Of a DNA stretch of 64,000 nucleotides, positions 1 through 64,000 are shown one piece after another (positions within the stretch are counted from its first letter, which is position 1; every line of letters starts with the position of its first letter). The stretch is from a bacterium SCSIO 12643 (lineage in GTDB: Bacteria; Bacteroidota; Bacteroidia; Flavobacteriales_G; Salibacteraceae). Where the stretch lies: the NCBI GenBank assembly GCA_024398135.1, contig CP073750.1, forward strand, positions 2,108,001 to 2,172,000. Direction: 5' to 3'. A program made the translations under genes and the position numbers. Under the pieces are notes generated by a model that made no database searches, had not been told where the DNA came from, and was given only the letters and a program-made list of their open reading frames with translations.

Positions 1-198
1 GGATGTAAGGAACCAATTGCTAATCATACAATATCCGAAGTAAATGGAACAATTCAATTTAATGTGGAAGTTGAAGAATTAGGAGCATGCAAGCGCCTTA
101 ACTGGGTGACAATTTGGTGTATGGTAAATAAAACCGAAGAAAATCCAACGGTTAGCTTTAAAGAAACAATTACAACTAACGTCAATTATAAAAATTAA
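1..198 (+). CDS. 3' end of an unidentified protein (partial)
   Basis: Frame 1 is open from the first base to a TAA at 196-198, giving 65 residues without a start codon, so the gene begins outside the window. The fragment has three cysteines (residues 2, 30 and 40), a Trp-rich centre and alternating hydrophobic residues, which suggests a beta-sheet-rich, possibly secreted protein. I do not recognise a family. It lies directly left of the attC-like repeat at 249-433 and could be the gene of the preceding cassette. The reading frame is clear; the function is unknown. Confidence 0.55.
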   Translation, partial: GCKEPIANHTISEVNGTIQFNVEVEELGACKRLNWVTIWCMVNKTEENPTVSFKETITTNVNYKN

Positions 199-248
199 CG
201 GTAAAAAAGAAAATAGAATTGAGTGTTGAATCTGGCGAGAAAAACGGT

Positions 249-433
249 TGCTAACAATCGCTATATATAATGCTCCGTTTAAATCTAAACACTACGCTTC
301 TAATTCATTTCACGATAAAGTGTATTTTAGCTTTTAAACCGATAAAAACTTAAAAAACTAAACATTACCTGCACGTGCGTATCCGAAGCCTTCGCCTTTC
401 GAAAACGTACTATACATAGCGGGGACGTTGGCA
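249..433. repeat. attC-like imperfect inverted repeat
   Basis: The ends are TGCTAAC (249-255) and GTTGGCA (427-433), which are reverse complements with one mismatch. Inside them CGCTATATATA (259-269) faces TATACATAGCG (411-421), again nearly complementary. Two short paired boxes on each side, separated by short spacers, is the layout of an integron attC site (R''-L''...L'-R'). A copy of the left half recurs at 902-927, just after the next small gene. The 185-base length is long for an attC site and no integrase gene is present, so cassette identity is an inference. Confidence 0.5.
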
Positions 434-443
434 AACATTTAAA

Positions 444-890
444 ATGAACTCCATGCTTAAAACATTAATTTTCATACCAATCTTAATATTGACCGTCAAT
501 TTAGCACAAGGACAAACTTACAATTACGATTACATTTTTAACGAATGGAAAGAAGGTGAAATTGATATAAATGAAAATGTAAGTGATGGAGGTACACGAA
601 GAGGAGGTTGGGATTTTTTGACAATTAATAAGGACAGCACCGTGATTTATGCTGGTGCTTTTACTTGTGGTTTTGGCTCCAAAAGAATAGGTACTTGGAC
701 TCTTGACAAGCAAAATAATATAATCACCTTTTTATTTAAGAATACTGAAGGATACATAAACAATCCTGAAAATGGTGAAATTGATCTTACAGAAACTTAT
801 CTTATAAAAAAATTGAATGAGACCGAGTTAATACTAATTCATCAAAACGGAAATCCGCCAATACAAATAGGATTCTTTGCAAACCAATAA
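444..890 (+). CDS. Small secreted protein of unknown function, in cassette-like setting
   Basis: 148 residues. The first 23 form a signal peptide (Met-Asn-Ser-Met-Leu-Lys, a hydrophobic run, then a cleavage region ending GQ). The mature part is rich in Trp, Gly and beta-type residues and has a single cysteine (in AFTCGFG); the GTWTL segment recalls lipocalin-like small secreted Bacteroidota proteins, but the match is too weak to name a family. A second ATG lies at 453; I kept the first. The gene starts 10 bases after the attC-like repeat and ends 11 bases before another left half of it, as a gene cassette would. There is no obvious promoter of its own. Confidence 0.65.
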   Translation: MNSMLKTLIFIPILILTVNLAQGQTYNYDYIFNEWKEGEIDINENVSDGGTRRGGWDFLTINKDSTVIYAGAFTCGFGSKRIGTWTLDKQNNIITFLFKNTEGYINNPENGEIDLTETYLIKKLNETELILIHQNGNPPIQIGFFANQ

Positions 891-901
891 TTAAAACAAT
901 T

Positions 902-927
902 TGCCCACAACGGCTATAAGTAATTGC
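902..927 (+). repeat. Left half of a second attC-like site
   Basis: TGCCCAC (902-908) is followed by GGCTATAAGTAATTGC (912-927). This aligns with the left half of the repeat at 249-273 (TGCTAAC, then CGCTATATATAATGC). I could not find the matching right half (expected to resemble ATAGCC...GTTGGGCA) before the gene at 1187, so the site looks truncated or decayed. The remaining 928-1186 shows no gene. Confidence 0.4.
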
Positions 928-1144
928 TTGTTCTCGCCTACTCCTGAAAATCCTCTTTCAACAAATAAATCTCACGAAGTTGGTTCAACATAGTTCCTAT
1001 CGTTCCCACAAACTAGAATATACGAATCTAAAATAACCTGTATGGTTTGTATATGATTGAACTCTAGATTTGATTACGGATTTCTAGGTAGTTCTCATAT
1101 CAATTATGTATTTTCATAGTCAGTGGTAATTATTTAAATTGGAC

Positions 1145-1175
1145 AATTGCTTTTCGCTATTTGTTGAAAGCAATT
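1145..1175. repeat. Inverted repeat just upstream of the DinB-like gene
   Basis: AATTGCTTT (1145-1153) and AAAGCAATT (1167-1175) are perfect 9-base inverted arms with a 13-base loop, ending 11 bases before the ATG at 1187. It may be an operator or an mRNA hairpin in the leader. It lacks a T-run, so it is not a typical terminator. Confidence 0.35.
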
Positions 1176-1186
1176 AAAAATTGAAT

Positions 1187-1666
1187 ATGAATATTAGTGA
1201 ATATTTAGCAAATCGGCTTAGAGAGATTCTTTTGAGCGGTAAATGGGTCATTGGAACGAATTTTAAAGAACAGATCGAAGATTTGACATGGGTAGAGGCT
1301 ACAAAGCAGGTGGAAAACTTTAACTCAATTTCTGACATAACTTTTCATATCAATTATTATTTGTCAGGAGTTATGGATGTTTTTAATGGTGGGGATCTTA
1401 CCATTAGGGATAAGTACAGCTTTGATGCACCGGAAATTAAGAGTGAAAAGGATTGGAATCTGAGAAAAGAAAAATTTGTAGAGGATTCAGAAAGCTTCAT
1501 CCAATTGGTTGAGAATATGGAAGTAGAAAGATTAATGGATGTTTTTGTAAAAGAAGAATATGGGTCATTTTACAGAAGTATTGATGTAATCATTGAACAT
1601 ACTTATTATCATCTGGGACAAATAATTCTGATTAAAAAGAAAATAAGAGAAGCAAGTGAGAATTAG
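1187..1666 (+). CDS. DinB-like metal-dependent protein
   Basis: 159 residues from the ATG at 1187; a TTG two codons upstream is in frame but less likely. The fold pattern is that of the DinB/YfiT four-helix-bundle superfamily: a histidine in the second helix (FHINYYLSG, about residue 54) and a pair in the last helix (IEHTYYHLGQI, about residues 138 and 142) make the usual three-His metal site. Family members include thiol transferases and stress-induced proteins of unknown substrate; nothing here fixes the reaction. No signal peptide, so cytoplasmic. The gene stands alone, 126 bases before the next one. Confidence 0.7.
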   Translation: MNISEYLANRLREILLSGKWVIGTNFKEQIEDLTWVEATKQVENFNSISDITFHINYYLSGVMDVFNGGDLTIRDKYSFDAPEIKSEKDWNLRKEKFVEDSESFIQLVENMEVERLMDVFVKEEYGSFYRSIDVIIEHTYYHLGQIILIKKKIREASEN

Positions 1667-1792
1667 TTTAATGGTTACTTCATTTTTATGGTTAAACTTA
1701 GGAGTGGTTAAACACTCTGATTTAAATGAATTTCAAGAGTTATTTGTCCATACGTTCAAAGTGTATAGATAATCATATAATTAAAATAAAAA

Positions 1793-2485
1793 ATGGAACG
1801 CAAAGTTTGTACGGTATGTGATCTGGAAATTGAGGAAAACTATTGTACCAGATGTGGACAAAAGTTTACAGGTCATAAACTTTCCGTTCTCTTCTTAATC
1901 AGTGATTTTCTTTCTAATTTCTTTTCGCTGAATAAATCTGGTTTCTCTACGATATTCAGGATTTTGGTTGATCCCAAAAAGGTAACTACCAACTACAGTT
2001 TGGGCTATCGGAATTATTATAGCAGTCCCGGTAATATCTTGTTGTATGGAATAGCGATGATCACATTACATTTATTACTAATTGATAAAACGGCATTAAA
2101 TTTTAGAGTTGGTGATAGTGTATTAAGTGCTCAGTATGGTTTTTTGATTGCTTTCTATCCCTTTATTATGATTGTATCGTATTTGAGTTTTATAAGGAAA
2201 AAAGTGACATTTTCAGAACATTTAGTTTCTACCCTATATACTTCAACTTCGGTGTTGATTTTAATCGTTTTGATGAGTGATATAATTTATTTGATTTCGG
2301 GTAAACTTTTTGAAATAGAAGCATTTTGGGTATTTATGATATTGGCTTTCTTTTGGAATAGTCGCGTTTTTACCGCTGAAAATAAATTTAAAAACATACT
2401 GCAAAACACACTTCTTCAGTGTTTGGTTTTCACGGTCATTGTTGGAATTGTTCTCCTATTGAATTTGATATTGGCTACCAAATAG
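1793..2485 (+). CDS. DUF3667-type zinc-ribbon membrane protein
   Basis: 230 residues. The N-terminus carries two Cys-x2-Cys knuckles (CTVC at about 6-9 and CTRCGQ at about 18-21), a typical short zinc ribbon, followed by a linker and four or five hydrophobic segments between about residues 80 and 228. This matches the DUF3667 arrangement common in Bacteroidota: cytoplasmic zinc ribbon plus an integral membrane part. The biochemical role of the family is unknown. The gene is free-standing, with 126 and 144 base gaps either side. Confidence 0.75.
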   Translation: MERKVCTVCDLEIEENYCTRCGQKFTGHKLSVLFLISDFLSNFFSLNKSGFSTIFRILVDPKKVTTNYSLGYRNYYSSPGNILLYGIAMITLHLLLIDKTALNFRVGDSVLSAQYGFLIAFYPFIMIVSYLSFIRKKVTFSEHLVSTLYTSTSVLILIVLMSDIIYLISGKLFEIEAFWVFMILAFFWNSRVFTAENKFKNILQNTLLQCLVFTVIVGIVLLLNLILATK

Positions 2486-2598
2486 AACTTAATTTAGAGG
2501 AAACGTTAACTTCATTATGTGATGAGAGATACGTTGAATTAAACATTAATCTGTGGGTGTTTTTCTGTTTATTCGGATGATATTTATGTTTATCATAT

Positions 2599-2606
2599 TA
2601 CATTTG
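2599..2606 (+). promoter_or_regulatory. Promoter -7 box for the CHMI-family gene
   Basis: TACATTTG matches the Bacteroidota -7 consensus TAnnTTTG exactly and lies 23 bases before the ATG at 2630. No clear -33 TTG at the usual 18-20 base spacing. Confidence 0.5.
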
Positions 2607-2629
2607 AAGTTAATACTAAACATAGTTGT

Positions 2630-2974
2630 ATGCCTCATTTTGTATTAGATTGTTCGGAAAACATTATCCATATAAAATCTCCTGAAGAGATTATTCAAAA
2701 AGTATATGATACGGCAGAATCAACGGGGTTATTTAGTCCTGAAGATATTAAGGTGAGGATAAACCCTTTTAAGTATTACAATATTGGAAATTCTCAGGAC
2801 GACTTCATACATGTGTTTGCCAATATAATGGAGGGCAGAACAACGGCTCAAAAAAAGAATCTTTCGGAGAGAATCGTAACTGAATTAAAACAGATGTTTC
2901 CGGATGTGCCTATCATTTCTATAAATATTCGAGATTTTGAAAAGGCGACTTATTGCAATAAATCAATGGTCTAA
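2630..2974 (+). CDS. 5-carboxymethyl-2-hydroxymuconate isomerase (CHMI) family protein
   Basis: 114 residues, about the usual length of CHMI. The family's MPHF start is present, leaving Pro-1 as the catalytic base after removal of Met, followed by the typical segments IKVR, FIHVFANIMEGRT, QK.NLSERIV and the closing KATYCNKS. CHMI belongs to the tautomerase superfamily and isomerises 5-carboxymethyl-2-hydroxymuconate in homoprotocatechuate degradation. None of the other genes of that pathway is in the window, so the real substrate here may differ. Cytoplasmic. Transcribed on its own from the -7 box at 2599. Confidence 0.82.
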   Translation: MPHFVLDCSENIIHIKSPEEIIQKVYDTAESTGLFSPEDIKVRINPFKYYNIGNSQDDFIHVFANIMEGRTTAQKKNLSERIVTELKQMFPDVPIISINIRDFEKATYCNKSMV

Positions 2975-3070
2975 ATGATCACAGTTTTACCGACCATCCC
3001 CCTTATACTTCAACCATCAAGAAACGCTCATTTTTCCAAAAGATAAATTGTAATATCGCAATATCATAAG

Positions 3071-3089
3071 CGTAAGATACTTACGTTTA
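3071..3089 (+). promoter_or_regulatory. Palindrome overlapping a near-consensus -7 box
   Basis: CGTAAG-ATA-CTTACG (3071-3085) is a perfect 6-base inverted repeat. It overlaps TACGTTTA (3082-3089), one mismatch from TAnnTTTG. It could be an operator-promoter for the DUF4407 pair, but it is 155 bases before the ATG at 3245. Apart from this I see nothing in the 270-base gap 2975-3244. Confidence 0.25.
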
Positions 3090-3244
3090 ATCTTTACAGC
3101 TGCGGGATATATTGATAAAGAGATATGTCCATGGATGACGCGCCAATTTTTTAAGGTCAGCAGAAATTGTAAATTGACGTTCTACTGAAACTCAAACATT
3201 GGCTACCTGCATATTTCTATGTTTTAAATTGAAATTAAGGGTGT

Positions 3245-4492
3245 ATGCATATTACCGAAGAATATTATAAAGAAGAAAAAGACATTAACCTACTCACCAA
3301 ATTTTTATGGTGGGCTGCTGGAGCTGATCGTAAATTGTTGATGAGGTGTTCCTATTCAGATCATGTAAAATACTTTGGTTTAGGAGGGATTGTATTTGCC
3401 ACAGGAGTTCTAGCTGCGATTTCGGGCGGATACGCATTTTACACTATTTTTTCACCTAAAGAAATTCAAGGAGCGATAGAGAGTTCAATTGATATCTATT
3501 CTGTGGTTAAAGCAACCGTATTTGGGATACTATGGGGCTTGATTATTTTTAATCTGGATCGTTTTATCGTTTCTAGCAGTGCCATTGGAGACGGATCTGG
3601 AAAAATCACTTACAGGGAGTTGTTACATGCGATACCCAGAATAATTATGGCTTTAGTGTTGTCAATTGCGATTGCAGCCCCATTGGAAATTAGAATATTT
3701 AAAACTGAGATTGATGCGGAATTATTCAGGGTGCAAAATGAGCGAATTTTAGAATTAAACAAGATTACAGATGCAGAATTTGAGGAAAGAATTCGAATTG
3801 CACTTACCGATCGGGGAGAGTTAGAGAAAGAAATTCAAAATCAAGAAAAACTGATCAAAAAGCAGGAGATCAAATATCAAGAGGAAATAGCCGGACGTGT
3901 ATCCGGGGTACCAGGAGCTGGAAGCGCAGCAAAAGCGATTAGAGATTATATTGACCAGCGCCTTAAGCCAGATTTAGAGCAAATGAAATCGGAGAATACC
4001 AGTTCCATTGCGGCATTGAATACCGATATTGAATCCTTAAGAAGTGAAAAAGAAGCCGCGTATCAGAGTAATAAAAATCAGGCGAAAAAACTGGATGGGC
4101 TTCTTCAACGACTGCTTTTGGCAGAAGAAATTGCGGGATGGAAAATTATCTGGTTGATACGAATGATTTTTATTGTAATTGAAACAGGACCTATTTTCTT
4201 TAAGATGATGGTTGTAAAAGGACCTTACGATTATCTAGAAGAAAATTTAAAAGAAGAAATTAAGGCTAACGCAGGTATTATTTCACAGAAAGCAATGGAC
4301 GTTAATACGTTAAAAGATGAAGATTATGTCTATGTTGGGTCTCAACAGTTGATGCATGATAAATTGAAATGGTTTAGGGCGAAAGAAGAATTGTTGGATT
4401 ATGTAATTAGTAAATGGAAAAAAGAAGAGCAATCCAGAGTAGATGAGAATATCGCTGATTACATTCCGAAAGATTCGAATTCAGCAAAATGA
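3245..4492 (+). CDS. DUF4407 membrane protein, first of a pair
   Basis: 415 residues. The opening FLWWAAGADRKLLMRC followed by a glycine-rich first membrane segment (about 44-68) is the signature of DUF4407. Further membrane segments lie at about 87-108 (ending NLDRFIV), 128-148 (ending APLEIRIF) and 298-322. Between the third and fourth is a long charged helical region (about 150-290) with coiled-coil character. The family has no assigned function. The stop codon overlaps the start of the next gene by four bases (ATGA), and that gene encodes a diverged protein of the same architecture, so the two products probably act together in the inner membrane. Confidence 0.8.
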   Translation: MHITEEYYKEEKDINLLTKFLWWAAGADRKLLMRCSYSDHVKYFGLGGIVFATGVLAAISGGYAFYTIFSPKEIQGAIESSIDIYSVVKATVFGILWGLIIFNLDRFIVSSSAIGDGSGKITYRELLHAIPRIIMALVLSIAIAAPLEIRIFKTEIDAELFRVQNERILELNKITDAEFEERIRIALTDRGELEKEIQNQEKLIKKQEIKYQEEIAGRVSGVPGAGSAAKAIRDYIDQRLKPDLEQMKSENTSSIAALNTDIESLRSEKEAAYQSNKNQAKKLDGLLQRLLLAEEIAGWKIIWLIRMIFIVIETGPIFFKMMVVKGPYDYLEENLKEEIKANAGIISQKAMDVNTLKDEDYVYVGSQQLMHDKLKWFRAKEELLDYVISKWKKEEQSRVDENIADYIPKDSNSAK

Positions 4493-5466
4493 GAGCATTA
4501 GGTTTCATAGGTGCAGAGAAGCAAATATTAAATGATTGTTCTCTAAGGGAACGAAAGGGATATCAGTTTTTTAATGGCGTACAGTTTTTTTTGGTGATGC
4601 TTGTCGCCTGGGAAATTCATTATTTGGTGGGAATTGTATTTGGAAAGACTTGGTGGTCTATTCTTGCGGGGGTCTTCTGGGCATTTGTATTTTTTAATTT
4701 GTATCGGGTGATTTTGTTTACCGTATCCGGAGAAAGAGGAAATACATTTCGGGAGAAATCGCAAATTGTATTATTAAATGCCTTTAAAATATCTATAGTA
4801 GTATTTTTTGCATTGATGATTTCCATTCCATTGCGTTTGTTTTTATATGAAGATTATATCAACCAAAAGATCCCTGAAGTTGTGGAAGAAAAGATTCTGG
4901 AGGTCGCACAAAGTGTGGATATTATCTATGAAGAAAGGGAACAGGTTATACATGACAGACTCCAATATTATGAAGGACAGTTACTGAGTTTACGTAAAAG
5001 CATTGGAGAGCAAAAACAGAAAAGGAAACAAGAAATTAGACAGGATGTAAAAGAGGTGATCGCTACGAATATTGAGAAATTAGAAAGACAATATCAGAGA
5101 AAAGAACAATTTTTTAAGCCTGTGATTCAGGAGTATAATTATAGGTTGATAGCGCTTCAAAAAGAAAAAGCTATTGAAATGACTTCATATATAGAAATGA
5201 TCGAGTCTTCTAATCTATTATCCGAACGGTTTTCTCTTCTGGTTCGTCATAAACCGATATCTGGATTTTTATTCACTTTATTTATTGTAGCGGTATTTCT
5301 ATCCCCGTTAGGATTTAGACTGTATTCGGTTTATAGTGAAAGCTCGGAATACGATCTGATTCGAGATCAAAGAGTTCGAAACGAAATCTTTGCCAATCAA
5401 TTGAATTTTAAAAAGAGCTATCATAGAATAATTCAGAATTTGTTGAATGTGAACCCCGAGAGTTAA
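4489..5466 (+). CDS. Diverged DUF4407-like membrane protein, second of a pair
   Basis: 325 residues. It repeats the layout of the preceding protein in shorter form: a GAEKQILNDCS start, membrane segments at about 27-50, 54-77 and 92-115, a charged helical region at about 130-240, and a fourth membrane segment at about 257-280. Equivalent motifs are recognisable but altered: NLYRVIL for NLDRFIV and SIPLRLFLYE for APLEIRIF. The overlap with the upstream gene predicts translational coupling. By sequence alone one would call it hypothetical; the shared topology and position support paralogy. Function unknown. Confidence 0.7.
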   Translation: MRALGFIGAEKQILNDCSLRERKGYQFFNGVQFFLVMLVAWEIHYLVGIVFGKTWWSILAGVFWAFVFFNLYRVILFTVSGERGNTFREKSQIVLLNAFKISIVVFFALMISIPLRLFLYEDYINQKIPEVVEEKILEVAQSVDIIYEEREQVIHDRLQYYEGQLLSLRKSIGEQKQKRKQEIRQDVKEVIATNIEKLERQYQRKEQFFKPVIQEYNYRLIALQKEKAIEMTSYIEMIESSNLLSERFSLLVRHKPISGFLFTLFIVAVFLSPLGFRLYSVYSESSEYDLIRDQRVRNEIFANQLNFKKSYHRIIQNLLNVNPES

Positions 5467-5531
5467 AGAGGTAAGTTAAGAACGGTTTCTTAAAATCGAA
5501 TTATTTTTAGACTTTGAAAATATGAATACAC

Positions 5532-6110
5532 ATGCAGGATAAGTTATTCCAATTCATTTCAAATTACATCGAGCTTTCTGAAGAAGAAAAACAAGCTATT
5601 ATTGATTTAGATATTTTTCGAATGGTCAATAAGGGAACTGTTTTACTTCAAGAAGGGGAATATACCAAAGAAAGCTATTTCGTTTTGCAAGGTTGTATTC
5701 GGGTGTATTACGTGATTGAAGGAGAAGAAAAAACAACCGCATTTTATACTGAAATGCAGGGGGTGACGCCTCATTGTGTGTTAACAAAAAAGCCTTCGGA
5801 GTATTATCTAGAAACCACAGAAGACTCCATATTGACTGTTTCGAATGTGGATATGGAAGGTGAAATTTTTGAGAAGTTTCCAAGATTTGAATCATTATGT
5901 CGTGTCCTATCCGAGGAACTTTTAGCGAAGAATCAAGATACATTTGATGCGTTTAAAACTTCTTCTCCGGAGCAGCGATATTTGAACCTCATGAAAAACA
6001 GGCCCGATTTATTGCAACGTGTACCGCAACATCAACTTGCGAGTTATTTGGGTATTACACCACAGTCCTTGAGTAGATTACGTGCAAGAATTATTGAAAA
6101 AGAAAAATAG
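5532..6110 (+). CDS. Crp/Fnr-family transcription regulator
   Basis: 192 residues. An N-terminal cyclic-nucleotide-binding-like beta barrel (about 20-125) contains KGTVLLQEGEYTKESYFVLQ and GCIRVYY. It is followed by a helical dimer linker and a winged helix (about 148-190, with QHQLASYLGITPQSLSRLRARI as the recognition unit). No cysteine cluster for an Fe-S centre is present, so it is not an FNR-type oxygen sensor; the ligand is unknown. The form is common in Bacteroidota. It follows the DUF4407 pair by 65 bases. The ATG at 5532 was chosen because the earlier ATG at 5522 runs into a stop at once. Confidence 0.85.
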   Translation: MQDKLFQFISNYIELSEEEKQAIIDLDIFRMVNKGTVLLQEGEYTKESYFVLQGCIRVYYVIEGEEKTTAFYTEMQGVTPHCVLTKKPSEYYLETTEDSILTVSNVDMEGEIFEKFPRFESLCRVLSEELLAKNQDTFDAFKTSSPEQRYLNLMKNRPDLLQRVPQHQLASYLGITPQSLSRLRARIIEKEK

Positions 6111-6163
6111 AGACTCAGTTGATTTATTAACTTAAGTGAACGACTAGCGCTTAACCCTCAATC

Positions 6164-6171
6164 TAGCTTTG
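6164..6171 (+). promoter_or_regulatory. Promoter -7 box for the gene at 6196
   Basis: TAGCTTTG matches TAnnTTTG exactly. The TTG at 6169-6171, an upstream in-frame start candidate, lies inside the box, so translation should begin at the ATG at 6196, 24 bases downstream. No good -33 element is visible. Confidence 0.5.
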
Positions 6172-6195
6172 CATGAAAACTTTAAAAGAGAAATT

Positions 6196-6816
6196 ATGCA
6201 AAGGAAAATCACAGTATTAAGTGTCGTATTGATGTGTTTATTTTCAATACAAATAAAAGCCCAGTATGAAAAAAATGATACAACGTTCAAAGAATGTTTT
6301 GTAGGTAGTAGTTTGTTTATACTTGGGAATCTATTTCCAGGTAATAGACCGGATTTTGTACAATTAAATTTTGGATATAGAATCACAGGAAAGGATGTTG
6401 TGTCATTGGAATTAAAAACGTGGAAATATGCCTGGCCTTTAGGTATTCCATATGGAGAATCATTTGAAGCACCTGAAGAAGAATTTCCAGGATACATTCG
6501 AGAGTATGGTTTTGCATTCGCATATCAGCGATACTGGTGGAAAGGGCTATATACAGCGGTTCATGTGATGAGCGCCTGGCAATCATTTTATAATGAAGAA
6601 GGAAATAAGTTTGATAATGGATACCAAATTTTCAATACGTATAGATTAGGATACCACATCAAGTTGTTTAAAGATAGGATGTTTGTGGAGCCATCAATAG
6701 CCATTACCCATCGACCATATCATACCGAAATGCCAGAATCCTTTAAAGAAATAGATGATAGATGGCCGAATTATTTTGTTGGAGAACCGGGACTTCATTT
6801 TGGTTATAATTTTTAG
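6196..6816 (+). CDS. Secreted, probably outer-membrane protein of unknown function
   Basis: 206 residues from the ATG at 6196. A signal peptide of about 22 residues ends in IKA-Q. The mature part is rich in aromatic residues with alternating beta pattern (FGYRI, YGFAFAYQRYWWKGLYTAVHV, YRLGYHIKLF) and ends in FGYNF, a C-terminal aromatic typical of outer-membrane beta barrels; it resembles the small DUF3575/outer-membrane-like proteins of Bacteroidota without a firm match. The start was set by the -7 box at 6164-6171, which rules out an upstream TTG. Single gene. Confidence 0.6.
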   Translation: MQRKITVLSVVLMCLFSIQIKAQYEKNDTTFKECFVGSSLFILGNLFPGNRPDFVQLNFGYRITGKDVVSLELKTWKYAWPLGIPYGESFEAPEEEFPGYIREYGFAFAYQRYWWKGLYTAVHVMSAWQSFYNEEGNKFDNGYQIFNTYRLGYHIKLFKDRMFVEPSIAITHRPYHTEMPESFKEIDDRWPNYFVGEPGLHFGYNF

Positions 6817-6901
6817 AGAATAGAAAAAACTTCTTTAGGATAAATGACTTAAAAGTGAAATATGCATGTTAAAAAAGTCAGTTTATTTAATAGTCGAAGG
6901 G

Positions 6902-6909
6902 TAACTTTG
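6902..6909 (+). promoter_or_regulatory. Promoter -7 box for the gene at 6932
   Basis: TAACTTTG matches TAnnTTTG, 22 bases before the ATG at 6932. A weak TTTA at 6882-6885 could serve as -33. AGGAA lies six bases before the ATG and could act as a ribosome site. Confidence 0.5.
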
Positions 6910-6931
6910 CCAAATAGAAAATTCAGGAAAT

Positions 6932-8134
6932 ATGAAGTCATGGATTTCGGGATGGTACATTGGATTGGCGTCTAAATTAAAAGTGACGCTTGTTTTTTTC
7001 TTTATTGCAGCGGTCCTGGGATTATCTATGCGACTGATGCATGCCGGATGGATTTCGATTCATTTTAAAAACATTTTGCATACACATTCGCATATTGCGC
7101 TTTTGGGATGGTTATATAATGTGGCTTTAATTGTTTTGCAATATGTCATATTTCGAAAAACGAATAGCAAGATAGATTTGGCTTTTTGGTTGAGTCAGAT
7201 CACTTTTCTGGGGATGATGTTTTCATTTCCATTTCAAGGTTATGCAGCGATATCCATTACATTCTCTACATTATATCTGTTTTGTACGTATTATTTGGTT
7301 TATGTCTTATACAGAGAAACTCAAAACCTGGAGAATAGATATGTTGCTAAATTAATCCGATGGAGTGGGATATATTTAATTTTCTCTAGTATTGGTCCTT
7401 ACGCATTAGGATTTATTATGGCAAAAGGTTTAGCAGATACCCATTGGTATAAGCTGACTATTTATTGGTTTTTGCATTTCCTGTATAATGGATTTTTTCT
7501 TCTGGTTGTATATGCTTTTGTTTTTGATCAGTTGAGAGGTTTGAAGTACTCCAAACAAGTTTTCAAATGGATGAATCTGTCTATAATCCCATCATTTGCG
7601 CTCTCCGTATTGTGGTTAGAGCCACATACCATATGGTATTTCATTGCTTTGATTGCAGCAATACTTCAACTGCTGGTTCTGGGGTTGTTGATTAAACAAA
7701 AGGAGATCGTGCAATTTTGGAAAAATTCATGGGCCCAAAAAGTATTTATTTTTTCTGTTTTGGCCTACACCTTAAAAGTGGTGTTTCAAGTGACAGCGGT
7801 GCTTCCGGCAATCCAGACGTTTTTAATGGAAACAGTCTCCTATGCAGTTATTGGTTTTATTCATTTAGTGATGTTAGGCTTTTTTACACTATTCTTCTTG
7901 GCTGTGCTGATTGAAAAGCAGTGGCTGCAAATGACACCATTTAATAAAGTTGGATTGAGCCTATTGATTATTGGAATAATAGGATCTGAGATTTTATTAT
8001 TTGGACAAAGTATTGTGGTCTATTTTGAAGTACTTCAAATTCCAGAGTATTTTCAAATGTTAATGGCAATAAGTACTTTGATGCCTATTGGGATAGGATT
8101 AATGATGGTTGAGGTTTTGAGGAATAAGGTTTAG
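6932..8134 (+). CDS. Polytopic membrane protein with conserved-looking histidines
   Basis: 400 residues with about eleven or twelve hydrophobic segments spread over the whole length. The second segment follows LHTHSHIALLGW (about 50-61). Other histidines lie near helices: MHAGW, THWYKL, LHFLYNGFF, EPHTIW and FIHLVMLG. An HxH at a helix end followed by a GW pair recalls NnrS-type proteins and heme-copper oxidase subunit I, but the catalytic histidine set of oxidases is not convincing. I leave the function open; heme or metal binding is an inference. Its stop overlaps the stop of the convergent DUF3857 gene by four bases. Confidence 0.6.
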   Translation: MKSWISGWYIGLASKLKVTLVFFFIAAVLGLSMRLMHAGWISIHFKNILHTHSHIALLGWLYNVALIVLQYVIFRKTNSKIDLAFWLSQITFLGMMFSFPFQGYAAISITFSTLYLFCTYYLVYVLYRETQNLENRYVAKLIRWSGIYLIFSSIGPYALGFIMAKGLADTHWYKLTIYWFLHFLYNGFFLLVVYAFVFDQLRGLKYSKQVFKWMNLSIIPSFALSVLWLEPHTIWYFIALIAAILQLLVLGLLIKQKEIVQFWKNSWAQKVFIFSVLAYTLKVVFQVTAVLPAIQTFLMETVSYAVIGFIHLVMLGFFTLFFLAVLIEKQWLQMTPFNKVGLSLLIIGIIGSEILLFGQSIVVYFEVLQIPEYFQMLMAISTLMPIGIGLMMVEVLRNKV

Positions 8135-10044
8135 CTATCTTTTACCAATACGATTTGTTTTTGATCAAGTTTGTAAACAAGTAGATAAAATTTTTCAAAC
8201 TCTTTATAACTCTCTTTAGACCATGTCCCAGATTTAATTAAAAGTTCTCGGGTATATTTAATCTCTGAATCTGTTGAGTCAAATTTTATTGAATAAGTGC
8301 CATATGGGGTGAATATGAATTGTGTAGAAGGAAATGATTCGACTTTGTAACCTTTGGGAATGTGAACGATGGTTTCTTTCTTTTCAAGATATCCTCTTCG
8401 AACATGTATAGGGTAATTTCGAGTTTGAAATTGCTTCTTAATCTTTGGAAAATGATCATATTGATTAGGTGAAAAAAATATTCGCGAGGGTAACTTTGAA
8501 TAGTTATTTGATCTCTTGAATGTTATGTTTTCATGATACTCAGGTATCTTCATGTTTTTGGTCTCGATATTAAAATCAGATATATCGATCTCTTCATTTT
8601 TGAATTGAGATTTAATAAATTTCATTCTTTTTTCTCCTTCAGATTCTATGACATCCTTATACCAACTATATTGTAAACCTTTACCCGATTTTTGAATCTG
8701 ATACTTTTCTGTCCCGTCAGGTAATATACTGACTAGAACCTCTTTTTCTAGAAGGTTTAGGGAATCATTGTATTTTGGTGTATGAACCAGATGACTATTG
8801 TTCTGAGAAATAAGTAAAGCCTTCCTATTATCAGTGAAATCACCAAGAAAACCAAAAGGGATGGTTTGACTCGTACATTCTAACCAGATACTGTCATTGT
8901 TTAAAGGTACACATAAAATAACGTGATTAAATTGTTGTGAAATAAAGTCTTCTTGAATTTCAGGTGTTTTACGACCAGCCAAAACAATGGTGTAGTACGA
9001 ATGAATGTTCGCTATTTCAAGAAGTTCTTTCATTGTATTCGATAAACCTTTACAGTCACCATAACCATTTTGATAGACCTCATTTATATGAGCAGGTCTC
9101 ATTCCCCCAATCCCAAGAGCAATGTTTACATAGCGAGTATTATCTTGTAGATATTTATATAAAATGGATACTTTTTCGTAATCTGATTTAGCATGTGCGG
9201 TTAGTTCATTTACTTTAGAAATGACTTCTGGAGAAATAGGCTTGTTAAATTGATTTAAGTTATATACCCAGTTGCCATATTCTATCCAGGAGTTTGATTC
9301 ACCATAAAAACCGTGATATTTAAATTTAGTAGGAGCAAAATCTATGTATTTCCAATAAGCCATTGGAGGAGTAAATAGTTCTATGTCGTCAATTGCATGA
9401 ATAGAATTGATTTCCCATTCATATTTTTTTGAGGACCCATTATTTGTGATTTTAGGATTAATATCAATGTTGAAATTTTTGTAATTAATATCGAAATCGT
9501 TTGAGGTGTTAATGGTATAAGATGAATTTAATATTGATGTATTGAATTCGGTTAGTATACCCCAGGGTTGGAAAGTAAAATATCCATTATAATTTATTGT
9601 ATAGGAATATGAATAGCTATAAGGATAAGAGTTGTGTTCAATTGGTAAGTACTTAAATCGATGATCTGTTGTTCCAGGATTAAATGGGTTGGCAGAGAAA
9701 TCTCGAATATCTCTGGTTTTGTATTTTTTTATAGAGTTACCATTGGCATCGTAAATAATTACGGAGATATTAGAAATGGAAGAAGAACTTGTATATGGAA
9801 TTTCTAAATAAGCTCCAGAAGCACCAACGCGGTTTAAAATAATAGCACTTTGTTCAACTGTTAAAGTAAGAGCCTTAACGGAAGAGACATCTAAAACGCT
9901 CTTATCCGTGACAATAATCTTATTGGCATCAGTTCTAAAATCTTTTGGAATACTTAAAACACCATTTTTTAATATGCTCTCAAAGCTTTGAGAGATACAC
10001 AAGAGGGGAGTTATAAGGAAAAAGAGAAATAATAAAACTCTCAT
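8131..10044 (-). CDS. DUF3857/transglutaminase-like secreted protein with intact Cys
   Basis: 637 residues. A signal peptide of about 18 residues (ending CISQ) is followed by a DUF3857 beta domain (about 40-250), then a transglutaminase-like core. The core has YGDCKGLSNTMKELL, whose Cys is the expected nucleophile, and FNHVILCVPL, which supplies the His. A C-terminal beta domain follows. Such proteins are periplasmic or surface proteins of unknown substrate in Bacteroidota. It is the second gene of a two-gene operon: six bases separate it from the start-proximal paralogue at 10051-11952. Paralogy and intact Cys suggest this is the catalytically competent partner. Confidence 0.8.
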   Translation of the reverse strand: MRVLLFLFFLITPLLCISQSFESILKNGVLSIPKDFRTDANKIIVTDKSVLDVSSVKALTLTVEQSAIILNRVGASGAYLEIPYTSSSSISNISVIIYDANGNSIKKYKTRDIRDFSANPFNPGTTDHRFKYLPIEHNSYPYSYSYSYTINYNGYFTFQPWGILTEFNTSILNSSYTINTSNDFDINYKNFNIDINPKITNNGSSKKYEWEINSIHAIDDIELFTPPMAYWKYIDFAPTKFKYHGFYGESNSWIEYGNWVYNLNQFNKPISPEVISKVNELTAHAKSDYEKVSILYKYLQDNTRYVNIALGIGGMRPAHINEVYQNGYGDCKGLSNTMKELLEIANIHSYYTIVLAGRKTPEIQEDFISQQFNHVILCVPLNNDSIWLECTSQTIPFGFLGDFTDNRKALLISQNNSHLVHTPKYNDSLNLLEKEVLVSILPDGTEKYQIQKSGKGLQYSWYKDVIESEGEKRMKFIKSQFKNEEIDISDFNIETKNMKIPEYHENITFKRSNNYSKLPSRIFFSPNQYDHFPKIKKQFQTRNYPIHVRRGYLEKKETIVHIPKGYKVESFPSTQFIFTPYGTYSIKFDSTDSEIKYTRELLIKSGTWSKESYKEFEKFYLLVYKLDQKQIVLVKDS

Positions 10045-10050
10045 TTCGGT

Positions 10051-11952
10051 TTATAATTTTTTTAGAACAATTTTTTCGTTTTGTTTTTCAATAATCTGCG
10101 AGTAGAACTCTCTTAGGTAGTTGTATTCGTTAAGTGGAAATATCGATTTCTTAATATCTAACCTCATTGAAACGATTATTTTTTGACCAATTTGAGAAGC
10201 CTGGAAAATGAATTTCCCTCCCTTATTGGGAAGAGTGATCATTATTGCCCGTGGAACACTTTCAACATCGTAACCCTGAGGAATGGTAAGTTGGAGAGAA
10301 TAGGTATTATTAATAATTGCCCCAAGGTCTATTGGCATTTCTCTTTTAGATTCTGTAAACAAATTTTCTTGAATTTTTCCCAATAAAACAGGATCAATAT
10401 AAATATAATCGGATTGATCATTATTGAAGTTATATTCTACATCTAAGTTTAGATTAAGAGGTTTTTCCTGGTTATTGATGTTCTCAATAACAAAATCATT
10501 AACGTCAAAATCTGTTAGTTGTTCAGCAACAAGCCTTTTATAGTCATCCTCTCCATCGTCATAAATTTTAATTCTTTCTGATCTTGCAGAATACGAGCTA
10601 AAAGATTGAGTGATCTTTTGACCTTCACTTTTATTTAGATCAATTTCGATCATAGTTACTTTTTTATACTTTCCTTGTTCGGATAGGTTAATCCATTTCA
10701 TGTTATCCGGAGTTAGAAGGAGTCCTTTGTCGTTTGAAGCAATTGGAGGGATTTCATCCCAAGGTCCATACGTATCGGAAGCATCTATGAGATGAACTTT
10801 ATTGTTAAGAACGAGGCCACATAGCAAATAATCAAAACAACCAGGTGTTGGATATTGACTATGTAAGAGCCCATTTCCTGAAGAGGATGAAATTACAGGA
10901 TATGCTTTGAATCCTGCTTTTTTATAGGCTCCTACTAAATTCATATTAATTTCAGCGATAGTTCCTTTTTTGTTATTCCAGGCTTCTCGTAAATCATTGA
11001 TGTAAATTGTTTTTCTTGTACTTTCAGTGAAGTTATGGGCTATTTCATTATAAATGTTTTGAGCGGTTTGAAGTGAATCAGGATCAATTAATGGCTGGAC
11101 AATCTTTTTTAAATATGCGGTGTGTTCTAATGCAAGTTCAAAGTTGTTTTTATATTGAAAACCTGCGTATCTTCCATACGATTTCATGTAATCATAGGTA
11201 TATCCATCACGAGCTCTGAAAGAAGTAATAGCAAAAACAATTTTTGTTCTATAATCTTCAATGTTTGGCGAAAATCTATCTTTTTTTAGCCCGGGTAAAT
11301 CTCTTGCGATCCAAATATGTCCATGAAGTTTATCTAAATTAATTGATTCTGAAATAGGTCTAATTCCCATAATAATAGGTCTGAAACCAAGAACTTCATT
11401 GTAAATAACCATGTATTTACTTTCTTTAACAGGAATTGATTTTTGAAAAGACCAATTCGGGAAATCTGTAATATCTGGATTATAAAAGGTGTATATATAC
11501 TCTACAATAGAACCTGATTTCACTTTGGGAAGGGAGAATTTCCAAGAATATTTATTCTCAGTAATCTCTTCTTTAATGATATCAGATTTACCAAGTTCAT
11601 ATTCTCTTACCTGACCATCTTCTAAATTAAATGTTGAGCCTTTCCTTAAATACATGCTTTCCCCATAAATGCCCTTTTGATAAATAGTTTTAGAGAAATT
11701 TCCCCAGTCCAAACCATCAGCATTAAGAATTTTGATTTTAATGTGCCTGTAAAAGATGTATTTGCCATCCTCAAATTTTGTTTTGCCAAATTCTTTTATC
11801 ACATATGCTTCTGCTGATGGATCAATCTCACAAGTGTTGTCCTCTAAATCTGAGATTGTAACATCTCCAAATTCAAAATCTTGATTTTGTGAAAAAGAAG
11901 AAAACGATAAAAAGGTAAGTATAGTAAGTAAAAAGAAGTAAGGGAATTTCAT
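10051..11952 (-). CDS. DUF3857/transglutaminase-like secreted protein lacking the catalytic Cys
   Basis: 633 residues, signal peptide of about 21 residues (ending SFSQ). The N-terminal DUF3857 domain contains the usual SIVEYIYTF and FPNWSFQKSIPV segments. In the transglutaminase-like core the region that should read GDCK is instead NKKGTIAEINMNLVGAYKKAG, so the nucleophilic cysteine is replaced; this variant is frequent in one DUF3857 subfamily. HLIDASD supplies the Asp region. The gene is first in an operon with 8131-10044 and is driven by a very good promoter at 11986-12015. The likely role is binding rather than catalysis, which is an inference. Confidence 0.8.
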   Translation of the reverse strand: MKFPYFFLLTILTFLSFSSFSQNQDFEFGDVTISDLEDNTCEIDPSAEAYVIKEFGKTKFEDGKYIFYRHIKIKILNADGLDWGNFSKTIYQKGIYGESMYLRKGSTFNLEDGQVREYELGKSDIIKEEITENKYSWKFSLPKVKSGSIVEYIYTFYNPDITDFPNWSFQKSIPVKESKYMVIYNEVLGFRPIIMGIRPISESINLDKLHGHIWIARDLPGLKKDRFSPNIEDYRTKIVFAITSFRARDGYTYDYMKSYGRYAGFQYKNNFELALEHTAYLKKIVQPLIDPDSLQTAQNIYNEIAHNFTESTRKTIYINDLREAWNNKKGTIAEINMNLVGAYKKAGFKAYPVISSSSGNGLLHSQYPTPGCFDYLLCGLVLNNKVHLIDASDTYGPWDEIPPIASNDKGLLLTPDNMKWINLSEQGKYKKVTMIEIDLNKSEGQKITQSFSSYSARSERIKIYDDGEDDYKRLVAEQLTDFDVNDFVIENINNQEKPLNLNLDVEYNFNNDQSDYIYIDPVLLGKIQENLFTESKREMPIDLGAIINNTYSLQLTIPQGYDVESVPRAIMITLPNKGGKFIFQASQIGQKIIVSMRLDIKKSIFPLNEYNYLREFYSQIIEKQNEKIVLKKL

Positions 11953-11985
11953 ATTTTAGAATTGATATTTGAATTAGAGTTGAAA

Positions 11986-12015
11986 CAAATATATTACTCT
12001 CAACGAATAAAACAA
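11986..12015 (-). promoter_or_regulatory. Consensus Bacteroidota promoter of the DUF3857 operon
   Basis: On the minus strand TTG (12015-12013), 19 bases, then TATATTTG (11993-11986): both elements and the spacing fit the -33/-7 consensus. The -7 box ends 33 bases before the ATG at 11952. It is the clearest promoter in the window. The rest of the 341-base gap 11953-12293 holds no gene that I can see. Confidence 0.75.
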
Positions 12016-12269
12016 TTGTTTAGTTTTCAGGATATATGAATAGAGTACCTAAGAATTTTAGATGAAAATCACGGAATACCGTTAGAAATCAAATCTAAAA
12101 CCCGTTGTTCATTTGTATGGATTTGAAAACCAGAAGTGATTATTTGCCTATCAAAAGAGTGGTTGAGACATATCTGAAATACATCGCATAGAGTTGTTTC
12201 GGTGTCGCGAATAATTTTTCTGATCTATCATACGATTTTGTTGCACAATAAAAATCGTAGACCTCTATC

Positions 12270-12298
12270 AGTAAGCCCGATTTAATATCGGGTTTACT
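12270..12298 (-). terminator. Hairpin overlapping the stop of the MtfA-like gene
   Basis: AGTAAGCCCGAT (12270-12281) pairs with ATCGGGTTTACT (12287-12298) with one G-U/mismatch position, loop of five bases. The stem includes the stop codon of the minus-strand gene. There is no good T-run after it on either strand, so it may be an mRNA-stabilising hairpin or a weak terminator. Confidence 0.4.
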
Positions 12299-13115
12299 TC
12301 TTATTTGAATGACCTAGTGGATTTTGATTTAATAGTTGAACTGTCGCCCTATAAAGTTCAGGGTTATACTGATAAAACTTTTCTGATTGTTCGAAAAACA
12401 CCTCTAACGAAACAGACATAAATTCCTCGATGTTAGTTGCGGCATAATCCCTAAAAATGGAGGGGGTGTTTTGTCTAATCCGATCAATTTCTTTCTGTGC
12501 TAAACCAATCCATTTTCTATACGATTGAGGCCTAATAAAACCACTCACACCATTTCTAAGATATTTATTTTCTAAACTCATGGCGTGAGTCATTTCGTGT
12601 ATGCCCAGATTAATTCCGTCTGATGGATTATCAAGCCCTTTGAGAAAGTTGTTCCAGGATAACGAAATACTCTTTCCCATTGGAAAAACCTCTCCTTTGT
12701 GCCGTCTTTGTGTTACAGGAGAGTAATACTCCTCAGGGTAGATGTATATTTTAGTAAACCGCGGGAGTTGGAAAAACTTAAACCCGAATGTGATTTGAAC
12801 AGCCGTAGATGCAATGAGTACTTTCATTTCACGGGTGATTTTTAGTCCATCTTTTCCAAGATAGTTTTTGGAACGAATAAATAGTACCACCCGTCTTTCA
12901 AACCTGGATTTTAACTTTTGATTTAAGTTTTGGTAGTAAATACTTCTTTGCTGAAGAATACTTCGAATTTCTGGATCAATAGGTCGAAAGTTATGCCAGT
13001 ATTGATATTGAATGATATGATAGAGTACATAGGATATGATAAAAATGGGAAAGCCAAGTACAAGAATAATCGCAATGATTAAGAAGATGATTTCAAATAA
13101 TTGATTGGTGTCCAT
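12294..13115 (-). CDS. mtfA: MtfA-like zinc peptidase (family M90)
   Basis: 273 residues. An N-terminal membrane segment (about 8-33) is followed by a cytoplasmic domain with the zinc-binding HEMTH (about 172-176). The family's downstream signature is present: FMSVSLEVFFEQ with its Glu, then NPELYRATVQLLNQNP. In E. coli MtfA binds the repressor Mlc and has aminopeptidase-type activity; the Bacteroidota forms carry an extra N-terminal anchor and their targets are unknown. The start ATG lies at 13113-13115. The gene stands alone between a 341-base gap and the glyS terminator. Confidence 0.82.
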   Translation of the reverse strand: MDTNQLFEIIFLIIAIILVLGFPIFIISYVLYHIIQYQYWHNFRPIDPEIRSILQQRSIYYQNLNQKLKSRFERRVVLFIRSKNYLGKDGLKITREMKVLIASTAVQITFGFKFFQLPRFTKIYIYPEEYYSPVTQRRHKGEVFPMGKSISLSWNNFLKGLDNPSDGINLGIHEMTHAMSLENKYLRNGVSGFIRPQSYRKWIGLAQKEIDRIRQNTPSIFRDYAATNIEEFMSVSLEVFFEQSEKFYQYNPELYRATVQLLNQNPLGHSNKK

Positions 13116-13174
13116 TCTTGATATACTCTATCCCCAAACATATCGATTAATTACGAGCAAAAAAATTTGAACAT

Positions 13175-13203
13175 AAAAAAAGTCCGTCTGTTAAAGACGG
13201 ACT
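13175..13203 (-). terminator. Rho-independent terminator of glyS
   Basis: AGTCCGTCT (13181-13189) and AGACGGACT (13195-13203) form a perfect 9-base stem with a five-base loop. On the minus strand the stem is followed by a run of T (complement of A at 13175-13180). It sits 23 bases after the glyS stop. Confidence 0.85.
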
Positions 13204-13225
13204 CTTCAAATAACTATTAAAAATA

Positions 13226-14764
13226 CTATTTCAAGTAGTTTTTAAAATCGGTTTTAGCTTTTACGATTGCAGCGATTTTTGGAATCTCTACACGTTCTTG
13301 TTCCATGGTATCACGATCTCTAATGGTCACTGTATGATCTTCTAATGTTTGATGGTCTACCATAATACAGAAAGGAGTTCCAATAGCATCTTGTCTTCTG
13401 TAACGTTTTCCCGGAGAATCTTTTTCATCATATTGGCAGTTGAAATCGAATTTTAATTCATCCATAATCTCTCTGGCCTTTTCCGGCAATCCATCTTTAC
13501 GTGTTAAAGGCATAACAGCAGCTTTAATCGGAGCCAACATCGCAGGTAACTTTAAAACAACACGCTCTGTTCCATTTTCCAGTTTTTCTTCTGTATATGC
13601 AGCTGATAAAATCGCCAAGAAAGTACGATCTAGTCCAACAGAGGTTTCAACTACGTATGGCACATAGTTTTCGTTAATTTCCGGATCGAAATATTGTAAT
13701 TTCTTTCCAGAGAATTCTTCATGTTGTTTCAAGTCAAAATCTGTTCTGGAATGAATTCCTTCCAATTCTTTGAATCCCATAGGAAAATCAAACTCGATAT
13801 CAGAAGCTGCGTTGGCGTAATGCGCTAACTTGATATGATCATGGTAACGATATTTATCTTGAGAAATTCCTAATGATTTATGCCAGTTGATACGTTGTTC
13901 TTTCCAATGCTCATACCATTTCATTTCTTCTCCCGGACGAACAAAAAATTGCATTTCCATTTGTTCGAATTCACGCATTCTGAAGATGAACTGGCGCGCT
14001 ACGATTTCGTTACGGAATGCCTTCCCAATTTGAGCAATTCCGAATGGTATTTTCATGCGTCCGGTTTTTTGAACGTTCAGGAAGTTTACAAAAATACCCT
14101 GAGCTGTTTCCGGACGTAAATAAATAGTATTTGCCGAATCAGCCACTGATCCAATCTCTGTAGCAAACATCAAATTAAATTGCTTGACATCGGTCCAGTT
14201 TTTAGAACCACTTACCGGACAGGAGATTCCTAAATCTTCGATTAAAGTTTTGATTCCAGCTAAATCATCCGCATCCATCGCAGCTTTAAATCTGCCATTG
14301 ATATCATCAATTTTAGCTTGATTTCTTAATACGTTTGGATTGGTCTTTAAAAACTCTTCTTCGTTAAAATCATCGCCAAATCTTTTCAGGCCCTTAGCGA
14401 CTTCTTTTTTGATCTTAACATTATATTTTTCTACGTGATCTTCAATAAGAACATCCGCACGGTAACGTTTTTTAGAATCTTTATTGTCGATCAACGGATC
14501 GTTAAATGCATCCACGTGACCAGACGCCTTCCATGTGGTTGGATGCATGAAAATAGAAGCATCTAAACCCACAATGTTTTCGTTCATCTGAACCATTGCG
14601 GTCCACCAATAATCTTTAATGTTGCGTTTTAGTTCCGCACCCATTTGACCATAGTCGTAAACGGCACTTAATCCGTCATAGATTTCACTACTTTGAAATA
14701 CAAAACCATACTCCTTAGAATGGCCAATGATCTTCTTTAAATTATCTTCTTTTGGTGCTGACAT
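13226..14764 (-). CDS. glyS: Glycyl-tRNA synthetase, dimeric (eukaryote/archaeal) type
   Basis: 512 residues. The single-chain alpha2-type enzyme charges tRNA-Gly with glycine in the cytoplasm. The start YGFVFQSSEIYDGLSAVYDYG, the motif 2 region FRNEIVARQFIFRMREFEQMEMQFF (about 258-282), EGIHSRTDFDLKQH and the motif 3 TSVGLDRTFLAILSAAY (about 373-389) are all present. A C-terminal anticodon-binding domain follows (about 410-510). Length matches Bacteroidota homologues. It has its own -7 box (14787-14794) and terminator (13175-13203), so it forms a single-gene unit. Confidence 0.95.
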   Translation of the reverse strand: MSAPKEDNLKKIIGHSKEYGFVFQSSEIYDGLSAVYDYGQMGAELKRNIKDYWWTAMVQMNENIVGLDASIFMHPTTWKASGHVDAFNDPLIDNKDSKKRYRADVLIEDHVEKYNVKIKKEVAKGLKRFGDDFNEEEFLKTNPNVLRNQAKIDDINGRFKAAMDADDLAGIKTLIEDLGISCPVSGSKNWTDVKQFNLMFATEIGSVADSANTIYLRPETAQGIFVNFLNVQKTGRMKIPFGIAQIGKAFRNEIVARQFIFRMREFEQMEMQFFVRPGEEMKWYEHWKEQRINWHKSLGISQDKYRYHDHIKLAHYANAASDIEFDFPMGFKELEGIHSRTDFDLKQHEEFSGKKLQYFDPEINENYVPYVVETSVGLDRTFLAILSAAYTEEKLENGTERVVLKLPAMLAPIKAAVMPLTRKDGLPEKAREIMDELKFDFNCQYDEKDSPGKRYRRQDAIGTPFCIMVDHQTLEDHTVTIRDRDTMEQERVEIPKIAAIVKAKTDFKNYLK

Positions 14765-14786
14765 ATATTACTTTTTTATGCGGCTG

Positions 14787-14794
14787 CAAAAATA
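14787..14794 (-). promoter_or_regulatory. Promoter -7 box for glyS
   Basis: On the minus strand this reads TATTTTTG, an exact TAnnTTTG, 22 bases before the glyS ATG. A TTG at 14813-14811 is 16 bases upstream, shorter than usual. Confidence 0.5.
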
Positions 14795-14890
14795 AATACA
14801 TCGTACAATCCAACATGCGTTTTGATAGGATTGTTTCAGCTTCAATAGGTCATCATCGGAAATCCATATGTAAATTCTGAATTTTACCGA

Positions 14891-16162
14891 TTAAGCCCTG
14901 CTAAAAGTGAATTGTGTAATCTCTGGTGGCATTCCGATTCTTCCAGGAAATCCCAGATAACCAAAGCCACGATTCACATATAACATTTGATGCCCAACTT
15001 CATACATTCCTGCCCATCGTGGATACCTGTATTTTACCGGACTCCACTTAATATTTCCTAACTCTACTCCAAACTGCGCACCATGCGTATGACCTGAAAG
15101 TGTCAAATCAATATCGGGATGACCCTTAGTTACAATTTCTTCAAAATGCGATGGATCATGAGATAGAAGAATCTTAACTGGGATGTTTTCCGTTCCACTT
15201 TTAGCTTTATCCAGGTCTCCGTGTTGAGGGAAAGGTTTTACACCCCAGTTTTCTACACCAATTACAGCAATTTGTTCCCCATTTTTTTCAATGATTTGAT
15301 GATCATTTAGAAGTGTTTTGAATCCCATTTCACCATGAATTTCAATCAATCTGGCAAAATTTTGTGCTTTTGCTGAATCACTTGGCCATGCACTATAATC
15401 TCCATAATCATGATTTCCGACAATGGCCAGTTTTGCAATTTTAGCGGGTAAAGCCTTAAAATCTTCAATCCAACCTTCTGCCTCTGAAGAAAAGTTATTG
15501 ACCCAATCACCTGTAACCACTAAGATATCCGGGTTGATTTCCTTGATCATTTCAAATGCTTTAGCTACTGGTGCCTTATCTTCAAAAAAACTTCCAAGAT
15601 GCAAGTCTGAAAGTTGAACAACCGTTAGACCTTCAAAGGACTTTGGAAGATTTGCTAGTTTCACCGGAATTTTCTTTACCCCAAAATCATATCTACCTTT
15701 AATCATCCCATACGCTGCCCCTGCAAAAGGAACCGCAGCTGCTCCCAATCCCAATTGATAGATGAATTTTAATCTCGAAATATTCTCTCCACCGGATGAT
15801 GTCGTACCAGGCGCAAAATAGTTTGCGATATTTCTTACGAGTAAAATAATATCATCACTAAAAATGAATAGGGAAAAAACAATTTTTGGAAGATAGATCA
15901 GTAATGTAAGTCCAACTAAATAATAAGTCGATTTGTAGTTTCTAAAATCTGTGTTATTGGAAACGTTAAAAATCACGTACAATAACCATACAATGAATGT
16001 AACATAAATAAGCCAATGACCAATTAATATACTTTTTCTTACAAGCTCATTTTGAATGTCATTTAGAAGGACCTTGAGTCCTTTAAAGACATACAAATCG
16101 ATTAGAAAAAGAAAGGTAATGAGAATGAAAATTGGTATATAGTTGATTGATCTCGATGCCAT
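14891..16162 (-). CDS. Membrane-anchored metallophosphoesterase (YkuE-like)
   Basis: 423 residues from the ATG at 16162. Four membrane segments lie in the first 130 residues or so, and the catalytic domain follows. Its metal ligands are in order: SDLHLGSFFE (Asp, His), VTGDWVNNF (Asp), VGNHDYGDY (Asn, His) and SGHTHGAQFG (two His), the calcineurin-like phosphoesterase set. The substrate is unknown; related proteins act on phospholipid or nucleotide pyrophosphate bonds. An in-frame TTG at 16183 lies inside the -7 box (16181-16188), so the ATG at 16162 was chosen. Confidence 0.88.
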   Translation of the reverse strand: MASRSINYIPIFILITFLFLIDLYVFKGLKVLLNDIQNELVRKSILIGHWLIYVTFIVWLLYVIFNVSNNTDFRNYKSTYYLVGLTLLIYLPKIVFSLFIFSDDIILLVRNIANYFAPGTTSSGGENISRLKFIYQLGLGAAAVPFAGAAYGMIKGRYDFGVKKIPVKLANLPKSFEGLTVVQLSDLHLGSFFEDKAPVAKAFEMIKEINPDILVVTGDWVNNFSSEAEGWIEDFKALPAKIAKLAIVGNHDYGDYSAWPSDSAKAQNFARLIEIHGEMGFKTLLNDHQIIEKNGEQIAVIGVENWGVKPFPQHGDLDKAKSGTENIPVKILLSHDPSHFEEIVTKGHPDIDLTLSGHTHGAQFGVELGNIKWSPVKYRYPRWAGMYEVGHQMLYVNRGFGYLGFPGRIGMPPEITQFTFSRA

Positions 16163-16180
16163 ATCTGAATTTAAAAAATG

Positions 16181-16188
16181 CAAATTTA
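16181..16188 (-). promoter_or_regulatory. Promoter -7 box for the metallophosphoesterase gene
   Basis: The minus strand reads TAAATTTG, matching TAnnTTTG, 18 bases before the ATG at 16162. It overlaps an in-frame TTG that would otherwise be taken as start. Confidence 0.5.
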
Positions 16189-16372
16189 AGAGTTGATGAG
16201 AATACGGTAGTTCTCAAATTGTTAAAGAATGATAAGCGGTAATATGATGCTATGAAGAATTGATTTTCTTCGTTCACCCTAACTTGTGGATATCTATTTG
16301 ACTAAAGTGGGGATACTGAACATCAAAATGGATCTAATTTGCAGATTGGGTATTGGAGAATATTAAAGGGAG

Positions 16373-17635
16373 ATGAACTTAAAATATATAGGAGCTATAC
16401 TATTGGCTATTGCAGCCATGTTTGTTGGGGTGTATTTGTTACAACCAGAGGAAAAAACTTTGCCAGTTGTGGAGCAACTTCCCGAGCAGGTCATTGAAGA
16501 AGTAGAACCTACGGAGTACCTTTTTGGAATTCCTATAGATTCATTCGAGATCTATCAATCGGAATTTGGTAAAAATGAGTTTTTAGGGACTATATTAGAC
16601 CGATTTCATATGACCGCTTTGGAAATAGATCAGGTGGCAAAAGCTTCAAAAGAAATTTATGATGTTAGAAAGTTTAGAAAAGGGAAAAACTACACCATTT
16701 TCAGCACAAAAGATTCCATACCACAAGTAGCGTATTTTATATATCAACCTAACTCTATTGATTATGTGGTTTATGATTTGAGAGATTCTATTCATATTTA
16801 TAAAGCGCAAAAAGAATTGGTGACTCAGACAAGAAAAGCATCTGGAGTGATTCAATCTTCTTTATATCAAACTTTAGTAGATCAGGATTTGAGTCCGGCA
16901 TTGGCTGTACGACTTGCAGATATCTATGCCTGGACTATTGACTTTTATAGAATTCAAAAAGGAGACTTTTTCCAGGTCATTTTTGAAGAGCAATATGTAG
17001 ATGGTGAAAGAGTTGGAGTTGGAGAAATCCTGGCGGCTAATTTTAACAACTATGGAGATGACAACTACGCATTTTTGTATGATCAGGGGGATGGAGATGA
17101 TTATTTTAATGAAGAAGCTGAAAGTCTAAGACGCGCATTTTTAAAGTCTCCATTAAAGTTTGGTAGGCTCACATCTGCTTATACCAAGAGGCGGTTTCAC
17201 CCGGTTCAGAAAAGATATAAAGCGCATCTAGGTACCGATTATGCGGCTCCAACCGGAACCCCAATTTTGGCAGTTGGAAGTGGAGTGGTGACTCACGCAC
17301 AATACTCAAAATACAATGGAAACTATGTGAAGATTAGACATAATAGTACGTATACAACTCAATATTTACACATGAGTAAAATTGGGAAGGGAATCAAACC
17401 GGGTGTACGCGTAAAGCAGGGACAAACGATTGGATATGTAGGAAGCACAGGATTAGCTACAGGGCCACATGTTTGTTATAGATTTTGGAAAAATGGAGTG
17501 CAGGTAGATTCCAGAAAAGAAAAAATACCACCATCAAAACCAATTAAAAAGTCCAAAAGAGCAGATTTTGATGCTTTTGCGAAAGAGTGGAAAAGCAAGG
17601 TAGATTCAATTTCCGTGAATCAACCTAACGTATAA
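16373..17635 (+). CDS. M23-family peptidoglycan peptidase
   Basis: 420 residues. An N-terminal membrane anchor (about 4-22) is followed by a periplasmic region with OapA/LysM-like character (about 45-260) and a C-terminal M23 (LytM) domain (about 285-385). The zinc site is complete: HLGTDYAAPTGTP gives His and Asp, YLHMSK and GPHVCYRFW supply the last HxH pair. Family members are glycyl-glycine or D,D-endopeptidases that trim peptidoglycan cross-links. The tail after residue 385 is basic. It converges on the lipoprotein gene at 17637 with one base between stops. Confidence 0.9.
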   Translation: MNLKYIGAILLAIAAMFVGVYLLQPEEKTLPVVEQLPEQVIEEVEPTEYLFGIPIDSFEIYQSEFGKNEFLGTILDRFHMTALEIDQVAKASKEIYDVRKFRKGKNYTIFSTKDSIPQVAYFIYQPNSIDYVVYDLRDSIHIYKAQKELVTQTRKASGVIQSSLYQTLVDQDLSPALAVRLADIYAWTIDFYRIQKGDFFQVIFEEQYVDGERVGVGEILAANFNNYGDDNYAFLYDQGDGDDYFNEEAESLRRAFLKSPLKFGRLTSAYTKRRFHPVQKRYKAHLGTDYAAPTGTPILAVGSGVVTHAQYSKYNGNYVKIRHNSTYTTQYLHMSKIGKGIKPGVRVKQGQTIGYVGSTGLATGPHVCYRFWKNGVQVDSRKEKIPPSKPIKKSKRADFDAFAKEWKSKVDSISVNQPNV

Positions 17636-17636
17636 A

Positions 17637-18134
17637 CTATTTAATGATAAATCCAGGGGTTTCTACTTCGTTACTATAATGTCCTGCGTTATCCAGAATT
17701 CTAGATTTAAACATTACAGAATCATATCCTAATAAACTTAGATCTGGGTGTAATTTTTTTTCAATTTCTCCATCCAACATCGGATTGGCGTTGCTGTTAT
17801 TTAAATCCGGAATTTTGGAATCTAAACCCACATTATTCCCAAAGTCATGTTTAACCCATTGACCATTTACTACATGATATAGGTCTATCATAAAGTTATT
17901 GGTTTGTGTTTCGCCATTTTCGTCCACGATAGTAGCTGTTGGGGACATTCCAATATCACCATCACAATCCGTAAAATTGAAGGTGAGTAAGTAATTTATA
18001 GTGTCTGTGGTTGATGGCGTAAATTGTGCAAACGTCATCTTTGGAACGGGATCACTACAAGTCTTTTTTTCACACGAAGTAGTGATAAAGCCTGTTATCA
18101 ATGCGATAAGTGCTATTTTTGAAGCCGTTTTCAT
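17637..18134 (-). CDS. Lipoprotein with DCDGDIG motif
   Basis: 165 residues. A signal peptide ends in the lipobox TTSC (Cys about 21), followed by EKK. The mature protein has the acidic TDCDGDIGMSP motif found in a family of small Bacteroidota lipoproteins; it may bind calcium, by analogy with other DxDxDG loops. Function unknown. The -7 box at 18140-18147 ends only five bases before the ATG, so the mRNA may have no leader. The LuxE-like gene is divergent, starting about 47 bases away. Confidence 0.75.
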   Translation of the reverse strand: MKTASKIALIALITGFITTSCEKKTCSDPVPKMTFAQFTPSTTDTINYLLTFNFTDCDGDIGMSPTATIVDENGETQTNNFMIDLYHVVNGQWVKHDFGNNVGLDSKIPDLNNSNANPMLDGEIEKKLHPDLSLLGYDSVMFKSRILDNAGHYSNEVETPGFIIK

Positions 18135-18139
18135 ATATA

Positions 18140-18147
18140 CAAAAATA
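18140..18147 (-). promoter_or_regulatory. Promoter -7 box five bases from the lipoprotein ATG
   Basis: The minus strand reads TATTTTTG, an exact TAnnTTTG. Five bases separate it from the ATG at 18134, so transcription should begin at or next to the start codon. No good -33 is visible. Confidence 0.45.
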
Positions 18148-18181
18148 TGATTTTATTGATAGTCATATAAACGAAATAAAA

Positions 18182-19165
18182 TTGAAAAAGTATAGTCACG
18201 AAGCATTAAATGTAAGAAGCTCAGAAGATTTTAAGGCGCAGGCGCTACTGACTTTTCAATTTCAATATCAAAATGTACCAGTATACAAGCAGTTTGTAGA
18301 CTATCTTGGTGTAGACCCGAATGATGTTCAGGAGATAGAACGAATTCCTTTTTTGCCTATTACGATTTTTAAATCGCATCAGGTGATTGCTAGCGATTGT
18401 GAAGCAGAAACGATTTTTAAAAGTAGCGGAACAACTGGAATGGCCAGAAGTACGCACTATATTCATCGATTGGATGTCTATGAGCAATCTTTTATAAAAG
18501 GGTTTGAGGTTTTCTATGGAGACATTAAGGATTATACGATTTTGGCATTGTTACCTTCATACTTAAGTCAGGGAGAGTCTTCTTTGGTGTATATGTTTGA
18601 TCAATTGATTCAATTAAGTAATAATCCTGATAGTGGATTTTATTTAAATGACTACGACCAATTGGTTTCTAAACTGAGAGATTTAGAAGTTAAAGGTGAG
18701 AAAGTGATTTTACTCGGAGTTAGTTACGCGTTGTTAGATATCATAGAGCAATATGATTTAAAGTTAAATCATACGATTGTAATGGAGACAGGAGGGATGA
18801 AAGGACGGAGGAAAGAAATGGTCAAAGAAGAGTTACATCGGGTTTTGAAAGAAGGGTTTGGTGTAGATCAAATCCATTCGGAATATGGAATGACTGAATT
18901 GTTGTCACAAGCCTATTCGAAAGGAAATGGTGTATTTGAAACACCACCATGGATGAAGATAATGATTCGAGATGCAACCGATCCTTTAACCTGGGTAGAT
19001 GCTAATCAATCGGGTGGAATTAGCGTGATCGATTTGTCTAATTATTATTCTTGTTCTTTTATTGCTACCCAAGATTTAGGAAAAAACATCTCTGAAAGCC
19101 AGTTTGAAATCATAGGGAGATTTGATGATACGGATGTCAGGGGCTGTAATTTATTATTGGCGTAA
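18182..19165 (+). CDS. LuxE-like acyl-protein synthetase
   Basis: About 327 residues. The fold is that of the acyl-adenylate-forming LuxE family: IPFLPITIFKSH (about 55-66), the phosphate-binding FKSSGTTGMARSTHY (about 83-97), METGGMKGRR and HSEYGMTELLSQAY. LuxE activates fatty acids in bioluminescence operons; here there are no luxCDAB genes, so the substrate is unknown. No ATG is available: TTG at 18182 was chosen, while the open frame extends to a TTG at 18110, which would overlap the start of the divergent lipoprotein gene. The start is therefore uncertain. Confidence 0.8.
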   Translation: MKKYSHEALNVRSSEDFKAQALLTFQFQYQNVPVYKQFVDYLGVDPNDVQEIERIPFLPITIFKSHQVIASDCEAETIFKSSGTTGMARSTHYIHRLDVYEQSFIKGFEVFYGDIKDYTILALLPSYLSQGESSLVYMFDQLIQLSNNPDSGFYLNDYDQLVSKLRDLEVKGEKVILLGVSYALLDIIEQYDLKLNHTIVMETGGMKGRRKEMVKEELHRVLKEGFGVDQIHSEYGMTELLSQAYSKGNGVFETPPWMKIMIRDATDPLTWVDANQSGGISVIDLSNYYSCSFIATQDLGKNISESQFEIIGRFDDTDVRGCNLLLA

Positions 19166-19336
19166 ATTTTTTTTACATTTTTTAAGCAATTTTAAAGAGT
19201 AGTTTTTAACAGTTTAACCATTTGTTTTTTAGTTGTTTAGTTTGTTTTGGTTTAAACTTCAAACAAAAAACAACCGTTTGTCCTTATACCAAAAGAGAAA
19301 AAATGCGTGTATGCCTAAGAAATTTGCTTCTGGGGC

Positions 19337-19367
19337 TTTACAAGAGTGTAAAAACGTAGTACATTTG
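19337..19367 (+). promoter_or_regulatory. Promoter of the primary sigma factor gene
   Basis: TACATTTG (19360-19367) matches the -7 consensus; TTTA (19337-19340) is at the right 19-base distance as an imperfect -33. It leaves a leader of about 100 bases before the ATG at 19470. The rest of the 304-base gap 19166-19469 is AT-rich and shows no gene. Confidence 0.55.
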
Positions 19368-19469
19368 CGGCCCCATTTGTAGAATGGATTTTGTGAAATT
19401 AAAAATTTTGTTGTATTATCACATTCTGTTTCAGAATGAGACAATAGTAAACATACCTGATTATAAAAT

Positions 19470-20330
19470 ATGCGTCAATTAAAAATTACCAAACAGCTCA
19501 CCAATAGAGATTCAAAATCAATCGATAAATATTTGAGTGATGTCTCTAAAGAGGGTATGGTAACTCCGGAAGAGGAGGTATCATTAGCTGTAAGAATTAA
19601 ACAAGGAGATAAAGTAGCTTTAAATAAATTGGTGAATGCCAATTTAAGATTCGTTATTTCTGTTGCAAAACAATATCAAGGTCATGGATTAACATTGGAA
19701 GACTTGATTGCAGAGGGAAATATTGGTCTGATTACAGCAGCAAAGAGATTCGATGAAACTAAAGGTTTTAAATTTATTTCTTATGCGGTATGGTGGATTC
19801 GTCAAAGCATTATGCAGGCGATCGCTGAGAATTCAAGAGTTGTAAGATTACCATTAAATAAAGTGAGTGCGATTCAAAAAATTGCACATGCATTCTCGAA
19901 ATTAGAGCAAGAGCACGAAAGAGCTCCTTCAAATCAAGAAATTTCGGAATTATTGGAAACTTCATCTGATAGTGTTGCCGATCTATTTACATATTCTCAA
20001 AAACAGGTATCGGTGGATGCTCCTTTAATTGATGGGGAAGAAAACAGTTTATTGAATGTTTTAAGTAATGGGCAATCTGAAAACCCAATGAGTGGTTTGA
20101 TGAGAGAATCTTTATGTAGAGATATCGAAAGAGTATTGGTTTCATTGAAAGCCAGAGAGGCGGATGTTGTACGTTTATCTTTTGGATTAAATGGAAAAGC
20201 GCCAATGACATTAGAAGAGATTGCGAATCAATTGGGATTAACCAGAGAGCGTATTCGTCAGATTCGTGAAAAAGCTTTAAGAAGTTTACGTAAGAAAGCA
20301 AATTCAAATTTGCTGAAACATTATTTATAA
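19470..20330 (+). CDS. rpoD: Primary RNA polymerase sigma factor RpoD/SigA
   Basis: 286 residues, the usual short form of Bacteroidota, lacking region 1.1. Region 1.2 begins at once; region 2 has NLRFVISVAKQYQGHGLTLEDLIAEGNIGLITAAKRFDE and the promoter-melting KFISYAVWWIRQSIMQAI (about 100-125). Region 3 follows, and region 4 ends with TLEEIANQLGLTRERIRQIREKALRSLRK (about 245-275), the -33 binding helix-turn-helix. It recruits RNA polymerase to the TAnnTTTG promoters seen throughout the window. It has its own promoter and terminator (20352-20381). Confidence 0.96.
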   Translation: MRQLKITKQLTNRDSKSIDKYLSDVSKEGMVTPEEEVSLAVRIKQGDKVALNKLVNANLRFVISVAKQYQGHGLTLEDLIAEGNIGLITAAKRFDETKGFKFISYAVWWIRQSIMQAIAENSRVVRLPLNKVSAIQKIAHAFSKLEQEHERAPSNQEISELLETSSDSVADLFTYSQKQVSVDAPLIDGEENSLLNVLSNGQSENPMSGLMRESLCRDIERVLVSLKAREADVVRLSFGLNGKAPMTLEEIANQLGLTRERIRQIREKALRSLRKKANSNLLKHYL

Positions 20331-20351
20331 GAATAAGTCTATTCAAAGTAA

Positions 20352-20381
20352 AAAGTGCTCCAAACGGAGCACTTTTTTTTT
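20352..20381 (+). terminator. Rho-independent terminator of rpoD
   Basis: AAAGTGCTCC (20352-20361) and GGAGCACTTT (20366-20375) form a perfect 10-base stem with a four-base loop, followed by a T-run to 20381. It lies 21 bases after the rpoD stop. Confidence 0.9.
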
Positions 20382-20510
20382 GACCTATTTTATTGTTTCT
20401 CAAATTAAATGAAACATTGAAGTGAAAATATTTTGAATTGGTGCAACAGATAGAAATAAGAACAAGTCTGTTAAATTGTAAACTGAGAATAGGACAATTA
20501 GTTTAAGATC

Positions 20511-20545
20511 AAAAGGAAGGATATTTTAAATTTATCCTTCCTTTT
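20511..20545. repeat. Perfect 13-base inverted repeat ahead of the ECF sigma gene
   Basis: AAAAGGAAGGATA (20511-20523) and TATCCTTCCTTTT (20533-20545) are perfect inverted arms around a nine-base AT loop. The loop region contains TAAATTTA (20527-20534), one mismatch from the -7 consensus. It ends 12 bases before the TTG start at 20558. It may be an operator, an attenuator-type hairpin or a hairpin that controls translation. Confidence 0.55.
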
Positions 20546-20557
20546 AAAAACAAAACA

Positions 20558-21109
20558 TTGGCAACAACATACTATCACATACATAACGACCTGGCGGTTC
20601 GTGCTGGAAAAGGAGATCAAGGCGCTCAGTTCGAATTGTATGAGTTGTATTATAAAGCCATGTTTAATACTGCTATCCGAATTGTAAAGGATGGTATGAT
20701 TGCTGAAGAACTCATGCAGGATGGGTTTATGACTGCATTTACGAAGATGGATAAATGGCATCAGAAATCAAGTTTTGGCGCCTGGTTAAAAAGAGTGGTC
20801 ATTAACGAATGCCTGGATTATTTGGCGAAGAAAAAGTTGGATACAGTAAGTATGGAGGAAATGCAAATTTCCGATACTGAAGAGGAAATATTGGATGAGC
20901 CGGATTATGATGTGGCTGAAATCAAAAAGGCGATGTCGCATTTACCAGATGGATATCGAGCGATTTTAAGTCTCTATTTATTTGAAGGTTATGATCATGA
21001 GGAGATTAGTGAAATAATGAAAATCACAAGTTCTACATCAAGGTCACAATATCTAAGAGCAAAAAAGAAATTAATAGAATTGATTAATAAGAAAGAATAT
21101 GTCGGATAG
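20558..21109 (+). CDS. ECF-type RNA polymerase sigma factor
   Basis: 183 residues. Region 2 is at about 25-90 (ELYELYYKAMFNTAIRIV, EELMQDGFMTAFTKMDKW) and region 4 at about 125-180 (LPDGYRAILSLYLFEGYDHEEISEIM, then the helix-turn-helix TSSTSRSQYLRAKKKL). No region 3, as expected for an ECF factor. The only reasonable start is the TTG at 20558. It overlaps the next gene by 11 bases, and that gene overlaps a third, so the three form a tight operon: sigma factor, membrane coiled-coil protein (candidate anti-sigma), DUF4097 protein. A long palindrome lies just upstream. Confidence 0.9.
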   Translation: MATTYYHIHNDLAVRAGKGDQGAQFELYELYYKAMFNTAIRIVKDGMIAEELMQDGFMTAFTKMDKWHQKSSFGAWLKRVVINECLDYLAKKKLDTVSMEEMQISDTEEEILDEPDYDVAEIKKAMSHLPDGYRAILSLYLFEGYDHEEISEIMKITSSTSRSQYLRAKKKLIELINKKEYVG

Positions 21110-21665
21110 ATTAAAGAAATATATTCAAGATCAGGAGGAGCATTTTGATGCGCTTCCAAGATCAGGGCATTTTGAGAGATTCAAACAAAAGCAACAACAG
21201 CAGGAAGTAAAAAAATCACAAACGAAAATGTGGTTTGTTTTGGGTAGAGTTGCTGCAGTATTTATTCTGGTTTTTGGAGTAGGGTGGCTATTCTTTAATC
21301 TGGGAAAAATGCAAGGATCAAATCAATTGGCACAAGTAGAAGATGCAGTGATGCCTTTCTCAGATGAGTTGTCTGAGGCGGAAGTGTTTTTTACAGAGCA
21401 GGTCAATCTAAAAAAAGCAGAGGTTTTGGCATATTCATCTTCTAACAATGAAGCGACCAAGCAGATTATGTTGGAGTTGGAGAAGTTGGAACTGCAATAC
21501 ATTGACTTAAAAGAAGAATTAGAAGTAAATAGAGATAATGCGCAAATTATTAATGCGATGATCGAAAATTATCGCATGCGCTTATCAGTTTTAGAAAGAC
21601 TATTAGAACAATTAAAAAGATCAAATACAATTAAACAAAAACACCATGAAGAAATTCAAGCTTAA
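21099..21665 (+). CDS. Single-span membrane protein, candidate anti-sigma factor
   Basis: 188 residues. The N-terminal 40 residues are cytoplasmic, polar and Gln-rich; a membrane segment lies at about 45-67 (WFVLGRVAAVFILVFGVGWLFF). The rest is predicted outside, with a long charged helix at about 110-175 of coiled-coil type. This layout, and its place directly after an ECF sigma gene with 11 bases of overlap, fits an anti-sigma factor, but the zinc-type HxxxCxxC motif is absent. The role is inferred from context only. The 3' end overlaps the next gene by 20 bases. Confidence 0.65.
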   Translation: MSDRLKKYIQDQEEHFDALPRSGHFERFKQKQQQQEVKKSQTKMWFVLGRVAAVFILVFGVGWLFFNLGKMQGSNQLAQVEDAVMPFSDELSEAEVFFTEQVNLKKAEVLAYSSSNNEATKQIMLELEKLELQYIDLKEELEVNRDNAQIINAMIENYRMRLSVLERLLEQLKRSNTIKQKHHEEIQA

Positions 21666-22692
21666 ATCGATCGCAGCCTTACTAAGTGTCCTATTCTTTG
21701 GTTTGCAGGTTTTTGCTGGAGGCCTGGAAGAGTTTAAAAAAGAATACCACGAAACGTTTGATGTCAATAAAGATGTGATACTAACGGTTTCTAACAAATT
21801 TGGATTTGTGAAGATCGTTACGAGTGAAACCGATCAAATCAACATAGATGTTAAAGTAACCGTTGAAGCGAAAAACGCTGAGAAGGCAAAGAAGTTATTG
21901 GATGAAATTCAAATTGAAATCACAGGAAATAAAGAAAATGTATCCGCAATAACCAAATTGGCTAAAGGCTCAAAATTTAAAGAGTTATCGATTGATTATA
22001 CGATTACCATGCCCGTCTCCGGAAATGTGGATATCACCAATAAATTTGGTAGTTTCTATTTGAATGAGCTAAACGGAAATTCGAAAATATATGTAGGGTA
22101 TGGTTCTTTGGATATTGGAAGTTTGAACAGTCAGAATAATGATGTGACCGTGAAGTTTGGAAGTGGAAAAGTAAAATATGCACAATATTTAAACTACGTT
22201 TCCAGATATTCTTCTGTACATATTAATCGAGCAAAACTGCTGAATTTAGATACCCAATATGGAGATGCGCGTGTGGGTGAAGTAGGAAGAATGGATTTAA
22301 AAAATGCCTATGGTGATGTAAACTTGGGCACCATTGTGGAACTAAAAGCAGATGTGCAATTTGGTGACCTGGATGTTGAAGGAATCATTAGTCTTCTGGA
22401 AATAGAGTCGCAATATGGTGATGTAGATATAGATTTTATATCTAAAGATTTTACAGAAGTTATCGTTCACTCGGCCTTTGGTGATGTTGGATTGGCATTT
22501 CAAAGTGGAAGTAACTTTGAGTTACAGGGTAAAGCGAGTTTTGGAGAAATCAATATCCCCGGTGGTACCTTATCTAGTGTAGATGGAAGTGGTAATGCCG
22601 ATACATATAACGGTAAGCTATTTGAAGGAACTTCACCATCTAAGGTGACTGCAAAAATGAGCTACGGAGATTTAGATATCTCTATCCATTAA
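21646..22692 (+). CDS. Secreted DUF4097-type beta-helix protein
   Basis: 348 residues, signal peptide to about 24 (ending VFAG). The mature part carries repeated short motifs of the form YGDV/FGDL (VSNKFGFVKI, ITNKFGSFYL, VGYGSLDI, VKFGSGKV, TQYGDARV, NAYGDVNL, VQFGDLDV, SQYGDVDI, SAFGDVGL, MSYGDLDI), about ten to eleven in total, each one rung of a predicted beta-solenoid. This is the DUF4097 adhesin-like fold. Its position as last gene of an ECF sigma operon suggests a cell-envelope role under that sigma factor; ligand unknown. Confidence 0.75.
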   Translation: MKKFKLKSIAALLSVLFFGLQVFAGGLEEFKKEYHETFDVNKDVILTVSNKFGFVKIVTSETDQINIDVKVTVEAKNAEKAKKLLDEIQIEITGNKENVSAITKLAKGSKFKELSIDYTITMPVSGNVDITNKFGSFYLNELNGNSKIYVGYGSLDIGSLNSQNNDVTVKFGSGKVKYAQYLNYVSRYSSVHINRAKLLNLDTQYGDARVGEVGRMDLKNAYGDVNLGTIVELKADVQFGDLDVEGIISLLEIESQYGDVDIDFISKDFTEVIVHSAFGDVGLAFQSGSNFELQGKASFGEINIPGGTLSSVDGSGNADTYNGKLFEGTSPSKVTAKMSYGDLDISIH

Positions 22693-22702
22693 AAAGGGAA
22701 AA

Positions 22703-23722
22703 TTATTTCACTTTATATAACCAGGCGGATGCATTAGCATTCGCTTTTACTTTTTTAAGAGCTAATCTAGCATCTCTAGAAGAAGTATAACCACCATATG
22801 AAACTAAATATAAGCCATTTTTATAGTCTAGCATTTCAGCTTCGTAACCTTGGCTAACAAGTTTATCCATAAGTCGGGATGCATTAGACTTTTCACTAAA
22901 ACAACCACCGACAATTTGATAACGTTTCTTCTCAATCTTTTTTGGGGCTTCGGCAATCACAACATTGGTTGTTTCCGGAACAGCAAACTTGAGATTAGAA
23001 GTATTCAAATCTTCCAGTAATAAATCTTTAGCATCAAGATCGAGTTCCAATAAATGACCAATTCTTGGTGTATACTCTTCGCAAGGAGTAGGTTTAAAAG
23101 GATTCAGATTTGAAAACTGAAAGTTCTTATCTTTATTTAAAACACCAGACTTAGTTGGGATCCATACCAGATAAGCCAAAAATGGAAGGACTGCCAATCC
23201 CCATCCTACTTTGCTCCAGGTTCCGGTTTTACGGATATACTGAATTTCCGGAGTAGCAGTTTTTGGTGAGAGGACATTCTCTTTTCCAAAATATGGTTGA
23301 GAATGAAGTGGGGTTATATGAAAAGTTTCTAAACCAAAACTCATCATACTGTCCATCTGATCCGGTTCAAATTTCAATAAGTTTTCCGAAGTTCTGTAGA
23401 AAGTGCCAATTCCAGGAAGCTCAAACAAGTTTTGTTTTTGTAATTCTGATTTGGCTTGATATACAAATGCTTTAAGATATTCTAAAGCGTCTTCGTATGA
23501 AACACCTTGATTTTCTGCAAAAGCATGTGCCAATAGGCCGTCATTACTTTTAACATTTTTGTTGAAACTCACGGTTCTACCCGGAGGAGTCAACTTGTTT
23601 TTGGACATATCTATTTGAGCACTTGAAGGATTAACAATAAAAGCACCAAATTCAGGTATAGTCACACATTCATTGAATTGCAACAAGTCTGAAATAACTA
23701 AAGATATGTTAGAAACGTTCAC
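22703..23722 (-). CDS. Tandem HU (CCDC81-like) and SPOR-domain membrane protein
   Basis: About 339 residues from a GTG at 23722. Two CCDC81-like HU domains come first: ISDLLQFNECVTIPEFGAFIV with the NKNVKSNDGLLAHA segment, then a second around FELPGIGTFYR. A membrane segment follows (about 168-184, GWGLAVLPFLAYLVW) and a C-terminal SPOR domain (about 265-339, beginning KKRYQIVGGCF), which binds denuded peptidoglycan at division sites. Such proteins are typical of Bacteroidota and could link DNA or a partner to the septum. The -7 box lies four bases before the GTG. The long in-frame extension to 23800 has no homologous start and lies upstream of the promoter. Confidence 0.85.
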   Translation of the reverse strand: MNVSNISLVISDLLQFNECVTIPEFGAFIVNPSSAQIDMSKNKLTPPGRTVSFNKNVKSNDGLLAHAFAENQGVSYEDALEYLKAFVYQAKSELQKQNLFELPGIGTFYRTSENLLKFEPDQMDSMMSFGLETFHITPLHSQPYFGKENVLSPKTATPEIQYIRKTGTWSKVGWGLAVLPFLAYLVWIPTKSGVLNKDKNFQFSNLNPFKPTPCEEYTPRIGHLLELDLDAKDLLLEDLNTSNLKFAVPETTNVVIAEAPKKIEKKRYQIVGGCFSEKSNASRLMDKLVSQGYEAEMLDYKNGLYLVSYGGYTSSRDARLALKKVKANANASAWLYKVK

Positions 23723-23726
23723 AAAA

Positions 23727-23756
23727 CGAAAGTAACATTTTTTGGATATTGTCCAA
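23727..23756 (-). promoter_or_regulatory. Promoter of the HU/SPOR gene, abutting its start codon
   Basis: On the minus strand TTG (23756-23754), 19 bases, then TACTTTCG (23734-23727), one base from the TAnnTTTG consensus. Only four bases separate the box from the GTG at 23722, so a leaderless mRNA is predicted. Confidence 0.6.
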
Positions 23757-23785
23757 CCACAATACAGATGTTGAAATGATAATTT

Positions 23786-23793
23786 TAAATTTG
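23786..23793 (+). promoter_or_regulatory. Promoter -7 box for the DUF1571 gene
   Basis: TAAATTTG matches TAnnTTTG and ends 24 bases before the ATG at 23818. It excludes upstream in-frame starts at 23749 and 23776. Confidence 0.5.
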
Positions 23794-23817
23794 AACGCAC
23801 TTAAAAGCAAGTTGAAA

Positions 23818-24684
23818 ATGATCCGAACAAAACGATTTGTTATTCTTAATATGCTATTGATCAGTATTACGATGAATGTCTGGGGACAATCAAACATGTC
23901 TCAGGATTGTCAAAAGGTGCTGCAGAAAATGTTTGATTCTGTTTATGCTTTAAAGTATACACAGTTTGAAATGTTGGCTAAGGAAAGAATAGAGGGCGAA
24001 ATGAAAAAGAGTCATTCTTTGGGAATCATTCAATATCAACCCAGAAAGATTTTTTTAAGAGGATTTGATGAAGAAAACGCTTTATTAAATGAAATACTAT
24101 TTATTCAGGGGCAAAACAGCAATAAGGCTTTGATATCCCCCAATGGATTTCCATACATCAATTTAAATCTGGATCCTTTGGGAAGTACCATGAGAAACAA
24201 TCATCATCTAACTATATTGGAAGCAGGAGGAAGATATCTGGTGGATATGCTGAGGTTGGGAATTCATGATTACCTGAGTAAAGAGGATCAAATAAAAGAT
24301 CGATTCAAAGTATACTTTGAGAATAAGGGAGAAATAAAAGTGGTTTTGGATAATCGGGATTACGGGATTATTGAACATGAGGTAATCAAAGAACAGACCG
24401 TACGTGAATTTTGTTTTACCAGAGGTATTCCTGAATATAAATTAACAGAGTTGAACGATGTAGATATTTCAGATCGGCTCGAAGTAGGACAGAAGTTGAG
24501 AATCCCCAATATGTATGCTAAGAAATTTGAATTAATTATTCGAGAATTGGATTATGTCCCGTTGCAAGTTCGTATATTTGATGATCTGGGATTGTTTGCC
24601 GAATACGAATATCTTGAATTTAACACCAATCCCCAGATTAATGAATTAACCTTTAGCAGTGATAACCCTGCATATACATTTTGA
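23818..24684 (+). CDS. Secreted DUF1571-family protein
   Basis: 288 residues from the ATG at 23818, chosen because the promoter box at 23786-23793 lies upstream of it. A signal peptide of about 24 residues ends NVWGQ. The DUF1571 region covers most of the protein: LKYTQFEMLAKERIEGEMKKSHS, QPRKIFLRG, GFPYINLNLDPLGSTMRNNHHLTI. Near residue 235 the text DISDRLEVGQKLRIPN resembles the end of a LysM unit. The C-terminus returns to beta strands (PLQVRIFDDLGLFAEYEY). Periplasmic; function of the family unknown. dprA follows five bases later. Confidence 0.72.
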   Translation: MIRTKRFVILNMLLISITMNVWGQSNMSQDCQKVLQKMFDSVYALKYTQFEMLAKERIEGEMKKSHSLGIIQYQPRKIFLRGFDEENALLNEILFIQGQNSNKALISPNGFPYINLNLDPLGSTMRNNHHLTILEAGGRYLVDMLRLGIHDYLSKEDQIKDRFKVYFENKGEIKVVLDNRDYGIIEHEVIKEQTVREFCFTRGIPEYKLTELNDVDISDRLEVGQKLRIPNMYAKKFELIIRELDYVPLQVRIFDDLGLFAEYEYLEFNTNPQINELTFSSDNPAYTF

Positions 24685-24689
24685 TGTAA

Positions 24690-25784
24690 TTGAACATAGA
24701 CATAAAATACGTACTAGCCCTTATTCAACTTAAAGGAATTGGTGATGCGACTGCCCGAAAGTTAATGGAATATTATGGTTCCGCTGAAAGTGTATTCGAT
24801 CAAATAAGTCGACCGTTTGAGCGTGTAAAATGGTCCGAAAAATTAATTGAGGCATTTCAATTGGAACCGGATTGGGAATCTATTGAAGAAGAATTAAACT
24901 TTTTATCCAGAAGTGGTGTAGAAGCACTGAGTATTTTGGATGAAGCTTATCCCAGAAGATTGAGGTTTTGCAGTGATGCACCAGTTCTTATTTATGTAAA
25001 AGGAACAGTGGACTTAAATCACCCTAAAATATTAGCTATTGTAGGCACAAGAAGAGCTACTTCACAAGGAAAAGAGATCACCAGAAAAATCGTGGAAGGA
25101 TTGGCAGATCAGAATGTTTTGATCATAAGTGGACTCGCTTTCGGAATCGATATTGTGGCGCACCAGGCCGCATTACAAAACAATATGCCAACTATTGGCG
25201 TGGTAGCCCATGGTTTGGATAGAATCTACCCTATGGAACATATTGGTGTAGCTCATGAAATGGAGAAAAATGGTGGGATGCTAACTGAATTTAGAAAAGG
25301 TGTAAAACCTGATCGTGAGAATTTTCCCAAAAGGAATAGGATTGTGGCGGGAATGGCAGATGCAGTTTTGGTGATTGAATCTCAAAAGAAAGGAGGTTCT
25401 ATGATTACTGCTGATTTGGGATTTGGTTATGGGCGAGATGTTTTTGCGATCCCAGGAAGACCAAATGACCAGCAAAGCGAAGGATGTAATTATCTGATAC
25501 GAAATAATAAAGCAGCTTTGATAGAATCAGCTCAAGACATCAAATATGCCATGAATTGGGAAGATGAGGTAAAACCAAAATCAATTCAGAAGCAGTTATT
25601 TGTGGAGTTAACCCCTGAAGAAGAGAACTTAATGGGCATATTGAAAGATCAAAAAAAGATCGGATTAAATGAATTGTGTTTATCCGCAGGTATCCCTGTG
25701 AGTCAGGCTTCCATGTCCATTTTGACTATGGAATTGAACGGATTGATCAGGACGCTTCCGGGTAAAATTATTGAGCTGGTATAG
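24690..25784 (+). CDS. dprA: DNA-processing protein DprA
   Basis: 364 residues starting at TTG (24690), five bases after the DUF1571 stop; no ATG fits. An N-terminal helix-hairpin-helix (KGIGDATARKLMEYYG) leads into the Rossmann-type DprA core with IVGTRRATSQGKE, IISGLAFGIDIVAHQAAL, FPKRNRIVAGMADAVLVIES and KGGSMITADLGFGYGRDVFAIPG. A C-terminal winged helix ends the protein (about 305-364). DprA loads RecA on incoming single-stranded DNA during natural transformation. All core motifs are present, so it should be functional. Likely cotranscribed with the upstream gene. Confidence 0.93.
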   Translation: MNIDIKYVLALIQLKGIGDATARKLMEYYGSAESVFDQISRPFERVKWSEKLIEAFQLEPDWESIEEELNFLSRSGVEALSILDEAYPRRLRFCSDAPVLIYVKGTVDLNHPKILAIVGTRRATSQGKEITRKIVEGLADQNVLIISGLAFGIDIVAHQAALQNNMPTIGVVAHGLDRIYPMEHIGVAHEMEKNGGMLTEFRKGVKPDRENFPKRNRIVAGMADAVLVIESQKKGGSMITADLGFGYGRDVFAIPGRPNDQQSEGCNYLIRNNKAALIESAQDIKYAMNWEDEVKPKSIQKQLFVELTPEEENLMGILKDQKKIGLNELCLSAGIPVSQASMSILTMELNGLIRTLPGKIIELV

Positions 25785-25890
25785 TATGAATTCATCTGTA
25801 ATTAAGCAACACAATTTAAGCGCTTAAAACCAAGATTTTTATCATAAAAATTTATCCTCAAAATTGAAAAAAATATGAATTTAAAATGAT

Positions 25891-25898
25891 TAATTTTG
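25891..25898 (+). promoter_or_regulatory. Promoter -7 box for gdhA
   Basis: TAATTTTG matches TAnnTTTG exactly, 26 bases before the ATG at 25925. The nearest TTG (25864-25866) is 24 bases upstream, longer than usual. Confidence 0.5.
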
Positions 25899-25906
25899 CG
25901 CACTAA

Positions 25907-27286
<1,380 letters not shown>

Positions 27287-27311
27287 CTCTTAAGGCATAT
27301 AATATATTAAG

Positions 27312-27340
27312 AAAGAGACTCCTTTAGGGTCTCTTTTTTT
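27312..27340 (+). terminator. Rho-independent terminator of gdhA
   Basis: AAAGAGAC (27312-27319) pairs with GTCTCTTT (27329-27336); the inner bases CC/GG extend the stem with one mismatch. A T-run continues to 27340. It lies 25 bases after the stop. Confidence 0.85.
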
Positions 27341-27386
27341 ATGCGCTAAACTCAGCTTGATCATGAATATTTGAACCGTAATCAGT

Positions 27387-27394
27387 TATATTTG
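27387..27394 (+). promoter_or_regulatory. Promoter -7 box for kbl
   Basis: TATATTTG matches TAnnTTTG, 20 bases before the ATG at 27415. It overlaps an in-frame GTG at 27394 that would otherwise extend the protein by seven residues. Confidence 0.5.
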
Positions 27395-27414
27395 TGAACC
27401 TCAAAACAAAGATT

Positions 27415-28608
27415 ATGTACGGAAAATTAAAAGACTCTTTAACTCAGGAATTGGCTGAGATTAAAGATGCAGGATTATATAAAAGCGAAAGAATAATTAC
27501 TACTCCTCAGGGGGCTGAAATAAAAGTAAGTACTGGCGAAGAAGTATTGAATTTTTGTTCGAATAATTATTTGGGTCTGTCCTCTCACCCACGAGTGATT
27601 GAAGCTGCACACAAAGCTTTGGATTCTCATGGATTTGGTTTGTCTTCTGTCCGTTTCATCTGTGGAACACAAGATATTCATAAGGAATTAGAAGGTAAAA
27701 TAGCTGAGTTTTTAGGTACAGAAGATACAATTTTGTATGCTGCTGCTTTTGATGCCAATGGAGGTGTATTTGAACCTTTATTAGGGAAAGACGATGCGAT
27801 TATTTCGGATTCATTGAATCATGCTTCTATTATTGATGGTGTACGTTTATGTAAAGCGCAACGTTTCCGTTATGCCAATAATGATATGGCAGATTTGGAG
27901 GCGCAATTAATCGAAGCTTCAAAAACTGCAAAGAATAAAATTATTGTTACTGACGGAGTATTTTCCATGGATGGCTATGTAGCGCAAATAGATAAAATTT
28001 GTGATTTAGCAGATAAATATGATGCATTGGTGATGGTAGATGAATGTCATTCAACAGGTTTTATTGGTAAAACCGGAAGAGGTACTCATGAATTGACCGG
28101 AGCAATGGGAAGAGTAGATATCATTACCGGAACTCTAGGAAAAGGTCTTGGTGGTGCAATGGGAGGTTTTACAACAGGTCGTAAGGAAATTATTGATATG
28201 TTACGTCAAAGATCTCGTCCGTATTTATTCTCAAATTCATTGGCTCCTGCAATTGTTGGTGCGTCTATTGAAGTTTTAAATATGCTAAGTGAGACAACAG
28301 AATTAAGAGATAAATTGCATGCCAATGTAGCTCAGTTTAAGTCAGGAGTTAAAGCTGCTGGTTTTGATATTAAAGATGGGGATTCTGCTATTGTTCCAAT
28401 TATGTTATACGATGCACCTTTGGCGCAGAAGTTTGCTAACATGCTTTTAGATGAAGGTATTTATGTAATTGGATTCTTCTACCCGGTGGTACCAAAAGGG
28501 CAGGCTAGAATTCGTGTGCAGCTTTCTGCAGGACATGAACCGGAACATATTGATAAAGCCATCGCAGCCTTTACAAAAGTGGGTAAAGAGCTTGGCGTGA
28601 TTTCGTAA
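27415..28608 (+). CDS. kbl: Glycine C-acetyltransferase (2-amino-3-ketobutyrate CoA ligase)
   Basis: 397 residues from the ATG at 27415. A PLP enzyme of the alpha-oxoamine synthase family: it cleaves 2-amino-3-ketobutyrate with CoA to glycine and acetyl-CoA in threonine breakdown. [18 protein letters not shown], the [13 protein letters not shown] segment, [20 protein letters not shown] and [14 protein letters not shown] with the PLP lysine (about 244) are all present. No threonine dehydrogenase gene is nearby. The GTG at 27394 is inside the -7 box, so it was not used as start. Confidence 0.92.
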
Positions 28609-28629
28609 TCAAAAGAAATTTTAGTTGAG

Positions 28630-28659
28630 AATCCCTATCCTATTTGGATGGGGATTTTT
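28630..28659 (+). terminator. Terminator-like hairpin after kbl
   Basis: AATCCCTATCC (28630-28640) pairs with GGATGGGGATT (28646-28656) apart from one T-G position, loop of five, then T to 28659. It overlaps the last bases of the convergent gene. Direction fits kbl. Confidence 0.75.
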
Positions 28660-29308
28660 GTTTTAAGTAAGTATATAATTGTTCAAATTTGGCTTTGTTT
28701 TGAATTAATTCACCTCCCGATATTTTGGCTTTTTTAATACTGTTCAGGTTTGGAAAACGTAGCTTGCCATTGGCTACAGAATACATCCATAACAAGTCTG
28801 CATAATTAAACATAATATTAGCCTTTTCAGCAAAGTTTGCGTTGGTGATTTTAAAACCCAGATTCTTTGCGGTACGTTCACTAAAGAAATAAGAACTCCC
28901 TGAAATCTCCACAGTATGAGGTAATTCCTCATTTTCTATAAGTTCAATAATCTTCAAGAGTCCGAGTAGGTAATATTGTAAGATTTGATTTTTTATTTCA
29001 GCTCCGGCTTTAGCATTAGATAAGACCATTAAATAATCAAATGAAGTGCCGTTATGCAGGTCATATTTTTTTGCTGAAGGGTTGTATACCAACAACATTG
29101 GTGAAAGATATTTATATGTCCCAATTAGAGTGAAAAAAGGAGTGAGTCCGAATTGCATAACTGGAGCCAGAATAGGCATGAGGAGGATATAGGCTAGAGA
29201 TTTATCCAATGATCTATACCATAATGCACAAAAACCAAAAACGATAATGAGCAATAATAGAGCAACTGTCCATTGGTATAGTTTATTCTTTTGGTAGAAT
29301 GGGTTCAT
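28640..29308 (-). CDS. Membrane protein of unknown function
   Basis: 222 residues. Two membrane segments lie at about 13-30 and 36-62, followed by a soluble region with helical and beta parts (SPMLLVYNPSAKKYDLHNG, GSSYFFSERTAKNLGFKIT). I do not recognise a family. The start overlaps the stop of the upstream hydrolase gene by one base, so it is translated from the same mRNA, and the two may act together at the envelope. The 3' end overlaps the kbl terminator hairpin. Confidence 0.6.
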   Translation of the reverse strand: MNPFYQKNKLYQWTVALLLLIIVFGFCALWYRSLDKSLAYILLMPILAPVMQFGLTPFFTLIGTYKYLSPMLLVYNPSAKKYDLHNGTSFDYLMVLSNAKAGAEIKNQILQYYLLGLLKIIELIENEELPHTVEISGSSYFFSERTAKNLGFKITNANFAEKANIMFNYADLLWMYSVANGKLRFPNLNSIKKAKISGGELIQNKAKFEQLYTYLKQKSPSK

Positions 29309-30057
29309 TATAAGAAATGAAGTGTGAGGAATTCAGTTACTGCATTCCAATATTCTTGATTGCCTTGATTTTGCGACCACAAAGCTTTTGAGCCATGATA
29401 CCCGTTATGGGTTGGTGTAAAAGTGACTTTTTCAGGAATCGGAATATTTTCATAAATAGGTTTCCATGAATTGACCTCACTTTTCGAAGATGTTATGAAA
29501 ATTGGGCAATTCACTTCTATGGCATAATCTGCGATTTTCATAAAATCATATTCGAAATATTCACCTGGAGAGAAACATAATATTCCATCAATGTCAGCTG
29601 TATGTTTTTGCGCCAATATGAAATTTAATGAAGCAGAATAAGAACTTCCCCAAATAATGATTTTGCTATTTGGGTATTGACTTTTTGCATAGGCTAATGC
29701 GGCTTCTAAATCAGGAAGTGCATCTGGGTAACCGGTTGGAAGTTTATTGTCTACAGCTTGTTTATGGGTTTCATTTATAACTCCGTTAATCTGCCCACCT
29801 GAACGTTGATCGATCGCTAAACAATTGAATCCTAATGTGACCAATTTGGGTGCGATTTCGCGATATTCTCCACGGCTGTAACCTGCTTGATGAAACATGA
29901 GAATCACCGGATCTCCAGGGTTTGATTCATAAATATCCACATTAATATGTAACCCATCAGTACTATTAATGGTAGTGGTGGTAAATGGATTTGAAAATGA
30001 AAAAAGTGGAATGAATAGTGTCAGAGTCAGTATACCGAATAACGTTTTTATAGACAT
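29308..30057 (-). CDS. Secreted alpha/beta hydrolase
   Basis: 249 residues; signal peptide of about 22 residues ending SFSN. The core follows the alpha/beta-hydrolase order: PVILMFHQAGYSRGEYREIAP (oxyanion region), LAIDQRSGG, the nucleophile elbow IIWGSSYSASLNF (GxSxS, Ser about 142), ITSSKSEVNSW near the acid, and HNGYHGSKALW with the catalytic His. It resembles dienelactone-hydrolase-like secreted esterases; substrate unknown. It is followed by a membrane protein overlapping by one base and preceded 55 bases upstream by the LEA-like lipoprotein gene on the same strand. Confidence 0.8.
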   Translation of the reverse strand: MSIKTLFGILTLTLFIPLFSFSNPFTTTTINSTDGLHINVDIYESNPGDPVILMFHQAGYSRGEYREIAPKLVTLGFNCLAIDQRSGGQINGVINETHKQAVDNKLPTGYPDALPDLEAALAYAKSQYPNSKIIIWGSSYSASLNFILAQKHTADIDGILCFSPGEYFEYDFMKIADYAIEVNCPIFITSSKSEVNSWKPIYENIPIPEKVTFTPTHNGYHGSKALWSQNQGNQEYWNAVTEFLTLHFL

Positions 30058-30112
30058 AATTTTTTACTTGTTTCAGGCTTCCAATTTAAGTAAAAAATCA
30101 GATCAATAGATT

Positions 30113-30601
30113 TTAAGAGGCGATGTTTTGTAAATCTTTCCAATGAATATTTTGCATGTGATCGATGTCAAAAGAGCGCTTAAAAAATCCCATAGACCCT
30201 CTGGCCTTACCTGAAACATGTAGTCGCAAGTTGTTTGTTAGAATTGCAAATCCAAGGGATGTAGCGATTTCGGCCATGCTTTTTTCCAGTTCCAGTTTCA
30301 TTTTAAGATGAATTTGATGTTCACCGTTTTTAGGTAGTTCATATGGTTCCATTAAGGATGCTGTTCCCATTTTAATACTGTTAATAGAAATATCCACATC
30401 CGCATCAGTGAGTTTGATTTTCTGTTTGTTTGGATTATTGACTGTAAACTTTAGGATAATCTCGGCATCCTGCTCATGCATTTCGATCACTTCAATACCA
30501 TCAAAAGAAGTGAGAGTAGGTTCTTGAAATGAACATGAGGTAATGTTCAAGACAATGAAAAACAATATTAAAATTCGAGGAAATACTTTGTTTATCTGCA
30601 T
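30113..30601 (-). CDS. LEA14-like lipoprotein
   Basis: 162 residues. The signal peptide ends at the lipobox ITSC (Cys about 23), so the protein is lipid-anchored. The rest fits the LEA type 2 (WHy) fold: FTVNNPNKQKIKLTDADVDISINSIKMGTA is the family's NPN segment followed by beta strands, with a final KARGSMGFFKRSFDI strand pair. Small LEA14-like lipoproteins are common in Bacteroidota; the role in the envelope is not established. First of three same-strand genes with the hydrolase and membrane protein. Divergent from mrp. Confidence 0.75.
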   Translation of the reverse strand: MQINKVFPRILILFFIVLNITSCSFQEPTLTSFDGIEVIEMHEQDAEIILKFTVNNPNKQKIKLTDADVDISINSIKMGTASLMEPYELPKNGEHQIHLKMKLELEKSMAEIATSLGFAILTNNLRLHVSGKARGSMGFFKRSFDIDHMQNIHWKDLQNIAS

Positions 30602-30794
30602 GTGGCAATTTTAACGAAAATGGTAAAGTGATAATATTTACAAGGCGTTAAAATTTGTCAAGTAGCGGATAATTATCCGTTCTGATGTAAGAATTTGTAA
30701 TTTATGGTTAAAAAAGTGTGTGGAACGAAACATATATCACTTTAGAATCATTCTAAATACTTTAATTTCGTTGCTCAAAATTTTGTGAGAGAAA

Positions 30795-31868
30795 ATGATT
30801 ACTGAAAATAGTGTAATGAAAGGGCTTTCCTATGTGATTGAGCCCGACTTGAAGAAGGATTTGGTAAGTGCAAATTTGGTTTCCGGGTTAAAGATTGAAG
30901 GAAATGTAGTTTCGTTTAATCTGAAAATAAATAACCCTGCAATGCATAGTAAGCAGAGAATGGAAGAAGCTGTTTTGCATTATTTGAAAATACATGTTTC
31001 TGAAGATGTTGAGGTGGAAATAGATTTTATTCCATTAGATAAGCACCAAAATAAAAGAGAGCCATCGCAAAGAAAGATGTTACACAGTGTCAAAAACATT
31101 ATCGCTGTAGCATCTGGTAAAGGTGGTGTAGGTAAATCAACAATTACGGCAAATATTGCGGCAGGATTAGCGAAGAAAGGATATAAAGTTGGATTAATTG
31201 ATGCGGATATTTATGGGCCGTCAATGCCATTAATGTTTGATGAAGCACAATCAGTTCCAGGTGGAATTTTAATTGATGGAAAGCAAAAGATGACTCCTGT
31301 TGAAAGTTCTTGGGGTGTGGATATCATGTCTATTGGATTTTTTGCACAAGCCAATCAAGCTGTAGTATGGAGAGGACCAATGGTAGATTCAGCATTGAAA
31401 CAAATGGCAAATGATACCCACTGGGGAGATTTGGATTATATGTTGATTGATTTACCTCCAGGTACCGGAGATGTTCACCTAACATTAGTTCAAAATATTC
31501 CTTTGACTGGTATCGTAATAGTAAGTACACCGCAGCCTGTAGCTTTGGCTGATGCCAGAAAAGCAGTAGGAATGTTTAATATGGATGGAATAACTTCGCC
31601 TATTTTAGGTTTGGTAGAAAATATGAGCTATTTCGTACCGGAAGATATGCCTGAAAAGAAATACCATATTTTTGGTAAGGATGGTGCGAAGAATTTGGCA
31701 GAAGAATTAAATGTACCTTTGTTGGCACAAATTCCATTGGTAACCAGTGTTCGTGAAGCTGGTGATGCTGGGCGTCCGGCAGTATTGCAAAATGGAACTC
31801 CGCAAGCAGAAGCGTTCATGGATTTAGTAAATTCTGTAGAAAGTAAGGTTAACGAATTGGCAGAGTAG
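30795..31868 (+). CDS. mrp: Mrp/ApbC-type Fe-S cluster carrier ATPase
   Basis: 357 residues. An N-terminal MIP18/DUF59 domain (about 1-85) precedes the P-loop ATPase. Motifs: IIAVASGKGGVGKSTITANIA (deviant Walker A, about 102-122), IDADIYGPSMP, WRGPMVDSALKQ and DYMLIDLPPGTGDVHLT. ApbC proteins bind and deliver Fe-S clusters. The CxxC expected after ENMS in enterobacterial ApbC is absent: the text runs ENMSYFVPEDMPEKKYHIFG, a form I associate with Bacteroidota. The next gene, NifU-like, starts two bases after the stop, a functional pairing. Confidence 0.92.
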   Translation: MITENSVMKGLSYVIEPDLKKDLVSANLVSGLKIEGNVVSFNLKINNPAMHSKQRMEEAVLHYLKIHVSEDVEVEIDFIPLDKHQNKREPSQRKMLHSVKNIIAVASGKGGVGKSTITANIAAGLAKKGYKVGLIDADIYGPSMPLMFDEAQSVPGGILIDGKQKMTPVESSWGVDIMSIGFFAQANQAVVWRGPMVDSALKQMANDTHWGDLDYMLIDLPPGTGDVHLTLVQNIPLTGIVIVSTPQPVALADARKAVGMFNMDGITSPILGLVENMSYFVPEDMPEKKYHIFGKDGAKNLAEELNVPLLAQIPLVTSVREAGDAGRPAVLQNGTPQAEAFMDLVNSVESKVNELAE

Positions 31869-31870
31869 TC

Positions 31871-32137
31871 ATGTCTGAGATCAAAGAAATAGAAGATAGA
31901 GTAAGAAATGTTTTAAATCAGATTAGGCCATATCTGATAGAAGATGGAGGTGATTTGGAACTGATCGAAGTATCAGAAGAGTTAGTGGCTAAAATCGAGT
32001 TAAAAGGAAACTGTACCAGCTGTTCTTTAAATAGTATGACATTTAAAAACAGTATCGAAGATTCTATATTTAGAGCGGTTCCTGAAGTGAAGAGCGTGGA
32101 AGCAATTAATTTCACGTTGATGAAACCTCAGATTTAA
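31871..32137 (+). CDS. NifU/Nfu C-terminal-domain Fe-S scaffold protein
   Basis: 88 residues, a stand-alone NifU C-terminal domain. IRPYLIEDGGDLELIEV opens the domain and GNCTSCSLNSMTFKNSIE carries the CxxC that holds the 4Fe-4S cluster between two monomers. Two bases after mrp, so the two form an operon for cluster assembly and delivery in the cytoplasm. A terminator follows at 32156-32188. Confidence 0.93.
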   Translation: MSEIKEIEDRVRNVLNQIRPYLIEDGGDLELIEVSEELVAKIELKGNCTSCSLNSMTFKNSIEDSIFRAVPEVKSVEAINFTLMKPQI

Positions 32138-32155
32138 AACAGGTATAAGAATATG

Positions 32156-32188
32156 AAGAGGCTGAATTTATTTCAAGCCTCTTTTTTT
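32156..32188 (+). terminator. Rho-independent terminator of mrp-nifU
   Basis: AAGAGGCT (32156-32163) pairs with AGCCTCTT (32176-32183), with inner GAA/TTC pairs, then a T-run to 32188. It lies 19 bases after the stop. Confidence 0.88.
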
Positions 32189-32193
32189 GATAT

Positions 32194-32219
32194 AAAAAAA
32201 GCTCCATAAAAGGAGCTTC
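32194..32219 (-). terminator. Rho-independent terminator of the gene at 32242-32544
   Basis: AAGCTCC (32199-32205) and GGAGCTT (32212-32218) form a perfect stem. On the minus strand the T-run is the complement of A at 32194-32200; a T-rich stretch on the plus side makes it partly bidirectional. Confidence 0.82.
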
Positions 32220-32241
32220 AATTTTTTTAATTATACATTCA

Positions 32242-32544
32242 TTAAGCTTGTAGCGCGAAGTCTACATTGATGTTTTTATGCGCCACATATCGGTCAATCC
32301 AATTGGCCTGACCAGCTAGAGGCATATTCCTTGCTTCTTCGTATCCAATTTCCAGTAGAACTGGATAATCTTCATTTTCATAATCTTTTTCTACGAAGTT
32401 TTTGAAGTCTACCTCAGTCAATCTTTCGACTTTAATAACTTCAAATTCTCTATGCTCAGTATACAATACAGAGTCGTCAGTGAGAACCATTAACTTAGGA
32501 GAATTAGAAAATATTGGTGCCGCATAAAAGAATCGTGCATTCAT
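32242..32544 (-). CDS. Small conserved-looking protein of unknown function
   Basis: 100 residues, no signal peptide or membrane segment, so cytoplasmic. It begins MNARFFYAAPIF and contains an acidic middle (EVDFKNFVEKDYENEDYP). No motif I can name. It is a real gene by its own terminator (32194-32219), steady codon pattern and lack of competing frame. It stands alone, downstream of a 183-base gap that lacks other genes. Confidence 0.6.
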   Translation of the reverse strand: MNARFFYAAPIFSNSPKLMVLTDDSVLYTEHREFEVIKVERLTEVDFKNFVEKDYENEDYPVLLEIGYEEARNMPLAGQANWIDRYVAHKNINVDFALQA

Positions 32545-32727
32545 AGTGTTAGTGTTTATTAGTAAAAAATATTCTAAATTCTACTCTAAAAGTCATCCTA
32601 AAAGGAGTAGTGTTATACAAGTATACTTATTAAATATATTCCCCTCCAACTTTTATTTTTCGGTTAAAATAATTGACCAAATAGTGCTTAAGGCTAGAGA
32701 ATTAGGGTCAAAACCTTTAACTATATA

Positions 32728-33333
32728 TTAATCTTGAAGAACCCACTTTTTTTCGAAGTAGAAATAAACCGAACTGGCAATACACCCTGAAATGATTCCG
32801 ATAACGGTTCCTCCTAAAATATCACCAGGATAATGAACACCTAAATAAATTCTGGAATAAGAAACTAAAGCTGCCCAGAAGATCATGAAGATCCACATTT
32901 TTTTGGATTTTAATAAAGAGGAAACGAACCATGCAATAGCAAAAGAATTAGCAGCATGAGAAGAAACAAACCCATATAAGCCACCCTTGTAAATGGAACC
33001 GTTAGGATCGGTAAGTAAGTGAACTTGTCCTAAAAGATCGGGAGAATGGGACGGACGTAGACGTTCAAAAAAAGGTTTAAAGAACCCGGATGAGATTTGA
33101 TCCGCAAGAAGAATTGCCAAAGCAATCGAGCCAACTATAAGAGTGAACTGTTTGAGTGTCGTTACTCGGTCAGCTTTCTTTTTTTGAATAATTAGATATA
33201 AAAGGATTAGATAGAAAGGAATCCAGAAAGGCGCAGAGGACACCCACCACATAATAGAATCCCAAAAAGAATTGTGGAATCCATTCAACCATAGTAATAG
33301 TTGTTTGTCGTACGTGTCCAATGCTTCGATCAT
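32728..33333 (-). CDS. PAP2-family membrane phosphatase
   Basis: 201 residues, five or six membrane segments. The three catalytic motifs are present: KPFFERLRP (K-x6-RP, about 97-105), GFVSSHAANSF (the SGH motif in the form SSHA, about 129-139), and SRIYLGVHYPGD (about 167-178, with Arg and His). Substrates of such enzymes include undecaprenyl pyrophosphate and lipid phosphates; the sequence cannot decide. A box CACATTTG (33339-33346, minus strand), one mismatch from consensus, lies five bases before the ATG. Confidence 0.88.
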   Translation of the reverse strand: MIEALDTYDKQLLLWLNGFHNSFWDSIMWWVSSAPFWIPFYLILLYLIIQKKKADRVTTLKQFTLIVGSIALAILLADQISSGFFKPFFERLRPSHSPDLLGQVHLLTDPNGSIYKGGLYGFVSSHAANSFAIAWFVSSLLKSKKMWIFMIFWAALVSYSRIYLGVHYPGDILGGTVIGIISGCIASSVYFYFEKKWVLQD

Positions 33334-33371
33334 GCCCGCAAATGTGCAGAAAATAATTCAGTTGAGATCAA

Positions 33372-34697
33372 TTAGAACTCTGCTTGGTTTAAATCGCCAC
33401 TGATTTGTAACACGACCAATTCTGCATTTTTAGCGGAGTATTTTGCTTGATTTAATGCGAGTTGCGCATTCAGAAGATTTACTTGTGCCTGCCTGAATTC
33501 AATACTGGAAATTTGTCCTAATTTGTATTGATCGACACTTCTGTCAAAGTTGGTCTGTGCGGTTTGCAAATTCTTTTCCTGCGCGTCCTTTACAAAAAGT
33601 GCCGTTTGATATGCCGTCCACGCGTTACTCAGATTGCGTTCAATATTGAGCTTTTGTTTTTCTAAGTTGATGCTCTGGTTATCTAGTGCAATTTGGGCAT
33701 TTTGTTTCTGAATACGTGTAGAACCACCATCATAAATATTCCAACTTAAAGTAGCTCCAACGGAAGGACCAATAGAAGAAGATTTATTGATGAAAGATGT
33801 AGCCCCCAAATAGTTTTCATTCCATCCGTAGTTGGCATTTAAATTCAATTTAGGGATGGCATTGGCACCAACTGATTTGATATCATAAGAAGCATTTTTC
33901 ATGGCACTTTCTTCTTGTAAAATGGTAACGTTATTTTCTTTGGAGTGCACCAGTAAGGTTTCATACATCAATTGATCGTTATAAGTTAAAGTGGTATCTA
34001 CACTGAAATTTATATTGACATCACGACCCAAAAGAAGATTTAAGTTTCTTTTTTCATTGGCTAGCAATTGTGTATTGGTCAAATAGGTAATACTATCATT
34101 ATTGTAATCTACCTCAGCATTCAAAATATCTAGTTGTGTACCTTGTCCATAATCAAAATTGTATTGCGCTCTCTGCAATCTTATTCTTGAAATATTCAAG
34201 GTTTGTTTTTGATTGTTTACATCCTGTGTCAATCTTGCAATCTCATAGTACGAAGTAAAGATATTCAGGATGGTCGTTTCAACCATTTGACGTGCTTGAA
34301 GTTCTGAGATTCTATAATTTTCTTTTAACTTTTTATAAGTGTTACTTCTTCCAAAACCATCAAATATGGTGTACTGTAGACCCACAGATGCGTTGAGGCT
34401 TTGCGTTTCGTTATTGTCAAAGTCGTTTTCTTCACCTGATTTTTGTGTGACCGAACCTTCTGTATTAGAATAAGAACCACCGGCGGTACCACTTAAAGAA
34501 GGCAGGTATCTACTATTTTCAATACTGGCATTATTCATGGCAACATCCACATTGTTATTGGATAACTGAATGTCGAAGTTGTTTTCCATAGCTATGGTCA
34601 CCGCTTCCTTTTTCTGAAGAAGTTCTTGCGCTATAAGAGGACTAATACTAAAAAGTATTAGTGAAAACATAATGGATTTAAAAAACATCTTAATCAT
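33372..34697 (-). CDS. TolC-family outer-membrane efflux protein
   Basis: 441 residues, signal peptide of about 23 residues (ending PLIAQ). Two repeats of long helices with ALNQAKYS/QAQVNLLNAQLAL patterns and a beta-barrel segment per repeat (LSGTAGGSYSNT; LNLNANYGWNENY) fit the TolC fold. It forms the outer-membrane channel of the tripartite pump whose permease and adaptor are the two genes upstream. It overlaps the permease gene by eight bases. Last gene of the marR-adaptor-RND-TolC operon. Confidence 0.92.
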   Translation of the reverse strand: MIKMFFKSIMFSLILFSISPLIAQELLQKKEAVTIAMENNFDIQLSNNNVDVAMNNASIENSRYLPSLSGTAGGSYSNTEGSVTQKSGEENDFDNNETQSLNASVGLQYTIFDGFGRSNTYKKLKENYRISELQARQMVETTILNIFTSYYEIARLTQDVNNQKQTLNISRIRLQRAQYNFDYGQGTQLDILNAEVDYNNDSITYLTNTQLLANEKRNLNLLLGRDVNINFSVDTTLTYNDQLMYETLLVHSKENNVTILQEESAMKNASYDIKSVGANAIPKLNLNANYGWNENYLGATSFINKSSSIGPSVGATLSWNIYDGGSTRIQKQNAQIALDNQSINLEKQKLNIERNLSNAWTAYQTALFVKDAQEKNLQTAQTNFDRSVDQYKLGQISSIEFRQAQVNLLNAQLALNQAKYSAKNAELVVLQISGDLNQAEF

Positions 34698-37600
34698 GTT
34701 GTTCAGATTTTAATTCAATGACAGCACCTTCCACTTCTTCCGGTGAAGGTTTAATTCCGGTGGTATACCACTGCCATAAGACTTTGATATCATTACTCAA
34801 TTTGAGCATAAGAGGCAACATTACCAATGTAAGTACTGTTGCTAATCCGATTCCATAAGCAATCGAAATAGCCATTGGAATCAGGAACTGTGCCTGACGA
34901 CTTGTTTCGAAGATGAGAGGAGATAATCCAGCGATGGTCGTAATGGACGTTAAGAATATAGCCCGGAATCTTGATTTTCCCGCAGCAATAATAGCCTCAT
35001 CGTATTTCATTCCTTCTTTAAGATAAGTGTTGAATTTGCTGATCAATACCAGGCCATCGTTTACAATAATTCCAATCAAAGCAATGATTCCAAGGAAGCT
35101 CAATACATTAATAGCAAATCCATGAATCCAGTGTCCCCAACCTACACCAATAAGCGAGAATGGAACCATTAGAAGTAATACGATGGGTTGATCAAATGAT
35201 CTGAATGTAAATGCAATGACTACAAAAATTAAGAACAAGATCACCGGTAAAACCAAACCTGCAGAACCAGTCGTTTTTTCAGCTTCACGGTTTTGTCCTT
35301 CGAAAATGGCATTTACTCCGGGGTAACGTTCTTTCATTACCGGTAATAAATCAGATTTAATATCCGCCATCATGTCGGTAGCACTGGTGCTTGGATCTTT
35401 CAAATCCGAATCAATTCTAATTTCTCGCTTACCATTTAAGTGATTAATTGATATTTCCCCTCTTTCGATGGTATAATTTGCTACTTCACGAAGCGGCACA
35501 CGGTCTCCGGAACCATTTACCAAACGCATGTCATCCAGTTGTTGGATTGAACTTCTTTCCTTCAAATCGTATCGGACCCAGACTTTAATCTCATCTTGTC
35601 CACGTTGGAAACGCTGAACCTGATGCCCAAAGAATCCACTTCTTACCTGACTGATGACATCATTTAATGTAAAACCCATTGCATAGGCTTCATCTTTTAA
35701 AGAGATATTGATTTCTTTGATCCCTTCCGGATCATTATCTGTAAGATCCTTTAACAAAGGGTTTTTCTTGAGCTCTCCTTTGATATAATCTTTAGCAGCT
35801 TTAAGTTCCTCAGTGTTGTTACTCATTAATGCCAACGAAACGGGTTTACCTCCAAAGTTTCCTCCTGATCCAAATTCAACAGCTTCTGCCTGATTGATAT
35901 CTCCAACCATTTCGCTCAATGTGGTAGATACCACATATGATTTGAAGTTGCGTTTTTCTCCCGGGAGCAGGTTGATGTTTAAGGATGCTGTAGAACTTCC
36001 TGGTCCGATTCTTTTAATGACACTCTGAATAGGATCATCAATTTGATATTCTTCTTCTAATTTGTCATTCAGTAACCATGCTTGTTGCTCAATTTCAGAA
36101 ATAATGGAATCGGTGATAACCTCATTGGTTCCTTGGGGCATTTTTAAAGTCACGATTACACGATCACTTGCAATTTGCGGGAAGAAAGTGAACTTAATAA
36201 TTCCTCCACCGATGGCACCAAAAGTTAAAATCAACATGGCAATTGGTATTGCAAACCCGAGTAGTCTGTTTTTCATGAAGAATTCCAGATATGGACCATA
36301 TAGTTTTTCTTTCATGAAATTCATGAAGTTGTCTGCCCATCTATTGAAACTATAAGTTTTTTGTTGATCCGTAAGTGCTTTGGAATGTGCTACGTGTGAG
36401 GGTAAAATCACTAAAGCCTCGATCAGAGAAACGGATAACGTAAGTACAACGATTATGGCTACTTCTCCAAAGAACTCACCTACACGACCATCTAAGAAGA
36501 AGAAAGTAGAGAATGCGATTAATGTAGTCAGAATGGCTGATGTAATCGCTGGTAAGACCTCTAAAGTTCCATCAATGGCTGATTGAATTGGTGACTTTCC
36601 TTTTTCGTGATGATGGTAAATGTTTTCAGCAATGACAATTCCATCATCGACCAGAATACCAATTACGATAATCATTCCGAAAAGAGATAGTACATTAATT
36701 GTAACATCAAAGTATCCGGCAAACATGAACATTCCTAAAAAAGAGATCGGTAAACCAAATGCGACCCAGAAGGCCAATCTAGGTTTTAAGAAAATCGCCA
36801 GAAAGAACAGTACCAATGCCATTCCTTGAAGTGCATTTTTGGTAAGTAGTTCTGTTCTTTGAATGATCGTCTCAGAAGCGTCTCTGGTCACATCTAATCT
36901 AACGTTTTGATGCGTTTCATTATAATGCTTGATATATGCTAATGTTTTTTCAGCTACTGTGATAAGGTCTTCACTATTGGTTGTGTTGACCTGAAATTTA
37001 ATGGAAGGTTTACCATTGAAATAAGAACGATTTGGACTTTCAGACCATTTATCGGTCACGTGAGCCACGTCTTTTAAATATATTTTATTTCCGTTTTCAA
37101 GAGCTTTAACCACTACGTAATCCAATTCTCTACCATAATAAGATCGGTTTTTTACACGAATCAAAAACTCTTCTTCCGGAGTTTTGATGGAACCACCAGA
37201 AGATAGAATATTAGTTGCCGCTACGGCATTTGAAACTTCTCTAAATGTTAGATTGTATGCGCGAAGCTGGTCTTCATTTACGGCTATTTCGATTTCTTCA
37301 TCAGGAAAACCACTCATTTCAACCTGAGAAATTCCATCTAAAGCTCTAATATCTGATTCGATATCACGACCCATTTCCTTTAAGGATTTAAGTGAAACAT
37401 TGTCACCGCTTAGCACAAATGAAACTGCTTCAGTCCTGAAAATTTCCTTTGAAATAATAGGAGGTTCCATACCTACAGGAAATGATGGAACTTTATCTAC
37501 CGCATTTTTAATATCATCTAAAACAGCAGAGACATCATAACCTTTAAGAACTTCTACCTTAATGCTTGCGTAGTTTTCTTGAGATGTCGAGGTAAATCGA

Positions 37601-37836
37601 TCTACTCCGACCAAACCTTTAAGGTTATCCTCAATTTTTAACACAATACCTTCTTCCATTTCTGCTGGAGAAGCACCCGGATAGTTGATATTGATATTAA
37701 TATTTCTAGACTCATTTAAAGGAAAGAAAGAGGAGTTTAGATTAGAAGCTCCCATCAATCCAAGTAAAACAAAGCCAACAATCACCACTGTTACGACAAT
37801 GGGATATTTTATAAAGTGAATTATTATGTTACGCAT
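34690..37836 (-). CDS. RND-family efflux permease (AcrB-like)
   Basis: 1048 residues, standard RND length. Twelve membrane segments in two halves: one near the start (about 10-30), a block at about 330-470, one at about 535, and a block at about 855-1020. The two large periplasmic loops are in place. Typical landmarks are YPGASPAEMEEGI near residue 50 and GILVDDGIVIAENIYHHHE at about 391-409, with the paired Asp used in proton transfer. It pumps drugs, bile-like compounds or metals out of the cell; substrate not determinable here. Three bases separate it from the adaptor gene. Confidence 0.93.
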   Translation of the reverse strand: MRNIIIHFIKYPIVVTVVIVGFVLLGLMGASNLNSSFFPLNESRNINININYPGASPAEMEEGIVLKIEDNLKGLVGVDRFTSTSQENYASIKVEVLKGYDVSAVLDDIKNAVDKVPSFPVGMEPPIISKEIFRTEAVSFVLSGDNVSLKSLKEMGRDIESDIRALDGISQVEMSGFPDEEIEIAVNEDQLRAYNLTFREVSNAVAATNILSSGGSIKTPEEEFLIRVKNRSYYGRELDYVVVKALENGNKIYLKDVAHVTDKWSESPNRSYFNGKPSIKFQVNTTNSEDLITVAEKTLAYIKHYNETHQNVRLDVTRDASETIIQRTELLTKNALQGMALVLFFLAIFLKPRLAFWVAFGLPISFLGMFMFAGYFDVTINVLSLFGMIIVIGILVDDGIVIAENIYHHHEKGKSPIQSAIDGTLEVLPAITSAILTTLIAFSTFFFLDGRVGEFFGEVAIIVVLTLSVSLIEALVILPSHVAHSKALTDQQKTYSFNRWADNFMNFMKEKLYGPYLEFFMKNRLLGFAIPIAMLILTFGAIGGGIIKFTFFPQIASDRVIVTLKMPQGTNEVITDSIISEIEQQAWLLNDKLEEEYQIDDPIQSVIKRIGPGSSTASLNINLLPGEKRNFKSYVVSTTLSEMVGDINQAEAVEFGSGGNFGGKPVSLALMSNNTEELKAAKDYIKGELKKNPLLKDLTDNDPEGIKEINISLKDEAYAMGFTLNDVISQVRSGFFGHQVQRFQRGQDEIKVWVRYDLKERSSIQQLDDMRLVNGSGDRVPLREVANYTIERGEISINHLNGKREIRIDSDLKDPSTSATDMMADIKSDLLPVMKERYPGVNAIFEGQNREAEKTTGSAGLVLPVILFLIFVVIAFTFRSFDQPIVLLLMVPFSLIGVGWGHWIHGFAINVLSFLGIIALIGIIVNDGLVLISKFNTYLKEGMKYDEAIIAAGKSRFRAIFLTSITTIAGLSPLIFETSRQAQFLIPMAISIAYGIGLATVLTLVMLPLMLKLSNDIKVLWQWYTTGIKPSPEEVEGAVIELKSEQHD

Positions 37837-37839
37837 AAT

Positions 37840-38958
37840 TTACTCTTGAGTTTTAACTAAAACAGTCATTCCGGAATATGCGCCAGGAATAGGTTTGGTA
37901 ATCATAAGCTCTCCATTTTGTACGCCCTGAATAATCACGTTTTTTCTGGATTTGTGGACTACATCAACATTTTTAAGCACAATTTGGGAATCGTTTTGAA
38001 TCACATAAATCTGATGCTCGTCAACAAGTAGATTTCTTGAGATTTCAATGGCATTTAGTTTTTCCTGACCAGCAATAGTGGCTTCCAGGTACATTCCTTC
38101 TTTAAGATGTTCTCCACTTACTGCAACAAAGATTTGAACAGTCTGTGTAGATGGGTTTACTTTTCCATTAATTCGAGACACTTTTCCAGACCATGTTTGT
38201 GCTGGATTATCCGGATTAGAAACAATCACTTCTTTGCCAATTTGAATAGAGTTGATCAGGTTTTTGCTAATCGCTAATTCCAATTCATATACATCTGGAT
38301 TGATAAACTGACCTAGTTTTTGACCATTACGTATGAGTGTCCCCGGGGTAACCAAAGCCTCCGTTAAAATTCCTGAATACGGTGCTGTTAGCGTATATTT
38401 TTTATAAATGATTTCCAGGTTCTTTGTGTTGTAATATGTGGTGTAAATGTTTTTGCCGGTAAGGAAGAATTTTTCCTTATCTGATCCAGGTTCTGGTAGA
38501 GGAGCAATAGGACCATCAATGCTAAAGTTCTTCAAATATTCATCCCATTTTGTATAAGCATCCGGATAATCCAATTTAAGATCTGGAAGAATACTCGTAA
38601 TGAGGTTCTGTAAGACACTTTTCTGGGCTTGAAGATTGGCGCGGTAATCGTCATTTTTGATCTGAACCAATACTTCTCCTTTTTGAAATTTTGTGCCCGG
38701 TTTAAATTCTTTTGCCGTTGGTTGCATGACTCCCTGCACCTCTGCGTATAAATCTATTTGGTGTTTGGCAGTCAATCTTCCGCTTTCATTGATGCTAATT
38801 GGAATGATCTGATTTGAAACTGGAGAAACATAAGCGGTTGGTGTATTCTGGACAGCTTTAGGCGCTTTTTTCTTTTTGCTATTCGTTAAAGCTTTGGCTC
38901 CGTAAATAGCTCCTACCACTACAAGAATGGCAATTATTTTAGTGATTATCGGTCTCAT
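37840..38958 (-). CDS. RND efflux periplasmic adaptor protein
   Basis: 372 residues with an N-terminal membrane anchor (about 5-25). The lipoyl-like halves are recognisable: LYAEVQGVMQPTAKEFKPGTKFQKGEVLVQIKNDDY, then a long helical hairpin, and LTAPYSGILTEALVTPGTLIRNGQKLG. A beta-barrel and membrane-proximal domain follow. It bridges permease and TolC. One base separates it from marR and three from the permease gene, so expression is coupled to MarR. Confidence 0.92.
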   Translation of the reverse strand: MRPIITKIIAILVVVGAIYGAKALTNSKKKKAPKAVQNTPTAYVSPVSNQIIPISINESGRLTAKHQIDLYAEVQGVMQPTAKEFKPGTKFQKGEVLVQIKNDDYRANLQAQKSVLQNLITSILPDLKLDYPDAYTKWDEYLKNFSIDGPIAPLPEPGSDKEKFFLTGKNIYTTYYNTKNLEIIYKKYTLTAPYSGILTEALVTPGTLIRNGQKLGQFINPDVYELELAISKNLINSIQIGKEVIVSNPDNPAQTWSGKVSRINGKVNPSTQTVQIFVAVSGEHLKEGMYLEATIAGQEKLNAIEISRNLLVDEHQIYVIQNDSQIVLKNVDVVHKSRKNVIIQGVQNGELMITKPIPGAYSGMTVLVKTQE

Positions 38959-38959
38959 A

Positions 38960-39409
38960 TTAAATATTTGGAAACTGTTTTTTTTCTGATAATTTGGTTC
39001 GAATTTTTGTTAGTGTACATGTGAAGTTTTCACGTTCTTCATCCGTAATATCTTGTTCAATCTCTGAAATGATTTTTTGAATAATAGGTCTGGATTTTAA
39101 AATGTATTCCTTACCTAATGGTGTGATGTTTACAAGCTTATTTCTTTTATCAATGGGAGAAGGAGTTCTAGTTACAAGCCCTTTACGTTCCAAAGTATTG
39201 ATGTTTCTTGTGAATGTGGTTTTGTCTCTCCCGGCAAGTTCGGCTAAAGAGCTTTGCGGTTGATCTTTGTTATTGTCAATAATTTTTAAAAAAATAAACT
39301 GAAGCTTAGTGAGCGGGATTCCAGCAAGTGCCAATTGATCTTCAATATAAAGCTGCAAGAATTTAACGGTTTTACCCAGTTGCGGTAAAATACTTTCTTC
39401 TATATCCAT
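38960..39409 (-). CDS. MarR-family regulator of the efflux operon
   Basis: 149 residues from the ATG at 39409. The winged helix-turn-helix is clear: SSLAELAGRDKTTFTRNINTLERKGLVTRTPSPIDKRNKLVNITPLG (about 60-105), flanked by dimerisation helices. It probably represses its own operon and responds to a pump substrate. A 20-base palindrome at 39445-39464 covers the -33 region. An in-frame TTG at 39427 lies inside the -7 box (39425-39432) and was rejected as start. Confidence 0.88.
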   Translation of the reverse strand: MDIEESILPQLGKTVKFLQLYIEDQLALAGIPLTKLQFIFLKIIDNNKDQPQSSLAELAGRDKTTFTRNINTLERKGLVTRTPSPIDKRNKLVNITPLGKEYILKSRPIIQKIISEIEQDITDEERENFTCTLTKIRTKLSEKKQFPNI

Positions 39410-39424
39410 AATTAATAATTGCGG

Positions 39425-39432
39425 CAAATGTA
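39425..39432 (-). promoter_or_regulatory. Promoter -7 box of the marR-efflux operon
   Basis: The minus strand reads TACATTTG, an exact TAnnTTTG, 15 bases before the marR ATG. The TTG at 39460-39458 is 25 bases upstream, within the palindrome. Confidence 0.55.
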
Positions 39433-39444
39433 TGATTATTTAAA

Positions 39445-39464
39445 TTAGATGTATATGCAACTAA
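39445..39464. promoter_or_regulatory. Candidate MarR operator
   Basis: The 20 bases from TTAG (39445) to CTAA (39464) read as an imperfect palindrome: 16 of 20 positions are symmetric, with ATAT at the centre and TTGC/GCAA-like arms. It covers the -33 region of the marR promoter, which would give autorepression. Inferred from symmetry and position only. Confidence 0.5.
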
Positions 39465-39505
39465 TTTTATTTAACAAATAATAAAACTTATTTACATATA
39501 GTTTT

Positions 39506-39519
39506 TTAGATGAGTCTAA
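39506..39519. promoter_or_regulatory. Second palindrome, next to the NRAMP gene start
   Basis: TTAGA-TGAG-TCTAA is a perfect 5-base inverted repeat. It shares the TTAGATG half with the candidate MarR operator at 39445 and lies just before a near-consensus -7 box TTTATTTG (39525-39532). It may place the NRAMP gene under MarR control. Confidence 0.35.
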
Positions 39520-39550
39520 TTATATTTATTTGCACGATCAAAAAAATAAT

Positions 39551-41431
39551 GGTGTGTCAGAAATAACTCCTTCATTAGAAGATATCAATAAATCAATAGA
39601 TGCTCGCAACAAAAAGGGTTTCTTTAGAAAGCTGTTTGCATTTATGGGGCCTGCGTATCTGATTAGTGTAGGTTACATGGATCCTGGGAACTGGGCAACA
39701 GATATTGCCGGAGGTGCACAGTTTGGATATAAGTTGATTTGGGTATTGGTGATGTCCAATATCATTGCATTGTTATTACAAAGTTTAAGTGCACGACTGG
39801 GTATTGTTCGTGGACGTGATTTGGCACAAGCGTCAAGAGAAGAGTTTCCTAAACCAGTGAATTTAGGATTATACGTTTTGGCTGAAATTGCTATTGCATC
39901 TACCGATTTGGCTGAAGTTCTGGGAATGGCTATTGGTTTAAATTTATTATTTGATATCCCTTTATTATGGGGTGTGGTGTTGACCTTGTTTGATACTTTT
40001 TTACTGTTATTCCTGATCAATAAAGGAATGCGAAGAATGGAGGCTTTTATTTTGGCATTGATTGGAGTGATTGGAGCATCCTTTTTTGCCGAAATGATTT
40101 TTGCACAACCACATCTTCCATCCGTAATGGAAGGATTTATTCCATCCATTCCTAATACCACAGCATTGTTTATTGCCATAGGAATTATTGGTGCTACTGT
40201 AATGCCGCATAATTTGTATTTGCATTCTTCATTAGTGCAAACTCGAAATCATGACAAGACAGAAAAAGGGATGCGTACTGCAATTAAGTTCAATATCCTG
40301 GATACTACCATTGCATTGAATCTGGCGTTTTTCGTAAATGCAGCTATTTTGATTTTGGCAGCAGCTACATTTTATAACTCGGGAATGTATAATGTTTCTG
40401 AGATTGAAGATGCATATAAGTTTCTGGAACCTATGTTAGGAACAAAGTGGGCACCTATTTTGTTTGCGGTGGCATTGATAGCTGCGGGACAAAGTTCAAC
40501 TTTGACAGGAACTCTTGCCGGACAGATTGTCATGGAAGGCTATTTAAATTTAAGATTTCAGCCCTGGGTGCGAAGAATTATTACGCGTGTAATTGCTATA
40601 GTGCCTGCGGTTATAGTAATTCTAATTTTTGGTGAAGGCTCTACAGGAACGCTATTGATTGTGAGTCAGGTCATTTTAAGTTTACAATTAGGGTTTGCTG
40701 TGATTCCTTTAATCCATCATGTAAGTGATAAATCTACGATGGGAACATTTGCTATTGGTCCATGGACAAAATTGGCTTCCTGGTCTTCTGCTTTGGTGAT
40801 TGTGGCTTTGAATATTTGGTTAGTCATCGAAGAGTCATCAAACTTTTTAAGGGTTACCGAACACCCGGTTTTATGGGGGATTGTGATCACTATTCTTGCA
40901 ATTTTGACCGTCAGTCTGTTAGTCTACGTAACGTTTGTGCCTATCTTTAAGCAACGCTCCATGCAAAAGCGTAGCGGAGTTCATCAGGAACAATTGCTTA
41001 TTGATATTGATGCGCCAAAACAATACAATAAAATAGCAGTAGCAGTAGATTTTAGTACGGTTGATAACAAGGTGATTCAGCACGTGCTTACCGTAGCGAA
41101 TAAAGACACGGAAATTGTCTTAATTCATATCGTGGAAAGTGTAGTGGCTCGAGTGTTTGGTGATACCGTTAATGATAGCGAAGCCCAGTCGGATGAGGTA
41201 TTTCTGGAAAACTATAAACAACAAATAAGTGCACATGGATATAAGGTGCATACGGAACTGGGATATGGAAATCCAAAAACGACTATTCCGCAGATTGCGA
41301 ACTCTTTTCATGCCGATTTGTTAGTTTTAGGGTCACATGGTCATGGTATTTGGGCGGATGTGCTGTTTGGAACAACTATTGATGCCGTGCGTCACAAAGT
41401 AGAAATTCCTGTATTTATTGTTCGGGAGTAG
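39551..41431 (+). CDS. NRAMP-family divalent metal transporter fused to a UspA domain
   Basis: About 626 residues. The transporter part (to about 460) has eleven membrane segments, with the metal-binding DPGNWATD in the first and MPHNLYLHS in the sixth, as in Mn/Fe NRAMP proteins. A UspA domain follows (about 480-626: YNKIAVAVDFSTVDN, then GSHGHG and PVFIVRE, the nucleotide-loop region). It takes up Mn(II) or Fe(II); the UspA part may sense nucleotide or stress. The start is uncertain: GTG at 39551 was chosen, with TTG at 39530 in frame but inside a probable -7 box. The NAGPA gene follows after 28 bases. Confidence 0.9.
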   Translation, partial: GVSEITPSLEDINKSIDARNKKGFFRKLFAFMGPAYLISVGYMDPGNWATDIAGGAQFGYKLIWVLVMSNIIALLLQSLSARLGIVRGRDLAQASREEFPKPVNLGLYVLAEIAIASTDLAEVLGMAIGLNLLFDIPLLWGVVLTLFDTFLLLFLINKGMRRMEAFILALIGVIGASFFAEMIFAQPHLPSVMEGFIPSIPNTTALFIAIGIIGATVMPHNLYLHSSLVQTRNHDKTEKGMRTAIKFNILDTTIALNLAFFVNAAILILAAATFYNSGMYNVSEIEDAYKFLEPMLGTKWAPILFAVALIAAGQSSTLTGTLAGQIVMEGYLNLRFQPWVRRIITRVIAIVPAVIVILIFGEGSTGTLLIVSQVILSLQLGFAVIPLIHHVSDKSTMGTFAIGPWTKLASWSSALVIVALNIWLVIEESSNFLRVTEHPVLWGIVITILAILTVSLLVYVTFVPIFKQRSMQKRSGVHQEQLLIDIDAPKQYNKIAVAVDFSTVDNKVIQHVLTVANKDTEIVLIHIVESVVARVFGDTVNDSEAQSDEVFLENYKQQISAHGYKVHTELGYGNPKTTIPQIANSFHADLLVLGSHGHGIWADVLFGTTIDAVRHKVEIPVFIVRE

Positions 41432-41459
41432 TCTTCTACTTTACGATTAAATACAGCAA

Positions 41460-42191
41460 ATGAAAACCAATCGGATACTTTTATTTATAGGGATTCTGCT
41501 TAGTCTTTCCAGCTTCTATTTTGTGAAAGAAGCGGTGCATACGGTAGATGAATCCAAATTTATTTCCTATCAGGTAGATCCGGATAATATGGATTTACAG
41601 TTTTACTGGAAAGATGATCAGGGCCAGAATATCAAGAACTTTAAAAATCTCAAAACAAAATTGGCTGAAAACGATAAAGATTTAGTTTTCGCTATGAATG
41701 GCGGGATGTATTTGAAGGATCGGTCTCCACAAGGATTGTATATCGAAAAGGGCCAGCTTAAAAAAGCAGTGAACCAAAAGAATAGTGATTATGGGAACTT
41801 TTATATGAAACCAAATGGGGTGTTTTATATAACCGATTCTAAAGTTCCGGTAGTATGTGAAACTTCTCAATTAAAAGCTCTTCACGGAATCGAGTATGCA
41901 ACTCAATCAGGACCTATGTTGCTCATTGATGGCAAACTTCATCCTCAATTTATAAAAGGATCTAAAAACTTGAATATTAGAAATGGCGTAGGGATTTTAC
42001 CAAATGGGGATGTATTATTTGCTATGTCGAAGGAAAAGGTGAATTTTTACGATTTTGCGACCTTTTTTAAGCAAAATGATTGTCAAAATGCGTTGTATTT
42101 AGACGGATTCGTTTCCAGAACTTATTTGCCATCAGAGGACTGGATGCAACAAGATGGAAATTTTGGAGTAATCATTGGTGTCACTAATTAA
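41460..42191 (+). CDS. NAGPA-type phosphodiester glycosidase domain protein
   Basis: 243 residues with an N-terminal signal/anchor segment (about 5-24). The NAGPA (DUF2233) motifs are clear: FAMNGGMYLKDRSPQGLYIEKG (about 77-98), TQSGPMLLIDGKLHP, RNGVGILPNGDVLFAMS and ALYLDGFVSRTYLP. The family includes the uncovering enzyme that removes GlcNAc from phosphodiesters; bacterial forms are exported and may act on wall or capsule phosphodiesters. It starts 28 bases after the NRAMP gene, probably on the same transcript, with no obvious functional link. Confidence 0.82.
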   Translation: MKTNRILLFIGILLSLSSFYFVKEAVHTVDESKFISYQVDPDNMDLQFYWKDDQGQNIKNFKNLKTKLAENDKDLVFAMNGGMYLKDRSPQGLYIEKGQLKKAVNQKNSDYGNFYMKPNGVFYITDSKVPVVCETSQLKALHGIEYATQSGPMLLIDGKLHPQFIKGSKNLNIRNGVGILPNGDVLFAMSKEKVNFYDFATFFKQNDCQNALYLDGFVSRTYLPSEDWMQQDGNFGVIIGVTN

Positions 42192-42192
42192 C

Positions 42193-43482
42193 TCAGTTGC
42201 CTGCCAAAACCTTTTTAATGGCATCTGCCTTGATTTCACATTCCTGATATTCATCTTCAGGAATGGAGTTATGCGTAATAGCACCTCCAACCATATATGA
42301 AAGATAGTTATTCAATTCATTGTATTGTAAGCTTCGGATAACCACATTAAAATCAAAATCACCTTCCGGAGTAATATAGCCCACAGACCCGGAGTAGATA
42401 CCTCTTTGTGTATGTTCGAATTTTTCAATAAGATCCAGCGCCATAATTTTGGGAGCTCCGGTCATACTGCCCATCGGAAAAGCATTTTTGATGACATCTG
42501 TAAAATGGTACTCGGAATTCATTTCTGATGAGATCGTAGAGATCATTTGATGGACATTGGAAAAAGAATAGACTCCAAACAATTCGTCTACTTTAACACT
42601 TTGCTGCTTTGCAGTTCTGGAAAGGTCGTTCCGTACCAGGTCCACAATCATTACATTTTCAGTGCGATCTTTTTTGCTGCGATACAATTGATGCTTTAAA
42701 TGTTCATCCAAAACAGGATCAGAACTTCTTTTAGCGGTTCCTTTAATTGGCTGAGAGATAATTTGGTTCCCGGTTTTTTTAATGAACCTTTCCGGGCTGG
42801 CACACATTAAATAGTTATGATTAAAACTATAAAAAGTTGAAAATGGGGTAGGTGATGTTTGTACCAATGCGGAGTACAATTCGAAAGGATTGGTTTGGAT
42901 ATTTTCCGCATAGAATTCCTGGCAAAAATTAGCTTCGTAAATATCCCCAATTTGAATATGATGCAATAGAGATTTTACTCCTCTGATATATTCTGCATGA
43001 TGAATTCGAGATTGAATCTCAATTGGAGCACGATCCTTTTGTTGATTAATTGGTGTTTCTAAAATTTGATTGAGAATCTCCTCATGGTTTTCCTTAAGTG
43101 ATGAGATAGTCAACAGTTCTCCCTGAATCGTAATTACAATTTCTGGCACAAAAAAATGAAGGTGCGGAACCCGATGATGATCTTCGTTTTTGGAAGACAA
43201 GTTTTCCAATTCATTTTTGAGGTCATAACTTAAATAACCGAATAACCAATCCTGATGTTTTTCATGGAAAAATTTCAATTTGTCAAAAGAGTTTTCATTA
43301 GATAGCAATTGATCGAATGCGCCAACTCCTATGATTAGATCATAAGATATCCCATTTGGATAATCTTGATTGTGAGTAGAGTGACTATCTAATATGGCGC
43401 AAGGTTTATGCGTAGATGCCCATTGGATTAAACGCTCTTTTAAAGAAGGTTTAAAAACATATTCCTTGCTGATTCTCTCCAT
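42193..43482 (-). CDS. pabB: Aminodeoxychorismate synthase component I
   Basis: 429 residues, chorismate-binding family. Motifs: GDIYEANFCQEF, SPERFIKK, QPIKGTAKRSSDP, KDRTENVMIVDLVRNDLSR (about 263-281), GSMTGAPKIMALDLIE (about 343-358) and the terminal GGAITHNSIPEDEYQECEIKADAI. It turns chorismate to 4-amino-4-deoxychorismate for folate, with a glutamine amidotransferase encoded elsewhere. Anthranilate synthase is the alternative; the short N-terminus and lack of a trp cluster favour PabB. The promoter lies five bases before the ATG. Confidence 0.85.
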   Translation of the reverse strand: MERISKEYVFKPSLKERLIQWASTHKPCAILDSHSTHNQDYPNGISYDLIIGVGAFDQLLSNENSFDKLKFFHEKHQDWLFGYLSYDLKNELENLSSKNEDHHRVPHLHFFVPEIVITIQGELLTISSLKENHEEILNQILETPINQQKDRAPIEIQSRIHHAEYIRGVKSLLHHIQIGDIYEANFCQEFYAENIQTNPFELYSALVQTSPTPFSTFYSFNHNYLMCASPERFIKKTGNQIISQPIKGTAKRSSDPVLDEHLKHQLYRSKKDRTENVMIVDLVRNDLSRTAKQQSVKVDELFGVYSFSNVHQMISTISSEMNSEYHFTDVIKNAFPMGSMTGAPKIMALDLIEKFEHTQRGIYSGSVGYITPEGDFDFNVVIRSLQYNELNNYLSYMVGGAITHNSIPEDEYQECEIKADAIKKVLAGN

Positions 43483-43487
43483 TGGAA

Positions 43488-43517
43488 CAAATATAGGTTG
43501 ATACGAGTATATTCAAA
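43488..43517 (-). promoter_or_regulatory. Consensus promoter abutting the pabB ATG
   Basis: On the minus strand TTTG (43517-43514), 18 bases, TATATTTG (43495-43488), then five bases, then the ATG at 43482. Both elements match well. Transcription should begin at the start codon, so a leaderless mRNA is predicted. Confidence 0.65.
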
Positions 43518-43585
43518 GGATAGAACCATTAGTAACATCATATATCCATTGGTGTATTTGCATAGAGAAACGCCTGATCTTCATC

Positions 43586-43593
43586 TATTTTTG
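43586..43593 (+). promoter_or_regulatory. Promoter -7 box four bases from the ABC ATPase ATG
   Basis: TATTTTTG matches TAnnTTTG; only four bases separate it from the ATG at 43598. No good -33 at the usual distance. Confidence 0.45.
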
Positions 43594-43597
43594 AAAC

Positions 43598-44278
43598 ATG
43601 GAATTGGTGATCGATCTAAAGGATATAAAACGTGAATTTGTTGTTGGGAAACAAATGGTAAGAGCGTTGCGGGGTGTTGACATTGAAATTCAGAAGAATG
43701 AATATGCTGCGTTGATGGGGCCTTCTGGATCGGGAAAGTCCACTTTAATGAATGTGATTGGTTGTTTAGATACACCAACTTCCGGTACGTATAGGTTAAA
43801 TGGGAAGGATGTGAGTCGGATGATGGATGATGAATTGGCTGAAATTAGAAATATGGAAATCGGTTTTGTATTTCAGACATTCAACTTGTTACCCAGATAT
43901 TCGGCATTAGAAAATGTGGCTTTGCCTTTGGTGTATGCCGGGTGGAGTAAGAAGGATCGTTTAGAGCGTGCGGCTGAAGTTTTGGAAATGGTGGGATTGG
44001 CGGATCGTATGGATCATAATCCGAATGAATTATCCGGAGGACAAAGACAACGTGTAGCCGTGGGAAGAGCTCTGGTAAATAAACCTTCCATCATTTTAGC
44101 GGATGAGCCAACAGGAAATTTGGATACCAAAACATCTCATGAAATCATGGCTTTGTTTAACGAAATCCATCAAAACGGAAATACTGTCATTTTGGTAACG
44201 CATGAGGAGGATATTGCTGAACACGCTAAACGTGTCATTCGTTTACGTGATGGAATAGTAGAGTCACAAGGGTTGTAG
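43598..44278 (+). CDS. ABC transporter ATP-binding protein (LolD/MacB type)
   Basis: 226 residues, a complete nucleotide-binding domain: Walker [10 protein letters not shown] (about 41-49), Q-loop [17 protein letters not shown], signature [15 protein letters not shown] (about 145-159), Walker [13 protein letters not shown] and the switch His in LVTHEEDIA. The [11 protein letters not shown] and DEPTGNLDT segments are typical of the LolD/MacB/FtsE-like exporter group. No permease gene is adjacent, so the partner is encoded elsewhere. Convergent with the VanX-like gene, one base between stops. Confidence 0.92.
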
Positions 44279-44279
44279 G

Positions 44280-44966
44280 TTATTCGATATCAAAATTGAA
44301 ATAAGTATCTGGGAAAGGTTCATTCCTTAATGTAAAGTGCCACCATTCTTCATTATATGGCTTAAAGCCATATTTTATCATGATCTTTTGTAAAGTCTTT
44401 CTGTTTTTCTGAGCTTCCAGTGAAATAGCTGAGCTGGATGGCCAGGATTCAGGTCCAAAATAATCCCATGAAGTGCCCATGTCTAATTCATTTCCCTCAG
44501 AATCAACTAGTGTTAAATCTACCGTACTTCCTCTGGAATGTCCTGATTTGGATGCTATATATTGAAGTTTGAATAAATCAGACTTTTTGATGTTTGGATA
44601 GTATTTTTTCTTGGTTAACGTATCGTCTAAAACTTTTGCCCATCGAACGAAATGATCTACTGCTTTTTGTGGTCGATAAGCATCAAAAACTTTTAAGGCT
44701 AAGTTCTGTTGTTTCAATTCAGCCTGAACCTTTTGTAGTGAAGTTGTAGCCTCTAAACTCATGATGCCAACAGGCCTTAAATATCCATCAACAGGTTGTC
44801 CAACAAAGTTATCTACCCCGGCATATCTAATATCCAGAATGATATCGGGAATATGGTCCTGAATATATACAAAGCCCTGAGGTGGCTTTATTAGAATTTT
44901 AAAGCTAAGAATGGCCAGATATAAAAAGCCTATTAGAGTTAGATATACAACTGATCTTTTATGCAT
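44280..44966 (-). CDS. D-alanyl-D-alanine dipeptidase (VanX/DdpX type, M15D)
   Basis: 228 residues from the ATG at 44966; an N-terminal signal/anchor segment (about 5-24) places it outside the inner membrane. The M15D zinc motif SGHSRGSTVDLTL (His and Asp) and the closing EWWHF (Glu, His) are intact, as is the substrate-side DAYRP. Such enzymes hydrolyse D-Ala-D-Ala; outside vancomycin clusters they recycle wall peptides. No van genes are nearby. An in-frame TTG at 44996 lies upstream of the -7 box (44983-44990) and was rejected. Confidence 0.87.
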   Translation of the reverse strand: MHKRSVVYLTLIGFLYLAILSFKILIKPPQGFVYIQDHIPDIILDIRYAGVDNFVGQPVDGYLRPVGIMSLEATTSLQKVQAELKQQNLALKVFDAYRPQKAVDHFVRWAKVLDDTLTKKKYYPNIKKSDLFKLQYIASKSGHSRGSTVDLTLVDSEGNELDMGTSWDYFGPESWPSSSAISLEAQKNRKTLQKIMIKYGFKPYNEEWWHFTLRNEPFPDTYFNFDIE

Positions 44967-44982
44967 TGTTTGGGATTTTACT

Positions 44983-44990
44983 CGAAAATA
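44983..44990 (-). promoter_or_regulatory. Promoter -7 box for the VanX-like gene
   Basis: The minus strand reads TATTTTCG, one base from TAnnTTTG, 16 bases before the ATG at 44966. Confidence 0.4.
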
Positions 44991-45028
44991 ACCCAAACAA
45001 CTTGATTCTAAGAATAATCAAGGGAATA

Positions 45029-46045
45029 TTAGAATGGACTAGCCAATTCAGGATTATTCAAAAACTCTTGATCTGTGAAGGTTTTTAAAAATGCGATGAG
45101 GGCCTCTTTTTCTTCCTGTGTTAGTGAAACACCTCCATTGTGTGCATAAACCATCAAAGGGTCAACGGTAGAGGTATTATGCACGCCTCCGCTGTAGAAA
45201 TCGACAACTTCTTCCAAAGTATTAAACCTGCCATCATGCATATATGGTGCAGTGAGTTCAATGTTTCTTAAAGTTGGTGTTTTAAATTTTCCAAGATCTT
45301 TTGGATTTCCTGTGACCTCCATTAACCCGGCATCCGGGTTGGCATCCAGACCATTATTTCTTGGGGTAAAATCTGTAAGGAATATAGTGCCGTGACAATG
45401 AAAACAATCCGCTTTTTCAGTAAAGAATAACTGTTGTCCCTGAAGTTCCTGTTGCGTTAATAAAACTGCCCCGTTAATGAATTGATCAAACTTTGAATTG
45501 CCGGAGTTCATCGTTCGCGCAAATTGTGCCAACGCAAATGCAGCATCTTTAGAAGTAATAGAATCCACATTAAATGCTTTCTTGAAAAGTTCTCTATAGA
45601 TCTTACTATTATTGAGTCGATCCATGTTGGTCTCAAAAAATACTTCGACTTCAAATATCATGACATCTTCCAATGTGCCATTAAAACCACCATTCCACAT
45701 ATAATTGGTCATCCATCCAAAATTGGCATGTGGTAAAACCTGTTGCGTTCCATTGTCAATTTGAAATGCTTGATCTTGATGATGACAACTGGCACAGGCA
45801 CGGGCGCTATCTTTATCTAGAATACGATCATAGTATAATTTTCTGCCCAACGTAACCCCTTCAACAGTAAGTGGATTATTTTCAGGGATGACCATCTCAG
45901 GAAAACCCAGAGGTATTTTCAAATCATAAGGAGTCGTTTGATGTATGGTCGTTGGATAATCTGTAGGCTCCGGAATACTTCTTTTACAGTTGGACAAACT
46001 GATTACACCGAATAAAGCAATAAAAATGTATACAATTAATCTCAT
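45029..46045 (-). CDS. Di-heme cytochrome c peroxidase/MauG-family lipoprotein (MbnH-like)
   Basis: 338 residues. The signal peptide ends in the lipobox LSNC. Two c-type heme sites follow: CASCHH (about 88-93) and CFHCHG (about 214-219), with TAPYMHDGRF late in the protein supplying axial ligand residues. This is the bacterial CcpA/MauG architecture. The upstream gene, 12 bases away on the same strand, encodes an MbnP-type protein. In methanotrophs the corresponding pair MbnH/MbnP works together: MbnH oxidises a Trp of MbnP. Here the same reaction is inferred. Confidence 0.88.
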   Translation of the reverse strand: MRLIVYIFIALFGVISLSNCKRSIPEPTDYPTTIHQTTPYDLKIPLGFPEMVIPENNPLTVEGVTLGRKLYYDRILDKDSARACASCHHQDQAFQIDNGTQQVLPHANFGWMTNYMWNGGFNGTLEDVMIFEVEVFFETNMDRLNNSKIYRELFKKAFNVDSITSKDAAFALAQFARTMNSGNSKFDQFINGAVLLTQQELQGQQLFFTEKADCFHCHGTIFLTDFTPRNNGLDANPDAGLMEVTGNPKDLGKFKTPTLRNIELTAPYMHDGRFNTLEEVVDFYSGGVHNTSTVDPLMVYAHNGGVSLTQEEKEALIAFLKTFTDQEFLNNPELASPF

Positions 46046-46057
46046 ATCAAATGGTAT

Positions 46058-46813
46058 TTAAGGATGAATGGAGGCGGTGAAAACATCATGTCCGTTTTTC
46101 TGAATGGTTTGTTGTGCCTCATGGTTTTGCATGATTGCAGCACCGAAATAAGAGAAGTCCCAGTTGACCGGGTTTTTGAACCAGTTTTGAATCTCCATGT
46201 TTAAATCGATTTGTACCTGATCGTTTTTCACCTGGAAGTTTGAATTGGCAAGTTGTATATGGATACTGTAGTCTATTTTATCTAAGCCTCCCGCGTGGAA
46301 ATTGAAGAATTTTTTAATGCCATGATCTAAATACTGTCCTTCAAGTTTTTGATAATGGTAGCCTCCACCCATATTTTCAGGCCAAAACATCTGCATTTCG
46401 GGAGCTGTGGTAAACATATTGGATGTATTATCAGTATTGGTGAAACCAAATGTGAAACTGACACTCGAATATGAATCTTCCGGGATTAAATCTTTAAATA
46501 TGTGAGTTAGAGATTCCGGAAGCTCCTGATCTACATAATGGAAATCTTTTAAAACTATGTCTGCCTTATTATCACGGTGAAAAGTGACTCTTGATATAAA
46601 GTATTTTATGGTGCGAATACTGAAAGTGTCGGTGTTTGAATTGACGTATTTAATGGTGTCCATTTCCACCGGATTATGGTTTAAAAGATGATTGAAATTC
46701 ATTTTAACCATGATATTTGCAATCTCGTTAGGTTCAGGAATAGTATCTTTTTTACAATGGGAAAAGGTTAAAATACTGATGATAGCGAATAAACAAGTAA
46801 AACTTTTTTTCAT
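46058..46813 (-). CDS. MbnP-family lipoprotein, partner of the di-heme enzyme
   Basis: 251 residues; lipobox FSHC (Cys about 20). The MbnP-like domain shows FSIRTIKYFISRVTFHRDN and, in the middle, MFWPENMGGGYHYQKLEGQYLD (shown here for position: about 142-163), where the family has a conserved Trp followed by GY and LEG. Histidines in GGGYHYQ and NFHAGGLD could be metal ligands. MbnP of methanotrophs binds copper after its Trp is oxidised to kynurenine by MbnH. The di-heme MbnH-like gene follows after 12 bases. Assigned with fair confidence to the family; copper binding is inferred. Confidence 0.8.
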   Translation of the reverse strand: MKKSFTCLFAIISILTFSHCKKDTIPEPNEIANIMVKMNFNHLLNHNPVEMDTIKYVNSNTDTFSIRTIKYFISRVTFHRDNKADIVLKDFHYVDQELPESLTHIFKDLIPEDSYSSVSFTFGFTNTDNTSNMFTTAPEMQMFWPENMGGGYHYQKLEGQYLDHGIKKFFNFHAGGLDKIDYSIHIQLANSNFQVKNDQVQIDLNMEIQNWFKNPVNWDFSYFGAAIMQNHEAQQTIQKNGHDVFTASIHP

Positions 46814-46964
46814 GCTTTTGAATTTTAAAACTAGAAGCGATTCATCTTCAATGAAGTATGCCGGGTAAATGTGAAGAGGAAAAATGAATTATGAAATGAC
46901 AAAAGTCATTAGGTTTTTGATGAAAATGGAATTTACAGTACTAATGAATCCTCAGGTTTTAGAA

Positions 46965-46972
46965 TACATTTG
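46965..46972 (+). promoter_or_regulatory. Promoter -7 box three bases from the tilS ATG
   Basis: TACATTTG matches TAnnTTTG. It is three bases from the ATG at 46976 and nine from the ATG at 46982. No clear -33. Confidence 0.45.
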
Positions 46973-46975
46973 TTA

Positions 46976-48313
46976 ATGCATATGAAGAATTTACAGAAAA
47001 GCTTAAAAAGTATTTTGCAGGAATTGTGCTCTGGTAAGTCCATTCTGGTTGGAGTAAGTGGCGGTGCTGATTCTATGGCGCTTGCTGAAATTCTTCATAG
47101 AGCAGGTTATACCATTGAAATAGCCCACTGCCATTTTAATTTACGAGAGATTGATGCGGATTCTGATCAGGCGTTTGTGCAGAATTATGCGACTCAATTG
47201 GGTGTGCCTTTCCATACGATAAAGTTTGAAACTCAATCTTATGCGGATAAAAATCAAGTTTCTATTCAAATGGCGGCTCGTTCATTGCGTTATGAATGGT
47301 TTGAAAAAATCAGGGTAGAAAGAAGTTTAGATAAAATCGCAGTAGGGACCCATCTAACTGATAATATTGAGACTTTTCTATTGAACTCCATTCGAGGAAC
47401 GGGATTGAGGGGACTTAGAGGGATTAAAATGGAAAATGGTCATATTATTCGACCATTGATCCAAACAACCAAGCAGGAGATTTATGATTATGTTAGATCT
47501 CAAGGATTGGATTGGGTAGAAGACCAATCGAATAAAAGTGTAAAATATCATCGCAACAAAATCCGTCATGATGTTTTACCGCATATGAAAGAGATTAATC
47601 CAAATTTGGAGCCCACGTTTAATCGAAATTTTAAACGTTTGGGAAGATTAGACGCGTTTGTAGAACAGGAAGTAGATCGAGTTTGGACATCCTGGGTGAA
47701 TCATACTGATACCGCATTGGAGATTTCGATTTCAAAGATCAAAGCGCATGATTTTGCAGATGTAGTTCTAAATCGAAAGTTAGATGTATTTGGTTTTAAT
47801 CCAACGCATGTGGATGATTTGTTGAATACATTAAACACAAATTTGTTTGTAGGAAAACAAATTAACTCTGATCAATATCTTATGACCGTTGATCGCGAGG
47901 TCATATATTTAAATTCAATTGAACCATTTGTTTTGGATCAGGAACTATTAATTGATCAAAATACTTCTAATTTGCAAGAACCATTACGATTGGAGTTTAA
48001 AAGGTCTAGCCGTAAAGATTTGAGTTTTAAAAGAGATCACTCTATAGCATATTTTGACCTGGAGAAACTCCGGTTTCCAATTAAACTCAGAAGGTGGCAA
48101 AAAGGAGATAGAATTCACCCGTTTGGAATGAAGGGCGTAAAAAAAGTTTCTGATTTGTTGATTGATAATAAAATACCCTTGCACAAAAAGGATCATGTTT
48201 GGGTGTTGGAGTCTCAAGAAGAAATTATTTGGGTTGTAGGTGTTCGAGCGTCTGAGCGATTCAAAGTAGATACAAATAGTAAAGATGTATATCAAATCAA
48301 TATTTTGAAGTAA
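46976..48313 (+). CDS. tilS: tRNA(Ile)-lysidine synthetase
   Basis: 445 residues. The PP-loop SGGADSMAL (about 27-35) starts the N-terminal ATPase domain; HLTDNIETFLLN and GLRGI follow. The C-terminal TilS domain is present (about 345-445: IKLRRWQKGDRIHPFGMKGVKKVSDLLID). It joins lysine to C34 of the CAU-anticodon tRNA-Ile so that it reads AUA codons, an essential step. Start: ATG at 46976 (or 46982); the frame extends to a TTG at 46970 that is inside the -7 box. Confidence 0.94.
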   Translation: MHMKNLQKSLKSILQELCSGKSILVGVSGGADSMALAEILHRAGYTIEIAHCHFNLREIDADSDQAFVQNYATQLGVPFHTIKFETQSYADKNQVSIQMAARSLRYEWFEKIRVERSLDKIAVGTHLTDNIETFLLNSIRGTGLRGLRGIKMENGHIIRPLIQTTKQEIYDYVRSQGLDWVEDQSNKSVKYHRNKIRHDVLPHMKEINPNLEPTFNRNFKRLGRLDAFVEQEVDRVWTSWVNHTDTALEISISKIKAHDFADVVLNRKLDVFGFNPTHVDDLLNTLNTNLFVGKQINSDQYLMTVDREVIYLNSIEPFVLDQELLIDQNTSNLQEPLRLEFKRSSRKDLSFKRDHSIAYFDLEKLRFPIKLRRWQKGDRIHPFGMKGVKKVSDLLIDNKIPLHKKDHVWVLESQEEIIWVVGVRASERFKVDTNSKDVYQINILK

Positions 48314-48379
48314 AGCTCGGATAGGGAGAACGGTTAGTGAAAAAATTACTTTCTTTACGTCTCAGGTCAATCAGAAAAT

Positions 48380-49057
48380 ATGAATCAGAAATTAAAGACT
48401 CAAGCAGATTTCTTGTATTTGACATTAGCTGCTTTGTTTATTGCCTCATTGGTTACCACGAATTTAATTGCGAATAAATTCGTTACGGTGGATTTAGGGT
48501 TTAAAGAATTTGTAATTTCTGCCGGCATGATTCCCTATCCATTTACTTTTTTGATTACGGATATACTTTCTGAGATTTATGGAAAGCGCAAAACAACTAA
48601 CGTGGTAATTACTGGTTTTTTTGCCACACTATTTGTGTTACTGATCTTATGGTTAGGAAGTATATTCCCGGCTATTGAGCAGTCTCACGTCACCAATGAA
48701 GTATATGATACCGTATTTGCCAATTCTTATAGAGTGGTATTTTCTTCTATGTTGGCCTATTTAGTCGCACAATTTGCGGATCTAAGATTATTTCACTTCT
48801 GGAAGAATCTAACCAATGGTAAACATCTGTGGTTAAGAAATAATGCTTCAACTATAGTGTCCCAATTATTAGATACAATATTGGTTGTGGGAGTTTTGTT
48901 TATTGGAAAAATGACAGTCCCTGAAATGGCAGTTTTAGTAAAGGATGGTTGGATGTATAAAATTTTATTTGCCCTTGTAGATACCCCGGTGATGTATCTG
49001 GCGGTATTTGTTATCCGAAAGAAGTTTCAGCTGCAACCAAATGAGGAAATGTCGTAA
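48380..49057 (+). CDS. yhhQ: Queuosine precursor transporter (YhhQ family)
   Basis: 225 residues, six membrane segments. The family's landmarks are IASLVTTNLIANKFV, PYPFTFLITDILSEIYGKR (about 55-73), FADLRLFHFWKNLTNGKHLWLRNNASTIVSQLLDT (shown as position about 137-171 only in part) and the last helix. YhhQ imports preQ0/preQ1 for tRNA queuosine formation. It follows tilS by 66 bases on the same strand; both genes serve tRNA modification, so joint transcription would make sense. No preQ1 riboswitch fold is visible in the gap. Confidence 0.88.
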   Translation: MNQKLKTQADFLYLTLAALFIASLVTTNLIANKFVTVDLGFKEFVISAGMIPYPFTFLITDILSEIYGKRKTTNVVITGFFATLFVLLILWLGSIFPAIEQSHVTNEVYDTVFANSYRVVFSSMLAYLVAQFADLRLFHFWKNLTNGKHLWLRNNASTIVSQLLDTILVVGVLFIGKMTVPEMAVLVKDGWMYKILFALVDTPVMYLAVFVIRKKFQLQPNEEMS

Positions 49058-49144
49058 GCCAGTCAGTTTTTATTCTATTCAAATCGTTATTTCGCCTGCA
49101 AAATAGAGGGAATTGACGTAGGTGTTAAAAGTCAGTTATTTGGG

Positions 49145-49175
49145 TTTCACCCATTGGACATATTTTATACATTTG
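49145..49175 (+). promoter_or_regulatory. Promoter of the dsbD gene
   Basis: TACATTTG (49168-49175) matches the -7 consensus; TTTC (49145-49148) is 19 bases upstream as an imperfect -33. It ends 24 bases before the ATG at 49200. Confidence 0.5.
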
Positions 49176-49199
49176 GCGGACTTCAAAATAATCTAGATA

Positions 49200-51653
49200 A
49201 TGGCTAAAAAATATTTTAAAATTTTTGCATTAAGCTTAGCAGTACTCTTTGTTGGGATTTCTAATCTTTCTGCTCAAGTGGTTAACCCTGTTAAGTGGGA
49301 GTTCAAAACAAAAAGTTTAGGTAGTAATGAGTTTGAGCTTCAGATTATTGGAGACATTGAGCCACATTGGCATGTATATTCTCAAACCGTTGGAGAACCG
49401 GTTATTCCGACATCCTTTATGTTTAAGCCATCTAAAGACTATGAATTAGTTGGTAAAACTGAAGAGCCTGAGGGAGTTACTGTGGATGATCCAGTGTTTC
49501 AAATGAAGTTGAAATACTTTGAGGATGAAGTGATTTTTAGACAAAAGGTGAAGTTGTTAAGCGCTAAAGCTACCGTTTTAGGTGATTTTGAGTTTATGAC
49601 TTGCGATGATAAAACTTGTATTCCACCAGAAATTGTGGAGTTTGAGTTTAATCTTGAAGGAGATCGTAAAGAAACATCCGCAGAGCAACCTAAGGAAGAA
49701 AGTAAACCGATTACTATTTCAGTTTCAGGAGATCATCAACCTGAGCAAAATCAAGGCGTTTTAACTCCTGCAACATGGGAGTCTAAAGTAGTTGATCTAG
49801 GAGATGGTATGTATGAATTGCAGGCTATTGCTACTATTGATGAGCATTGGCATGTTTATTCAATGGATATTGATGGGCCACAAGCATCTGAGTTTAATAT
49901 TTTGAAACCGGAGGGTTTAAAACCAGTTGAAGGACCAACAGAAAATGGGAAATTAATTGAGGAGATGGACCCTAACTTCGATATGGTTTTAGGATATTAT
50001 GAAAATACGGTCACCTTTTCTCAAAAGGTAAAAGTAGAGGGCAGTCAAACCATTTTGGCAGAGGTTTACTTTATGGTATGTAATCAGGGTAAATGTATTC
50101 CACCAGAAGCAGTGGAGCTAGAATATAAGATTGGAGAGAAGAACGAAGTTGCCAATATTGATGGTAATGGAACTGAAGGGGCAGAAAAGGAAGAGGGTAG
50201 AAATTTATGGACACTGTTGCTGTTAAGTTTTGGAGGAGGTTTGGCAGCATTATTGACGCCTTGTGTGTTCCCAATGATTCCAATGACCGTAAGCTTTTTT
50301 ACTAAGCAGAGTAAAACTAAAGCGGAAGGTATTAAGAAAGGAATTGTTTATGGTTCATCCATCATAATAATTTATGTTCTGTTGAGTGTTCCATTTCATA
50401 TTTTTGATACCGTAAGCCCTGATATCTTTAATGAGTTTTCGACTAATCCGTATTTAAATTTCTTTTTCTTTTTAGTTTTTATAGTCTTTTCAATTTCATT
50501 TTTGGGAGCATTCGAAATTACCATGCCAAGTAGCTGGGTTAATAAAGCAGATTCGGCATCTGATAAGGGTGGTTTAATTGGAGTGTTTTTCATGGCTTTG
50601 ACCTTAATTTTGGTATCGTTCTCTTGTACCGGGCCTGCAATTGGATTGTTGTTGGGAAGTGTACTGTCTACAGATGGTGGAGCCACAGCTCTATCTGTTG
50701 GAATGCTTGGATTTGGACTTGGAATTGGTTTGCCTTTTGGTTTGTTTGCTGCGTTCCCTGGATGGTTGAATTCATTACCAAAGTCTGGAGGTTGGCTGAA
50801 TACGGTTAAAGTTATCTTTGGATTTGTTGAATTAGCATTTGCGTTTAAATTCTTATCTAATGCGGATTTGGTATTACAAGCACATGTTATAACAAGAGAG
50901 GTGTTTTTGGCTATTTGGATTGGTGTATTTGGTGCTATGGCCATGTATTTATTTGGAATGTTTAGGTTGCCACATGATTCACCATTAGAAAAATTATCTG
51001 TGGGTAGAGGTTTGTTTGCAATTTTTACTTTAGTCTTTACTATATATTTATTGCCAGGGCTTTGGGGAGCGCCTTTGAAATTAATATCAGGATTTCCACC
51101 ACCAGCATTTTATAGTGAATCACCTAATGGTGTTGGTTTCAGTGGGAAATCTGCAGCAGTTATGAGTTCCGATGCTTCAAGTATTCCTGAAGGTACAGAT
51201 CCAGATCATTGTCCACATAATTTGAATTGTTTTCATGATTATGAATTAGGTTTAGCTTACGCAAAAGAAGTAGGTAAACCTGTAATGCTTGATTTTACGG
51301 GATGGGCTTGTGTGAATTGTAGAAGAATGGAAGAGAATGTTTGGTCTGACCCACGAGTTTTGGAAAGACTAAGAAATGATTATGTTTTGATTTCGTTATA
51401 TGTAGATGAAAAACAAAAATTACCTGAAGAAGATCAGTTTATTTCTGATGTAACCGGAAAGAAAGTAAAAACTGTTGGGAATAAATGGAGTGAGTTTCAA
51501 ATCAGAAAATTTAAGTCTAATACGCAGCCATATTACGTAGTTTTAGACCATGAAGAAAAACAACTTCATGAACATGCGGCTTACGATCCGGATATTCCAA
51601 AGTTTATTGATTGGTTAGAAAGAGGAAAGAAAATTTTCGAAGAAGGAAAATAA
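49200..51653 (+). CDS. dsbD: DsbD-type thiol:disulfide interchange protein with doubled N-terminal domain
   Basis: 817 residues. Signal peptide to about 25. Two homologous N-terminal domains follow in tandem (about 28-150 and 195-312): each has HWHVYS near its start and a FM-C-x(5)-CIPPE end (MTCDDKTCIPPE, MVCNQGKCIPPE). The membrane part (about 335-640, eight segments) carries CVFPMIPMTVSFF and SCTGPAIG, the two redox cysteines. A C-terminal thioredoxin domain has GWACVNCRRME (about 701-711). It passes electrons from cytoplasmic thioredoxin to extracytoplasmic proteins. One such N-terminal domain is the norm; here there are two. Confidence 0.92.
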   Translation: MAKKYFKIFALSLAVLFVGISNLSAQVVNPVKWEFKTKSLGSNEFELQIIGDIEPHWHVYSQTVGEPVIPTSFMFKPSKDYELVGKTEEPEGVTVDDPVFQMKLKYFEDEVIFRQKVKLLSAKATVLGDFEFMTCDDKTCIPPEIVEFEFNLEGDRKETSAEQPKEESKPITISVSGDHQPEQNQGVLTPATWESKVVDLGDGMYELQAIATIDEHWHVYSMDIDGPQASEFNILKPEGLKPVEGPTENGKLIEEMDPNFDMVLGYYENTVTFSQKVKVEGSQTILAEVYFMVCNQGKCIPPEAVELEYKIGEKNEVANIDGNGTEGAEKEEGRNLWTLLLLSFGGGLAALLTPCVFPMIPMTVSFFTKQSKTKAEGIKKGIVYGSSIIIIYVLLSVPFHIFDTVSPDIFNEFSTNPYLNFFFFLVFIVFSISFLGAFEITMPSSWVNKADSASDKGGLIGVFFMALTLILVSFSCTGPAIGLLLGSVLSTDGGATALSVGMLGFGLGIGLPFGLFAAFPGWLNSLPKSGGWLNTVKVIFGFVELAFAFKFLSNADLVLQAHVITREVFLAIWIGVFGAMAMYLFGMFRLPHDSPLEKLSVGRGLFAIFTLVFTIYLLPGLWGAPLKLISGFPPPAFYSESPNGVGFSGKSAAVMSSDASSIPEGTDPDHCPHNLNCFHDYELGLAYAKEVGKPVMLDFTGWACVNCRRMEENVWSDPRVLERLRNDYVLISLYVDEKQKLPEEDQFISDVTGKKVKTVGNKWSEFQIRKFKSNTQPYYVVLDHEEKQLHEHAAYDPDIPKFIDWLERGKKIFEEGK

Positions 51654-51658
51654 AAACG

Positions 51659-51692
51659 AAGCCGAAATTGAATATTCAATTTCGGCTTTTTT
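51659..51692 (+). terminator. Rho-independent terminator of dsbD
   Basis: A perfect 30-base palindrome (51659-51688; arms AAGCCGAAATTGAAT and its complement, no unpaired loop) is followed by T to 51692. It starts five bases after the dsbD stop. Confidence 0.88.
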
Positions 51693-51730
51693 GTTCTGGA
51701 TCATTGACATAGATGAAATCTATTTTTGGT

Positions 51731-51738
51731 TAAATTTG
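51731..51738 (+). promoter_or_regulatory. Promoter -7 box for gmhA
   Basis: TAAATTTG matches TAnnTTTG, 17 bases before the ATG at 51756. A TTG at 51704-51706 is 24 bases upstream. Confidence 0.5.
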
Positions 51739-51755
51739 CCGAAATAAATTAGAAT

Positions 51756-52328
51756 ATGAGCCAGGAATTTGTTCGCCAGATTTTTCAAGAATCACAAGAT
51801 GTTTTAACCCAGTTTATGACGGATGAAACTAAATTATATGCGGTTGCACAGGCGGGCAAACTAATGGTAGAAGCTATCCAAAGAGGTAATAAGATCATTT
51901 CTTGCGGGAATGGGGGATCCATGAGTGATGCTATGCATTTTGCGGAAGAATTAACTGGTCGTTTTAGAGAGAATCGTAAATCATTACCAGCTATTGCGAT
52001 ATCTGATCAGGGCTATTTAAGTTGTGTCGCAAATGATTATGGTTACGATTATGTTTTTTCAAGATTTGTTGAGGGAATGGGGACCAAAGGTGATGTGCTT
52101 TTAGCCATTAGTACGAGTGGGAATTCTTCAAACGTAATTAATGCTGCTAAAGTCGCTAAAGAAAATGGAATTTCTGTGGTTGGATTAACAGGCAAAAAAG
52201 GTGGTGAATTGGCTGAGCTTTGTGATGTCGAGATCAGAGTTGACCATCATGGATATGCGGATAGGATTCAGGAAATACATATCAAGGTAATCCATTCACT
52301 AATAGGATTAATAGAGGAATCGCTTTAA
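51756..52328 (+). CDS. gmhA: D-sedoheptulose-7-phosphate isomerase
   Basis: 190 residues, a SIS-domain protein of the usual GmhA length. [21 protein letters not shown] (about 50-70 in part) holds the sugar-phosphate loop and catalytic Glu, [10 protein letters not shown] the second phosphate loop, and [19 protein letters not shown] the last active-site Glu/His helix. It makes D-glycero-D-manno-heptose 7-phosphate, the first step of LPS core heptose. The other heptose genes are not in this window. Own promoter and, upstream, the dsbD terminator. Confidence 0.92.
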
Positions 52329-52424
52329 TTTGACTTTAGATAAAACAGGCAACCCGCATCATATTTAGGCGTTTGATTAAATTGTTAAATGTGATGAAAT
52401 TTTAACCGTGTTTTCAAATTAATT

Positions 52425-52454
52425 TTTGAAACTCATTGATTAGGCGTACTTTCG
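52425..52454 (+). promoter_or_regulatory. Promoter of the giant surface-protein gene
   Basis: TTTG (52425-52428), 18 bases, then TACTTTCG (52447-52454), one base from the -7 consensus. It leaves a leader of about 80 bases before the ATG at 52541. Confidence 0.5.
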
Positions 52455-52540
52455 TCTGTCTATTAACAAAAATATAAATATTTATCCTTGGAACTGGGTT
52501 TGGCATTTATATTGTTGCTGTAACTCGAAAACGACACATT

Positions 52541-55500
52541 ATGAGGAAACTATACTTTCTATTTTTATCCGTAATCTTAATTTTTGGCATTCAAACAGGG
52601 TATTCACAATGCTCTATTCTGACCAATGCAATCCAACAAACCCCGACCCTGTCCGGGGGGAGTAGCTATACCAAATTTTCGGTTGCGCATAATCCGGTGA
52701 ATAACGTTTATTATACCCTAAACGGTAATTACGTTCAAACACATAGTACATCAACAGGTGCGATGTTAACTTCTATGTATTCTTCCAACCTAAGATCAAT
52801 TTGGTGGAACTCGAATACAAATGCATTAGAAGGGAATGGATATGGTTCGACTGGGATTGTTCAATTCACATTGAACGCATCTGGTTACCCTACTTCAAGA
52901 TCAACATTGTTTTCCGGATCGAATCACCAACCGAATTCGAATTCTCAAGGAGCTTACGATAACGGGAATAATGAGATTTTCTATTTCTATAATGGCTATA
53001 TCTATCGATATTCAAGAGTTACCGGGTTTTTACTTGGAACAACAGCAGTGAGTGGATTGCCGGTTACAGTAAGTAGTTTAACCAACTATAATGTCGTTTA
53101 CACAGGGTGTTCAGGTAAAGAAGTTGGAGTGTATGATCGTGTAAATAGAAGACTATATTTTGTAAATAAATCAACAGGAGCTTATGTAGGTTATAGTCAA
53201 CTTCCTGTAGGAACATCAACGCCATACTCATACTCTATATCTTTTGATGATGATAAGTTATGGATTTCAAATGGATATTCATGGACGGCTTATAAGGTAT
53301 CTAACTATGGTCTTCAAACGTCTACCATATTAGGCCCATTTTGTGATAACTCAGCGGTGAGTGTAAACTTCACTGTGAACAGTTTAACTTTTAACTCTGG
53401 TAATGTATTTACTGCGCAGTTATCAGATGCCAACGGAAACTTTTCGAGTCCAACATCTATTGGTACCGTTACTTCAACAACAGCAACTACAATTTCAGCA
53501 ACGATTCCAGCAAATACTCCAGCAGGAGGAAGTTATAGAATCAGAGTTGTGTCGTCTAACCCTGTTCAGGTAGGAGGTGATAACGGAACAAATATTACGA
53601 TTAATGTACCGAATGTAAATCTGGGACCAAATGTGTCGATGTGTCCTGGAGATACAACAGTTTTAACCGCACCAGCTGGTGTTTTATCTTATAACTGGTC
53701 TAATGGGAGTATTAATCAGGTCATTAATGTTACATCAGCAGGAACTTATAGTGTGACGGTTTCAAACGGAGTATGTTCTAAAGCGGATACTATCGTAGTA
53801 TCGACATTAACATCTCCATCTCCAACTTTACCGGATACGACTACTGTATGTGCAAATAGTACGATTTTAAACCCTGGGACATTTACATCTTATTTATGGA
53901 ATACAGGAGCAACAAGTTCAACGCTTACTGCAAGTACTTCAGGATTATATAAAGTAACAGTTACTGGTTCAAATACATGTACAGCAGAAGATCAATCTTT
54001 TGTAAACTTATTGAAACCGGAAATTAATACTGGAGATACAGCGATTTGTGCAGGTGATACCGTAGATATGCAAACATTAACCGGATGTTATTTTGTATTG
54101 TCAAGTATGACCAATACCAATTACAATCAGGTGGGTGCAGGTAGTTATACTGGTGATGATAGAGGTGGTATTGCTGTGACACCATCCTATGTGTATTTAA
54201 CAGGTGACAATGGAACAGCGAGATATTCTGCAAGTAACTTGTCTTCACCAATTCAGCTTTCTATTAGAGATGGAATGTTCAGTGATTTGTCAACAGGTCA
54301 GTTGTATTCATTTTGGAACTCGACTCAAAACAATTTTGGCCCGAATACAGTATACGTAAACAACATCAACTCTTTACGTTATATGGATGCTTCATTGAAC
54401 TACACAGGAACGGTAATTCCATTAAGTCAGACTATTAACGCAGGGTATGGTTCTATGGTATTAGCCGGGTCAGGATATGTTGTACTATGGGCCGTAAACG
54501 ATTATCATTTTTATAAAATTGAATTACCTTCAGGTCAGGTAACAGATTTAGGATCATACAATATGACTCCAGCTAGATATGGAGCTGAAAACTGGGCATC
54601 TTGGGGTATTGCAGAGTGTAATGGTACTGGATATAGTTTTGTGTTCAGAGCGAATGGTAATACCAGTTTAGGAACGAATGCCAATGAGATTACCAGATTT
54701 GATTTAACGACTACAACATTTAGTACCGCTTCAGCATTTACCGGACAGAACCTAAGTGATATGGCGAGTATTACGTATTCTCCTTGGCATAGTAGATGGT
54801 ATTTCCACTCTGAGGGATACAACTTTGCAGGTTCTTATTCGGAAAATTTAGGTTATGCTGCAGCGAATCACAATGGAGCAGGAGGGAGTAACTCGTTTAA
54901 TACATTTGCATGGAGCACTGGAGCATCAACACCTTCTATTAGCGTTTCTCCATCTACCACAACAAACTATTCTGTAACCGTTTCGCATGGTTCAATTTCT
55001 TGTTCGGATACTGTGACGGTTACCGTAAATGCAGTACCATCTTTTACCTTATCAGATACATCTACTTATTGTAATGCAGATTCGGTTCAGATTACAGCGA
55101 CAGGAACGTATTCTTCATACGAATGGAGTACGGGCGCTACTACGCAGTCTACTTATGTTTCTAATTTAGGGACATATTTTGCCACGGTAACTAATTCAAA
55201 CAATTGTTCGAGTTCGGACTCTACATATGTGAATCTATTAGATGCCAGAATCGATCAGGTAGATACGACCATTTGTTCATCAGATAGTCTAAGATTAGAA
55301 ACCATGGGCTCTTGTGGGTTACAAGTGCAAGCTCTAACTCAGAATAACCTGACCAGTGCATATAATGTTTCTGGAGATGATAGAGGTGGAATTGCAGTAA
55401 CTCCAAATTATGTATATGTGAATGGCGATAACTATTGTACAAGATATAATACAGCTTTAGGTGCTTCTCAAAGTTTTTCAAGACGTGATGGAATCTTTAG

Positions 55501-58500
55501 TGATTTAAATACGGGGCAGTTATATACATTATGGAGTACTGTGTATAATAACTTCTATTATAACAACAGTGTAATAGCGAATATCAACGCTATTAGAAAA
55601 ATGGATGCGTCATTGAACTATGGTACAACCATTAATTTATCGCAATCAATTAATGCGGGATACGGGTCTATCATGTTAGCAGGAAACGGTTATCTGATCT
55701 TATGGGCGAATTATGACAACAACTTCTATAAGATTCATTTGGATGATGGATTTGTTGAGGTTTTAGGAAACTACGAATTAGATTATATCGATTATGGTTG
55801 TGAGAACTGGGCAACATGGGGTATTGCAGAATGTGGATCTAATGGACATTCAATAGTATTCAGAACAAACTACAACTTTGGTTCTGGAAATTACAATTCA
55901 ATTGGACGATTTGTTATTTCGACAAGTACATTCGAAGAAGTTTCTTCATTTACTTATTTGAGCAATATTGATCTCGCTAACTTTACGTATTCTCCATGGA
56001 ACAACAAATGGTATTTCACACATGAGTATTCGGCTACAGGTTTTGGTCAGTATTCTGAAAATGTAGGTTATGCTGACGCAGTCGTAAATAACTCAACCGG
56101 ATTGAATGGTGGGGATTATCTATGGAGTACAACAGATACCACAGGGTTTATTGTTGTAAACCCAAGTACGACAACAAATTATAGTGTTACGGTGTCAAAT
56201 GGATCTCATTCCTGTTCCGATACAGTAACAATTACTGTGATTCCTTCACCAACTGTTACAGATACTGCAAATGCATTATCATGTTATGGAGATACAAATA
56301 GTACAGCTACTTTAACCGTTTCAGGAGGAACAACACCATATTCTTATAACTGGTCAACTGGAGCCACTACAAGTTCGATTTCTAATCTTGGAACTGGAAT
56401 GTATGTGTATACGGTAACAGGTGGAAATAACTGTCAGGTGATTGATTCGGTTGAGGTGACCAGTCCGACAGAAATCATTTCGACATCAACGATTAATTCT
56501 AGCGCTACTTGTTATGCCACCGCTAATGGTTCGGCTACAGTATCCGTAACCGGAGGTACTCCTGGTTATACCTATTTATGGCCTTCAGGATCTACAGATA
56601 CAACTGACACACAAGTTTCAGGAGGTTGGAATGTAGTGACTATCACAGATGCAAATAGTTGTGTGGTGAATGATTCTGTATTCATGACATCTCCGCTTCA
56701 AATTGATTCTGCGGGACCGATTACATCAACAACGACATTCTATTGTCCTGGAACTTCTGGGAATTTAGTTGCGGCTAACTCAGGAGTAGGAACGGTGACA
56801 AATACGTATTCGAATACTTCAACAACGTTATCACCAACTCCATCTGCAACTTCTCCAATGTATTTTACTTTTAGTTCACTACCGACTACAAATGTAGCAG
56901 GAGGAACATTGAAGATTTATTTCCGTGGTGATTTTGATTCTTCAAATGAGTACCTGTACTTATATGATGAGAATGGTAGTTCAATCGGAAATACGTATTA
57001 CCCATATTATGGTAGCTGTAATACATATACGGTTACAACGTTAACACTAACACAGTTGCAATTGCAAAACTGGTTAGCGGATGGGTCAATTACATTTCAA
57101 GCCACTCCAAGATATACGGTTAATGGAGGTACAACATGTCCGACTCAGGTATATATGGAGTTCACATATGATTATACAGAAAATGTAAAAACTTTTTGGT
57201 TCTCTTCAATTTCTACTGATACTACACAAGCTATTGGTTCGGGAGGAACATTAAATATTACTCCACAAACAACGACAACTTACTATGCAGCGAATTTCGC
57301 AAATGGTTGTAACAGTAGTTTTGATAGTATTACGGTAATTGTACCACCAGCACCGACTACATCATATGTGATGAGTCCAACATCAATTTGTCCGGGAGAA
57401 TCAGCGACTATTAATGCTTATGGTGCTTCATCATATTCCTGGCCAAGTGATCCTACGATCTCAGGTTCGGGTTCAACTGCGACAGTGACTCCAACAACTA
57501 CCACGGATTATTTGGTAACAATTACAAATGCATTCAACTGTTCGTATGTGGATACGATGACCATACCGGTATTGGATGCACCAAGTGGAAATATTCTTAC
57601 GACAACCAACGTGTCGTGTTCTAATGCGAATGATGGACAAGCTGTGGTATATGCAACAGGTGGAACATCTCCATATGCTTATAGCTGGTCAAATGGTAAT
57701 TCAGGAGCGCTACAGTTAGGATTGGGTGCTGGAACTTATTCAGTAACCGTAACAGATAACAATACATGTTCTGATACTATTGCCGTTACTGTAGGTGGAC
57801 CAGTTCCAATGTATTTTAATGCAACAGTGAACAACGTACAATGTAATGGTCAGGGAAATGGATCAGTTACTTTAGCAACAACTGGCGGTACAGCTCCTTA
57901 TAGTTATAGCTGGTCAACGGGGCAAACAGCTTCTTCATTGACTTCATTATCACCAGGTACATATTCTGTAACTGCTACGGATAATGTAGGATGTACTCAT
58001 GATACAACAATTACGATTTCAGAACCTACAGCATTGGTAGCTTCAATTACCGGAACAACACCTGAGACATGTCCAGGTGTTGGTAATGGCTCGATTACTT
58101 CTGGTGTTACAGGAGGAACTACTCCTTACTCATATTCCTGGAGTAATGGTGGGGTAGCTGCAATGATGAATAATCTGAATGGTGGTTTATACAGTTTAAC
58201 CGTTACAGATGCCAATGGATGTACCGCAACAACATCTGGTACGGTGACTACAATTCCGACTACATTATCTTTAAGTATTAATGGTGTGACGAATAACGTT
58301 TGTTACAATGGTACATCTGGTGCAGCGGTAGCAAATGGAACAGGAGGGTCATCTCCATATAATTACAATTGGTCTAATGGTTCAACAACAGCAAACCTGG
58401 CGAATGTTGCTTCAGGAACCTATTATGTTACGGTTACGGATGCAAACTCTTGTCAAAAAGTAGATTCTGTGACATTGACAGAGCCAACACAATTGGTTGT

Positions 58501-61500
58501 GACCAATAGTGTGTTCTCAAATGTAACTTGTTTTGGAACCAATACCGGTAGTGCAACGGTGACTGCTTCTGGTGCAACACCAGCGTATACCTATGCATGG
58601 CCAAATGGAGGAACTACATTTACAAATACAACATTATCTGCTGGAACACATATCGTAACCGTAACAGATGCTAATTCTTGTTCTGATACAACAACGGTAA
58701 CGATTACTGAACCAACGCAAATGACAATGACAGCCATGGTAACGAATGTATCTTGTAACGGATTATCTGATGGTGCCATTGCGGTAATGGCTATGGGAGG
58801 AACTCCAACTTATAGCTATGCTTGGAATTCATCTCAAACCACAAGTACAATCACTGGATTAGCTATTGGAACATATACCGTAACCATTACGGATGGAAAC
58901 AGCTGTGTAAAAGACAGTACGTTTACAATTACACAACCAAATACTTTAGATGCATCAATCAGTTCATCAACAAACATTGCATGTTTTGGTGATGCAACTG
59001 GATCAGCTGTTGCAACAGCAACCGGAGGAACGTCTCCTTATTCTTATGTGTGGTCAAATGCAGCAACTACTGCAACGAATTCTAATTTAAATGCAGGTTC
59101 ATATGTGGTGACCGTAACAGATGCAAATGGATGTAATGACACAGCAAGTGTTGTGTTATCCCAGCCAGCAACACTGTTAAGTGTTTCTATTAGTGATACC
59201 ACACATGTATTATGTAATTCAGCAACTACAGGTTCTGCAACGGCATTAGCTGTTGGAGGAGGAACACCTTATTCATATGCGTGGTCAAATGGTGTATTAG
59301 ATTCAATTAATTCTAATCTGGCTGCTGGATCTTATGTAATAAGTGTAACGGATTCATATGGTTGTGTGAAAAATACGTCTGTGACGATTACGGAGCCATC
59401 AGCATTGTCATTAAGCGTAGGCGCATTAACTCATGTTTCGTGTAATAATGCCGGAGATGGTGCTGCGACTATTTATGCTACAGGAGGAACGATGCCATAT
59501 TCATACTTATGGTCAAATGGATCAGCTACAAATACAATTTCAAGTGTTGGCCCGGGTAACTATGTGCTTACCGTGACAGATGCGAATAGCTGTTCTGATA
59601 CAATATCGGTAACGATTACCGAGCCAACAGCATTAGATGCAGCAATCACAAATTCGCAAAACGTAGCTTGTAATGGTGCGGCAACCGGATTTGCTGTGGT
59701 AACAGGAACCGGAGGAACGATGCCATATTCATATTTATGGTCAACGGGTTCTACAACGGATAGTATTTACAATCAGTTATCAGGTTTCTATAGTGTAACT
59801 ATTACAGATGCAAATGGTTGTGTGGATTCTGCATTAGCGAACTTAACGCAACCAACATCATTGGCATTGGCCCCAGGAACGATTACGAATAACTTATGTT
59901 ATGGTGATGCATTGGGATCTGCACAAGTGGTAGCTACTGGTGGTGCTTCACCGTACAATTATAGTTGGCCAAATGGATCATTAGCGGATACAGCAAATGG
60001 TTTGGGTTCTGGAGCATATGTGGTAACTGTTACCGATGCAAATAACTGTCAGGACACTACATTAATTTCAATTACGGAGCCAGCGGAGTTAGTTACAACG
60101 ATCGATTCTCAAAATGATGTGTTATGTAACGGAGATACAAATGGTCAGGTTATAGTGACAGTAACAGGAGGTGTTCAAAGTTATACTTACGCGTGGAGTA
60201 ATGGTGACGTGGATACCGTATTAAATGATGTGGTCGCAGGAACCTATACAATTACGGTGACGGATAATAACAGTTGTATGGATACACTTTCTGTTACAGT
60301 AAACGAACCAGCGGCATTAGTAGCTTCATTATCTGCGACAAGTGCATTGTGTAATGCGGATACCAATGGAGTTATAGCTTCAACAGTAACTGGAGGGGTA
60401 TTACCATATACTTATAACTGGTCAAATGGAGATACAACAGCAAATGCAGTCAATTTGGGAGCAAACACTTATACGGTAACAATTACCGATGCTAATGGAT
60501 GTGCAGATACGCTGACAGAAGTAATTACTGAACCAGGAGTATTGGATATTACCGTTTCAAGTACAACTGATGTAGATTGTTTCGGTGATTTTACTGGTAC
60601 AGCAACAACTTCTACAACTGGTGGAACCACACCTTACAATTATGTATGGTCTGGAGGACAAACTGTTGATAATCCAACAACTTTAGGTGCTGGATTAAAC
60701 ATAGTGACCATTACCGATGCCAATGGTTGTACAGATACAACATCAACAACGTTAGCAGCATTGTCTAATTTGGATCTTTCTTTAATCAGTATTACAGATA
60801 TCCTTTGTAATGGGGATACTACCGCTGATATTACCGTAACCGCTACAGGAGGCGTTGGAACATTAAACTATACCTGGTCCGTTCCAGGATCTGATAGTGT
60901 ATTAATGAATCAGGGAGCAGGTACTTATGTGTCTTATGTTTCTGATAACTTAGGGTGTATGGATACATTGAATTTTACAGTTACAGAGCCTGCCGCGATC
61001 GTTGGATATAGCGTAACTAATCAAGATCCATTATGTTTCGGTGACGCTACTGGTTGGGCTGAAGTGGCTGCTACTGGAGGTACAGGGACATTAAGTTATT
61101 TATGGCCGTCCGGTGATACTACAACTGCGGATTCATTCTTATTAAGCGGTACGCATGTGGTGACAATTACTGATACTAATAACTGTAGCAGTACTTATTC
61201 AGTATATCTTTCAGATCCGGTTCAATTAACGAATTCAGGTTTCAACGTTACGGATGTGACTTGTTATTTTGATGTAACAGGTACAGTCACGGTAAATCCA
61301 ACCGGAGGAACATTACCATATGCTATGGCATGGTCAAATGGTCAGTCTGGAGCGAATGCGATTGGCCTTTCTGGAGGTGACTATGTGGTGACCGTAACAG
61401 ATGCGAACGGATGTATTTTGATGGATACGGCAATAGTATCTTCAATTAATCCACTTGTTCCATCTATGTTGCCAGCTGATACATCAAATTGTGGATCTCC

Positions 61501-62377
61501 AATTGCGATTACAGCAAATTCAGCGTTTGTGAATTATAGCTGGTCCAATAGTCCGGTGACTTCGGCAACTGTTGTTGTGACAGCTTCAGATACTATTGCT
61601 TTTGCAGGTTTAGATGCAAATGGATGTACGACTTATGATACAGTGGTAGTAAATATCTATCCTGCAGCTTCAGTGAATCTGGGAAGTGATATTTCTAACA
61701 TTTGTGAGGGTACTACTCAGAATATTGATGCTGGAAATGGATTTGCTTCATACATCTGGTCAAATGGTGATACGACATCGATGATCACGGTGACAACCAG
61801 TGGTAATTATGCGGTAACAGCTACGGATACAAATGGTTGTGAAGCCATGGATGATGTAGATGTATCTATGTGGGCACTACCGGTGGTGAATTTAGGTCCG
61901 GACACAGTATTATGTAAGAATCAGGGTGTGACTTCATACGATATTGATGCTGGTGCAGGATTTGTTTCATATCAATGGTCTTCTGGAGGATCGTCTCAAG
62001 TAGAAACAGTGACAACAGATGGTGATTATTCTGTAATTGTAGAAAATAGTAATGGCTGTTTTGGAACAGATACGATAAACGTAACATTCTCTATCTGTAG
62101 TGGAATTGATGAGCCTGGAACAGCATTAAGTATCTCTATGTATCCAAATCCAACTAATGATGATTTAAATATCAATTTAGAAGGATTTATGGGTGAGACT
62201 GTTGAGATTCAAATCATGAGTACAAACGGACAGTTGATTCAGACTAGAAAAATTGAGAGCAATAACCAAACAGAACTTAAGACCAAAATGGATTTAAGTC
62301 AGGTGTCTCAAGGTTTATATTTTGTAGTCATCAAATCCGGAGATCAAGTGAAAGTAGAAAGAATAACCGTCTACTAA
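52541..62377 (+). CDS. Giant T9SS-secreted SprB-repeat surface protein
   Basis: 3278 residues. Signal peptide to about 22 (ending GYSQ). A propeller-like region follows (about 24-280), then Ig-like domains. Two of these are interrupted by a duplicated module of about 260 residues (about 516-778 and 925-1184) and a third by a CUB-like beta domain (about 1410-1550). Nineteen SprB repeats of about 75 residues come next: two at 1235-1387 and seventeen without break at about 1682-2970. Each has the pattern CNG...GGT-PYSY-WSNG...VTVTDANGC...TEP with two cysteines. Three Ig-like domains and a type A T9SS sorting domain (about 3190-3278, SMYPNPTNDDLNI) end it. Likely anchored at the cell surface as adhesin. 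Confidence 0.93.
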   Translation: MRKLYFLFLSVILIFGIQTGYSQCSILTNAIQQTPTLSGGSSYTKFSVAHNPVNNVYYTLNGNYVQTHSTSTGAMLTSMYSSNLRSIWWNSNTNALEGNGYGSTGIVQFTLNASGYPTSRSTLFSGSNHQPNSNSQGAYDNGNNEIFYFYNGYIYRYSRVTGFLLGTTAVSGLPVTVSSLTNYNVVYTGCSGKEVGVYDRVNRRLYFVNKSTGAYVGYSQLPVGTSTPYSYSISFDDDKLWISNGYSWTAYKVSNYGLQTSTILGPFCDNSAVSVNFTVNSLTFNSGNVFTAQLSDANGNFSSPTSIGTVTSTTATTISATIPANTPAGGSYRIRVVSSNPVQVGGDNGTNITINVPNVNLGPNVSMCPGDTTVLTAPAGVLSYNWSNGSINQVINVTSAGTYSVTVSNGVCSKADTIVVSTLTSPSPTLPDTTTVCANSTILNPGTFTSYLWNTGATSSTLTASTSGLYKVTVTGSNTCTAEDQSFVNLLKPEINTGDTAICAGDTVDMQTLTGCYFVLSSMTNTNYNQVGAGSYTGDDRGGIAVTPSYVYLTGDNGTARYSASNLSSPIQLSIRDGMFSDLSTGQLYSFWNSTQNNFGPNTVYVNNINSLRYMDASLNYTGTVIPLSQTINAGYGSMVLAGSGYVVLWAVNDYHFYKIELPSGQVTDLGSYNMTPARYGAENWASWGIAECNGTGYSFVFRANGNTSLGTNANEITRFDLTTTTFSTASAFTGQNLSDMASITYSPWHSRWYFHSEGYNFAGSYSENLGYAAANHNGAGGSNSFNTFAWSTGASTPSISVSPSTTTNYSVTVSHGSISCSDTVTVTVNAVPSFTLSDTSTYCNADSVQITATGTYSSYEWSTGATTQSTYVSNLGTYFATVTNSNNCSSSDSTYVNLLDARIDQVDTTICSSDSLRLETMGSCGLQVQALTQNNLTSAYNVSGDDRGGIAVTPNYVYVNGDNYCTRYNTALGASQSFSRRDGIFSDLNTGQLYTLWSTVYNNFYYNNSVIANINAIRKMDASLNYGTTINLSQSINAGYGSIMLAGNGYLILWANYDNNFYKIHLDDGFVEVLGNYELDYIDYGCENWATWGIAECGSNGHSIVFRTNYNFGSGNYNSIGRFVISTSTFEEVSSFTYLSNIDLANFTYSPWNNKWYFTHEYSATGFGQYSENVGYADAVVNNSTGLNGGDYLWSTTDTTGFIVVNPSTTTNYSVTVSNGSHSCSDTVTITVIPSPTVTDTANALSCYGDTNSTATLTVSGGTTPYSYNWSTGATTSSISNLGTGMYVYTVTGGNNCQVIDSVEVTSPTEIISTSTINSSATCYATANGSATVSVTGGTPGYTYLWPSGSTDTTDTQVSGGWNVVTITDANSCVVNDSVFMTSPLQIDSAGPITSTTTFYCPGTSGNLVAANSGVGTVTNTYSNTSTTLSPTPSATSPMYFTFSSLPTTNVAGGTLKIYFRGDFDSSNEYLYLYDENGSSIGNTYYPYYGSCNTYTVTTLTLTQLQLQNWLADGSITFQATPRYTVNGGTTCPTQVYMEFTYDYTENVKTFWFSSISTDTTQAIGSGGTLNITPQTTTTYYAANFANGCNSSFDSITVIVPPAPTTSYVMSPTSICPGESATINAYGASSYSWPSDPTISGSGSTATVTPTTTTDYLVTITNAFNCSYVDTMTIPVLDAPSGNILTTTNVSCSNANDGQAVVYATGGTSPYAYSWSNGNSGALQLGLGAGTYSVTVTDNNTCSDTIAVTVGGPVPMYFNATVNNVQCNGQGNGSVTLATTGGTAPYSYSWSTGQTASSLTSLSPGTYSVTATDNVGCTHDTTITISEPTALVASITGTTPETCPGVGNGSITSGVTGGTTPYSYSWSNGGVAAMMNNLNGGLYSLTVTDANGCTATTSGTVTTIPTTLSLSINGVTNNVCYNGTSGAAVANGTGGSSPYNYNWSNGSTTANLANVASGTYYVTVTDANSCQKVDSVTLTEPTQLVVTNSVFSNVTCFGTNTGSATVTASGATPAYTYAWPNGGTTFTNTTLSAGTHIVTVTDANSCSDTTTVTITEPTQMTMTAMVTNVSCNGLSDGAIAVMAMGGTPTYSYAWNSSQTTSTITGLAIGTYTVTITDGNSCVKDSTFTITQPNTLDASISSSTNIACFGDATGSAVATATGGTSPYSYVWSNAATTATNSNLNAGSYVVTVTDANGCNDTASVVLSQPATLLSVSISDTTHVLCNSATTGSATALAVGGGTPYSYAWSNGVLDSINSNLAAGSYVISVTDSYGCVKNTSVTITEPSALSLSVGALTHVSCNNAGDGAATIYATGGTMPYSYLWSNGSATNTISSVGPGNYVLTVTDANSCSDTISVTITEPTALDAAITNSQNVACNGAATGFAVVTGTGGTMPYSYLWSTGSTTDSIYNQLSGFYSVTITDANGCVDSALANLTQPTSLALAPGTITNNLCYGDALGSAQVVATGGASPYNYSWPNGSLADTANGLGSGAYVVTVTDANNCQDTTLISITEPAELVTTIDSQNDVLCNGDTNGQVIVTVTGGVQSYTYAWSNGDVDTVLNDVVAGTYTITVTDNNSCMDTLSVTVNEPAALVASLSATSALCNADTNGVIASTVTGGVLPYTYNWSNGDTTANAVNLGANTYTVTITDANGCADTLTEVITEPGVLDITVSSTTDVDCFGDFTGTATTSTTGGTTPYNYVWSGGQTVDNPTTLGAGLNIVTITDANGCTDTTSTTLAALSNLDLSLISITDILCNGDTTADITVTATGGVGTLNYTWSVPGSDSVLMNQGAGTYVSYVSDNLGCMDTLNFTVTEPAAIVGYSVTNQDPLCFGDATGWAEVAATGGTGTLSYLWPSGDTTTADSFLLSGTHVVTITDTNNCSSTYSVYLSDPVQLTNSGFNVTDVTCYFDVTGTVTVNPTGGTLPYAMAWSNGQSGANAIGLSGGDYVVTVTDANGCILMDTAIVSSINPLVPSMLPADTSNCGSPIAITANSAFVNYSWSNSPVTSATVVVTASDTIAFAGLDANGCTTYDTVVVNIYPAASVNLGSDISNICEGTTQNIDAGNGFASYIWSNGDTTSMITVTTSGNYAVTATDTNGCEAMDDVDVSMWALPVVNLGPDTVLCKNQGVTSYDIDAGAGFVSYQWSSGGSSQVETVTTDGDYSVIVENSNGCFGTDTINVTFSICSGIDEPGTALSISMYPNPTNDDLNINLEGFMGETVEIQIMSTNGQLIQTRKIESNNQTELKTKMDLSQVSQGLYFVVIKSGDQVKVERITVY
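54086..54876 (+). repeat. First copy of a duplicated nested module
   Basis: Codes residues about 516-778 of the giant protein. It shares GDDRGGIAVTP, RDGMFSDL-TGQLY, MDASLNY, INAGYGSM-LAG-GY and ENWASWGIAEC with the second copy at 55313-56091. Each copy sits inside an Ig-like domain, between the CxGD strand and the YxWSTG strand. Confidence 0.8.
55313..56091 (+). repeat. Second copy of the duplicated nested module
   Basis: Codes residues about 925-1184. Shared motifs with the first copy: GDDRGGIAVTP, RDGIFSDLNTGQLY, MDASLNY, INAGYGSIMLAGNGYL, ENWATWGIAEC, TYSPWNNKWYF. The copies differ widely at other positions, so the duplication is old. Confidence 0.8.
56245..61449 (+). repeat. SprB repeat array
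   Basis: Nineteen units of about 225-230 bases: two at 56245-56703 and seventeen in a row from 57584. The break (about 56704-57583) holds an Ig-like domain with a nested CUB-like region and a further Ig-like domain. The units are diverged, with no long identical DNA stretches, so copy number is likely stable. Confidence 0.85.
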
Positions 62378-62395
62378 TCGCAATAATATATTAAA

Positions 62396-62429
62396 CAAAA
62401 AAGGCTTCTTGTTTCAGGAAGCTTTTTTT
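62396..62429 (+). terminator. Rho-independent terminator of the giant gene
   Basis: GCTTC (62404-62408) pairs with GAAGC (62418-62422), lengthened by A-run (62396-62402) and T-run (62423-62429). It lies 18 bases after the stop. Confidence 0.8.
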
Positions 62430-62545
62430 GTTTTAGAGAGATAGTAACACCTTGGGGAAGCCGACTAAAAAGCAATTCATAATTATGATTATATTAGCGA
62501 GGAATTACATGTCCCGAGCTTGTAAGACTTTTATAATTATACGAG

Positions 62546-64000
62546 ATGAAATATATACTACTACTGATTTTTTCGATTCTGTCCGGGTTTCTTTTGGCAC
62601 AAGGTAAAATAGGTACAGTAGAGTACGAACAGTTAAAAGAAGCGGGTAAGCTGAATCCTGTTGGCAATTATAGAATTGTAAACTCTTCAACATCATCGAA
62701 TATTGTGATTGCTCCTGATTTTGGACGAAACAGAAGTAGAGCTGCGGGAGATTGTAGTTGTTACATTGAACCGGATTCAACCTATACTTTGGCTGTGGGC
62801 CCGGATGACGATGGGAGTTCTCCATTGATTAACCTACCATTCAATTTTTGTTTTTATGGTACAAACAACAACTCGGTATATATAAATATCAATGGAAATG
62901 TTTCGTTCGGAACACCTTATTCCACTTTCTCGGGCACGTCATTCCCAAGTAACAACTTTGTTATGGTGGCTCCTTTTTGGGGAGATGTGGATACAAGGTT
63001 GGATGCTAATGGAGTTGCTGGTGGAGAGATTTGGTATAAAATCACACCAACAGCAATGATTGTTAACTGGGTGGATGTTGGATATTATAACAGAGAAAAT
63101 GATAAGCGCAATACTTTTCAATTGATTATAACCGATGGTACCGACCCGCTAATTCCAAATGGAAATAATGTAGCCTTTTGTTATAAAGATATGCAATGGA
63201 CTACGGGAGCAGCATCAAATGGAGTCAACGGATTTGGAGGGATTGCAGCAACTGTTGGAGCCAATTTAGGAAATGGTGTGGATTTCATTCAGTTTGGGCG
63301 ATTTGATACCGCTGGAACGGCTTATGATGGACCATATAGCAACAATGATGGTGTTTCATGGTTAGATGATCAATCTATGTATTTTAATGCATGTAACAGC
63401 TCAAATACACCACCTATCGTAACCGGATTGAACTCTTGTGATACGATTGGTGTATGTAGAGGAGATACATTAAACTTTAATTTATCGTTTATTTCGCCAG
63501 AGCAAAACCAAATAACTGCGATTACTGTGAATACACCTTTCCCTGGACTCACAGTTGTAAATAATATAGCTGGAGTAAATGCATCATTAGATGCTTATGT
63601 AGTTGGTGGTCTGACAAATGTGGGATATCATAATTTACAAATCATGGCAATTGATAATGGGACACCTGCGGAAACAACATATGTGGATTTGGTCATATTT
63701 GTGGACAGTACAATTTTGAACCCGATTATAACTAGTAGTGATTCGACTTTATGCATTGGAGATTCAACCTTATTAGATGTAGGAACCGGATACGATAGTT
63801 ATAAGTGGAGTACCGGAGCACTTGATACCAATTCAATTGTCGGTTATACCGGATTATATACAGTGACCGTTACAAAAGGGTTGTGTGAAAAGTCATCAGC
63901 GCAATACAATGTGGTAACCATTGACCCGCAACCGGTAATTAACGAAGATAAATTGTGTGCAGGAGATAGTTTGGAATTGTATACCTACCAACAGTATGAT
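62546..64000 (+). CDS. Large secreted protein with a NIDO domain (3' end outside window)
   Basis: The frame from the ATG at 62546 is open to the window end (485 codons), so the gene is cut off. A signal peptide of about 18 residues ends LLAQ. After a linker with paired Cys (GDCSCYIEPD) comes a nidogen-like (NIDO) region (about 95-285): LPFNFCFYG, FVMVAPFWGDVDTR, IWYKITPTAMIVNW, TFQLIITDG, and FGGIAATVGAN. From about residue 395 an Ig-like domain begins (CIGDSTLLDVGTGYDSYKWSTG), the same type as in the preceding giant protein. It is likely another T9SS surface protein; the sorting domain would lie beyond the window. Confidence 0.85.
   Translation, partial: MKYILLLIFSILSGFLLAQGKIGTVEYEQLKEAGKLNPVGNYRIVNSSTSSNIVIAPDFGRNRSRAAGDCSCYIEPDSTYTLAVGPDDDGSSPLINLPFNFCFYGTNNNSVYININGNVSFGTPYSTFSGTSFPSNNFVMVAPFWGDVDTRLDANGVAGGEIWYKITPTAMIVNWVDVGYYNRENDKRNTFQLIITDGTDPLIPNGNNVAFCYKDMQWTTGAASNGVNGFGGIAATVGANLGNGVDFIQFGRFDTAGTAYDGPYSNNDGVSWLDDQSMYFNACNSSNTPPIVTGLNSCDTIGVCRGDTLNFNLSFISPEQNQITAITVNTPFPGLTVVNNIAGVNASLDAYVVGGLTNVGYHNLQIMAIDNGTPAETTYVDLVIFVDSTILNPIITSSDSTLCIGDSTLLDVGTGYDSYKWSTGALDTNSIVGYTGLYTVTVTKGLCEKSSAQYNVVTIDPQPVINEDKLCAGDSLELYTYQQYD

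Follow-up and report, generated by a model that had tools for sequence, protein, structure and literature searches.

The 64,000-nucleotide stretch analysed here (the window, G000:C1:2108001-2172000 of a 4.1-Mb genome) holds close to its start an inverted repeat (249-436) followed by a small gene (444-890). The earlier note had described both, and both are present in the sequence. Is this repeat a cassette recombination site and, if so, which enzyme does it belong to? Integrons are defined and searched for via IntI and its extra domain, with the integrase defined by IntegronFinder as PF00589 plus an IntI patch (PMC9668308), and an earlier survey reports almost no complete integrons in Bacteroidetes (PMC9024848). 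We propose that the window very probably contains a decayed, integrase-less (CALIN-like) piece of an integron-like system, widely distributed among Bacteroidota and run by a tyrosine recombinase denoted BINT; recombination itself was not observed. We read the system as a new integron-like variant, apparently built on an enzyme other than IntI, with its recombination as yet untested.

An attC-like site between two cassettes

The features at the window's left edge, and the cassette start that lies just outside it, are as follows.

L031:15686, outside the window on the upstream side: start of cassette B, GTTAGAAACC
Window 1..198, plus strand: 3' part of the 159-aa ORF of cassette B (the preceding cassette)
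Window 246..255, plus strand: R''-like box GGTTGCTAAC, closing cassette B
Window 246..436, plus strand: attC-like site, comprising R''-like box, spacer AAT, left arm, long variable loop, right arm, 5-nt spacer and R'-like box
Window 427..436, plus strand: R'-like box GTTGGCAAAC, where cassette C and its homology with a second genomic copy both begin; predicted crossover
Window 444..890, plus strand: ORF of the cassette C gene, 148 aa, signal-like N-terminus
Window 902..950, plus strand: half site, R''-like box TGCCCACAAC with left arm and loop start, GGCTATAAGTAATTGC subtype, without the right half
Window 953..1165, plus strand: array boundary with tRNA-3'-half-like repeat, hairpin and promoter-like leader (by eye); also at L031:13450-13712, L031:15390-15690 and in L033

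Within the site, AAC (253-255), AAT and CGCTATATATAATGC pair with CGTACTATACATAGCG, the 5-nt spacer and GTT (427-429). The two ends of cassette B, read from the sequence, are complementary at 9/10 positions (GGTTGCTAAC against GTTAGAAACC). Cassette C breaks this own-end rule, its R' GTTGGCAAAC and R'' TGCCCACAAC not being complementary, and its protein has no Pfam match. The half repeat that the earlier note placed behind the gene does begin 11 bases past the stop, at 902; it is not the identical repeat, rather a related but distinct site subtype (GGCTATAAGTAATTGC...) that lacks the right half.

A covariance model (R1) built without the window's own site recovered that site at 42.8 bits (E=2.9e-6 in the 4.1-Mb genome; G000:C1:2108243-2108438). 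The 13 matches in this genome comprise seven in an intact array, three in a degraded array, the window site and two others, and 54/60 relatives (a set that includes the window's own genome) match at E≤0.001. Among 28 control genomes or records, non-Bacteroidota by title and totalling about 108 Mb, three yield matches at E≤1, of which two fall below 0.001 (the best at 1.1e-4 and 33.6 bits), and a class 1 integron plasmid has no R1 match. Model score against these controls confirms the window site as a genuine attC-like site, beyond chance. An absence of other copies, which the earlier note had named as grounds for refutation, is not what we find in this genome or in its relatives. The 33.6-bit control match lies in L240 (G141, the genome of the Peregrinibacteria locus L182) and may be chance or a distant relative.

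Folding gave a mixed result. The bottom strand of the whole site (201 nt) shows no better folding than shuffled sequences (z=-0.35), conservation being confined to the arms. For the arms alone, the bottom strand reaches -8.6 kcal/mol, compared to -3.8 for the top strand.

An upstream array and an intact system in the same genome

A BLAST search of the window site against its own genome found no second full copy; a half copy upstream revealed an array that extends leftward past the window edge, behind a tRNA-Ala(GGC) gene. The order is tRNA-Ala(GGC), cassette, full site, second cassette, truncated site, repeated leader and cassette B. The ends of the first upstream cassette, R' GTTGTACACC and R'' GGTGTACAAC, are perfect complements; those of the second are GTTGTGTGTA and CTACGCACAAC. 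The upstream full site measures 208 nt (array A, L031:14462-14669) and is not among the 13 R1 matches. The unit of tRNA-3'-half-like repeat, hairpin and promoter-like leader (minus strand in L033) precedes first cassettes, and is similar to the sequence before the integrase gene in L063.

No BINT-family integrase occurs in the window, in agreement with the earlier note, which saw no integrase; one is found elsewhere in the genome, in an intact system ~670 kb away.

G000:C1:1423005-1441309, minus strand: intact system with 382-aa tyrosine recombinase, short palindrome (attI-like) and codirectional cassettes
G000:C1:1439705-1440850, minus strand: intact BINT gene

Cassettes of the intact array have complementary own ends (GTT..../....AAC). 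Their cargo includes ArsR, MerT-HMA, cation efflux, AHSA1, glyoxalase, RES and helix-turn-helix proteins and a type I methylase/specificity protein, with no match for 2/10 ORFs scanned. Near 656-659 kb lies a second, degraded integrase that has a palindrome and an array of its own. The integron-cassette layout first suspected for the window is thus supported by an upstream cassette array and by sites of the same kind elsewhere in the genome. The window array is probably inactive: it has one full and one truncated site, and the nearest intact enzyme would have to act in trans, as we infer that it could.

The intact island (~18 kb) is flanked by an 86-bp repeat (G000:C1:1423005-1423090 and 1441233-1441309, L063), present only twice in the genome, whose second copy amounts to 77 bp at 97% and which contains a T-arm-like TTCGAC motif. 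By eye, one of the attC-like sites in the intact array apparently contains a transposase-like gene pair (L063:6726-8268). The integrase gene itself was considered as the first cassette and rejected, as its upstream GTT box mismatches the downstream AAC box (by eye).

Strand polarity of the site family

We identified 119 candidate sites, of which 24 were removed by eye as chance before polarity was counted. The right spacer is longer by 1-5 nt in all 95 remaining sites, meeting the criterion of an unpaired, asymmetric central spacer. A.C and C.A mismatches number 175, compared to 20 for G.T and T.G; the former type outnumbers the latter in 83 of the 95 sites and is the rarer in one. These A.C mismatches, peaking at arm positions 6-7 and 11-12 across all 119 candidates, correspond to G.T wobbles in the folded bottom strand. 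With DNA parameters, the arms are more stable on the bottom strand in 90/95 sites, whereas length-matched random stretches divide into 40 bottom, 54 top and 1 equal. The candidate scan rewarded top-strand G.T pairs, so its bias opposed this result. The arms are also observed to covary strongly (0.658, compared to 0.147 when shuffled and ≤0.112 when slid): in alignment A2 (56 of the 62 curated sites in the 115-128-nt class), 262 cells changed on both sides, compared to 82.9 in shuffles, and one alignment pair is never standard (53/53 cells).

The attC consensus boxes are RYYYAAC and GTTRRRY. The family does not meet this consensus, each box fitting in 9/95, and the invariance of GTT and AAC follows from the construction of the scan. 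A further attC criterion is extrahelical bases on one arm (PMC2727003). The second refuting outcome named in the earlier note, a fold without the unpaired bases and box spacing of attC, is not borne out by the box spacing and strand asymmetry, which are attC-like; the asymmetry consists of G.T wobbles and unequal spacers, however, and not of proven extrahelical bases. The gap-free arm scan would miss bulges, and mismatches are what it can show.

Conceivably, recombination takes place between ordinary double-stranded palindromes, in the manner of Xer/Cre, and does not involve folded single strands. The R boxes measure ~10 bp, many loci have a palindromic attI-like site, and BINT lacks I2, which one account describes as the element that allowed single-strand recombination (PMC7790495). 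However, the long covarying arms and the consistent bottom-strand wobbles and spacers would have no obvious use in such a reaction. We consider this alternative unlikely, yet by no means negligible. The folded bottom strand as substrate remains an inference, and if BINT does act on hairpins, it manages without I2; a plain double-stranded reaction is also possible.

Cassette ends, integrase linkage and breakpoints

The own-end rule is observed across the family: complementarity over at least 5 contiguous of 7 positions occurs in 12/30 consecutive pairs, compared to 3/52 same-site pairs and 1.1% of random pairs. Linkage to BINT is strong, with 43 complete cassettes in the 207,476 bp downstream of BINT genes on the same strand, compared to 2 in the 346,773 bp upstream, and 1 and 2 on the opposite strand. 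At least one complete cassette is present in 19/44 BINT loci. None was seen in the other 25/44, in part because contigs end early. In 20/34 loci, a first-cassette R' within 190 nt of the BINT stop matches a downstream R'' over 9 nt, compared to 0/34 for a control stretch. An attI-like hairpin occurs in 21/55 loci, as opposed to 32/550 control windows, and is therefore enriched, not universal. Draft contigs of L130, L131, L132, L134 and L136 stop 34 to 87 bp past the integrase stop, which is what assembly breaks at repeated att sites would produce.

Homology breakpoints at GTT are directly visible in two comparisons. The cassette C gene has a second copy (G000:C1:2752453-2752896, 92% aa identity); the copies share 94% identity over the 500 bp rightward from GTT (window 427), while the 100 bp to its left show 44%, against 50 ± 3% for random pairs. 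Sought in 60 genomes, the gene was found in this genome (two copies) and as one weak match. Two BINT loci of other genomes, with near-identical integrases, share 94% identity over the 1,500 nt that precede GTT, rising to 97% over the final 100, and diverge at the GTT behind the integrase, with 50% identity to its right; each first cassette has its complementary end further downstream. The second copy of cassette C (G000:C1:2752453-2753893) belongs to an array downstream of a tmRNA gene (L065:9958-10352).

The location of arrays behind tRNA-Ala and near tmRNA, together with the repeat flanking the intact island, would fit a history in which the window array was moved by homologous recombination or by tRNA-targeted island integration, and not by cassette exchange. 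This leaves the GTT breakpoints unexplained. We judge it improbable as a replacement for cassette exchange, and it may additionally hold for whole arrays.

BINT lies outside the IntI clade

The catalytic core of BINT is Xer/IntI-like, the top PDB sequence matches being XerA-like chains and IntI4. The IntI-specific I2 region is missing, and alignment with IntI4 is interrupted between residues 193 and 246 of the latter. BINT meets the NCBIfam model NF040815 ('site-specific tyrosine recombinase/integron integrase'); it scores 206.5 against a cut-off of 265 for the integron integrase model TIGR02249, and 198 bits against cut-offs of 335.15 and 329.6 for the curated XerC/XerD models, neither of which is met. 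In 99 genomes of the class, TIGR02249 matches 40 at E≤1e-30, with 36/99 having such a match within an open frame of at least 330 aa (our count of the table); the matches end near profile position 180 and 0/99 reach the cut-off. In contrast, 41/59 positive control genomes pass, mostly at full length. In a tree of 97 rows, IntI forms a clade of 17 rows (100/99) with no BINT inside, and Bacteroidota XerC/D belong to a separate clade (16 rows, 100/100) apart from BINT. A single BINT clade is not rejected (p-AU 0.619; 41 rows, excluding two labelled Firmicutes and Spirochaetota). The latter labels come from metagenome-assembled genomes with BINT-like proteins (L164, L166), reflecting either transfer or binning error.

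These data bear on whether the array could be an ordinary IntI integron (CALIN), transferred into Bacteroidota and merely diverged. Layout, own-end complementarity, bottom-strand polarity and spacer asymmetry are all attC-like, as are the tandem small-gene cassettes, GTT crossover box, variable loop and integrase adjoining the array. Of the criteria for an IntI-type system, a cassette array with attC at each end and complementary own ends is met; the IntI-specific domain is not. BINT moreover carries an extra ~100-aa N-terminal part, conserved bottom-strand G.T mismatches stand where extrahelical bases are expected, R' is rarely GTTRRRY, and an attI-like palindrome lies behind the integrase stop. 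Given the model scores and the IntI clade without BINT, we find an ordinary integron very unlikely. This bears out the caution of the earlier note that a different recombination system could be involved, as the tyrosine recombinase beside a like array in the same genome fails IntI membership. Treponema chromosomal integrons differ in using intI, according to the cited paper, and XerA/XerC/XerD, alike in catalytic core, differ from BINT in its linkage to cassette arrays and its N-terminal part.

It is scarcely credible that the repeats represent RNA or regulatory elements (attenuators, REP/MITE-like) lying between genes by chance: imperfect hairpins do separate codirectional small genes, but an Rfam scan of the window gave no match, the end rule links each repeat with the opposite end of its cassette instead of with its own other half, homology stops at GTT and recombinase linkage is strong.

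Proposed mechanism and distribution

In the integron-like model that we prefer, BINT (~380 aa, Xer-type) would capture promoterless genes as cassettes, each unit starting with GTT+7 and closing with a complementary 7+AAC, behind which comes the left half of its attC-like site. Joining is predicted at the GTT within an attI-like site, a short palindrome directly behind the BINT stop codon, so that the array would grow in the direction of the integrase gene. The bottom strand of the cassette site may fold, with BINT, the inferred catalyst, exchanging one strand at GTT with the attI-like site; by analogy with integrons, replication would resolve the product.

Residues 1-81 of BINT form a small alpha/beta domain in a structure model (pLDDT 85.9). 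Against Pfam, the N-terminal part matches DUF5710 in 13/25 members (best E 1.9e-5) and HARP in 1/25 (E 0.07). It has no PDB sequence match below E 0.25 and no Foldseek match at E≤0.001, HARP ranking 6-7 (E 0.30-0.36). The best VIA match is XPB (Z 6.4, rmsd 2.2 over 59 residues), below the tool's caution level of Z 8. The modelled likeness to HARP and XPB N-terminal domains is thus weak and only suggestive. A tentative hypothesis, which could well prove wrong, is that folded-hairpin cassette recombination evolved in Bacteroidota around a recombinase in which I2 was never present. The bottom-strand G.T wobbles would then be read by a HARP/XPB-DRD-like N-terminal domain (DUF5710-related), taking the role of the I2 helix that reads extrahelical bases. 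The system would offer a natural test of the need for I2 in hairpin recombination, and bears on integron origins.

In the open-access literature, we found no account of cassette systems in Bacteroidota that use a recombinase other than IntI; preprints were not covered, and a description elsewhere is possible. If most of the relatives examined do carry a parallel system, a large store of mobile cassettes would have gone unnoticed, with cargo that here includes metal transport, RES-domain and type I methylase genes. Named carriers of at least one complete cassette include Winogradskyella ursingii, Seonamhaeicola aphaedonensis, Algibacter onchidii, Algoriphagus ornithinivorans, Flavobacterium aciduliphilum, a Rufibacter and Zunongwangia mangrovi, and a relative of the integrase is encoded on a Persicobacter plasmid.

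Follow-up and report, generated by a model that had tools for sequence, protein, structure and literature searches.

The window, a 64,000-nucleotide stretch of the genome of the Salibacteraceae bacterium SCSIO 12643, encodes a 3278-aa protein in which a module of about 260 residues occurs twice, each time next to sequence typical of Ig-like domains. This raises several questions regarding the nature of the module, whether it truly interrupts an Ig-like domain, how the arrangement arose and what a domain carried in this manner may do.

The host is a giant with a type A sorting tail

The protein (Table 1) carries a signal peptide followed by Gln-Cys, assigned by eye from the sequence, and a C-terminal domain matching PF18962 (53.8 bits, cut-off 27) and TIGR04183 (40.4 bits, cut-off 23); both features of a type A T9SS substrate are hence present. 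Apart from this Por_Secre_tail domain, the only Pfam family found is the SprB repeat (PF13573, 19 copies). As judged from these sequence features, the type A T9SS tail and the SprB repeats place the giant at the cell surface.

The N-terminal domain (residues 23–275) is strongly kept in orthologues and has no Pfam match. A relation to the inserted module was not detected by profile comparison (hhalign, prob 0.7%), and the domain resembles another beta-repeat, propeller-like domain. The next gene (window 62546–64000, continuing in L068) encodes an 833-aa protein of the NIDO (nidogen-like) kind; it also has Ig-like and PKD-like parts, ends in a gliding-type C-terminal domain and is likely a second surface protein adjoining the giant.

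Similar to SprB, the gliding adhesin of Flavobacterium johnsoniae, the window protein is a giant with the hallmarks of T9SS export, and it contains SprB repeats. The tail of SprB, however, is of type B, and sprF lies next to its gene (PMC9143113). With a tail of type A and the NIDO/Ig/PKD gene in the place of sprF, the window protein was ruled out as a SprB orthologue.

Table 1. Features of the 3278-aa protein and their positions in the window
Feature	Residues	Window position	Strand	Basis
Whole ORF: secreted surface protein (signal peptide, N-terminal domain, Ig-like domains of which three split, SprB repeats, T9SS tail)		52541..62377	+	
N-terminal domain, repetitive, beta-rich	23–275	52607..53365	+	jackhmmer
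Plain Ig-like domain opening duplicated unit 1	425–496	53813..54028	+	49% identity to plain Ig of unit 2
Split Ig 1, strands A-B (CAGDTVDMQTL)	497–514	54029..54082	+	DSSP strands in AF2 model; joined-flank test
Module copy 1, predicted five-bladed beta-propeller	515–787	54083..54901 (conserved core 54086–54868)	+	alignment; AF2; fold search
Split Ig 1, strands C-G (FAWSTG...VTVTV)	788–833	54902..55039	+	AF2 model; joined-flank test
Plain Ig-like domain opening duplicated unit 2	834–902	55040..55246	+	alignment to unit 1
Split Ig 2, strands A-B (CSSDSLRLET)	903–921	55247..55303	+	alignment; joined-flank test
Module copy 2, predicted propeller	922–1190	55304..56110 (conserved core 55313–56083)	+	alignment; genome search
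Split Ig 2, strands C-G	1191–1237	56111..56251	+	alignment; joined-flank test
Third split Ig (Ig_7), N-terminal part	1391–1414	56711..56782	+	Ig_7 profile
Different inserted domain (U3), about 134 aa, putatively jelly-roll-like	1415–1548	56783..57184	+	jackhmmer; orthologues
Third split Ig (Ig_7), C-terminal part	1549–1612	57185..57376	+	Ig_7 profile
T9SS type A sorting domain		62138..62371	+	PF18962 / TIGR04183

The module was duplicated together with its host and a preceding Ig

The two module copies align with 139 of 267 residues identical (52%) at a score of 676, compared with 36 ± 9 for shuffled sequences, and are 70% identical at the DNA level. As described in the initial annotation, both contain the motifs GDDRGGIAVTP (beginning at residues 538 and 945), MDASLNY (615 and 1021) and ENWATWGIAEC, the last more exactly ENWA[ST]WGIAEC (683 and 1088). 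Each copy also lies, as proposed there, inside an Ig-like domain, the site being located here between its strands B and C. Copy 1 is preceded by CAGD and followed by FAWSTG; copy 2 is preceded by CSSD, which departs from a strict CxGD, and followed by YLWSTT. Beyond these two copies, the module occurs nowhere else in the 4.1-Mb single-contig genome.

Similarity between the copies extends beyond the module on both sides. The two plain Igs that open the units are mutual best matches among the plain Igs of the protein, and the split hosts, once joined, score 155 to each other versus at most 54 to any plain Ig. Both relations indicate, at the level of sequence comparison, that the duplicated unit consists of a plain Ig, a split Ig and the propeller, altogether about 408 aa. 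The earlier proposal that a compound unit had been duplicated thus held, whereas its extent had been underestimated by the preceding uninterrupted Ig. As relatives from five other genomes have the identical two-copy layout, an assembly artefact or collapsed repeat was ruled out.

The flanks of the module are predicted to complete one Ig-like domain

Five uninterrupted Igs of this protein were used to build a profile, on which the flanks, once joined with the module removed, score 30.4 bits (split Ig 1) and 27.3 bits (split Ig 2), whereas the N-side flanks alone reach 12.9 and 12.3 bits and the C-side flanks alone 22.0 and 21.9 bits. As a control, 199 joins of random module pieces scored at most 4.4 bits. 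In the AF2 model, Ig-type strands are present both before the module (501–503, 508–511) and after it (788–791, 799–802, 808–816, 819–830), the Ig parts being modelled less confidently (pLDDT about 60–84) than the propeller. Joined-flank profiles and AF2 model, the latter following the structure prediction that the initial annotation had suggested, both depict a globular domain inserted inside the Ig-like sandwich of a giant adhesin, in line with the nesting originally proposed.

The Pfam model of Ig_7 (PF19081, Ig-like domain CHU_C associated) describes an uninterrupted domain. Ig_7 hosts the third insert of this protein as well as the F-G hairpin inserts of relatives (see below), whereas the two propeller hosts of the window stay below the Ig_7 cut-off even when joined.

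The module is a predicted propeller of olfactomedin-like fold

The AF2 model, built with 21 homologues, has a pLDDT of 86 and a pTM of 0.80. Read from the strand list, the strands between residues 540 and 779 group into four complete four-stranded blades and a fifth with three strands, to which strand 517–523 can supply the outer strand. The module is accordingly modelled as a five-bladed beta-propeller whose N-terminal strand closes the last blade, a blade count that rests on strand order and not on coordinates.

In fold searches with the window model (VIA-align), NHL, olfactomedin and glutaminyl-cyclase propellers came out on top with Z about 12, tied within 1 Z, the best matches including six-bladed NHL domains alongside five-bladed olfactomedin and glutaminyl cyclase (Z 11.9). 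For the model of the relative L037, in which the module sits in the F-G hairpin, olfactomedin domains hold most of the top ranks, the best match being olfactomedin 4rmk (Z 13.6, rmsd 3.5, 217 residues). Ranking by Foldseek E-value yielded a mix of six-bladed designs, Kelch and YVTN propellers and was left out of the family assignment. Model and fold searches therefore agree with the propeller-like character first noticed from the sequence.

Sequence searches of Pfam, NCBIfam, PHROGs and PDB with the module returned no family match, in keeping with the initial annotation, whose author knew no named family for it. Seventeen module members searched against Pfam up to E 10 gave no match, olfactomedin PF02191 included; a PDB profile search up to E 10 gave none either, and the module was not found in viral contigs. 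Since these searches match no family, we do not name the module an olfactomedin and describe it, by prediction, as an unnamed five-bladed propeller of olfactomedin-like fold. In the olfactomedin domain of LPHN3 (latrophilin 3), an N-terminal strand, beta0, completes the last blade (PMC4396693). The module would thus resemble the five-bladed olfactomedin domains of latrophilin, myocilin and noelin in its predicted fold and N-terminal strand closure, and differs from them in being bacterial, in being inserted in an Ig and in lacking detected sequence similarity. A further trait of the olfactomedin family is a Ca2+ site (Asp, Asn, Asp) in the central channel.

Relatives carry the module at alternative sites

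By profile search, 10 of 35 genomes in the family have the module, as do 12 of 395 sampled genomes of the class (three with weak or partial matches) and 3 of 395 of the phylum, the window's own genome being counted each time. It was further found at 14 loci in GTDB genomes, including records labelled Flavobacteriales, Crocinitomicaceae, Salibacteraceae, Sphingobacteriales and Chitinophaga.

Three settings were encountered. In the first, the module is inserted in the B-C loop, doubly in giants with SprB repeats and singly in proteins of about 980 aa, which bears out the suggestion to look for the same insertion in other genomes. The second is an insertion in the F-G hairpin of Ig_7 in proteins of about 700–950 aa, where an F strand (TTTYYV...) precedes the module and a G strand with C...VTV follows it; all FG-type proteins with a complete reading carry a T9SS-type tail. 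When joined, three of these hosts score 49.0, 46.1 and 54.1 bits on Ig_7 (cut-off 27.3) and a fourth, L039, scores 19.9. In the third setting, the module stands by itself at the mature N-terminus of proteins from two distant genomes of the phylum (L061 and L062, open frames of 4796 and 4272 aa), in which it is followed, by reading of the sequence, by IPT/TIG-like sequence. Neither the F-G and free-standing settings nor the different domain in the B-C loop of the third Ig (see below) had been foreseen in the initial annotation.

An unrooted tree of 30 modules separates 15 BC-loop copies from 15 FG or free copies (support 97/94); the FG setting is the more widespread of the two. Next to the twelve copies of two-copy proteins stands a clade made up of the three single-copy BC proteins (89/81), which are probably their sister group. 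This grouping, together with the joint duplication of plain and split Ig, favours the earlier view of a single insertion followed by duplication of the whole compound unit. Window copy 1 shares 67% identity with its counterpart, copy 1, in the congener and 53% with copy 2 of its own protein, and these pairwise identities date the duplication, as judged from the proteins, to before the split from the congener.

Other Ig-like domains are interrupted by other domains

The B-C loop of the third split Ig of the window protein holds a domain, U3, that is unrelated to the propeller module. The Ig_7 score of this Ig rises from 22.1 bits with the insert to 33.3 bits with the flanks joined, against a cut-off of 27.3. 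U3 is kept in orthologues, and FG-type relatives (L031, L037, L064-L066) have it as a free-standing N-terminal domain.

Elsewhere in the same genome, L069 (G000:C1:3847285-3847467 and downstream), a secreted protein that resembles metalloproteases and has PKD and CUB-like parts, contains an Ig_7 split in its F-G hairpin by a beta domain of about 138 aa; here the score increases from 39.4 to 49.0 bits once the flanks are joined, and the insert (LESVEVYAAGGG...YYYFFYNW) has no Pfam match. The U3 and L069 inserts therefore make interrupted Igs a habit of this group and not a one-off accident. Separately, an Ig-like domain at L090:1732-2589 of this genome is seemingly split after CSGQSTQLEV by a domain of about 210 aa (HQIIYTASELQALGM...), after which YTWTPSAGL follows; this Ig-like domain has no Pfam match with or without the insert.

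A probable binding head

Nine charged residues of the module are near-invariant (D539, D540, R541, D556, R561, E683, R703, E758 and E768), each being kept in 23–29 of 30 modules across BC, FG and free copies. By strand topology, they lie on the face away from the Ig junction, and entry and exit of the propeller share one face. Against a binding role, the least conserved parts (0.34) are the propeller loops between strands B and C, which are frequently binding loops.

The reading we regard as rather probable is that the split Igs are mounts projecting a ligand-binding propeller, a T9SS counterpart of the split domains of RTX adhesins. In such a model, a very long T9SS-exported surface protein would have a stalk of Ig-like and SprB domains, each split Ig would hold its propeller sideways off this stalk, and the opposite face, as predicted from the modelled topology, would be left free for a ligand such as a glycan, matrix or another cell surface. 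Binding and adhesion are here proposed by analogy. As for its history, a single insertion of the module into the BC loop would have taken place in this lineage, and later tandem duplication of the "plain Ig + split Ig" unit would have given rise to two heads.

Two other functions appear unlikely to a similar degree. The propeller could be an enzyme head on a stalk, for example glutaminyl-cyclase-like or glycoside-acting, with the charged residues being catalytic; the fold matches do include glutaminyl cyclases (3mbr, Z 11.9) and GH62 arabinofuranosidases (Z about 9.5), and the Asp/Glu/Arg cluster lies, by topology, on one face. However, the module sequence matches none of the enzyme families in Pfam, NCBIfam or PDB, fold matches at about 7–19% identity carry no function, and a pair of diverged copies carried by an adhesin-like stalk is more easily explained by binding than by catalysis. 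Alternatively, the modules could be structural spacers, or make homophilic cell-cell contacts, stiffening or cross-linking the stalk without an external ligand. Their tandem position within the Ig/SprB stalk and the location of the conserved sequence, largely in inner strands and A-B turns, would be compatible with such a role, which is however at odds with the free-standing modules of L061 and L062, where the conserved residues are retained, and with single-copy modules in proteins of about 700–990 aa that have no long stalks.

A reading in which the module is an ordinary tandem domain, bordered by linkers or by two half-domains instead of one interrupted Ig, is very improbable. In its favour, the A-B strands ahead of the module are short and have a pLDDT of 65–72. 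Against it, the joined flanks score roughly the sum of the two halves where random joins fall short, the third split Ig needs joining to clear the Ig_7 cut-off, joining also raises the scores of FG-type hosts, and the two different loops used each lie between strands of the same sandwich.

Beyond the propeller mount itself, we tentatively consider a broader possibility, on which we are less confident, namely that Ig stalks of Bacteroidota T9SS proteins are general sockets whose B-C loop and F-G hairpin take interchangeable heads (at least the propeller, U3 and the L069 beta-sandwich), the propeller being an olfactomedin-fold bacterial adhesion domain with at least two insertion routes. If this were true, interrupted Igs would point to unknown ligand-binding domains, and looking for them would be a direct route to the binding heads of very long, poorly annotated Bacteroidota surface proteins. 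Moreover, with one module found in two loops and free-standing, nature provides a clean test case of domain insertion.

Comparison with the split domains of RTX adhesins

RTX adhesins carry their ligand-binding domains on Ig-like split domains that hold them off the adhesin axis; both termini of the binding domain lie on one side, with the binding site at the far end (PMC12077191, PMC10865825). As in MpIBP, V. cholerae FrhA and A. hydrophila AhLap, where the ligand-binding domain emerges from within an Ig-like beta-sandwich, entry and exit of the module are, by prediction, on one side. RTX adhesins are type I-secreted, with PA14, CBM, PBD, RTX or vWFA domains as inserts, and PMC12077191 mentions neither a propeller nor a type IX system. 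The window protein differs from them in its T9SS-type export signals and in its insert, a predicted five-bladed propeller.

Overall, these results define an unnamed propeller family and extend the split Ig mount, known from type I-secreted RTX adhesins, to an unrelated type IX system. While the split-domain principle itself is already known, the domain family, its alternative insertion sites and the T9SS version of this principle are new.
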